Positions 1-32,074 of a DNA stretch of 32,074 nt are shown piece after piece (the stretch's first letter is position 1; every line of letters begins with the position of its first letter). The translations under genes and the position numbers were made by a program. The notes under the pieces were generated by a model that was not told where the DNA came from, did not search any database, and saw only the letters and a list, made by a program, of their open reading frames with translations. The DNA comes from Micrococcales bacterium. GTDB taxonomy: Bacteria; Actinomycetota; Actinomycetes; Actinomycetales; WQXJ01. Where the stretch lies: positions 1-32,074 of the forward strand of contig WQYN01000007.1 of assembly GCA_009781225.1 (NCBI GenBank), read 5' to 3'.

Positions 1-130
1 CTTGACGGTATTGGGGCCCTGCCCCCTCCCCCACCCTCCCCCAGCGGACCTGGGAGTGGTTTCGTTGGATTTGGTCCCCTCAAATTCAACGAAACCACTC
101 CCCAGTCCGACTTGACGGCATTGGGGCCCG
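1..130. repeat. Imperfect palindrome inside flanking direct repeats
   Basis: Arms 46-73 and 81-108 form a 28-bp inverted repeat with three mismatches around a 7-base spacer. It is bracketed by near-identical direct repeats starting at 1 and 111 (CTTGACGG[T/C]ATTGGGGCCC). Each is followed by a C-rich tract. The stem sequence and loop differ from the GATGACAGCG-loop family elsewhere in this window, so it may be a separate repeat type. Bases 131-300 hold no gene I can support; a TTGACA at 242-247 has no good -10 partner. Confidence 0.75.
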
Positions 131-302
131 CCCCCAACCCCCGCCCTCACATCCCTGTCTCGCGCTGCGGGGGTTGATTGCGTGAGACAGGTGGGGTTAT
201 CCACTGGCCAGAGGGGGGTGGCGAGCAGAGAGCGGCGCAACTTGACACAGTGGGTGGGTTCCATGAGCGCTCAGCCACGACCGCAAGGAAGGAAGGTCAT
301 TG

Positions 303-497
303 ATGAACACTGGATTGTTGCCGCAACGAAACCTGCTGGCGGGACTGCACGAGGACGAATCCGGCGCCACCACCGCCGAGTACGCCGTCGCGATCATCGC
401 CGCCACCGGTTTCGCGGGTCTCTTGGTTGCCCTGTTGACCAGCGATACCGCGCGCGGCTGGTTGTCGAACCTCATCGAGCAGGCGCTTCACCGGTGA
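303..497 (+). CDS. DUF4244 / Flp-pilin-like small membrane protein
   Basis: A 64-residue protein with a charged N-terminus followed by the motif ESGATTAEYAVAIIAATGF and one hydrophobic segment. The G-x4-E-Y arrangement is the processing-site pattern of type IV/Flp pilins, cut by a prepilin peptidase after Gly or Ala so the hydrophobic helix can be packed into a pilus. In Actinobacteria this matches DUF4244, usually found beside TadE-like genes and this helicase type, as here. The ATG at 303 is preferred because AGGAAGG lies 7-8 bases upstream. Its TGA overlaps the GTG of the next gene (GTGA), so the two are translationally coupled. The ATPase and platform genes (tadA, tadB, tadC) are not in the window and may lie to the left. 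Confidence 0.85.
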   Translation: MNTGLLPQRNLLAGLHEDESGATTAEYAVAIIAATGFAGLLVALLTSDTARGWLSNLIEQALHR

Positions 498-859
498 GGC
501 ATGTCAACCTGAAGGACGAGGCTGGTGGGGCGACCGTCGAGGTGGCGGTCGCTCTGCCAGCCCTCGCCCTGCTGCTGTCAATCACGTTGGCGCTCGGCGG
601 TGTCCTCCTGGCGAGCCTGCGCTGCGCCGAAGGAGCGAGGGCGGGAGCTCGGGAGGCGGCGCTGGGATCGGACGACGCCGCCGTGTCCCGAGCGGTCGCC
701 GCAGCTGCCGGGAATGAGGCGAGTGCCGCCATCGTCCGCCTGGGCGGCGAGGTCATGGTCACGGTGACGCTTCCACTCGCCCTGCCGTCTGTTGTGGGCG
801 ATCGCGTGGTGACCTCCACCGCCCACAGTGCTTGTGAGCCCGACCGTGGCTGCCGGTAG
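494..859 (+). CDS. TadE-like pseudopilin
   Basis: A 121-residue protein starting at a GTG that overlaps the DUF4244 stop. Residues about 8-40 carry the TadE pattern: GGATVEVAVALPALALLL, with the conserved Glu in the hydrophobic stretch, then one transmembrane helix. A short extracytoplasmic domain with two cysteines follows near the C-terminus (SACEPDRGCR). TadE proteins are minor pseudopilins of the tight-adherence secretion system, anchored in the membrane with the C-terminal part outside. The last 43 bp (817-859) are repeated at 910-952, so this gene's tail was involved in a local duplication. The next gene is read in another frame across this tail. Confidence 0.85.
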   Translation: MRHVNLKDEAGGATVEVAVALPALALLLSITLALGGVLLASLRCAEGARAGAREAALGSDDAAVSRAVAAAAGNEASAAIVRLGGEVMVTVTLPLALPSVVGDRVVTSTAHSACEPDRGCR

Positions 860-952
860 GGATGCGGCCACGGTGACCTCGTCTCGAATATCACTGATCG
901 CGGCACGTTCACCGCCCACAGTGCTTGCGAGCCCGACCGTGGCTGCCGGTAG
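817..952 (+). repeat. 43-bp direct repeat, 93-bp period
   Basis: Bases 817-859 and 910-952 are identical except at one position (834 T, 927 C). The first copy contains the TadE stop codon. The 93-bp offset is 31 codons, so both overlapping reading frames are preserved. In the downstream gene the repeat encodes SPTVAAG twice. Confidence 0.95.
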
Positions 953-1634
953 TGAACCGACCGCTGCGCAGGGACGACTCCTTCGCGGCGAGGGCGGATC
1001 GGGGAGCGTGCTCATGCTGGGGATCGCGACCGCAGCGTGCTTGGCTGCACTGGCGCTCTCGGCTGTGGGGGCTGCTCTGTTTGCTCACGCTCGGGCCCAG
1101 GCTGCTGCCGACCTCGGTGCGCTCGCGGCTGCCCAGGCGCTCCTTGAGGGGCAAGGTTCCGAAGCAGCGTGCGCTGCCGCGGGCCGGATCGTCGAGGAGA
1201 ACGGGGCGGTTCTGGTTCACTGCGACCCGCGCGACGACCTCTCGGTCCAGGTCACCGCCACTGTTGCGGTCAACTCCGAAGGCTGGGACTGGTTCGCATC
1301 CCTGGTGGGTCAGGCTTCCGCCCGTGCGGGCCCCCCAACAGCTCACCCCAGCCCGCGGGTGAGTGGAAACCCAACAATGAGCAACCAACAAGTGGAAACC
1401 CAACAACTAGGCGGCATGACAGCGATTCAAGTTGTCGGGTTTCCACTCACTCGCTGGCGGGGGGCGCGGAGCGCGCGGGGAGCGCGAGGGAGGTTGCTAG
1501 GACCGTGGCGAGGCGGGATGCGGCGGCTTTGTCGAGCGTTTGGTTGGCGTTGCCGCACTTGGGGGACTGGATGCAGCCTGGGCATCCCTCGGCGCAGGGA
1601 CAGGTTGCTAGCAGTTCGGCGACCGTCGCTATGA
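828..1634 (+). CDS. TadE-like protein of the helicase/secretion neighbourhood, 3' end altered
   Basis: The N-terminal half is convincing. GSGSVLMLGIATAACLAALA plus AAADLGALAAAQALL is the Rv3654c/TadE-like protein always met next to this helicase family; it is a single-pass membrane protein, probably of the same pilus-like apparatus. The GTG at 828 gives 268 residues. The GTG at 939 is an equally good start, because the 93-bp duplication (817-859 and 910-952) lengthened the 5' end in frame. Family homology seems to end near position 1345 (after GQASARAGPPT). Beyond that the frame runs through the palindrome at 1391-1447 and about 190 bp antisense to the helicase gene. The last roughly 95 residues are probably read-through after loss of the original stop. 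Confidence 0.7.
   Translation: MLVSPTVAAGRDAATVTSSRISLIAARSPPTVLASPTVAAGSEPTAAQGRLLRGEGGSGSVLMLGIATAACLAALALSAVGAALFAHARAQAAADLGALAAAQALLEGQGSEAACAAAGRIVEENGAVLVHCDPRDDLSVQVTATVAVNSEGWDWFASLVGQASARAGPPTAHPSPRVSGNPTMSNQQVETQQLGGMTAIQVVGFPLTRWRGARSARGARGRLLGPWRGGMRRLCRAFGWRCRTWGTGCSLGIPRRRDRLLAVRRPSL
1362..1447. repeat. Palindromic repeat B (GATGACAGCG-loop family)
   Basis: Arms 1391-1408 and 1430-1447 pair over 18 bp with one mismatch. The 21-base spacer contains ATGACAGCG. An extra copy of the left arm lies at 1362-1377, 29 bp upstream. The element and its right flank (CTCGCTGGCGG) closely match element E inside hrpA at 29167-29221, in the same orientation. It sits where a tad-cluster gene and the helicase converge. 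The helicase TGA (1447-1449) lies on its outer edge, so it may end transcription from either side, although no T-run follows. Confidence 0.9.
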
Positions 1635-3963
1635 GCTGGTCTCGGCGGCGAAAGGCCTGTTCAGCGAAGCCTGCTCCTCCAGGGAAGGCGTCATGGATGA
1701 AGACGGTTGGCGCGCTGGTCTCTGCGTGAAGAGCGGTCGACAGCCCCCCGAGGTCCCACCGGTCGCAGGTGGCCAAGAGGGGCAGCAGCCCGATCGCCGC
1801 GTGCTCCCAGGCGTGGAGGGCGCCGGGGAGGTCGGAGCGGTCGATCTCGGCCTTCTCGAGCGTCGCGGCGGTGAGAGTCAGCCAGGCTGAGGCGGTCCGC
1901 AGGACACGTTCGGGCAGGTCAAGGGGGATGGTATCGATCCGGCTGAGGCCCGGCACGGCGAGCCGAGTGTAGGACGTCACCTGCTCGACGACCTCGACCT
2001 CGCCGAACGCCCACGCTCCATCCGCCTCGACCACGCTCTGCTCCTCGGAGAGAATGCTCACCCTCGTGATCGAGTTCGCGCGAGTCCGGTAGTTGGGTCG
2101 CAGGGCGCGGACCAGGGCAATGCGCGCCTCCAGATCCAGATCGCGGACGATGAAGGTCGCTCCCTGATGCGAATAGACCGCACCGGGGTGGACGGTTGCG
2201 TCGGCGCGCCCACCATCCACCGTTCCCACCAGGTCACCCGTGGACTCGTTGACAATCTGAACCGACGGACCGCCGCTCCCCCGCAAATCCGTGAGCGACG
2301 TCGCTGGTTCGACGGGGATCCAATGCCAGCCCGTGGATCGACGCCGCAACACTCCGAGGTCGCCCAGTTGCTCTAGGACTGGCGAGGCGTCGGGCCCAAA
2401 GCGAGGGACGTCATCGTCCGTCAGGGGGAGCTCGGCGGCAGCGGCGCACAGGTGAGGGGCCAGGACGTGGGGATTGGACGGGTTGAAGACGCTGGTCTCC
2501 ATGGGCGCGCCGAAGATGGCCTCGGGGTGGTTGACGAGGAAGGTGTCGAGCGGGTTAGTGCCGGCGATCCACACGGCCAGGCCCTCGGCGCCGGCGCGGC
2601 CCGCCCGGCCAAACTGCTGCCACAGCGAGGCGCGGGTCCCCGGCCAGCCGACGCTCACCACGGTGTCGAGCCCCGAGATGTCGATTCCCAACTCCAGAGC
2701 TGAGGTCGTCACGACCGTGGTGAGCGAGCCGGAGCGTAGGCGTTTTTCCAGGTCACGCCGCTCGATGGCGAGGTACCCGCCGCGGTAGGCCGCAACACGC
2801 CCACCCTGGGAAGGGGGGAGTCGGTGCCGGACACCGTCGGCTACGGACTCGGCCGCGAACCGCGAGCGCACAAAGCCCAAGGTGCGAGCCCCGGCCCCGG
2901 CGAGGTCAGCGAGCAGCTCCGCCGCCTCGGCACCAGCGGGTTTGCGGATCGTCGGGATTGCGAGGAGGTCGTCGTCCTGCTCGGCTGGCGAGCCCTTCCC
3001 GCCGTCTTCGGCTGTGTCCTCACCTCCGCCAGCGCCGTCGGCGCTGCCACCCGGCCCCGCAGCAATGGCCCAGGGGTCCTCGGGACCAGCCCCCTGCTGA
3101 TCATCGTCATCCTCCGCGAGCTCCGGCGGCTGCCAGAGGATGATGGTGCGGCGGCCGCTCGGGGCCGTCGATTCTTCGATGGGCGTGATCTCCTGCTCTC
3201 CCACGCCGAACAACGTGGCCGCGAGGCGACCGGGCTCCGCGATCGTTGCCGAGGCGGCGGCGAAGGTGGGCTCGGCCCCGTGGTGAGCCGCGATCCGACG
3301 CAGCCTTCGGATCACCAGCGACACATGAGCGCCGAAAACCCCCCGGTGAGCATGGGCTTCATCGACGATGACGGTTCGCAACGTTCGGAAGAACCTTGCC
3401 CAGCGTTCATGCTGAGGGAGCAGGGAGAAGTGGAGGAAGTCGGGGTTGGTGAGGATGATGTCGCCGTGTGCCTGGGCTTCGGCCCGCTCGTCGGTCGAGG
3501 AATCGCCGTCGCAGACGCGGGCCCGGACGTCGGTCTCAGCGTCGCAGGAGCGAAGGACCTTGTTGAGCGCCACGAGCTGGTCGGCCGCTAAGGCTTTTGT
3601 CGGGGCCAAGTACAGGGCGGTGGGCCGTCGCGCGAAGGCGGAGATCCGCTTCGCGTCCGCGGCGCGCGCCTGCCGCAGGATCGCATCGAGGGCGTCGAGC
3701 CACATGGCCAGGGACTTTCCCGACCCGGCGGGTGTGGCGAGGACCACGTGATTGCCGTCGTGGAGGGCTTGGGCCGCTTCGACCTGATGCTGCCAGGGCT
3801 GGTCAACGCCCATTTTTCCCAGGCCGTCGGCGAGCGAGGGCTCCAACCAGGCCGGCCAGGGGACAGTGAGCCCGTCTCGCGCCTCGATGCGTTCAATGTG
3901 CCGGGCGCACTCCTGTCGAGTCGGGCCTCCCAGGAGGACCCGCACCAACGCCTGCGCACTCAC
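1447..3963 (-). CDS. DEAH-type superfamily 2 helicase with C-terminal Cys cluster (YprA/MrfA-like)
   Basis: An 838-residue helicase. Walker A is TPAGSGKS near residues 77-84, motif II is VIVDEAH near 200 and motif III is SAT. Motifs V and VI are LELGIDISGLD and QFGRAGRAG. The C-terminal DUF1998-type zinc site reads CPCAEGCPGCIQSPKCGNAN. This architecture is that of YprA/MrfA helicases; Bacillus MrfA works in excision of mitomycin-type damage. The pairing with DUF4244/TadE genes is the known actinobacterial helicase/secretion neighbourhood, and no functional link between the two is established. An acidic, Gly-rich linker near residues 285-330 (AEDDDDQQ and following) separates the two RecA lobes. 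The start is a GTG at 3963 with a weak ribosome site; GACAAT lies 7 bases upstream and could be a leaderless -10. The C-terminal codons and stop overlap palindrome B. Confidence 0.9.
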   Translation of the reverse strand: MSAQALVRVLLGGPTRQECARHIERIEARDGLTVPWPAWLEPSLADGLGKMGVDQPWQHQVEAAQALHDGNHVVLATPAGSGKSLAMWLDALDAILRQARAADAKRISAFARRPTALYLAPTKALAADQLVALNKVLRSCDAETDVRARVCDGDSSTDERAEAQAHGDIILTNPDFLHFSLLPQHERWARFFRTLRTVIVDEAHAHRGVFGAHVSLVIRRLRRIAAHHGAEPTFAAASATIAEPGRLAATLFGVGEQEITPIEESTAPSGRRTIILWQPPELAEDDDDQQGAGPEDPWAIAAGPGGSADGAGGGEDTAEDGGKGSPAEQDDDLLAIPTIRKPAGAEAAELLADLAGAGARTLGFVRSRFAAESVADGVRHRLPPSQGGRVAAYRGGYLAIERRDLEKRLRSGSLTTVVTTSALELGIDISGLDTVVSVGWPGTRASLWQQFGRAGRAGAEGLAVWIAGTNPLDTFLVNHPEAIFGAPMETSVFNPSNPHVLAPHLCAAAAELPLTDDDVPRFGPDASPVLEQLGDLGVLRRRSTGWHWIPVEPATSLTDLRGSGGPSVQIVNESTGDLVGTVDGGRADATVHPGAVYSHQGATFIVRDLDLEARIALVRALRPNYRTRANSITRVSILSEEQSVVEADGAWAFGEVEVVEQVTSYTRLAVPGLSRIDTIPLDLPERVLRTASAWLTLTAATLEKAEIDRSDLPGALHAWEHAAIGLLPLLATCDRWDLGGLSTALHAETSAPTVFIHDAFPGGAGFAEQAFRRRDQLIATVAELLATCPCAEGCPGCIQSPKCGNANQTLDKAAASRLATVLATSLALPARSAPPASE

Positions 3964-4016
3964 GGTCCGAATTGTCCCCTACTCTGGCAGAAACACCGAA
4001 AGGTAAGGAGAACACC

Positions 4017-4760
4017 ATGCGGACAGCCGTCATTACCGGTGCCAGCAGCGGAATCGGGGCAGCCAGCGCGGTCGCCCTGGCTCAGGACGGATGGGCGGTG
4101 GTCCTAGGAGCTCGACGGATGGACCGCTTGGGCGAGGTGGCGAAGCGATGCGGGAGTTCCGCCATCGTGCGCCCTTTGGATGTGACGAACCAGGAAAGCG
4201 TAGATGCGTTTGCTGGGGTGATCGAGCGGTGTGACCTGCTGTTGAACAACGCGGGGGGCGCGAAGGGGCTGGGGCCGGTCGCCGAGGCGCGCGAGGAGCA
4301 GTGGGAGTGGATGTACCAGACGAACGTGCTGGGGACCATGCGCGTGACGCGCGCCCTGCTGCCCAAGCTTCTGGCCAGCGGCGATGGGCAGATTCTCACG
4401 ATCGCGTCGATCGCGGCGTCGGATGCCTACGCGGGAGGCGGGGGGTACAACGCGGCGAAGTTTGCCCAGGGGGCGGTGGTCCAGGTGCTGCGGCGCGAGC
4501 TGGCGGGGCTGCCGGTGCGGGTCGTCGAGATTGACCCAGGGCTGGTCAAGACGGAGTTTGCCCTGGTGCGATTTGCGGGCGATGCCGAGCGCGCGGAGGC
4601 TGTCTACGAGGGGATCACGCCCCTGACGGCCGAGGACATCGGGGAGGCTGTCCGCTGGATTGCCGCCCTGCCACCGCGCGTCAACATTGACCTCCTGCGG
4701 ATCACCGCCCGCGACCAAGTGGGCCCAACCAAAGTGATGCCGCGCCCCCTCACCGATTAG
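4017..4760 (+). CDS. Short-chain dehydrogenase/reductase
   Basis: A 247-residue classical SDR. It has TGASSGIG at residues 6-13 for NAD(P) binding, NNAGG as the adenine-side motif, Ser131 and Y144-NAA-K148 as the catalytic set, and the PG motif (IDPGLVKTEF) after strand 6. ARR after the second strand suggests NADP(H) preference. The closest general group is YdfG-like 3-hydroxy acid/serine dehydrogenases; the substrate cannot be read from sequence. The ATG at 4017 is chosen because AAGGAG lies 6 bases upstream. It is divergent from the helicase with about 53 bp between starts. Confidence 0.9.
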   Translation: MRTAVITGASSGIGAASAVALAQDGWAVVLGARRMDRLGEVAKRCGSSAIVRPLDVTNQESVDAFAGVIERCDLLLNNAGGAKGLGPVAEAREEQWEWMYQTNVLGTMRVTRALLPKLLASGDGQILTIASIAASDAYAGGGGYNAAKFAQGAVVQVLRRELAGLPVRVVEIDPGLVKTEFALVRFAGDAERAEAVYEGITPLTAEDIGEAVRWIAALPPRVNIDLLRITARDQVGPTKVMPRPLTD

Positions 4761-4782
4761 GTCAAAACCTGCCCTCAAACGG

Positions 4783-4809
4783 AGCTGACAACGCTCCCAA
4801 GGGTCAGCT
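4783..4809 (+). terminator. Possible terminator hairpin after the dehydrogenase
   Basis: AGCTGAC (4783-4789) pairs with GTCAGCT (4803-4809) around a 13-base loop, 23 bp after the dehydrogenase stop, followed only by TT. It is too weak for a confident rho-independent terminator. The rest of the gap to topA holds a G-run/C-run hairpin near 4827-4846 and nothing else I recognise. Confidence 0.35.
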
Positions 4810-4907
4810 TTCGACATACTCGGCGCGGGGGGACTCGCACCCCCTCGTCGCTGCAGCATCCCGCGGGAGTATGTATGGTTCACCCTGGAACCCATCAAGG
4901 AGGACTA

Positions 4908-7652
4908 GTGACCAACGTCCGCAAGCTTGTCATTGTCGAGTCGCCCGCCAAGGCGCGGACCATCGCCGGGTACCTCGGCACCGGCTTCGAGGTCGAGGCG
5001 TCGGTGGGGCACATTCGCGACCTGCCCGCCCCACGCGACCTGCCCGCCGAGATGAAAAAGGGGCCATTCGGCAAGTTCGCCGTCGACGTCGACAACGGGT
5101 TCGAGCCCTACTACGTCGTCTCCCCGGACCGAAAGTCCCAGGTCACAGCCCTGCGCCGCGCGCTGAAGGAGGCTGACGAACTCTACCTCGCGACGGACGA
5201 AGACCGCGAGGGCGAGGCCATCGCCTGGCACCTCCTCGAGGTCCTCAAGCCGAGAATCCCCGTCAAGCGCATGGTGTTCCACGAGATCACGCGCCCCGCG
5301 ATCGAACGCGCCCTCGCCCACCCGCGCGACGTCAACACGCACCTCGTGGACGCCCAGGAGACACGCCGCATCCTCGATCGCCTCTACGGCTGGGAGGTCT
5401 CGCCGGTGTTGTGGCGCAAGATCGGCCCGGGTTTGTCTGCCGGCCGCGTCCAGTCCGTCGCGACCCGCATGGTGGTCGAGCGCGAGCGGGAGCGGATCGC
5501 CTTCATCGCCGCGTCCTTCTGGGACGTGACCGGCACATTTGCGCACGATGGCGATGCCTCCTTCCAAGCCAGGCTCACCGCCATTGACGGGACAAGAGTC
5601 GCGACGGGCAAGGACTTTGACGACAGCGGCGCCGTCACCTCCCAGGCGTTGATCCTTGACGAGGCCGCCGCAACATCCCTGGTCAGGGCTTTGGAAGGTC
5701 AGGAGTTCTCGGTCGCGGACCTCACGACCAAGCCCTACCGCCGCCGCCCCTCGGCGCCCTTCACAACGTCGACCTATCAGCAGGAGGCTTCCCGCAAGCT
5801 GCGCCTGAACTCCCGCGAAGCGATGCGGATTGCCCAAAGGCTTTATGAGGCCGGGTACATCACCTACATGAGGACCGACTCGGTCAGCCTCTCTGACCAG
5901 GCCATTGCCGCTGCCCGCCGCCAGGCCGCCGAACTCTTCGGCGCCGATTCCGTACCCAGCGCGCCGCGCCACTATGCGACCAAGTCGAAGGGTGCCCAGG
6001 AAGCCCACGAGGCGATCCGTCCCTCCGGGGAGGTCTTCAAGACCCCGGCCCAGCTGGCAGGGGCCCTCAGCGGCACTGACCTCAAGGTTTACGAGTTGAT
6101 CTGGAAGCGGACGCTCGCCTCTCAGATGAGTGACGCCATCGGCCACACAGCGACGGTCAAGGTGGAGGCGCGGGCGAGCGACGGGCGCATGGCTACGTTC
6201 GCGGCGTCGGGCACCGTCATCACGCATCGGGGCTTCCTCGCCGCCTACGAGGAGGGACGCGATGCCGCGCGCTATGACGCAGAGGAACCCGGTTCGGATC
6301 GGCTGCCGCCTGTTGTGGCAGGTCAGAGGCTTGAGGCGCGGGCGCTGGCCGCCGAGGGCCATGAGACATCGCCGCCGCCCCGGTTCACGGAAGCCTCGCT
6401 GGTCGCGGCTTTGGAGAAGCGTGGGATCGGGCGGCCCAGCACCTACGCCTCGATCATGTCGACGATCGAAGAGCGCGGGTACGTCCTGCGCCGCGCCCAA
6501 GCGCTCATCCCCTCCTGGCTCGCCTTCTCCGTGGTAGCGCTGCTGGAGGGGCATTTTGCTGACCTCGTCGACTATGACTTCACCGCGGAGATGGAGTCCG
6601 GCCTCGACGAGATAGCCGCGGGGACTCAGGCGCGGCAGGCCTGGCTTCATGCCTTCTATTTCGGGGACGGCAAGGCGGCCTCCGCTCGGGTTGACGATCC
6701 CGGGCATCACCTGAAGTCTCTGGGGCTCAAGCGTCTGGTCCTTGACCAGGGCGAGATTGACGCCCGCGCTGTCAACACCATTGAGCTGGCGGAACGCATC
6801 GGGGTCCGCGTGGGCCGCTACGGCCCCTACCTGGAGGAGACCACCGAGTCGGGTGATGTGCGGCGCGCTCCCATTCCCGGTTCCCTTGCGCCCGATGAGC
6901 TGACCGCCGAGGTCGCCCGCGGCCTTCTCGAGGAGGCCGCCAAGGGTCCGGACCAGCGTGAACTCGGCCACGACCCCGCGACCGGGCGGATGATTGTCGC
7001 CCGCGATGGCCGCTTTGGCCCGTATGTCACAGAAGTCATGACGGACGATGGCGGGACTGGGGTTGGTGCGGCAGCGTCCGCGGGGGGAGGGACGTCATCG
7101 TCCGCCTCGAAGGGCAAGGGGAAGGGGAAGGCAGCGGCTCCCAAGGCGCGCAACGCCTCGCTGTTCAAGACGATGCAGATCGAAACCGTGTCGCTGGACG
7201 AGGCGTTGGCACTGCTCGCGCTGCCTCGCTTGGTGGGGGCGGACCCAGCCTCGGGCGAGGAGATCACCGCGCAGAACGGACGCTACGGACCCTACGTCAA
7301 GCGCGGGTCTGAGTCGCGATCCCTGGCGGACGAGGAAGCGATCCTCACCGTCACGTTGGAGGAGGCGTTGGCGCTGCTGGCGGCACCCAAGGGGCGAAGG
7401 ACCGCGCAGGCGGCCTCGACGGCGAAAACGCTGGGGACCGACCCAGCCTCCGGGAGACCGATCACCCTGAAAGACGGGCGTTTCGGCCCGTACGTCACCG
7501 ACGGCGAGACCAACGCGACCGTTCCCCGGGGCGAGGATCCAGCATCGGTAGGACTGGAGCGCGCCGCGCAAATGCTGGCCGACAAGCGTGCGCGAGGCCC
7601 AGTCCAGCGAAGGGGAGCCGGAGGCCGAAAAGCCGCGCCGCGCAAGAAGTAG
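4908..7652 (+). CDS. topA: DNA topoisomerase I
   Basis: A 914-residue type IA topoisomerase that relaxes negative supercoils by transient single-strand cutting. The Toprim domain starts at LVIVESPAKARTIAGYLG, with acidic residues in TDEDREGEAIAWHL near 90-110. The nucleophile is Tyr320 in ITYMRTDSVSLS, close to the E. coli numbering (Tyr319). The C-terminus has no zinc ribbons. It carries actinobacterial repeats of the form DPATGRMIVARDGRFGPYV, DPASGEEITAQNGRYGPYV and DPASGRPITLKDGRFGPYV, then an Arg/Lys-rich tail (GAGGRKAAPRKK). A Gly/Ser/Lys linker (about 705-745) separates two repeats. The GTG at 4908 is chosen because AAGGAGG lies 5-6 bases upstream; the longer frame from 4875 lacks a site. 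In many Actinobacteria topA precedes tmk and holB; here accessory genes separate them. Confidence 0.97.
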   Translation: MTNVRKLVIVESPAKARTIAGYLGTGFEVEASVGHIRDLPAPRDLPAEMKKGPFGKFAVDVDNGFEPYYVVSPDRKSQVTALRRALKEADELYLATDEDREGEAIAWHLLEVLKPRIPVKRMVFHEITRPAIERALAHPRDVNTHLVDAQETRRILDRLYGWEVSPVLWRKIGPGLSAGRVQSVATRMVVERERERIAFIAASFWDVTGTFAHDGDASFQARLTAIDGTRVATGKDFDDSGAVTSQALILDEAAATSLVRALEGQEFSVADLTTKPYRRRPSAPFTTSTYQQEASRKLRLNSREAMRIAQRLYEAGYITYMRTDSVSLSDQAIAAARRQAAELFGADSVPSAPRHYATKSKGAQEAHEAIRPSGEVFKTPAQLAGALSGTDLKVYELIWKRTLASQMSDAIGHTATVKVEARASDGRMATFAASGTVITHRGFLAAYEEGRDAARYDAEEPGSDRLPPVVAGQRLEARALAAEGHETSPPPRFTEASLVAALEKRGIGRPSTYASIMSTIEERGYVLRRAQALIPSWLAFSVVALLEGHFADLVDYDFTAEMESGLDEIAAGTQARQAWLHAFYFGDGKAASARVDDPGHHLKSLGLKRLVLDQGEIDARAVNTIELAERIGVRVGRYGPYLEETTESGDVRRAPIPGSLAPDELTAEVARGLLEEAAKGPDQRELGHDPATGRMIVARDGRFGPYVTEVMTDDGGTGVGAAASAGGGTSSSASKGKGKGKAAAPKARNASLFKTMQIETVSLDEALALLALPRLVGADPASGEEITAQNGRYGPYVKRGSESRSLADEEAILTVTLEEALALLAAPKGRRTAQAASTAKTLGTDPASGRPITLKDGRFGPYVTDGETNATVPRGEDPASVGLERAAQMLADKRARGPVQRRGAGGRKAAPRKK

Positions 7653-7668
7653 CAGCGGGGTTGCTGCT
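7651..7668 (+). terminator. Possible short terminator stem after topA
   Basis: AGCAGC (7651-7656) pairs with GCTGCT (7663-7668) around a 6-base loop, starting inside the topA stop codon. There is no T-run, so it is only a candidate. Confidence 0.25.
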
Positions 7669-7672
7669 GGTG

Positions 7673-7704
7673 CTGCGACCGGGTCGCAGACGCGAAGGTA
7701 TACT
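7673..7704 (+). promoter_or_regulatory. Leaderless promoter with palindromic operator for the TA operon
   Basis: TATACT at 7699-7704 lies exactly 6 bases before the ATG at 7711, so transcription should begin at the start codon. A perfect 17-bp palindrome, CTGCGACC-G-GGTCGCAG (7673-7689), covers the -35 position. It is the expected kind of site for autorepression by the antitoxin. Direct binding is inferred. Confidence 0.7.
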
Positions 7705-7710
7705 TGGTGT

Positions 7711-7959
7711 ATGAGTGTCGTGCAAGAGACGATGATTCGCGTGCCGGCCAGCTTGCGGGATCGGATTCGGTCAGGAGCAGCCGAGCGCCGCCTGAAGCAA
7801 GCGGACTACATCAGCCTCGCCCTGCGGGAGCTCGAGCAGGCCGAGTTTCTGCGTGCCGTCGCCGCCACCGAGTGGGACGATCAGGCGGTCGTCGAGGCAC
7901 GCGAGTGGGATGAGGCAGACCTCAGCACGGGGATCGATCCGTGGGACCCCCAGCCATGA
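7711..7959 (+). CDS. MazE-type antitoxin
   Basis: An 82-residue antitoxin. The N-terminal part (ETMIRVPASLRDRIRSGAAE) is a ribbon-helix-helix DNA-binding segment: a beta strand with alternating hydrophobic/polar residues, then two helices. The C-terminal half is strongly acidic and Trp-rich (EWDDQAVVEAREWDEADL), typical of the toxin-wrapping tail. The ATG is placed by TATACT-N6-ATG. The stop overlaps the toxin ATG (ATGA). By family analogy it neutralises the MazF/PemK nuclease encoded next to it and represses the operon through the upstream palindrome. Confidence 0.85.
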   Translation: MSVVQETMIRVPASLRDRIRSGAAERRLKQADYISLALRELEQAEFLRAVAATEWDDQAVVEAREWDEADLSTGIDPWDPQP

Positions 7960-8279
7960 ACTTCAACGCCGGCGACGTCTTCTATGCCAACCTCGATCCG
8001 ACGCGCGGAACCGAGCAGCGAGGCACGAGGCCCGTCATCGTCATTTCTGTCGCATCCATGGGCCCACGTGCCGTCGTGGTCCCCATTACAACGACCTTGC
8101 GCGGATGGCCAACAAGAATCGGTGTGACCCTCCATGACATGCAAGCAGAGGCCATGTGCGAACAGGTTCGCACCATTGACGTCACCCGACTTAACGAGGA
8201 CCTCTACGCCCGAGTTGCCCCTTCGGTCCTCCGCGAGATCCAGCGGACCGTAGCCCGCCTGATCGGGGTGTATGCCTAG
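7956..8279 (+). CDS. MazF/PemK-family endoribonuclease toxin
   Basis: A 107-residue toxin starting GDVFYANLDPTRGTEQRGTRPVIVIS, the standard MazF/PemK opening with the RGTEQ-G-RPV motif that includes the catalytic Arg. The strand set VVVPITTTLR and EQVRTIDVTRL follows. Family members cut single-stranded mRNA at short sequence motifs; the cleavage specificity here is unknown. The ATG at 7956, overlapping the antitoxin stop, is preferred to an in-frame GTG at 7941. All expected core motifs are present, so the toxin looks active. Confidence 0.92.
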   Translation: MNFNAGDVFYANLDPTRGTEQRGTRPVIVISVASMGPRAVVVPITTTLRGWPTRIGVTLHDMQAEAMCEQVRTIDVTRLNEDLYARVAPSVLREIQRTVARLIGVYA

Positions 8280-8330
8280 GGCTCTCGACGACCGCTTTTC
8301 CCACCAAGACCGAGCGGACGCCCCGAACAG

Positions 8331-8374
8331 AAACTATGAAAGATTCTACAAGATGTTCGCTATGATGAAGAACT
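8331..8374 (+). promoter_or_regulatory. AT-rich promoter with repeated AACTATGAA
   Basis: The sequence before the ATPase gene is unusually AT-rich for this genome. AACTATGAA occurs at 8332-8340 and again over the start codon at 8371-8379, with CTATGATGAAG between. TATGAT at 8361-8366 is a -10 candidate, 8 bases before the ATG. The repeats could be operator half-sites. Confidence 0.45.
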
Positions 8375-9496
8375 ATGAAGACTCGTAGCCCGTTCCGTCC
8401 GTCGTTTGGAGCGAACCCTCCCATCGTCGCTGGTCGTCGAGCGATTCTCGGAGAAGTCGGCGACGCCTTTGATGCCGGTCCGGGAGTCCGAGGGAGAGCG
8501 ATGCTCTTCACTGGCAACAGGGGGATCGGCAAGACGGTCATGCTCAACGAGACAGAGGCCTTGGCCCGGGAGCGGGGCTGGTTGGTGTTATCGGAGACGG
8601 CCACCAAGGGTCTGGTCGACCGCCTCGTCACTGAGGCTCTACCAGAGGCGGCGGCGTTGTTGAGTCGGCATCCTCGCGATCGCCGTCGCGTGTCGGGGAT
8701 CTCGCTGCCTGCAGGTCTTGGCGGCCTCAGCTTTGACATGTCGGACACCCCAACCCCCGGTGGGCTCCGCGCACAACTGAATGCGATCACCGACCGTCTT
8801 GCGGAGCAAGGGACAGGCATTCTCATCACCGTCGACGAGGTCCACAGCCGTGGTGCACGCGACGACGTGGCCCACCTGTGCGCTGTGATTCAACACTCAT
8901 TCAGGGAAGAGCGGCCCGTCGCGTTCGCGGCCGCCGGTCTCCCCTCCGCCGTCCAAGACCTCATCAGCGACGATGTCTCGACATTCCTGCGCAGAGCGCG
9001 CCGCCATGTGCTCCAACCGTTGACTCCCGTCGCCTCCGAAGAAGCGCTCCGGCGACCGATCGAGGACTCCGGCCGTCAAATCGAGTCTGCCGCCGTGGCT
9101 GCGGCAGCAGCTGCGACCTACGGGTACCCATTCCTGCTGCAGCTGGTCGGCGACCACGCCTGGTGTCAGGCTCCCGACGCCGCCACGATCACTGAGGAAC
9201 ACGTAACCCACGCAGTAGACGCTGCTGCGCGAGAAGTGGGAACGCTGGTCCACGAACCAGCGCTCAACGACCTCTCAGCGACCGACCGCGAGTTCGTCAG
9301 GGCGATGTCGCAAGACGAGGAAGCCTCCGCAATCGCAGACATTCAGGCCCGTCTGGGTCGTGATAGCGGCTACGTTTCTCGGTACCGCAACCGACTCCTT
9401 GTCGCCGGAATCATTGAGCCGGCCGGACGCGGTCACGTCGACTTCACCATCCCCTACCTCCGCGAGTTCGTCCGAGACAACGCCGACCGGCTCTGA
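8375..9496 (+). CDS. AAA-type ATPase with C-terminal winged-helix segment
   Basis: A 373-residue protein resembling Orc1-like/AAA_16 ATPases. Walker A is GNRGIGKT near residues 47-54 and Walker B is GILITVDEVH near 150. A sensor-like stretch AFAAAGLPSAV follows, then YGYPFLLQLVGDHAW, a common feature of this ATPase group. The C-terminal 80 residues (LSATDREFVRAM, SGYVSRYRNRLLVAGII) look like a winged helix. No effector or nuclease domain is visible. It lies 95 bp after the MazEF pair but appears to have its own promoter. Function is unknown; DNA binding or stress signalling would be guesses. Confidence 0.8.
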   Translation: MKTRSPFRPSFGANPPIVAGRRAILGEVGDAFDAGPGVRGRAMLFTGNRGIGKTVMLNETEALARERGWLVLSETATKGLVDRLVTEALPEAAALLSRHPRDRRRVSGISLPAGLGGLSFDMSDTPTPGGLRAQLNAITDRLAEQGTGILITVDEVHSRGARDDVAHLCAVIQHSFREERPVAFAAAGLPSAVQDLISDDVSTFLRRARRHVLQPLTPVASEEALRRPIEDSGRQIESAAVAAAAAATYGYPFLLQLVGDHAWCQAPDAATITEEHVTHAVDAAAREVGTLVHEPALNDLSATDREFVRAMSQDEEASAIADIQARLGRDSGYVSRYRNRLLVAGIIEPAGRGHVDFTIPYLREFVRDNADRL

Positions 9497-9512
9497 ACAG
9501 CTGGTCTACGTT

Positions 9513-9695
9513 GTGCGGGACCCCAAGCAGCTTCCGCCCGTGCGGCAACGCCTGATCACCGAGGGCGAGGCCCTGCGGTTCGTCGTCCCCGGGATGGCAG
9601 CTTGGACTCGGTCCACCGTCCGCAACCCCGAAAGTCAGCCCGCGCGACGCCCGCCGGTCAGTGACGCGTTGATCATCGCGGCCGCCTGGCGGTGA
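9513..9695 (+). other. Possible coding remnant, unidentified
   Basis: Immediately after the ATPase stop, another frame stays open with codon use that looks coding (VRDPKQLPPVRQRLITEGEALRFVVPGM, GTG at 9513). It has no recognisable domain and its end overlaps the lipoprotein gene on the other strand. It could be the remainder of a lost gene or chance. There is no ribosome site. Confidence 0.2.
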
Positions 9696-10543
9696 GTCGG
9701 CGCCTTCGCAGAAACCTCGTCGCCTTCCCACACTTTCGACAGATCATGCCAGCACATCACCAGCGTCGAGGCTGGCGTCTCGTCACTGATCTTCGAGGAG
9801 ATTTCCAGGGCTAGGTCGGCGACAATCCGACGGCGGTCTTGGGGGTCCGCAGCAGTCGACGCCTCCGCCAGCATCATGGCCACGCCACACGCTGTGGCGA
9901 CATCGAGGTCTGCGCGCGCAAGGTCCAATCGGGTTTGGGCGACAATGCCATCCCAGGTCAGCGGGCTTTCGCCGGAACCACAAGTTTCGATCTCGACACC
10001 GGCTGCCTGGGCGGCCAAGAACAGGGACGCGTCGGGTTTGGCCTCTTTGCAGAGCTCACCCACAATCGCGGTCAAATCCACCAGACCAGCGTCATACTCC
10101 CGGCCAAGAGTCTTGGCCAGCCGTCTCAGCACAGAGACGTCAATAGGATCCGGCGGGTGGCTCAGCGCAGTCTCAGACAGGGCAGCAGCGCCGCCAACGC
10201 TCTCAAAGAGCGCGTCCTTCTCCTTCGCGTCAAGGATGCCCAGAATCGAATCGGCTTCGGCTAGGGCAGCCGCCAAATAGAGGGGAGGGGCATACGACGC
10301 CTCGAATCGTTCTCGGTGGAGTGCAGCATCTCGTAGTCCGCCGGAGAATAGGTCAAGCACCCCCGCTTCGGACAGGTATCGCTGCGCCTCGCTCCCCATG
10401 CCGACCACGGATATTGCAGCGAAATAGGGGTCGAAGAGACCTTCGGGTTCAGGGGACACATCGGCAGACTGCGTGCAGCCAGCGAGCACCACGAGCAGGC
10501 CGACAAATGGTGCTCGTCCAACTCGAGCGTGCCGAGCGATCAC
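9635..10543 (-). CDS. Putative lipoprotein, function unknown
   Basis: A 302-residue protein with a lipoprotein signal: Arg-containing N-terminus, hydrophobic run and lipobox LAGC with the modified Cys at residue 23. It is therefore expected on the outer face of the cytoplasmic membrane. The mature part is Ala-rich and helical, with no domain I recognise. The GTG at 10543 is chosen because GGAGG lies 5 bases upstream; the longer frame would bury the signal peptide. It is on the same strand as arsM, 106 bp downstream, too far to assume one operon. That gap contains an inverted repeat (CCAAGA 10581-10586 with TCTTGG 10594-10599) and a palindrome CAATGGCCATTG at 10615-10626. Confidence 0.75.
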   Translation of the reverse strand: MIARHARVGRAPFVGLLVVLAGCTQSADVSPEPEGLFDPYFAAISVVGMGSEAQRYLSEAGVLDLFSGGLRDAALHRERFEASYAPPLYLAAALAEADSILGILDAKEKDALFESVGGAAALSETALSHPPDPIDVSVLRRLAKTLGREYDAGLVDLTAIVGELCKEAKPDASLFLAAQAAGVEIETCGSGESPLTWDGIVAQTRLDLARADLDVATACGVAMMLAEASTAADPQDRRRIVADLALEISSKISDETPASTLVMCWHDLSKVWEGDEVSAKAPTHRQAAAMINASLTGGRRAG

Positions 10544-10649
10544 TGCGCCCTCCTTGAGGCCCTCGTCGGCCCCCATCGGTCCAAGACAACCCTTCTTGGC
10601 TGGCACAGTAGCACCAATGGCCATTGTTGGCCCCGGGTCGTTGCGACGC

Positions 10650-11372
10650 CTAACCGCTCGGCTTTACCGCGCGGACGATGGCGGCGTGCATCCCAGGAGC
10701 AACCTCGTGAGTGACGTGCACCTCGGCTTGTGAGAACCCTGCTGCCACCAGGCCATTTAGGTACTCCGACCGCGACAGTGCCCCCGCTATGCAGTCAACG
10801 AAGGAACCCCGTTCGGCCCGCTGCGCTGGGCTGAGATCATCGTCCGCCACCACATCCGACACCCCGACCCGCCCACCAGGCCGAAGCACCCGATACATCT
10901 CGCGCAGCACCGCATCCTTGTCGGTCGACAGATTGATCACGCAGTTGGAGATCACGACGTCGACCGTCGCGTCGCCCAACGGCACCTCCTCAATGGTCCC
11001 CTTGAGAAAAGCCACGTTCGTCGCCCCCGCCTTGGCGGCGTTCGCACGCGCCAGTTCGAGCATCTCATCGGTCATGTCCAGGCCGTAGGCGAACCCGCTC
11101 GGCCCCACGCGCCGAGCCGACAACAGCACGTCGAGCCCCCCGCCCGAGCCCAGGTCCAGCACCGTCTCGCCCGGGCGCAGCTCGACCACCGCCGTCGGGT
11201 TCCCGCAGCCCAAGCTGGACAAGACCGCGTCCTCGGCCATCGCCGCCCGCTCCTGCTCGCCATAGAGACTGCTCCCAAACACCCCCTCGCGCTCACCTTG
11301 CCCACAGCAGGGGACGATGGCGGCCCTTTCGTACCGTTGACGAACCTCCTCGCGTAGCTCGACGTCAGCCAT
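10650..11372 (-). CDS. arsM: Arsenite methyltransferase
   Basis: A 240-residue SAM-dependent methyltransferase that methylates As(III). The SAM motif is [11 protein letters not shown], and the family cysteines are visible: PCCGQ near residue 23, [14 protein letters not shown] and VDCIAGA. These thiols coordinate arsenite in ArsM proteins. It is somewhat shorter than typical ArsM (about 270 or more), ending after the [13 protein letters not shown] strand. AAAGGAG lies about 10 bases before the ATG. It is divergent from arsR with 93 bp between them, so it is probably induced by arsenite through ArsR. No arsenite efflux pump or arsenate reductase is in the window. Confidence 0.92.
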
Positions 11373-11465
11373 CAGCGCACATCTCCTTTCATATCGATGT
11401 AGCTCGATGTATCAGAGAGTAGCATACGCATCGACAGTTGTCGATCTATCTGACAAGATGAGGAC
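11373..11465. promoter_or_regulatory. Divergent arsM/arsR control region with ArsR operator candidate
   Basis: The 93-bp gap contains a perfect inverted repeat ATCGACA-GT-TGTCGAT at 11430-11445. A tandem pair of TCGATGTA-type sequences lies nearer arsM (about 11394-11411). These are plausible ArsR binding sites covering both promoters. AT content is higher than in the surroundings. AGGA just before the arsR ATG is the only ribosome site on that side. Confidence 0.6.
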
Positions 11466-11855
11466 ATGACCCCGAACCCAACGCCAACGGGCACACCATG
11501 CTGCACCCCTCCGACCAGCGGCACCCTCACCGAGACCGACGCTGCCCGCCTGGCAGGTGTCTTCAGGGCCTTGGGCGATCCCGCGCGCTTGACGATGCTG
11601 TCAATCATCGCCACCGCCCACAACCACGAAGCCTGCATCTGCGAACTCACCGAGGCGACCGGACTAGCCCAGTCCACCGTCTCCCACCACATGCGCCAAC
11701 TCGCCGACGTCAACCTGGTGACCCGCGAACAACGAGGCAAGTGGGCCTACTTCACGCCAAACCTCGCCGCCCTCGACGCCGCCACCAGAGCCCTAGCTCA
11801 GCACGCATCAACCCAGCTCAAGCAGGCAGCAAGGCGCGACGCGCCAGCCGAATAG
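11466..11855 (+). CDS. arsR: ArsR-family arsenic-responsive repressor
   Basis: A 129-residue winged-helix repressor. The core is LGDPARLTMLSII, then ACICELTEATGLAQSTVSHH with the recognition helix, and the wing VTREQRGKWAYF. Candidate metalloid ligands are Cys57 and Cys59 (CIC in the ELCVCDL position) and an N-terminal Cys12-Cys13 pair. An N-terminal Cys pair plus a core Cys resembles the Corynebacterium glutamicum ArsR site. Binding of As(III) should release it from the shared intergenic operator and induce arsM. Confidence 0.92.
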   Translation: MTPNPTPTGTPCCTPPTSGTLTETDAARLAGVFRALGDPARLTMLSIIATAHNHEACICELTEATGLAQSTVSHHMRQLADVNLVTREQRGKWAYFTPNLAALDAATRALAQHASTQLKQAARRDAPAE

Positions 11856-11877
11856 GAAGGCATGGGACGATGATCTC

Positions 11878-12342
11878 GTGGTTCACGTCATGTTCTTCGA
11901 GCCCTGCATCCCGTCGAATACGGGCAACGCGATCCGGCTGGCCGCCGTCACGGGATGCGTCCTGCACCTCATCGAGCCCCTAGGGTTCGACTTCTCGGAC
12001 GCCAAGCTCCGACGCTCCGGCCTGGACTACCACGACCTCGCCGACCTGCGGATTCACCCCGACTTTGAGACGGCGATCCACGCGGTTTCTCCCGGGCGCA
12101 TCATCGCCTTCACCACCCAAGCAACCCAGCACTTCGGCAACGTCACCTTCCGGGACGATGACGTTCTGCTGTTCGGACCCGAACCCGACGGCCTACCCGA
12201 CTGGGTCAAGCAGCACCCCGCAATCGACCTTTCCGTCCGCATCCCCATGCTCCCCGCTCGCCGATCCCTCAACCTCGCCAACTCCGCCGCCATCGCTGTC
12301 TACGAAGCTTGGCGCCAGCGCGGCTACCCCGGCGCGGTCTGA
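11878..12342 (+). CDS. trmL: tRNA (cytidine/uridine-34 2'-O)-methyltransferase
   Basis: A 154-residue SPOUT methyltransferase. It opens with VHVMFFEPCIPSNTGNAIRLA (the N-T-G-N motif), has LLFGPEPDGLP as motif 2, and ends with IPMLPARRSLNLANSAAIAVYEAWRQ, the knotted SAM-binding C-terminus. It closely follows TrmL, which methylates the wobble base of tRNA-Leu isoacceptors. A GTG at 11878 best matches the family N-terminus; the ribosome site is poor. It follows arsR by 22 bp on the same strand, so it may be partly co-transcribed, with no metabolic link. Confidence 0.9.
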   Translation: MVHVMFFEPCIPSNTGNAIRLAAVTGCVLHLIEPLGFDFSDAKLRRSGLDYHDLADLRIHPDFETAIHAVSPGRIIAFTTQATQHFGNVTFRDDDVLLFGPEPDGLPDWVKQHPAIDLSVRIPMLPARRSLNLANSAAIAVYEAWRQRGYPGAV

Positions 12343-12355
12343 CCGCCCGCACCGC

Positions 12356-12361
12356 TACGCT
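12356..12361 (+). promoter_or_regulatory. Leaderless -10 (TACGCT-N6-ATG)
   Basis: TACGCT ends exactly 6 bases before the ATG at 12368. This supports that ATG over the internal one at 12389. Confidence 0.5.
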
Positions 12362-12367
12362 GGAGCA

Positions 12368-13375
12368 ATGAGCCACATTCCTGATCCGATGACCGCTCCC
12401 CCGCTACGGTGGGGTTTCCTGGGAACCGGCATGATCGCCCGCTTCCTGGCGGAAGCCGCCCGCGACGGAACAACCCAGATCCTCCAGGCCATCGGCTCGC
12501 GCACCCAAGACAAGGCCGACGCCTTCGCGCAGAAGTACAACGTCCCGCAAGCCTTCGGCTCCTACGAAGAGCTCGTCGCCTGCCCTGACGTTGACGTCGT
12601 CTACATCGCCACGCCCAACTCCGAGCACCACGCGAACACCAAGCTGGCCCTGGAGGCCGGCAAGCACGTCCTGGTAGAGAAGTCCTTCACCCTCACCCAG
12701 GCCCAAGCAATCGACCTCGCCGAGCTAGCCAAACAGAAGAACCTGTTCATCACCGAAGCCATGTGGACCCGCTTCCTCCCTCACCAAATCGAGCTACGCC
12801 GCCGCATCGCAAACGGCGACCTGGGCGACCTCGTCGCCGCAGCCGGTGACCTGGGCCAACGCGATCCCGTCGACCTCACCGACCGCTTCTACTCCAACGA
12901 GCTAGGCGGCGGCTCCCTCTACGACCGAGGCGTCTACCCCATCCTCTGGATCGCCGACCTCTTCGGCATCCCCCAAACGGTCCAAGCCCGCGCCGAGATG
13001 ACGTTCTCCGGCGTCGACGGCCACCTCTCCGTCATCCTCGGCTACCCCGACAAGGGCGTCCACGCCGTCGCCCAGTCCTCCATCCTGGCCCGCACCCCCG
13101 CCGCCGGCTGGGTCGCCGGCACCAAGGGCTACTGCGAGGTCCCGGGTTTCTGGGCTCCCGCTCCCCTCCACTTCTCCTTCGCCGACGGGAGCACCGAAAC
13201 CTGGCAGTGGGAAGGAATCGCCTCGCGCGGCTACGAGTACGAGATGGCCGCCATCGCCCGCGCCATCACCGAGGGCCTGCTCACCCATCCCCTCATCCCC
13301 ATTGAGGAAACCATCGCCATCCAGGGTCTTTTCGACGAGATCCGCGCTCAGATCGGCTTGACCTGGACCACGTAG
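12368..13375 (+). CDS. Gfo/Idh/MocA-family dehydrogenase (copy 1)
   Basis: A 335-residue NAD(P)-dependent oxidoreductase. The Rossmann start is LRWGFLGTGMIARFL, followed by IATPNSEHHANTKLALEAGKHVLVEKS. EAMWTRFLPHQIEL and GGGSLYDRGVYP place it near the dihydrodiol dehydrogenase-like branch. The usual E-K-P motif at the catalytic lysine reads E-K-S here, while copy 2 keeps E-K-P. The substrate is unknown, probably a sugar or cyclic diol. Copy 2 follows after 8 bp, and the two are alike along their whole length, so this is a tandem duplication that has diverged. Confidence 0.9.
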   Translation: MSHIPDPMTAPPLRWGFLGTGMIARFLAEAARDGTTQILQAIGSRTQDKADAFAQKYNVPQAFGSYEELVACPDVDVVYIATPNSEHHANTKLALEAGKHVLVEKSFTLTQAQAIDLAELAKQKNLFITEAMWTRFLPHQIELRRRIANGDLGDLVAAAGDLGQRDPVDLTDRFYSNELGGGSLYDRGVYPILWIADLFGIPQTVQARAEMTFSGVDGHLSVILGYPDKGVHAVAQSSILARTPAAGWVAGTKGYCEVPGFWAPAPLHFSFADGSTETWQWEGIASRGYEYEMAAIARAITEGLLTHPLIPIEETIAIQGLFDEIRAQIGLTWTT

Positions 13376-13383
13376 CCGACCCC

Positions 13384-14364
13384 ATGCAGGCCCCGCCGCT
13401 GAGGTGGGGCTTCCTCGGCACCGGCAGAATCGCCCACCGCGTCGCCGCCGCTCTGCGCGCCGGAAGCACCCAGGTCCTCCAGGCCGTCGGCTCCCGCTCC
13501 CTGGCCAAAGCCCAGGCCTTCGCCGCCCACCACGGCATTCCCCAAGCCTTCGGCTCCTACCAAGACCTCGTCGCCTCCCCCACCATCGACGCCGTCTACG
13601 TCGCCACGCCCAATTCAGAACACCACGCCCACGCCCGCCTCGCGCTGGAAGCCGGGAAGCCCGTCATCGTCGAAAAACCCTTCACCCTCACCCACGCCCA
13701 AGCCCGCGACCTCGCCACGCTCGCGCAGGCGAAGCGTCTGTTCCTCATGGAGGCGATGTGGACGCGCTTCCTCCCCCACCACATCGAACTCAAGCGCCGC
13801 GTGGAGGCCGGTGACCTCGGCGCCCTCACCTGCGCGTTCGCTGACTTCGGCGGCCGCGACCCCGTTGACCTCGCCGGCCGCATGTACTCCCGGCACCTGG
13901 GCGGCGGCGCGCTCTACGACCGCGGCGTCTACCCACTCGCCTGGATCACCGACCTCCTCGGCCTCCCCAGCGCCGTCCGCGCCCACGCCGAAATGACCAC
14001 CACCGGCGTCGACGCCCACCTCACCGCGATCCTCACCTTTGACGCAGCTTCCGCCATCGCACTGTGCACGATGACGGCCCGCACCCCCGCACGAGCCTGG
14101 CTCTCCGGGACGCGCGGCTTCTGCGAGATCCCCCGGTTCTGGGCGCCGGCTCCGCTGCACTTCACCTTTGCCGATGGCCGGAAGGAAACCTGGGCCCACC
14201 AGGGCGTCCGCGCCGAAGGCTTCGAGTACGAGTTCGCCGCCGCCGCCCGCGCCATCACCGCCGGCGACCTCACCCACCCTCTGATGCCGCTGACCGACAC
14301 CCTCGCCCTCCAACAACTCCTCGACAACATCCGCTCCCAGGTTGGGCTGACCTGGCCCGCCTGA
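13384..14364 (+). CDS. Gfo/Idh/MocA-family dehydrogenase (copy 2)
   Basis: A 326-residue paralogue of the upstream gene with the same layout: LRWGFLGTGRIAHRV, ATPNSEHHAHARLALEAGKPVIVEKPFTL (intact E-K-P), MEAMWTRFLPHHIEL and GGGALYDRGVYP. The FWAPAPLHFTFADG segment in the C-terminal beta sheet is nearly identical in both. Spacing of 8 bp and no separate promoter indicate an operon. The extra N-terminal 7 residues of copy 1 are absent. The pair may form a heteromer or act on related substrates; this is inference. Confidence 0.92.
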   Translation: MQAPPLRWGFLGTGRIAHRVAAALRAGSTQVLQAVGSRSLAKAQAFAAHHGIPQAFGSYQDLVASPTIDAVYVATPNSEHHAHARLALEAGKPVIVEKPFTLTHAQARDLATLAQAKRLFLMEAMWTRFLPHHIELKRRVEAGDLGALTCAFADFGGRDPVDLAGRMYSRHLGGGALYDRGVYPLAWITDLLGLPSAVRAHAEMTTTGVDAHLTAILTFDAASAIALCTMTARTPARAWLSGTRGFCEIPRFWAPAPLHFTFADGRKETWAHQGVRAEGFEYEFAAAARAITAGDLTHPLMPLTDTLALQQLLDNIRSQVGLTWPA

Positions 14365-14420
14365 GACTCCCTGTCTCCCGTCCCGCGCTGCCACCCCACC
14401 ACCTCACCCACCCACTGCGC

Positions 14421-14488
14421 CGAGTGCGAGGAATCCGACAATCCAGGGGGGATGACAGCGCTCTAGATTGTCGGATTCCTCGCACTCG
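14421..14488. repeat. Palindromic repeat C (GATGACAGCG-loop family)
   Basis: Perfect 22-bp arms at 14421-14442 and 14467-14488 (one more base pair inward). The 24-base spacer contains GATGACAGCG. Its stem is the same as that of element D and differs from B and E, sharing only a CCGACAA core with E. It lies in the 181-bp gap between the dehydrogenase pair and tmk, 46 bp before the tmk -10. It could act as a transcription stop, though no T-run follows. Confidence 0.95.
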
Positions 14489-14533
14489 ATGAAGGGTGGG
14501 GGTTGGGCGGGGTTTGTGAAGGGCGGGGGTCGA

Positions 14534-14539
14534 TAGAGT
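14534..14539 (+). promoter_or_regulatory. Leaderless -10 for tmk (TAGAGT-N6-GTG)
   Basis: TAGAGT ends 6 bases before the GTG at 14546, which predicts a transcript starting at the start codon. There is no ribosome site, consistent with leaderless translation. Confidence 0.6.
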
Positions 14540-14545
14540 GGGCGG

Positions 14546-15160
14546 GTGCGCGGGTTCTTCTTTGTGATCGAGGGGGGCGACGGGGCCGGTAAGTCGACGC
14601 AGGTCGCGCTACTGGCTCAGGCGCTCCGCGAGCGCGGGTACTCCGACGTTGTCGTGACCCGAGAGCCCGGAGCCACCGAGTTTGGGGCGGCGATCCGCGC
14701 AGCGCTCCTCCACGCGGGCGACGTCGCCCCGCAGGCCGAAGCCCTCGCCTACGCCGCCGACCGAGCCGACCACGTCGCGACTGTCATTGCTCCGACGATG
14801 GCGAGGGGCGGCATCGTCCTCTCCGACCGGTATCTCGACTCCTCCCTGGCGTACCAGGCTCAGGGACGAGGTCTCGGCGACGCGCAGGTGCGGGCGATCA
14901 ACGCCTTTGGTACCGGAGGACTGGAGCCTGACCTGACGATCCTGCTGGACATCACGCCCGAAGCCGGGGCCGCCCGACGCGACGGCAAACCCGACCGAAT
15001 CGAGCGCGCCGGGGTGGAGTTCCACGCCCGGGTAGCACAGCGCTACCGCGAACTCGCCGCCGAGCACCCAGAAAGGTACCTGGTGCTCGACGCATCCGAC
15101 TCGGCCGAAGAGATCCACGAGGCTGCGGTCGCAACTGTCCTGGAGCTGCTGGGGCGCTGA
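14546..15160 (+). CDS. tmk: Thymidylate kinase
   Basis: A 204-residue dTMP kinase producing dTDP for DNA synthesis. The P-loop is EGGDGAGKST near residues 8-17, with the base-binding TREPGAT near 37-43 and DRYLDSSLAYQ near 92-102 (DR-Y/H motif). The LID is GAARRDGKPDRIE. Length and motif order are typical. The GTG start is fixed by TAGAGT-N6-GTG. tmk commonly sits beside holB in Actinobacteria; here 7 kb of accessory genes (TA modules, RCC1 protein, TcmP pair) separates them, which looks like insertion of accessory DNA. Confidence 0.96.
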   Translation: MRGFFFVIEGGDGAGKSTQVALLAQALRERGYSDVVVTREPGATEFGAAIRAALLHAGDVAPQAEALAYAADRADHVATVIAPTMARGGIVLSDRYLDSSLAYQAQGRGLGDAQVRAINAFGTGGLEPDLTILLDITPEAGAARRDGKPDRIERAGVEFHARVAQRYRELAAEHPERYLVLDASDSAEEIHEAAVATVLELLGR

Positions 15161-15202
15161 AGCCAGCCAGCGGCCGACTCCGTTGCGCGGGACAACTAAC
15201 TG

Positions 15203-15457
15203 CTATCGGTAGACGTCTTTCCGGTGTCCCAGGGTGACGATTACCACGAGCAGGACTTCGTCCTGCACGGTGTAGATGATCCGGTATTCCCCGACTCTGA
15301 TCCTCAGGCCATCGCGTCCCCTTAGTCCGATCGCGGAGGGAGGGCGCGGATTGGTGGCGAGAAGCGAGATCGCCGCCTGAATTCGGGTTCGGTGTCCGGG
15401 GTCGATTTTGCGCAGAGCCCGCATCGCGGCCGGACGTAACTCAATCCGGTAGGCCAC
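15203..15457 (-). CDS. RelE/ParE-family toxin
   Basis: An 84-residue toxin. AYRIELRPAAMRALRKID opens it, then RGRDGLRIRVGEYRIIYTV, and it ends VVIVTLGHRKDVYR. The central R-x-R-x-G-x-Y-R-I-x-Y and terminal H-R-x-x-V-Y are hallmarks of RelE toxins that cleave ribosome-bound mRNA. The start is a GTG at 15457, 2 bases after the antitoxin stop. Catalytic Arg and Tyr positions appear intact. Confidence 0.93.
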   Translation of the reverse strand: MAYRIELRPAAMRALRKIDPGHRTRIQAAISLLATNPRPPSAIGLRGRDGLRIRVGEYRIIYTVQDEVLLVVIVTLGHRKDVYR

Positions 15458-15459
15458 GG

Positions 15460-15708
15460 TCAGGTCCAGCCCAAGTCTGCCTTGGCCTGCTCCCAGGGCA
15501 GGTTCTGACCTTCCTCCGCCATGGCGGCATCGAAAGCGGCAATGTCGTCGAGGTCGTCTTGGGCGGCGCGGAGCCGCTCGAACTCATGGGCTTCCATCAT
15601 CACTGCCACCGCTTTTCCTCGCCGTTCGATCACGACGGGACCGCGGGGCACCTCGTCCAACACCGAGGCGAGACTCCGCCTTGCCTCGGCTACGCTCACA
15701 GCTTTCAC
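15460..15708 (-). CDS. Phd/YefM-family antitoxin
   Basis: An 82-residue antitoxin: VKAVSVAEARRSLASVLDEV as the N-terminal DNA-binding region, then PVVIERRGKAVAVMMEAHEFERL, and an acidic toxin-binding tail. The GTG at 15708 is preferred over an in-frame ATG at 15744, because TACAGT (15720-15715) lies exactly 6 bases upstream, the leaderless pattern of this window. With the downstream RelE it forms a standard antitoxin-first operon and probably represses itself. Confidence 0.92.
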   Translation of the reverse strand: MKAVSVAEARRSLASVLDEVPRGPVVIERRGKAVAVMMEAHEFERLRAAQDDLDDIAAFDAAMAEEGQNLPWEQAKADLGWT

Positions 15709-15714
15709 ATCATT

Positions 15715-15720
15715 ACTGTA
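15715..15720 (-). promoter_or_regulatory. Leaderless -10 for the Phd/RelE operon (TACAGT-N6-GTG)
   Basis: On the minus strand TACAGT is followed by AATGAT and then GTG. This sets the antitoxin start at 15708. Confidence 0.55.
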
Positions 15721-15819
15721 CCTTCTCGCCGCCTGGATGTACATATGCGCTCGTCAGCTGGGTGTGCCTTGTCGCCGGCCCCCTGGGGAGAGGACCGGGA
15801 CGCGCACAGACCGAGGCTG

Positions 15820-15825
15820 TAGCCT
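15820..15825 (+). promoter_or_regulatory. Leaderless -10 for the RCC1 protein (TAGCCT-N6-ATG)
   Basis: TAGCCT ends 6 bases before the ATG at 15832, and no Shine-Dalgarno sequence is present. No good -35 is visible. Confidence 0.45.
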
Positions 15826-15831
15826 TGGGTG

Positions 15832-18090
15832 ATGAACGCAAAGACTGCTCGTGTCCTGTTCTCTTCTCTTCTTGTTGTCGCGCTGGGTGTGGTGTGCGCA
15901 CCGACGCTGGGGGCTGCTCCGGGTGTGTCACCGGGGTCGGGCACCCGTGAGGGGGGAACGCGGGTCAGTGGGATGATTCCCTCCCAGTTCGTTACGGTCG
16001 CCGGGAGCAGAGAGGTGGCGTACGCGCTCGATGACGAGGGCGCTGTTTGGGCGTGGGGAGACAACAACTCGGGTCGACTGGGAAACGGCACCACAAATCA
16101 CTCGACGAGGCCGACTCGGGTGAAGCCGTCCACGGGGACGCTTCCGGTGTTCACAGCAATCGCGGGGGGGAACCGCACCGGCTACGCGCTCGATGAGGAC
16201 GGCGGCGTCTGGGCTTGGGGCAACAACAGCGACGGCAAGCTGGGGAACGGTACCACAGACGAGGCGTGGAATCCGGTTCAGGTGAAGGCCGCCTCGGGGG
16301 ACCTCCCAGTGTTCACCGCAATCGCCGCCAGGTACAACACGGCATACGCCTTGGACAAGTGGGGCGAGATCTGGGCCTGGGGATACAACGGCCACGGTGA
16401 GTTGGGCAACGGCGGCACCGCGGGCCAAAAGAATCCGGTTCAGGTGACGGCCGACTCTGGGAGCCTCCCAGTGTTCACCGCGATCGCCGCAGGGAGATAC
16501 GCGGGGTACGCGTTGGACAAGTGGGGCGAGGTCTGGGCCTGGGGATACAACATGGACGGCCAGTTGGGCGACGGGACCACCTCGGACTCGTTGAATCCGG
16601 TTCAGGTGAAGGCCGCTGTCGGAGTACTGCCGGTGATCACCGCAATCGCCGCAGGAAACCACACAGGTTACGCGCTGGACAAGGACGGCGGGGTCTGGGC
16701 CTGGGGATACAACGGCAATGGCGAGTTGGGCAACGGCGGCACCACGAACTCGCTGGGAGCGGTTCGCGTTCAACCCGCGTCTGGGCCGCTCAGAGAGATG
16801 ACCGCGATCACCGCAGGCTCGTCCACGGGGTACGCGTTGGACAAAGACGGCGGCGTGTGGGCTTGGGGAGACAACACCTCGGGCCAGTTGGGAATCTACT
16901 CCTCGAGTCCCTGGATGCTGAGTGCCTTCAAGGTGAGGACCGCCTCCGGGGCACTGCCGGCAATCGCCGCGATCGGCGCCGGAGAGAACACAGGGTACGC
17001 GTTGGACAGGGACGGCGCCCTGTGGGCGTGGGGGGGTGGCGCCACTGGCCAGTTCGGAAACGGCGAATACTACCCTTCGGAAACTGCAGTCCAGGTGTCG
17101 GCGACCCTCGGGAAGGTGACTTTCGGAGGGGTTGAAGGGGAAAGCCCAGCCATCACAGGCAGGCAATGGTCAGCGACCACTCCGACAGGGTGCGGCCGAG
17201 TTCCGGTCGTGGTGACCTACGGTCTGGGCGAAGTGGCGGATCGGACTGCGACCGTGGGCACCTTTGACTTCGGGAAGCCGCCTTCGGTGACGGCTCAGCC
17301 TGGGTCAGGCAGGGTGGTCGCTGGTGGGACGTTCACGGCCACGGTGGGGGTGTCGGGAGATCCGGTGCCGGCGGTTCGCTGGCAGTCGCGGATCGGGGTT
17401 GGCGCGTGGGCGGATATTCCCGGAGTCACCGGCTTGACGTTGACGGCCCGGCCGACTGTTTCTACTGAATACCGCGCCGTGGCGACCAACTGCTGGTCGG
17501 AAGCCAATGCGTCGGCTTTTACCGCCTACTCAGCCACGGCCTCAGCGACCGTCGCCCCACCCAACCCGTTGCCTCCCCCCGACGCTCCGAAAGCCGCAGC
17601 GGTGGCGATGGCAATGAAGCAGGTGACGATGACGACCAAGACAAGTCTGAAGGTGGTCTCCCTGGTCTACCCGGTGGGTGTGAAGGCCAAGGTCTCGTGG
17701 ACCTCAAGCAAACCGAAGGTCGCCAAGGTCAACTCCTCGGGGAAGATCCAGGCCCTGAAACCTGGCCGCGCGGTGATCACGGCCAAGACCGAGAACGGCA
17801 AAACAGCCCGGTTGAAGGTGACCGTGGTAGCCAAGGCCGTCAAGGTAAAGGCGATCAAGGCCGCCAAGACCAGCACGATCAAGGTCAAGAAGGGCAAGTC
17901 GACCCGGCTGTCTGTCCAGCTGACCCCTGCAGGCAGCACCTTGACAAAGATGCCGACCTTCCTGTCCTCGAAACCCAAGGTCGCCTCTATCGATAAGACC
18001 GGCCTAATCACCGCCAAAGCCAAGGGCAAGACAACGATCACCGTCCGGCAAGCCGGCAAGAAGACCACCCTCCTCATCAACGTCACCTAG
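15832..18090 (+). CDS. Secreted RCC1-repeat protein with bacterial Ig-like domains
   Basis: A 752-residue exported protein. Residues 1-30 are a signal peptide (NAKTARVLFSSLLVVALGVV, then an Ala-rich cleavage region). Seven RCC1-type repeats of about 54 residues follow (roughly 45-425), each built on GYALDKDGGVWAWGYN, QLGNGTT, PVQV. These should close into a seven-bladed propeller. Next comes an Ig-like domain (about 475-575, GDPVPAVRWQ), then two Big_2-type domains (SSKPKVAKVNSSGKIQALKPG and SSKPKVASIDKTGLITAKAKG) with a very Lys-rich surface. There is no LPXTG anchor or transmembrane tail, so it is released or held by charge. It is a probable surface or adhesion protein; the ligand is unknown. 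Repeats are similar enough at DNA level to recombine. Confidence 0.9.
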   Translation: MNAKTARVLFSSLLVVALGVVCAPTLGAAPGVSPGSGTREGGTRVSGMIPSQFVTVAGSREVAYALDDEGAVWAWGDNNSGRLGNGTTNHSTRPTRVKPSTGTLPVFTAIAGGNRTGYALDEDGGVWAWGNNSDGKLGNGTTDEAWNPVQVKAASGDLPVFTAIAARYNTAYALDKWGEIWAWGYNGHGELGNGGTAGQKNPVQVTADSGSLPVFTAIAAGRYAGYALDKWGEVWAWGYNMDGQLGDGTTSDSLNPVQVKAAVGVLPVITAIAAGNHTGYALDKDGGVWAWGYNGNGELGNGGTTNSLGAVRVQPASGPLREMTAITAGSSTGYALDKDGGVWAWGDNTSGQLGIYSSSPWMLSAFKVRTASGALPAIAAIGAGENTGYALDRDGALWAWGGGATGQFGNGEYYPSETAVQVSATLGKVTFGGVEGESPAITGRQWSATTPTGCGRVPVVVTYGLGEVADRTATVGTFDFGKPPSVTAQPGSGRVVAGGTFTATVGVSGDPVPAVRWQSRIGVGAWADIPGVTGLTLTARPTVSTEYRAVATNCWSEANASAFTAYSATASATVAPPNPLPPPDAPKAAAVAMAMKQVTMTTKTSLKVVSLVYPVGVKAKVSWTSSKPKVAKVNSSGKIQALKPGRAVITAKTENGKTARLKVTVVAKAVKVKAIKAAKTSTIKVKKGKSTRLSVQLTPAGSTLTKMPTFLSSKPKVASIDKTGLITAKAKGKTTITVRQAGKKTTLLINVT

Positions 18091-18102
18091 GCCCCAAGTC
18101 GC

Positions 18103-18170
18103 CGAGTGCGAGGAATCCGACAATTGGGAACGCTGTCGCTGGCCCTGAATTGTCGGATTCCTCGCACTCG
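18103..18170. repeat. Palindromic repeat D (GATGACAGCG-loop family, inverted)
   Basis: Perfect 23-bp arms at 18103-18125 and 18148-18170 with a 22-base spacer. The spacer read on the minus strand contains GCGACAGCG, so the element is inverted relative to B, C and E. Stem and left flank (GCCGAGTGCGAGG) match element C. It begins 12 bp after the RCC1 gene stop. On the other side it abuts the truncated RES toxin reading frame after its NPP residues. Confidence 0.95.
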
Positions 18171-18173
18171 TTG

Positions 18174-18329
18174 CCGGGGGGGGTTCCAGCGGCCACCGAA
18201 CATGCGAGCCCCTTCGCCGGACAGCGGATCACGCCGGGCCGCCGTGTACCGAAACGCCTGACCGGACCAAGGTGTCGGGCCTATCCCGCTGACGGCGTTG
18301 AGAAGCTGCTCATTGATGCCGCTGGTCAA
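18174..18329 (-). pseudogene. Truncated RES-domain toxin
   Basis: The frame opens at an ATG at 18329 that overlaps the antitoxin stop (ATGA). It encodes about 52 residues including FRYTAARRDPLSGEGARMFG and GRWNPP. That is the N-terminal signature of RES toxins (SGEGAR-x-x-GGRWNPPG), which degrade NAD+. The rest, normally another 100 or more residues with the remaining active-site positions, is missing. The frame runs straight into palindrome D and stops at 18087. The toxin is therefore broken, with the palindrome at the junction. Confidence 0.8.
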
Positions 18330-18676
18330 GCGAACACTCCGTCAGCCATAGCCTCAATCAGGTTGAGCACGTCACGGTAGCGACCCTGCTTGATCAGTTC
18401 TGCAGGCTTCTCATGATCAAGACGCCGATGCGGAGAGAAGAACCACGAGTTGGCGTGATCCGGTGGAAGGACCTCGGCGAGTGCGTCAGCGACATACGCC
18501 AGCTCGAGGAGACGCTGCTTGTTCAACCGCTGAGGAACCACCTCGCCGCCCGTCCATCTCGCCACCGAGCGACCGGAGGCGTCAATGATCAATCCCACCT
18601 CGTCGGCAGTGAGTCCGAGGTGATCGATGGCGCCCGACACCCTCTCCGCCAACGCGCCAGTTCCGGCAGTGCCCAT
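18326..18676 (-). CDS. Xre/MbcA/ParS-type antitoxin of a RES module
   Basis: A 116-residue protein. The N-terminal helix-turn-helix-like part is LTADEVGLIIDASGRSVARW. The C-terminal toxin-binding part (DUF2384 type) holds FFSPHRRLDHEKPAELIKQ, GRYRDVLNLIEAMADGVFA. MbcA/Xre antitoxins of this build pair with RES toxins and block their NAD+ site; the remains of that toxin follow directly. The antitoxin is full length although its target is gone. It may survive as a regulator or as protection against incoming related toxins. GGTGA lies about 6 bases before the ATG. Confidence 0.88.
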   Translation of the reverse strand: MGTAGTGALAERVSGAIDHLGLTADEVGLIIDASGRSVARWTGGEVVPQRLNKQRLLELAYVADALAEVLPPDHANSWFFSPHRRLDHEKPAELIKQGRYRDVLNLIEAMADGVFA

Positions 18677-18689
18677 CGTTATGTCACCT

Positions 18690-18709
18690 TTCTGTCGTTC
18701 TTCTGTCGT
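18690..18709 (-). promoter_or_regulatory. Direct repeats upstream of the Xre antitoxin
   Basis: TTCTGTCGT occurs at 18690-18698 and 18701-18709, 11 bp apart, just upstream of the antitoxin ribosome site. One-turn spacing suits cooperative binding by the antitoxin. Autoregulation is inferred. Confidence 0.5.
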
Positions 18710-18769
18710 AAGTAGGCCAGACTCTCGGTGAGTTTGCGGGAGGATTCTGTCCCTCGAGGCCTGGAAGAG

Positions 18770-19105
18770 CTAACGGGCTATGCCGAGGAACACCAGGATC
18801 GCTCGCTCGACTTCGAGCATTGTCGCGGGTGGGATGGTGCCGCAACGTGTCCGAAGATTTGCCCTTGGGACGGTGTGCAGTTTGTCGGCCATCACAAACG
18901 ACTCTCGGTCCAGCCCAACCTGGTTGGTCGTGGGCAACGGGACGCGGGTGGGCGAGTCAACGAGTGTCGATGTCACCAGCGCCACCGTGACGAAGTCGCT
19001 GGCCTCGAAGAGATCGGATTGCACGATCAGTACGGGGCGTGGCTTCGATGACAGGCGCCCCGCGCCCCCGGCGAGTGTCCACACCTCGCCACGCACAATG
19101 CTCAC
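18770..19105 (-). CDS. MazF/PemK-family toxin (second locus)
   Basis: A 111-residue toxin opening VSIVRGEVWTLAGGAG. SSKPRPVLIVQSD is the PemK/MazF K/G-x-RPVLIV motif, followed by VTVALVTST and FVMADKLHTV. It is only distantly like the MazF at 7956: it has SKPRPV rather than RGTRPV and a longer first loop. It starts at a GTG (19105, or 19108) overlapping the antitoxin stop as GTGA. It probably cleaves mRNA; its target site is unknown. Confidence 0.88.
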   Translation of the reverse strand: MSIVRGEVWTLAGGAGRLSSKPRPVLIVQSDLFEASDFVTVALVTSTLVDSPTRVPLPTTNQVGLDRESFVMADKLHTVPRANLRTRCGTIPPATMLEVERAILVFLGIAR

Positions 19106-19323
19106 CACTCTTCTTCATCCCAGGTGCCAGTTGCGGCCAGGAACCTTGCCACGTCATCGTCGGCATCAGCTCGGTTCATCGCTAGGCACGCCTCACGGGC
19201 GCGAGCGGCAAACGCTTCGGTTCGCGCATCGGGCACCCACACGCGAACCTCGCGGTAGCCGCGCTCGTGCATCCGCGCCCTGTGGGCCGCCACCCGCTCT
19301 CGTGTCGTGGTCACGGTCGACAT
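19102..19323 (-). CDS. DUF3018 MazE-family antitoxin
   Basis: A 73-residue antitoxin with TTRERVAAHRARMHERGYREVRVWVPDAR, the hallmark of DUF3018 MazE-family antitoxins (basic helix, then R-x-V-x-V-W-V-P-D). An acidic toxin-binding C-terminus (ADADDDVARFLAATGTWDEEEW) follows. The ATG at 19323 has no clear ribosome site. It overlaps the toxin start and is on the same strand as the Xre antitoxin downstream. Three TA loci thus stand between tmk and holB, and a fourth lies at 7711. Confidence 0.9.
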   Translation of the reverse strand: MSTVTTTRERVAAHRARMHERGYREVRVWVPDARTEAFAARAREACLAMNRADADDDVARFLAATGTWDEEEW

Positions 19324-19394
19324 GTTACACCTAACGTCCCGCGCGGGTGTTGCCTGATGCCTCGGGTTTCGTTGGTGGCGAGATGTGGGTCGCG

Positions 19395-20156
19395 CTAGCC
19401 GACGGTGGGGCCGGCTTCGGGTCGCGTTGCTTGACTGGGGATGAGTTCGATGACGGGGCCGAGGAACGTGGGTTTGCGGCCAAACAACGTGGCGAGGGGC
19501 TCCTTGGTTCGCGCTGCAGTCTCCCGGATGTCTTGGCCGAGGTCAAAGCCCTTCCAACGTTCGGCGGCCACCCCGACCGCGTCGAGGCCAAGCCTGTCGG
19601 CCCCAAACAACGCCCGGTAAAGGTGGTACCGCTGGGTGACAATGACCAGTCGGCGCGCCTGGAACACCTCGCGCGCCCGGTAGATCGACTCCCAGGTCGA
19701 AAATCCCGCGAAATCCCGGTACACGTCGCCAGCTGGGACTCCCGCGTCGACCATGTACTGGCGCATCACCTCGACCTCGTTGTAGTCAAGGCGCGAGTTG
19801 TCGCCGGTCAGGAGGACCACGGGGGCAAGTCCAGCCTGGTACAGCTCGACGGCGGTGGCGAGGCGGTTCGTGAGCGTCACGCTCGGCTTACCATCTGGTG
19901 TGATCCCCGCGCCGAGCACGAGAATCGCGTCATACCCCGATCCAAAGCGCTCCCGAGCTTGGCTGGCTTCGTCGACAATGCGCCCCGTCGTTGAGCGCAC
20001 CACCCACAGGTTCAGCCCCGCGACCACCAGACACACCAGTCCCATCAAAGACGCAAGGACGATGACGGCCCTGCGGAAACGCCGGCCCCCTCGCCCCAGG
20101 CGCCACTCACCGCGCCCAGCCCACCACGCCGACAACCCCCGACGAATCGATCCCAC
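19395..20156 (-). CDS. SanA/YdcF-like DUF218 membrane-anchored protein
   Basis: A 253-residue protein with a short basic cytoplasmic segment, one transmembrane helix (AVIVLASLMGLVCLVVAGLNLW) and an outer DUF218 domain. Its motifs are DAILVLGAGI, SVTLTNRLATAVELY, PVVLLTGDN, STWESIYRAREVF and LVIVTQRYHLYRALF. The E. coli relative SanA affects envelope barrier and vancomycin sensitivity; the biochemical activity is unsettled. The GTG at 20156 is chosen because TAGCGT lies 7 bases upstream; the frame is open further but runs back toward the TcmP gene. It is divergent from TcmP by about 100 bp. Confidence 0.88.
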   Translation of the reverse strand: MGSIRRGLSAWWAGRGEWRLGRGGRRFRRAVIVLASLMGLVCLVVAGLNLWVVRSTTGRIVDEASQARERFGSGYDAILVLGAGITPDGKPSVTLTNRLATAVELYQAGLAPVVLLTGDNSRLDYNEVEVMRQYMVDAGVPAGDVYRDFAGFSTWESIYRAREVFQARRLVIVTQRYHLYRALFGADRLGLDAVGVAAERWKGFDLGQDIRETAARTKEPLATLFGRKPTFLGPVIELIPSQATRPEAGPTVG

Positions 20157-20254
20157 CCCCGGCACGCTACCAGCAGCCCTTCCGGCAACGCAGGAAGTGG
20201 CCAAATAGTCACTGCGGCTGCTTCCGTGTCCGTGGCTGCTGCGACACTCAACCC

Positions 20255-21397
20255 ATGACGAAAGAATCACAGCGAGCCCTGCTCGAAATCCAGCAGGCAC
20301 AGACAGCGTTCAAGCTTGCCATCCTCCGCGCCTACCTGGCACCGATGCTGGCGAAGGTGGCGCGTTTCGGCAAGCCGATCATGCTGATAGACGGCTTCGC
20401 CGGGACGGGGGCCTCCGGCACCGATCAAGGTTCAACCGCGATCATGCTCGAACACGCTCGGCGAGGCAGGTACAACGTTCCCGTCAAGGTCAGGGCAGTG
20501 GAACGCGACTTCGATCACTACGCGAAGCTCGAGGCGCTCACCGAGGCCGCGAGGCAAGGCGGGGCCGACGCGCTCGCGTGGCACGGGATGATCGAAGACC
20601 ATCTCTTCTCGCTGCTCAGGCAAGCCACGGGACATGCGCTCTTCCTCTTCCTTGATCCCTACGGAGCGCAGATCCCATTCGACTGCTTGGCCGGAGCGCT
20701 CGCGACACTTCGCGGAAACCGATACCCACCCACGGAGGTGCTGCTCAATGTCTCGGCGCCACTGATTTTTCGTGAGTTCGGCATTGTGGGAGATGAATGG
20801 ACCCCATCGAAGACGAAGAGGGCGGACCTTGCCCTTGGGGGGGTCTGGTGGCACGATGTGGCGCGTCGACTCGACTCCACGGCCGACAGGGTGCGGGAAG
20901 TGACCGAAGGGTACGCAAGACGACTCTGCTCGGCAACAGGAATGACGTGGCAGACCGTTCCGGTCTTCCGGCATCCCAGGCACGACGTACCCATCTACAA
21001 CCTTCTCTACGTGACACGGAGCAGTGACCACGGCCTTGCCACCTTCATCGACGCTGTGGGACGTGCTAGGCCCGATTACCTGGTCGCTGTCGAAGGGGAG
21101 GGGGACCTCACACTCTTCGGAGACAGTGGAGACTGGGCACGCGGCGAGGCGAAGCGCCAGCAGACCGCGACTCAGCCTCACATCGAGGAGAACCTTCGAA
21201 AGATCGCTGCACGTGGCGATGAGTTCCACCCGCTCTCGATTCCACAAGAGGTCTACGGCAACGCAACTGGAGTTGCGACCGGGACTCAGGTCGAAAGGGC
21301 CCTAAGGACACTGGTCGAGGCAGGAGAGCTCTGCCTTGTTAACAAGAAGGGCAGCAAGCACATCGAGGGCGTCTACGCCCGGGCAACGCGCGGGTAG
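20255..21397 (+). CDS. tcmP: Three-Cys-motif partner protein TcmP
   Basis: A 380-residue protein of the TcmP family. Diagnostic stretches are FKLAILRAYLAPML, IMLIDGFAGTGASG (like a methyltransferase motif I), VRAVERD, HALFLFLDPYG (position of a DPxG motif IV) and EVLLNVSAP. A winged-helix-like C-terminus (TQVERALRTLVEAGELCLVNKKG) follows. The fold is probably a SAM-type Rossmann; its reaction is unknown. Family members occur with Gp37/Gp68 three-Cys proteins, often near mobile DNA. Here that partner is the next gene, convergent and overlapping by 25 bp. GACACT lies 6 bases before the ATG and may be a leaderless -10. Confidence 0.9.
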   Translation: MTKESQRALLEIQQAQTAFKLAILRAYLAPMLAKVARFGKPIMLIDGFAGTGASGTDQGSTAIMLEHARRGRYNVPVKVRAVERDFDHYAKLEALTEAARQGGADALAWHGMIEDHLFSLLRQATGHALFLFLDPYGAQIPFDCLAGALATLRGNRYPPTEVLLNVSAPLIFREFGIVGDEWTPSKTKRADLALGGVWWHDVARRLDSTADRVREVTEGYARRLCSATGMTWQTVPVFRHPRHDVPIYNLLYVTRSSDHGLATFIDAVGRARPDYLVAVEGEGDLTLFGDSGDWARGEAKRQQTATQPHIEENLRKIAARGDEFHPLSIPQEVYGNATGVATGTQVERALRTLVEAGELCLVNKKGSKHIEGVYARATRG

Positions 21398-22122
21398 GGC
21401 ATCTCGCTCCAAGTGAGTCCATCGAGGATGCGGCCTTCGGTCTTGGGTGAGCGGCCACCCCACTGCTTGAAGAAGAACGGCACCTGATGGGCGAGGCAGT
21501 TGTCTCGGATGCCCCGTGCCCAGGAGATGTCCATCGGGCGCGCAGACATGCCAGATTCGCCCCCGGCGATGACCCAGTCGATGCCCTCCAGGCTGAGCGG
21601 GGACAGATCTCCGAGCAGGGGTTCGCAGGAGAGAAACCTCACGGCAGCGGGGATCTCGCGGAGCTGGTCAACCCGGTGAGCCTGGTCGAGGTCCTCGACC
21701 GAAACGCCGAACCACAGGTTCTCGGGCCAATCAAGCGACGATGCGAGCTTCCGGGCGCGGGCGGCCCTCTTGGTGAGGACCTGGTAGGTGTGTTGGGGGG
21801 TATCTCGGATCACGTCGATTATCTGATGGACGAAGCTGGTGGGAACCTTGGCGTGGAAGAGGTCCGACATCGAGTTTACGAACACCATCCGATGACCGGA
21901 CCAGGTGTAGGGCGCGTCGAGAGCGGCTGGGTGAATCGCGACTCCGAAGCCGGGCCCCGAGGTACGCGAGTCGCCGTCTGTCTGGTACTGCGGCGTCCCC
22001 ATCGCCTTGAGTCTGCGTGCCATGGTGAGCGCGTAGCAGTTGTCGCAGCCCGACGAGATTCGGTCACACCCGGTGACCGGGTTCCACGTCAGCTCGGTCC
22101 ACTCGATCCTCGTCTTCTTCAT
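21373..22122 (-). CDS. Gp37/Gp68-family three-Cys-motif protein (DUF5131)
   Basis: A 249-residue protein opening TRIEWTELTWNPVTGCDRIS. The motif C-x6-C-x2-C follows at residues 19-29 (GCDRISSGCDNCYA), reminiscent of radical-SAM cluster ligands but with different spacing. Later motifs VFVNSMSDLFH, TYQVLTKRA, WFGVSVE, FLSCEPLLG, WVIAGGESG and FFFKQWGG are family hallmarks and suggest a TIM-barrel-like strand order. An iron-sulphur cluster is plausible, not shown. GAGGAG lies 7 bases before the ATG. Despite the phage-derived family name, no phage genes surround it. Confidence 0.92.
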   Translation of the reverse strand: MKKTRIEWTELTWNPVTGCDRISSGCDNCYALTMARRLKAMGTPQYQTDGDSRTSGPGFGVAIHPAALDAPYTWSGHRMVFVNSMSDLFHAKVPTSFVHQIIDVIRDTPQHTYQVLTKRAARARKLASSLDWPENLWFGVSVEDLDQAHRVDQLREIPAAVRFLSCEPLLGDLSPLSLEGIDWVIAGGESGMSARPMDISWARGIRDNCLAHQVPFFFKQWGGRSPKTEGRILDGLTWSEMPYPRVARA

Positions 22123-22287
22123 CGGTCGCTCCTCGCATTCCTCTCGTCGTTCTCAGCCTGCCACGCCGAACACCCGGTTTGCCGGAGACCTCGCCGCTGA
22201 GTCAAGGGACGACCAGTATCACCGAAGGCGGGGACACGCCCCCAGGGATCGCCCCGCAACGGCGTGGTGGGTGTCTGTGGGTGGGGC

Positions 22288-22293
22288 TAGGGT
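22288..22293 (+). promoter_or_regulatory. Leaderless -10 for holB (TAGGGT-N6-ATG)
   Basis: TAGGGT ends 6 bases before the ATG at 22300, with no ribosome site between. The remaining 165 bp back to the Gp37/Gp68 start shows nothing else I can name. Confidence 0.55.
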
Positions 22294-22299
22294 GTCGGC

Positions 22300-23469
22300 A
22301 TGAGTGTGTGGGACGTGACGGTGGGGCAGGAGGAAGCGATTGCGCCGTTGCGGGCTGCGGCGGCTAGCGCGGAGGCGATGACACATTCGTGGCTGATCAC
22401 GGGGCCGCCGGGGTCGGGGCGGTCGGTGGCGGCTCGGGCGTTTGCGGCTGCCCTGCTGTGCGGGGAGGGTGGATGTGGGGAGTGTCACGACTGCGCGACC
22501 GTGGTGGGGGGGACGCATCCAGACGTCCGGGTGGTGGCGACGCGGAATGTGACGATTTCTATCGATGAGGTGCGAGAGCTGGTGACCCACTCGGCACGGC
22601 GACCGTCTCAGGGACGCTGGAGGATCGTCATCGTCGAAGATGCGGATCGGATGACGGAGCGGACGTCAAATGTGCTGCTCAAGGCGATTGAGGAACCGCC
22701 TGAGCACACGGTGTGGCTGCTGTGTGCGCCCAGCCCGCGTGACGTCATCGTCACTATTCGCTCGCGGTGTCGGCCGGTGGGGCTGCGGATTCCGGCAGTG
22801 GAGGCGGTCACGAGGCTGCTCGTTGAGCAGGACGGGGTCAGCGAGGAGCAGGCGCGGGCGATGGCGATGGCGGCTCAATGCCACATCGGGATGGCGCGGC
22901 GGCTGGCTACGGACCCGGCGGCTCGCGAGCGGCGCGACCAGGTGTTGGCGTTTCCGGGCCACGCCTCGTCGGTGGGGGGAGCGGTGATCGCGGCGGGAGA
23001 GTTGGTGGACATGGCGAAGTCCGAGGCGGAACAGCGGTCTCGGGAGCAGGAGGAAACGGATGCGGCGGCGGTGCTGCATGCCCATGGATTGGAGGCGGGC
23101 GAGACGATTCCGGCGCGGATGCGCTCACAGCTGGCACAGTTCAAGGCGGACAAGGATGAGGTTCGGAAGCGGACTACGCGGATGCAGCGTGACATCCTCG
23201 ACCGGGCGTTGTTGGACTTGATGGCGTTCTATCGGGACGTGGTCTCGGTTCAGGCGCGGTCCGGGGTGGACCTGATCAACGCGAGCCACACGGAGGATGT
23301 GATGCAGGCGGCTGGGGTTTCCACGTTGGGGGCGACGCTGCGGTGTCTTGAGGTGATCGAGGAGGCTCGCGAGCGTCTGGCGGCGAACGTGGCTCCGGCA
23401 TTGGCGCTGGAAGCGATGGGGGTCGGGATCGCGCTGGCGGGAACTCCGCGGGCTCACCAGCCAGCTTGA
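22300..23469 (+). CDS. holB: DNA polymerase III delta-prime subunit
   Basis: A 389-residue clamp-loader subunit. WLITGPPGSGRSVAARAFA is a P-loop with Arg in place of the catalytic Lys, normal for delta-prime, which does not hydrolyse ATP. The zinc site is CGEGGCGECHDC. Next are ISIDEVRELV, WRIVIVEDADRMTERTSNVLLKAIEEPP and the sensor TIRSRCRPV. The C-terminal collar domain follows. It loads the sliding clamp together with DnaX and HolA. The last 28 bp before the stop separate two copies of a 36-bp repeat, so the C-terminal residues (TPRAHQPA) come from a rearranged end. Confidence 0.95.
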   Translation: MSVWDVTVGQEEAIAPLRAAAASAEAMTHSWLITGPPGSGRSVAARAFAAALLCGEGGCGECHDCATVVGGTHPDVRVVATRNVTISIDEVRELVTHSARRPSQGRWRIVIVEDADRMTERTSNVLLKAIEEPPEHTVWLLCAPSPRDVIVTIRSRCRPVGLRIPAVEAVTRLLVEQDGVSEEQARAMAMAAQCHIGMARRLATDPAARERRDQVLAFPGHASSVGGAVIAAGELVDMAKSEAEQRSREQEETDAAAVLHAHGLEAGETIPARMRSQLAQFKADKDEVRKRTTRMQRDILDRALLDLMAFYRDVVSVQARSGVDLINASHTEDVMQAAGVSTLGATLRCLEVIEEARERLAANVAPALALEAMGVGIALAGTPRAHQPA

Positions 23470-23505
23470 GCTGGAAGCGATGGGGGTGGGGATTGCGCTG
23501 GCGGG
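23406..23505 (+). repeat. 36-bp direct repeat, 64-bp period, across the holB stop
   Basis: Bases 23406-23441 recur at 23470-23505 with two differences. The first copy is inside holB (LEAMGVGIALAG), the second starts one base after its stop. A 64-bp offset is not a multiple of three, so the second copy is out of the holB frame. The original gene may have continued through what is now copy 2. Confidence 0.92.
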
Positions 23506-23526
23506 GGTGGAGGTGAGGGGTCCTTG

Positions 23527-24786
23527 TCAGCCGCACTGCCACAGCGCGGCGACCGGGACGGCCCGGAGTCGGTCTCCGAAGGGGAGGGTCTGCTGTCCGA
23601 GATACAGGACAAAGCCGGCGAGGAAGTCGTCGCCCAGCTTGGCTTGCAGGTGTCTGAGGCCTCGGAAGTCCGCGTCTGACGCCGTGGAGGAGGCCTTGAC
23701 CTCGATGCCCACGACCTGGTCTCTTCTGTTTCTGAGGACGATGTCGACTTCCGCCTGGTCGCGGGTCCGATAGTGGTAGAGCTCAACAGTCTGATTTGCC
23801 CAAGTGAGTTGGCGGGCAATCTCCATGGAGACGAAGCTCTCGAGGACACCGCCGAGGTTGGACGTGATTCGTCCGAGGCTGGCTTCGTCATGGCCCTGCA
23901 GCATGGTGGCAATGCCAGAGTCGACAAAGGCGAGCTTCGGGGCCCTGGTGGCGCGGGCGGTGGCGCCGCGACTCCATGCCGGTATGCGCTTGATGAGGAA
24001 GACCTCTTCTAGCAGGGTGAGGAATCGTTCAACGGTCTGGCGGGGGAGGCCCAAAGTGCTCCCGATGTTCGAGGAGTTGATGACCTGTCCGACCCGGCCC
24101 GCCAAGAGGGTGATGAGCTGCCGGAGCTGGGAACCGCGCTCGATGGAAGCCAGCTGCATAACATCCCGATTGACCAGGTCGGCGACGTAGGACTCGAAGA
24201 ACCTGGTCCGGCGTCGTCCCTCACGGGCTACCGCTGCGGGGAATCCTCCCCGGACGATGCGCGCGATGTATCCGTCTCGCGTCTCCTGGGACTGACAGGC
24301 AGCCTCGGGGCCGTCGCGGAACACGGCGTCAACGAACCTGTCGGGCCGCTGGTCGATTTCCCCTTGTGATAGCGGCCACAGTTCAATGGTCTCCATCCGT
24401 CCGACCAGGGTGTCGGGCACGGTCCGTAGCCCGAGGACTCGCGCGGAACCGGTCAAGAGGAAGCGGCCCGGATCGTAGCTCGCGTCCACGACTTCCTTGA
24501 TGGCAAGGAGGAGTTCGGGGGCACGCTGAATCTCGTCGATCACCATGGGGTTGGCTGCTCGGACAAACTCACTGGGGTCGCGTTTTGCGGACTCAAGTGT
24601 GGAAGCCCCGTCAAGGCTGTACCACGCCGCGCCCGACTCCTTGGCGAGCTGTGCCACCAGCGTGGATTTTCCGCACTGCCGCGCGCCGTTGACCAGTACC
24701 ACTCGCGTGTCTGCAAGGGCCTCCTGCACGGTTGTGGCGGCGTGGCGGTCGAGGAGGAAACCGAGGGGAGACTGTCCAGGTGCCAC
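23527..24786 (-). CDS. AAA_14 ATPase with DUF4143 nuclease-like domain (copy 1)
   Basis: A 419-residue protein. Walker A is GARQCGKST (34-42) and Walker B with the family pattern is VIDEIQRAPELLLAIK (about 81-96). FLLTGSARVL (sensor 1) and RMETIELWPLSQGE follow. The DUF4143 part contains VADLVNRDV and LESFVSMEIARQL. Its C-terminal RDQAEVDIVL-x8-GIEVKAS fits a PD-(D/E)xK nuclease-like D...E-x-K arrangement. The biological role of this widespread family is unsettled. The GTG at 24786 is fixed by TAGAGT-N6-GTG. A paralogue follows across the Bax-inhibitor gene in the opposite orientation. Confidence 0.92.
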   Translation of the reverse strand: MAPGQSPLGFLLDRHAATTVQEALADTRVVLVNGARQCGKSTLVAQLAKESGAAWYSLDGASTLESAKRDPSEFVRAANPMVIDEIQRAPELLLAIKEVVDASYDPGRFLLTGSARVLGLRTVPDTLVGRMETIELWPLSQGEIDQRPDRFVDAVFRDGPEAACQSQETRDGYIARIVRGGFPAAVAREGRRRTRFFESYVADLVNRDVMQLASIERGSQLRQLITLLAGRVGQVINSSNIGSTLGLPRQTVERFLTLLEEVFLIKRIPAWSRGATARATRAPKLAFVDSGIATMLQGHDEASLGRITSNLGGVLESFVSMEIARQLTWANQTVELYHYRTRDQAEVDIVLRNRRDQVVGIEVKASSTASDADFRGLRHLQAKLGDDFLAGFVLYLGQQTLPFGDRLRAVPVAALWQCG

Positions 24787-24792
24787 AGGGAA

Positions 24793-24798
24793 ACTCTA
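24793..24798 (-). promoter_or_regulatory. Leaderless -10 for ATPase copy 1 (TAGAGT-N6-GTG)
   Basis: On the minus strand TAGAGT precedes the GTG at 24786 by 6 bases. The 23-bp tandem repeats begin just upstream and cover the expected -35. Confidence 0.55.
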
Positions 24799-24805
24799 GC
24801 ACGCC

Positions 24806-24867
24806 GTGGGCGATCTGCCGCAGGGTTCGTGGGCGATCTGCCGCAGGGTTCGTGGGCGATCTGCCGC
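24806..24867. repeat. 23-bp tandem repeat, 2.7 copies
   Basis: Units at 24806-24828 and 24829-24851 are identical, with a partial third at 24852-24867 (starting GTGGGCGATCTGCCGC). They fill the gap between the ATPase promoter and the end of the Bax-inhibitor gene. Being at the -35 and upstream region of the ATPase, they could be iterated binding sites. Confidence 0.95.
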
Positions 24868-24874
24868 TGCGCAA

Positions 24875-25696
24875 CTACCTCCGCAGGTGGCCGAGGATCC
24901 TGAGGAACTCCAGGTAGAGCCAGATCAGCGTCACGGTCAGCGCGAAGGCCCCGGTCCACGCGTAGCGGCGGTCAATCCCGCCCTCGACGCCGAGTTTGAT
25001 CATCTCGAAGTCCATGACCAGCGAATAGGCCCCCAGAAGGACCGCGAGGATCGAGATGACCAGGCCCGCCGGCATGCCGCCGATCTCCATCGACCTCAGG
25101 CCGAAGTCGGGCAGGACTCCTGTCCACACCAGGGCAAGGTTGATCAGCGAGAACAGGACGTAGCCGCCCATGGCAGCCAGGACAATGCGACGACCCCTAG
25201 GAGAGGTGCGGACCTTGCCGGAGGAGAAGAGCAGGAGAACCACGACAAAGGTGGCCAGCGTTGCGACGACGGCCTGCAGCACAATCCCGCCGGCCGACTC
25301 CTCGAAGTAGCGAGAGGCCCCACCGAGCATCATCCCTTCGAAGACTGCGTAGATCGACATGAGCCCAGGCTTCGGCTCCCGTCGAAAGGCGCAGACCAGA
25401 CCGAGCACCAGGCCGATCAGGCAACCGGGAAGCGCAAGCACCGGATAGACCCAGCCGGCGACCCCGCCGACCAGCACCAGCGCGAGCAACCCCGCCGTCT
25501 TGATGATGACGTCCTCATAGGAGAGGCGGCCGGTGTGGTACCTCGTCGCCGTGCCCGCCTCCCAGGCGGCTTCCAAGGTGGACGCATCAGGCGGTGCGCT
25601 GTAGGCCGGCGCGTCGTGGAACCCCACGGGCGGGCCGTACTCGCGCATTCCGGGGCGCTCGGTGTAGACGGAACGGGTGAAGACAGGGTTGGCCAT
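24875..25696 (-). CDS. Bax inhibitor-1/YccA-family membrane protein
   Basis: A 273-residue integral membrane protein. A roughly 60-residue Pro/Tyr-rich cytoplasmic N-terminus (MANPVFTRSVYTERPG) is followed by seven hydrophobic helices. The family's region MSIYAVFEGMMLG is present, as are MDFEMIKLGVEGG and RRYAWTGAFALTVTLIWLYLEFLRIL at the C-terminus. The actinobacterial YccA-like branch has this layout. Bax-inhibitor-1 relatives are pH-sensitive calcium leak channels in the solved bacterial case. The ATG at 25696 fits the family start, with TTGGAG about 10 bases upstream. Confidence 0.93.
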   Translation of the reverse strand: MANPVFTRSVYTERPGMREYGPPVGFHDAPAYSAPPDASTLEAAWEAGTATRYHTGRLSYEDVIIKTAGLLALVLVGGVAGWVYPVLALPGCLIGLVLGLVCAFRREPKPGLMSIYAVFEGMMLGGASRYFEESAGGIVLQAVVATLATFVVVLLLFSSGKVRTSPRGRRIVLAAMGGYVLFSLINLALVWTGVLPDFGLRSMEIGGMPAGLVISILAVLLGAYSLVMDFEMIKLGVEGGIDRRYAWTGAFALTVTLIWLYLEFLRILGHLRR

Positions 25697-25820
25697 GAGG
25701 CGCGTCACTCCAATCGGGGGCAGACGAACTCGCTGACAAGCAATGTGGTCGTCCCGCCATTCTAGAGGCCCCACACGAACGCCCGGTCCAGGCCGTCGCC
25801 TCGCAGCGCACCTTGGCGCC

Positions 25821-25908
25821 CGTGGAAAACGACGAGCAGACCCGTGGAAAATGACGAGCAGGAGCGTGTAGAATGACGAGCATGACCGTGTGGAATGACG
25901 AGCCCACA
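25821..25908. repeat. 22-bp tandem repeat, four imperfect copies
   Basis: Units start at 25821, 25843, 25865 and 25887 and share CGTG-x-x-x-AA-x-GACGAGC. They span the -35, -10 and first codons of ATPase copy 2; the fourth unit is coding. The spacing is close to two helical turns, so proteins bound at each unit would face the same side. Confidence 0.92.
25869..25874 (+). promoter_or_regulatory. -10 element TAGAAT inside the third repeat unit
   Basis: TAGAAT lies 7 bases before the ATG at 25882. Among the four units only this one has a TANNNT sequence at that place, so it supplies the promoter. Confidence 0.5.
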
Positions 25909-27213
25909 AAGCAGGCCCCGCCAGAATCGAGCACGCCACCAGCAGACACACCTCTTCCGCGCTTCCTCCAGGAGTCCATCGAGCAGGCTCTGACGGACAC
26001 CCGCATCGCCATCATCGAAGGTGCCCGTCAAGTCGGCAAGTCAACCCTCGCCGCCATGATCGCCGCTCCCCGACACGGCCTCATAGCTAACCTCGACCGC
26101 GACCTCACCAGACGAGCCGCCCTCACCGATCCCACCACCTTCGTCCAGCAGAACCCGAACGGCCTACTGGTCATTGACGAGGTCCAGCGCACCCCTGACC
26201 TCATTTTCGCCCTCAAGGCCGCCGTCGATGAAGACCCACGTCCAGGACGGTTTCTCATCACCGGCAGCGCCGACCTCCTCTCCCTCAAAGGACTCGACTC
26301 TCTGGCCGGACGAGCCGAAACCTTCGCCCTCGAAGGCTTCTCCCAAGGAGAGCTTCGCCACCACAAAGAGCAGTTCATCGACCGCCTCCTCGCCGGTGAG
26401 CTTCACCTCACCCACAGCTCCACCCTGCGCCGCTCCGACTACCTTGACCTCGCCTGCGCCGGAGGCTTCCCGCAAGCACGAACAAGGACCCAGCAACGAC
26501 GCAACGACTGGAATCACGCCTACCTTCGACAGCTCACCAGAAGAGATGCCCCCGACCTCGCCGGACTCACCCGGCTCGCCGACCTACCCCGCCTCATCGC
26601 AAGAGTCGCCGCCACAGCGGGCACCCAGTTCGTCGCAACCGGAGTCGCCAAAGACCTTCAATGGCCCCGCACCACCCTTGCCCCCTACCTCGAACTCCTC
26701 AAGACACTGTTCGTCATTCGCGAGCTTCCCGGATGGTCATCCTCCCTGGTCAGCCGCACCACCACACACCCCAAACTCTACGTGGGAGACTCGGGCCTCG
26801 CCGCCAGCCTCCTGGGCGTCACCCCTAGCTCCCTGGCCCCCGACCACACCCACGCTAACCGCGCGGGCCCCATCCTAGAGACCTTCGCCCTGGCAGAAAT
26901 TGCCAAGCAAAGAAGCTGGTCAGAAGCCAAACCGGCCCTCTTCCACTTCCGCGACCAGGCGCAACGCGAAGTCGACATCGTCCTCGAGCAACAAGATGGC
27001 ACCATCGCGGCCATTGAGGTCAAGGCCGCCGCCACCATCACCCCCCACGACATGCGAGGCCTGGCCCGACTCCGCGACCAGGCCAAAGACCGCTTCGCCG
27101 CCGGCATCCTCCTGTACACCGGCCCCACCTCCGAGCCGCTCGGCCCGCGCCTGGCCGCCGTCCCACTCGATGCACTGTGGTCACCTCCGCGACGGGGCAC
27201 AATAGGCCGGTGA
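25882..27213 (+). CDS. AAA_14 ATPase with DUF4143 nuclease-like domain (copy 2)
   Basis: A 443-residue paralogue of the ATPase at 23527. Walker A is GARQVGKST (about 47-55) and Walker B is LLVIDEVQRTPDLIFALK. FLITGSADLL, YLRQLTRRD and LETFALAEIAKQ follow. The C-terminal EVDIVLEQQDGTIAAIEVKAA gives the D...E-x-K pattern. The start could also be the ATG at 25873; 25882 is preferred because of TAGAAT-N7-ATG. Its stop overlaps the hrpA GTG (GTGA), so hrpA may be translated from its message. The two copies are diverged, so the duplication is old or they were acquired separately. Confidence 0.92.
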   Translation: MTVWNDEPTKQAPPESSTPPADTPLPRFLQESIEQALTDTRIAIIEGARQVGKSTLAAMIAAPRHGLIANLDRDLTRRAALTDPTTFVQQNPNGLLVIDEVQRTPDLIFALKAAVDEDPRPGRFLITGSADLLSLKGLDSLAGRAETFALEGFSQGELRHHKEQFIDRLLAGELHLTHSSTLRRSDYLDLACAGGFPQARTRTQQRRNDWNHAYLRQLTRRDAPDLAGLTRLADLPRLIARVAATAGTQFVATGVAKDLQWPRTTLAPYLELLKTLFVIRELPGWSSSLVSRTTTHPKLYVGDSGLAASLLGVTPSSLAPDHTHANRAGPILETFALAEIAKQRSWSEAKPALFHFRDQAQREVDIVLEQQDGTIAAIEVKAAATITPHDMRGLARLRDQAKDRFAAGILLYTGPTSEPLGPRLAAVPLDALWSPPRRGTIGR

Positions 27214-30200
27214 GTGATTTGGGGGCGAGGTCCGCCATCGTCCTTCCGCCGGTGCGGTATCCGCCGGAGCTGCCGGTCAGCGCGCGGCGCGAGGACATTG
27301 CCCGCGCGATCACGCACCACCAGGTCGTCATCGTCGCCGGGGAGACGGGGTCGGGCAAGACGACCCAGATTCCCAAGATTCTCCTGGAGCTGGGGCGCGG
27401 CCGGGCTGGGCGGATTGGGCACACGCAGCCCCGGCGCATTGCCGCGCGCACCGTCGCTGAGCGCATTGCTGAGGAGCTTGCGACACCGCTGGGCGACATC
27501 GTCGGTTATCAGGTGCGGTTCACCGACGAGACGTCGCCCTCCACTCTCGTCAAAGTGATGACCGACGGCATTCTTCTCGCAGAAATCCAGCATGACCCCA
27601 TGCTCTGGGCCTACGACGCCCTCATCATTGACGAGGCTCACGAGCGCTCGCTCAATATCGACTTCATCCTCGGCTACCTCACGACCCTCCTCCCGCGCCG
27701 CCCCGACCTCAAGATCGTCATCACCTCGGCGACCATCGATTCCGAGCTTTTTGCCCAGCATTTTGCGCACGATGGCGAACCCGCCCCGGTCATCGAAGTC
27801 ACCGGCCGCACCTATCCCGTGGAGATCCGCTACTGTCCCCTCGATTCGGACGATGGCGGACCTTCCCCCAGCACATCGAGTCGCCCTCGCGCTGGGGCTG
27901 ACCAGGCGCTCGACCAGCCGGCGGCGATCTGTCAGGCAGCACGGGAGCTGTTCAAGGAGGGATCCGGCGACATTCTCGTCTTCTGCTCCGGCGAAAGGGA
28001 AATCCGCGACGCCGCCGAGGCGCTGGTCGAGGAGTTCAACGCGACACTGGTCGGAGGAAAGAAAGCCGGTGGACCAGCGGGCGACAAAGCAAACCGCTCC
28101 AAGACAACAGCGCGCGGCGGCGCGGAACGCAACACCCCCCGAGACCTAGAAATCCTCCCCCTCTTCGCACGCCTTTCCGCTGCGGAACAGCACAGAGTCT
28201 TCGAGCCGCACGCGGCGCGGCGGATTGTCCTGGCGACGAACGTTGCGGAAACCTCCCTGACGGTCCCGGGAATCCGCTACGTAATCGACCCCGGGACAGC
28301 CCGCATCTCGCGTTACTCCAAAGCGACCAAGGTCCAGCGTCTCCCCATTGAACCCATCTCCCAGGCCAGCGCCAACCAGCGAGCCGGCCGGTGCGGCCGC
28401 CTCGCCGACGGCATCTGCATCCGCCTCTACTCGAAAGACGACTTCGATGCACGCCCCGAGTTCACCGAACCGGAAATCCTGAGAACCTCGCTCGCCTCGG
28501 TCATCCTCCAGATGATCGCCGTCGGGGTCGCATCCTCGCCGAACGACGTCGTCAAGTTCCCCTTCGTCCAGCGCCCCGATGCCCGCAACGTCCGCGACGG
28601 GGTCGCCCTTCTCACCGAACTCGGCGCCCTCGCCGACAAGTCAACCAAGAGCCCCGAATCGAAAACCGCCGCCCCAAGAACAACCCCCAAAGGAAACCAG
28701 CAAAAACCCAGCTCAGCCCGCCGACCCCAGCAGGGAATCGGCCTCACGCCCCTCGGCCGTCAGCTCGCCCATATCCCCCTCGATCCTCGTCTGGGCCGCA
28801 TGATCATCGAGGCTGACCGCTACGGCGTGACCCGCGAGGTACTCATCATCGCCGCCGCCCTGACCATTCAGGATCCCCGCGAGCGCCCTCTCGATGCCCA
28901 AGAAGCAGCTGATGCCGCCCACGCCCGCTTCGCCGACCCCACCTCAGACTTCCTGACCTTCCTCAACCTCTGGGAGTACCTGCGCGCCGCCCGCAAGGAC
29001 CTGTCTTCCTCGGCCTTCCGCCGCATGGCGCGCGCAGAATTCCTCAACTACCTGCGGCTTCGAGAGTGGCAAGACCTCGTCACGCAGCTGAGGCGCATCG
29101 TGAGGGAATCGGACGCCCACAATCCACCTCTCCGCGCCCGTCGGGCGCGACCAAAGCCGCGAAAAAGTGAAAACCCGACAACTAGCAGCGATGACAGCGT
29201 TCTTAGTTGTCAGGTTTTCACAGGCTCGCTGGCGGAGGGGGTGCCCACGCGCTTTTCCTGGCCGGCGGAGCAGATCCATCGCGCCCTGCTGCCCGGGCTG
29301 CTCTCTCAGCTCGGGATGCGGCTGGAAACCGACCTTGACCAGGCGCGGGCCTCCACCGATCGTAGGTCCCGCCGCCGCTCGCGCAACGAATACGCTGGTC
29401 CGCGCAACGCCCGCTTCGCGATCTTCCCGGGCTCCCCACTCTCCGCCAAGCCGCCTCCGTGGATCATGGCGGCCGAACTCGTCGAAACCTCGCGCCTGTG
29501 GGCCCGCTGCGTCGCCGCCATCACCCCCGAATGGGCAGAGGATGCGGCCTCCCACCTCGTCGTTCGCAGCTACTCATCCCCGCGCTGGTCCTCCCGCGCC
29601 GCTGCCGCCATGGTCGACGAGAAAGTCCTGCTCTTCGGCCTTCCCATCATCGCCGCGCGCCCGGTCCCGCTGGCCCGCACCGACCCCGAGCACGCCCGCG
29701 AGATCTTCATCCGCTCGGCCCTCGTCGAGGGAGACTGGCGCTGTCACCACGAGTTCTTCGCCCAGAACCAGCACCTCATCGAGGAGGTCGAGGACCTCGG
29801 CGACCGCACCCGCCGAACCAGCCGCGCCCTGACGCTCGACCCCGAGGACATCGTCGCCTTCTACGACGAGCGCCTCCCCGCGAGCGCCACCTCCGCCCGC
29901 GCCTTCGACGCCTGGTGGAAAAAGGTCCGCCCGCGCCACCCCGACCTCCTCACCCTCACCCCCGCCGACCTGGGCCTAGACGATGACGGCCCCGCCCGCG
30001 AGGGCTTCCCCGACCAGTGGGTCGCCGGCGACTTCCCTCTCCCCTTGACCTACACCTACGACCCCGGTGCGGACGATGACGGAGCGACCCTCCACATTCC
30101 CGTCGCCATCGCGAACCAAATCCGTCCCGACGGGTTTGACTGGCACATCCCCGGGTTGCGGACCGAACTGGTGACCGCGTTGATCAAGGGTCTGCCGAAG

Positions 30201-31595
30201 AAGGAGCGGGTCGAGCTGGTCCCGGCCGCTGACACCGCGCGGTCCCTGGCACCGCACCTTGCTGACCCGTCGGCGTGGCGCGATCGGGCGGGGCGGATTC
30301 GACCGTTCACGGAGGTGCTCAGCGAGGTCATTCGCGACAGCCGAGATCTGTGGGTGCCGCCCGAGGTCTGGACCTTCGAGAAAATACCCCCTCACCTGCG
30401 GCTCCGCTTCGTCATCGAGAACCCGCGGGGGGAGGTGATGGCCTCGGGAACCGACTTCCTCGCCGTCCGCGAGGAAGCAGCACCCGGTGTCCGCGAGGCG
30501 ATCGCAACCCTCGCTGAAGCAGCAGGCCGCGCCTCAGCCCGGGCGAGTTCCACCAAGTTTGCGGCGGCGGGAGTCGGCGCTTCGGACTCTGGGTCGGTCA
30601 ACGCTGTACCCGAATCCGTCGAACCAGCGGCTCCTGCGCCCGCGCCACGAACACCTCCCACTCCCGAACGCAAGCCAACCGCCCCACCCCCGACCCGTCC
30701 GGTACCGCCCCCCACCTGGGGCGGCGAGCGCGAGAGCCTCACCACCTGGGACTTTGGCGACCTCCCGCGGGAGGTGGAGGGGATGGCGGGGGACGTCATC
30801 GTGCGCGGGTATCCGGCGGTGGTGGTGGAGGGGCGACGAATCGCGCTGCGGGTGATGGAGAGTCGCGAGCGCCAGGGGGAGGCGATGGAGCGCGGGGTGC
30901 GGGCGCTGCTGTTGGGGGAGCTGAAGCTGGCGCCGGCGCGGATCACGTCGAGGCTGAAAGCGCAGGTGGCGCTGCCGTTGGCGACGAGCGCGTATCCGAA
31001 CAGTGACGCGCTCGTGCTGGACTGTCAGGCGGCGGCCGTAGATGCGCTGGTGAGGGCGCATGGCGGGGTGCCGTGGACACAGGGCGGATATGAGGCGCTG
31101 CGCGCCCGGCTGAGGGATGAGCACGAGGACCGGACGGACGCCATCGTGCGGCTGGTGTCGAAAGTGCTGGTCAAGGCGGGGGAGGTGCGGGGACGGATCG
31201 AGGATTTGGCGGGGCTGTCGATGCTCTCGTCGCTGACGGAGATCCGCTCGCACCTGGCCCGGCTCCTGGAGGCGGGATTTGTCGCGCGGGCCGGGGAGGC
31301 GCGGCTCGCCCACTTCCCGAGGTATCTCGCAGCCGACGCTTACCGTCTGGAGCGACTCGGCGCGACGCGCGCGCGCGAGGAGAGGGGAATCTGGGTATTG
31401 GCGCAGGTAGACGAGGCGTATCACGAGGCGTGCGCCGCGTTGCCTCCCGGCGCCCTCCCCCCCGAGGCGCTCGCCGAGGTCCCGTGGATGATCGAGGAAC
31501 TACGCGTCAGCCTCTTCGCCGAGCAGCTAGGAACCGCCCACCCCGTCTCCGAAAAGCGCATCCGCAAAGCAATCGCTACCGGGGTCGGGCGCTAG
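27210..31595 (+). CDS. hrpA: ATP-dependent RNA helicase HrpA
   Basis: A 1461-residue DEAH-box helicase. Walker A is GETGSGKTTQ near 44-52 and motif II is IIDEAHERSLNIDF near 140. SAT, LATNVAETSLT and QRAGRCGR are motifs III, V and VI. RH-winged-helix, OB and the long HrpA-specific C-terminal DUF3418 follow. In E. coli HrpA resolves stalled ribosomes. Compared with E. coli it carries several low-complexity inserts: after YCPLDSDDGG, near 280-300, near 475-500, near 650-680 and a Pro-rich one near 1150. The insert at 650-680 contains palindrome E. A GTG at 27210 overlapping the upstream stop is chosen; CACAAT lies 6 bases before it. Confidence 0.95.
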   Translation: MSDLGARSAIVLPPVRYPPELPVSARREDIARAITHHQVVIVAGETGSGKTTQIPKILLELGRGRAGRIGHTQPRRIAARTVAERIAEELATPLGDIVGYQVRFTDETSPSTLVKVMTDGILLAEIQHDPMLWAYDALIIDEAHERSLNIDFILGYLTTLLPRRPDLKIVITSATIDSELFAQHFAHDGEPAPVIEVTGRTYPVEIRYCPLDSDDGGPSPSTSSRPRAGADQALDQPAAICQAARELFKEGSGDILVFCSGEREIRDAAEALVEEFNATLVGGKKAGGPAGDKANRSKTTARGGAERNTPRDLEILPLFARLSAAEQHRVFEPHAARRIVLATNVAETSLTVPGIRYVIDPGTARISRYSKATKVQRLPIEPISQASANQRAGRCGRLADGICIRLYSKDDFDARPEFTEPEILRTSLASVILQMIAVGVASSPNDVVKFPFVQRPDARNVRDGVALLTELGALADKSTKSPESKTAAPRTTPKGNQQKPSSARRPQQGIGLTPLGRQLAHIPLDPRLGRMIIEADRYGVTREVLIIAAALTIQDPRERPLDAQEAADAAHARFADPTSDFLTFLNLWEYLRAARKDLSSSAFRRMARAEFLNYLRLREWQDLVTQLRRIVRESDAHNPPLRARRARPKPRKSENPTTSSDDSVLSCQVFTGSLAEGVPTRFSWPAEQIHRALLPGLLSQLGMRLETDLDQARASTDRRSRRRSRNEYAGPRNARFAIFPGSPLSAKPPPWIMAAELVETSRLWARCVAAITPEWAEDAASHLVVRSYSSPRWSSRAAAAMVDEKVLLFGLPIIAARPVPLARTDPEHAREIFIRSALVEGDWRCHHEFFAQNQHLIEEVEDLGDRTRRTSRALTLDPEDIVAFYDERLPASATSARAFDAWWKKVRPRHPDLLTLTPADLGLDDDGPAREGFPDQWVAGDFPLPLTYTYDPGADDDGATLHIPVAIANQIRPDGFDWHIPGLRTELVTALIKGLPKKERVELVPAADTARSLAPHLADPSAWRDRAGRIRPFTEVLSEVIRDSRDLWVPPEVWTFEKIPPHLRLRFVIENPRGEVMASGTDFLAVREEAAPGVREAIATLAEAAGRASARASSTKFAAAGVGASDSGSVNAVPESVEPAAPAPAPRTPPTPERKPTAPPPTRPVPPPTWGGERESLTTWDFGDLPREVEGMAGDVIVRGYPAVVVEGRRIALRVMESRERQGEAMERGVRALLLGELKLAPARITSRLKAQVALPLATSAYPNSDALVLDCQAAAVDALVRAHGGVPWTQGGYEALRARLRDEHEDRTDAIVRLVSKVLVKAGEVRGRIEDLAGLSMLSSLTEIRSHLARLLEAGFVARAGEARLAHFPRYLAADAYRLERLGATRAREERGIWVLAQVDEAYHEACAALPPGALPPEALAEVPWMIEELRVSLFAEQLGTAHPVSEKRIRKAIATGVGR
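29167..29221. repeat. Palindromic repeat E inside hrpA (GATGACAGCG-loop family)
   Basis: Arms 29167-29184 and 29204-29221 pair over 18 bp with one mismatch. The 19-base spacer contains CGATGACAGCG. The element plus its right flank CTCGCTGGCGG matches element B in the same orientation. It is read in frame as roughly SENPTTSSDDSVLSCQVFTG, between VRESDAHN and QIHRALLPGLLSQLG. Those two blocks are much closer together in E. coli HrpA. Confidence 0.95.
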
Positions 31596-32074
31596 GCGGT
31601 TGAGCTGGTGCCTCGGAGCTTGGCTATGCCGCGCATGCCGTGGAAGAAGACGAAGGCGGCGATGGTGCCGACGGCGATGCCTGTCAGCTTCATCGAACCA
31701 ATCTCGAAGGTGGCGTCCGCGATGCCGAGGATGAGGGCGATTGCGGCGGGGAAGAGGTTGACCGGGCTGGAGAAGTCCACCTTGTTCTCGACCCAGATGC
31801 GCGCTCCGAGCAGGCCGATCATGCCGTACAACACCACGCCTGCGCCGCCAATGACACCGGGCGGCACGGTGTTGACGGCCGCGCCAAACTTGGGGCACAG
31901 CGACAAGAGCAGCGCCGTCCCTGCGGCGATCCAGTACACGGCGGTTGAGTAGACCTTGGTCGCCGCCATGACGCCGATGTTCTCTGCGTAGGTCGTCGTG
32001 CCGGAGCCTCCGCCTAGGCCAGCGAAAGCGGTTGCCACGCCATCGGCCAGCAACGCGCGGCCAATCGACTTGTC
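31592..32074 (-). CDS. NCS2 uracil/xanthine permease, C-terminal part (cut by window edge)
   Basis: The last 160 residues of an NCS2 (UraA-type) nucleobase transporter; the N-terminal part lies beyond 32074. GRALLADGVATAFAGLGGGS, then TTTYAENIGVMAATKV, is the conserved segment carrying a substrate/proton-site Glu. Several transmembrane helices follow, with VPPGVIGGAGVVLYGMIG as the second signature. The tail GIAKLRGTSSTA is cytoplasmic. The sequence fits uracil permeases best; xanthine/urate transport cannot be excluded. It converges with hrpA, overlapping by 4 bp. Confidence 0.92.
   Translation of the reverse strand, partial: DKSIGRALLADGVATAFAGLGGGSGTTTYAENIGVMAATKVYSTAVYWIAAGTALLLSLCPKFGAAVNTVPPGVIGGAGVVLYGMIGLLGARIWVENKVDFSSPVNLFPAAIALILGIADATFEIGSMKLTGIAVGTIAAFVFFHGMRGIAKLRGTSSTA

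Follow-up and report, generated by a model that had tools for sequence, protein, structure and literature searches.

The convergent TadE-like and helicase genes

The window analyzed here is a whole contig (G000:C7, 32,074 nt) of a 2.56-Mb genome that is 93% complete and assembled in 254 contigs. Near its left end a TadE-like gene of the Rv3654c family converges with a DECH-box helicase gene, and a palindrome, element B, lies where the two genes meet (Table 1). We compared the locus with 17 relatives from the same family, the genus being represented by one genome, and with a wider set of 80 helicase loci in named genomes, 60 of which have a TadE-like match.

The window contains several repeats of other kinds. 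A direct duplication of 58 nt (812-962; copies 88% alike and 93 nt apart) runs from the last part of the upstream TadE gene into the beginning of the Rv3654c-type ORF, which thereby has two possible starts. A 23-nt unit occurs three times in tandem within a probable coding region (24805-24873), and at least six direct repeats with a spacing of about 162 nt (15949-17059; 61-73% alike) probably belong to a repeat protein.

Table 1. Genes, stop codons and copies of the palindromic element in the window
Feature	Position	Strand	Basis
TadE-like gene (Rv3654c family), present frame	828-1634	+	TIGR03816, ORF
Possible GTG starts of the TadE-like gene	828 or 921	+	ORF
AGPP codons, native C-terminus of the family; relatives have their stop here	1326-1337	+	Orthologue comparison
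Element B with degenerate outer stem	1346-1463		Inverted repeat, model match, fold
Second left-arm copy, with the same right arm as partner	1361-1377	+	Sequence, fold
Core of B, 69 nt, loop motif ATGACAGCG	1385-1453	+	Covariance model, alignment
DECH-box helicase gene	1447-3963	-	TIGR03817, residues 21-824 of 838
Helicase stop TGA in the right arm of B	1447-1449	-	Sequence, gene-end position, arm variants
Part of the TadE-like frame antisense to the helicase gene	1447-1634	+	ORF, orthologues
CTCGCTGGCGG, element terminus common to B and E	1450-1460	+	Exact-match count
Copy at the SDR gene, supplying TAG	4754-4822	+	Model match
Intergenic copy, type 2 arms	14421-14488	+	Model match
Copy between convergent genes, an upstream stop 13 nt before the core	18103-18170	-	Model match
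Element E, in frame within hrpA (27177-31595), 23 residues encoded	29160-29228	+	Model match, frame

Displacement of the TadE-like stop

The TIGR03816 profile is matched over its full length by residues 55-169 of the TadE-like protein, and the match ends at nt 1334, 12 nt short of B. The preliminary description, made from the sequence alone, had noted that family similarity ceases just before the element and that the frame continues across it for about 190 bp antisense to the helicase gene. Both observations hold: the frame first meets a stop with the TGA at 1632-1634, 188 nt within the helicase gene on the opposite strand. The protein reads ARAGPP, followed by 97 added residues encoded by B and the helicase antisense.

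Readable C-termini in the convergent arrangement were available for 11 of the 17 relatives; the six unreadable ones were left out. Eight proteins end in AGPP, one in AGASP and one in AGRPP, i.e., the stop follows AGPP directly or one residue later in 10 of 11 cases, and in the remaining relative (G017, locus L042) the frame runs on. Stops are present in the relatives at a point where the window lacks one; thus, the outcome that would have refuted the earlier proposal, identical C-terminal residues and stops in element-free orthologues, was not observed. In the wider set, the orthologues beside the same helicase mostly end near ARAGP, and 47 of 60 end at most 12 residues from the end of the profile. 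These comparisons support the loss of a conserved stop position at B, and the family part of the protein is complete, with only its stop gone.

A stop can also disappear without the element. In G017 the stop after AGPP is lost and the frame is fused to an extra domain, which, judging by its motif, presumably resembles NlpC/P60. Tails of at least 45 residues are found in 9 of the 60 wider orthologues, and eight of these overlap the helicase gene; thus, run-on into the opposite gene is not special to the B element.

Structure of element B and the helicase stop

The arms of B (1346-1377 and 1432-1463) span 32 nt each and are 88% complementary. The left arm is present twice, at 1361-1377 and 1391-1408. 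A covariance model (R1) trained on 28 further copies of the element detects B with E = 1.8e-14, and the RNA fold is much more stable than expected (z = -6.7; none of 200 shuffled sequences was equally stable). In most copies of the element the terminus is CTCG, with a degenerate GC-rich stem beyond it, and the exact ends of the element are not fixed. An extra upstream left arm was seen in two copies, in the window (1361-1377) and near 2340-2380 of L145; it looks like the result of one element inserting into, or slipping across, a second one.

The TGA of the helicase gene lies four bases inward from the edge of the core at 1453. The right arm of B reads CGAGTGAG on the helicase strand, and the other copies mostly have CGAGTGCG, CGAGTATG or CGAGCATG at this position, with CGAGTGA in 2 of 69. 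Because the TGA falls within the right arm of B, the helicase stop is element-borne, in line with its earlier placement in the outer part of the element. A sequence shared by B and E had been regarded as a flank. It is indeed common to both, since the window has exactly two occurrences of CTCGCTGGCGG (1450-1460 in B and 29225-29235 in E; 0.17 expected by shuffling), but it forms the element's own outer terminus and is not an independent flank.

Helicase tails in the relatives range from none to more than 60 residues beyond the conserved part; therefore, no lost native helicase end can be demonstrated. Of the earlier proposal that insertion removed one native stop and may have supplied the other, the loss of the TadE-like stop position and the location of the helicase TGA within the element are retained, but an old helicase stop is not locatable. 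The stronger wording, that both convergent genes had their 3' ends replaced by the palindrome, goes too far, as the TadE-like ending is complete and no native coding sequence can be shown to have been lost.

A dispersed element family with variable arms

At least 69 copies of the element were found in the same genome by blast followed by search with R1. Of 70 listed model matches, one false match that is not a palindrome (L145:4491) was dropped before all counts. A genome search yielded no copies in the 17 family relatives, and no comparable hairpin is present at any of their helicase loci. In the RNAalifold structure behind R1, some loop bases were paired to the right arm; the model was used only for searching, and stem pairs were counted separately.

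The core measures 68-70 nt. Among 67 copies (the partial copy L151 and the diverged L128:3281 are left out), four main arm types, GTGGAAACCCGACAAC, GAGTGCGAGGAATCCGACAAT, GAGCATGTGGAAACCTGAGCATT and TTATGGCGAAACCTGACCT, are represented by 9, 30, 8 and 14 copies, respectively, and six copies have other arms. The loop motif G[AG]CA[AGC]CG is found on one strand in all 67 complete copies, with GACARCG in 59, a count that leans towards the motif, since the search model was trained on motif-bearing copies. CGYTGTC was found on the motif strand in none of the 67.

In an alignment of 33 cores of exactly 69 nt, 18 of 25 stem pairs carry two-sided changes, with a covariation score of 0.369 compared with 0.154 after shuffling and at most 0.072 with partners slid. 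Thus, the arms change in step. Selection on the hairpin may account for this, as may self-repair of palindromes, and the differences between arm types may go back to a small number of independent events. One arm type carries a C-C mismatch in 10 of its 13 copies of 69 nt.

Some neighboring copies (L121:937 and L121:2468; L128:541, 3281 and 6218) are nearly identical or have common flanks and lie a few kilobases apart, as if duplicated together with their surroundings. A second dispersed palindrome, apparently unrelated, is found at 45-109 of the window, with GGGAGTGGTTTCGTTGGATTTG arms and an AGGGGAC loop. It occurs at dozens of places in the same genome (101 matches over both strands), several of them in tandem.

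No Rfam family reached its gathering score at the elements, only hairpin look-alikes falling below it. There were no matches to a two-type pattern in a genome contig collection, to the type 2 arm in a viral contig collection, or, by blastn, to the type 2 consensus among plasmids and phages, collections that may omit records of the genome itself. Searches of an open-licence library listed no paper whose title or opening abstract lines describe the family.

Elements at other gene ends

According to a coding-score gene caller, seven genes end inside the element core and three frames run through one; the TadE-like gene was missed by the caller and added by hand for this count. The genes ending in an element encode the helicase, an SDR protein, TruB, an AlkZ-like protein, a DinB-type polymerase, a cytidylate-kinase-like protein and a short MFS-like protein. 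In the case of the SDR gene (4017-4760), the stop TAG at 4758-4760 is supplied by the copy listed in Table 1.

The run-through frames are those of the TadE-like gene, mnmA and hrpA. MnmA contains 24 element-encoded residues followed by 42 more. In relatives the protein ends shortly past the last conserved strand at 10 of 13 loci examined, three loci with unreadable ends being counted as misses, and mnmA is a second clear example of a stop displaced at the element. In hrpA, the residues added by element E fall within a linker that is highly variable among relatives. On average, about three of the six frames of an element are open, so in-frame fusions are easy.

The copies lie in 31 tandem, 13 divergent and 9 convergent gaps, at 13 contig edges and, in 3 cases, within a gene. 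These contexts follow the background, in which gaps of 60 nt or more number 90 tandem, 42 divergent and 22 convergent. Within tandem gaps, the element is closer to the upstream stop than to the next start in 25 of 31 cases, a bias towards 3' ends that may be inflated, because starts were picked by coding score and the choice is biased against starts within elements.

Origin of element B

The most natural explanation, to which we assign a probability of about three in four, is that B belongs to a family of small dispersed palindromic elements and inserted at or just past the TadE-like stop, displacing this stop and supplying that of the helicase gene. It is based on the stop position conserved in relatives, the preserved AGPP and the helicase TGA in the arm; on at least 69 copies in this genome against none in 17 relatives; and on the loss of the MnmA stop, the other gene ends and run-throughs, the hrpA insert and the frequent open frames. 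A small palindromic element would have spread in this lineage, and a non-autonomous copy would have inserted at, or a few bases past, the TadE-like stop. The stop would thereby be displaced and the frame would read on through the element and into the GC-rich antisense of the helicase gene, gaining its 97 residues, while the helicase frame would enter the outer arm on the other strand and end at the TGA there. Both extended proteins are probably made.

The palindromes could instead be selected structures of 3' ends, such as bidirectional terminators or mRNA-stabilizing hairpins, the overlap with stops being a by-product of compact gene ends. The strong stem, the compensating changes in arm pairs and the position of copies in tandem gaps would suit such a role, which we nevertheless hold to be unlikely: terminators should avoid divergent gaps, but the contexts of the copies track the background; one copy lies within hrpA; and a T-tract terminator search over 1200-1700 called none at B. 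Doubtful, too, is a history that began with loss of the TadE-like stop, through a point mutation or a small deletion, after which B inserted into a gene end already running on or grew there through a local duplication. Stop loss is possible by itself, as follows from the element-free loss in G017 and the long tails of several wider orthologues, and the left arm of B is duplicated; however, the MnmA stop is lost exactly at another copy, and the coincidence would be needed twice. A misassembly at a repeat is very improbable. The genome is fragmented and at least one of its 254 contigs (C72) ends inside a copy, but B has a composite left arm of its own, and the convergent order of the TadE-like and helicase genes is kept in relatives, so the two sides of B belong together. 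We infer that B arrived by insertion; local duplication, or arrival after a mutation that had already removed the stop, seems less likely.

The element family presumably is, or was, moved by an enzyme. No target-site duplication was detected as a k-mer excess around 68 copies (offsets 0-25, k from 3 to 8), and the Y1 transposase domain PF01797 is absent from the genome at its 93% completeness. Inspection by eye of the called genes that separate closely spaced copies revealed no autonomous element. When ends shared with a full-length insertion sequence were sought by blast with three copies, almost only complete palindromes came back from this fragmented genome. Hairpin flanks that are C-rich and G-rich occur on both sides in 11 of 43 element-bearing gaps versus 7 of 80 element-free gaps, which is suggestive of insertion into pre-existing hairpins of this kind.

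At several genes of this genome, a short repeat has cleanly rewritten where the protein ends, and the old stop position is still visible in relatives. Annotated C-terminal tails in such genomes may derive from repeats. Arms that turn over in pairs around a constant loop motif turn recognition into a testable problem, in which a putative factor would read the loop as DNA or as RNA.

Comparison with known systems

Look-alike palindromes were found in 3 of 396 searched genomes (G176, G077 and G194; same order, other families), and the model matches in two further genomes (G089 and G119) looked like chance matches on inspection. The look-alikes have CGAG-N3-GYG-N-AAACC arms and CTCG ends, as in the B family; they differ in length (57-58 nt in pattern matches versus 69 nt), in the inner arms and in having no GACAGCG loop in the copies read. 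We consider it a rather speculative idea that the B family represents an undescribed class of actinobacterial hairpin elements recognized through a one-sided GACAGCG loop and CGAG/CTCG ends instead of the arms, of which at least four types would have drifted under a pairing constraint. Such a class would prefer gene 3' ends, supply stops to housekeeping genes and have distant relatives with other loops in other actinobacterial families.

REP/REPIN elements, which RAYT (Y1) transposases move, are likewise small extragenic palindromes in dozens of copies. REPs have a GTAG foot, not seen in the B family, in whose genome no Y1 transposase was found either; given the absence of PF01797 from the 93% complete genome, identity with RAYT-associated REPs was rejected. 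Identity with integron attC sites was set aside on the basis of box sequences that we assume to be characteristic of attC.

PMC10969869 and PMC2229807 describe Rickettsia palindromic elements (RPE) as short dispersed palindromes, with several families per genome, that occur in frame within conserved genes. The ERIC, YPAL/RU-2 and Correia elements are presented in PMC2229807 as small non-coding hairpin repeats with open frames fused to neighboring genes. With RPE the B family shares the dispersal of short palindromes through one genome, here in at least 69 copies, and in-frame insertion into conserved genes, here hrpA and the 3' end of mnmA, most copies lying outside genes. It differs in belonging to another phylum, in its length (about 69 nt versus about 150 bp) and in being mostly intergenic and located at 3' ends, with stops supplied by the element. 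Like MITEs of the ERIC, YPAL/RU-2 and Correia type, it is small and non-coding and has terminal inverted repeats; in contrast to them, no target-site duplication was found, and a constant loop motif is combined with arms that differ from copy to copy. Because neither the REP/RAYT enzyme nor the target duplication of MITEs was found, and RPE was compared by description, the B family is classed with the small dispersed palindromic repeats and is not assigned to any named family. By analogy, and with no claim of kinship, the way in which it would work resembles that of RPE and the small MITEs.
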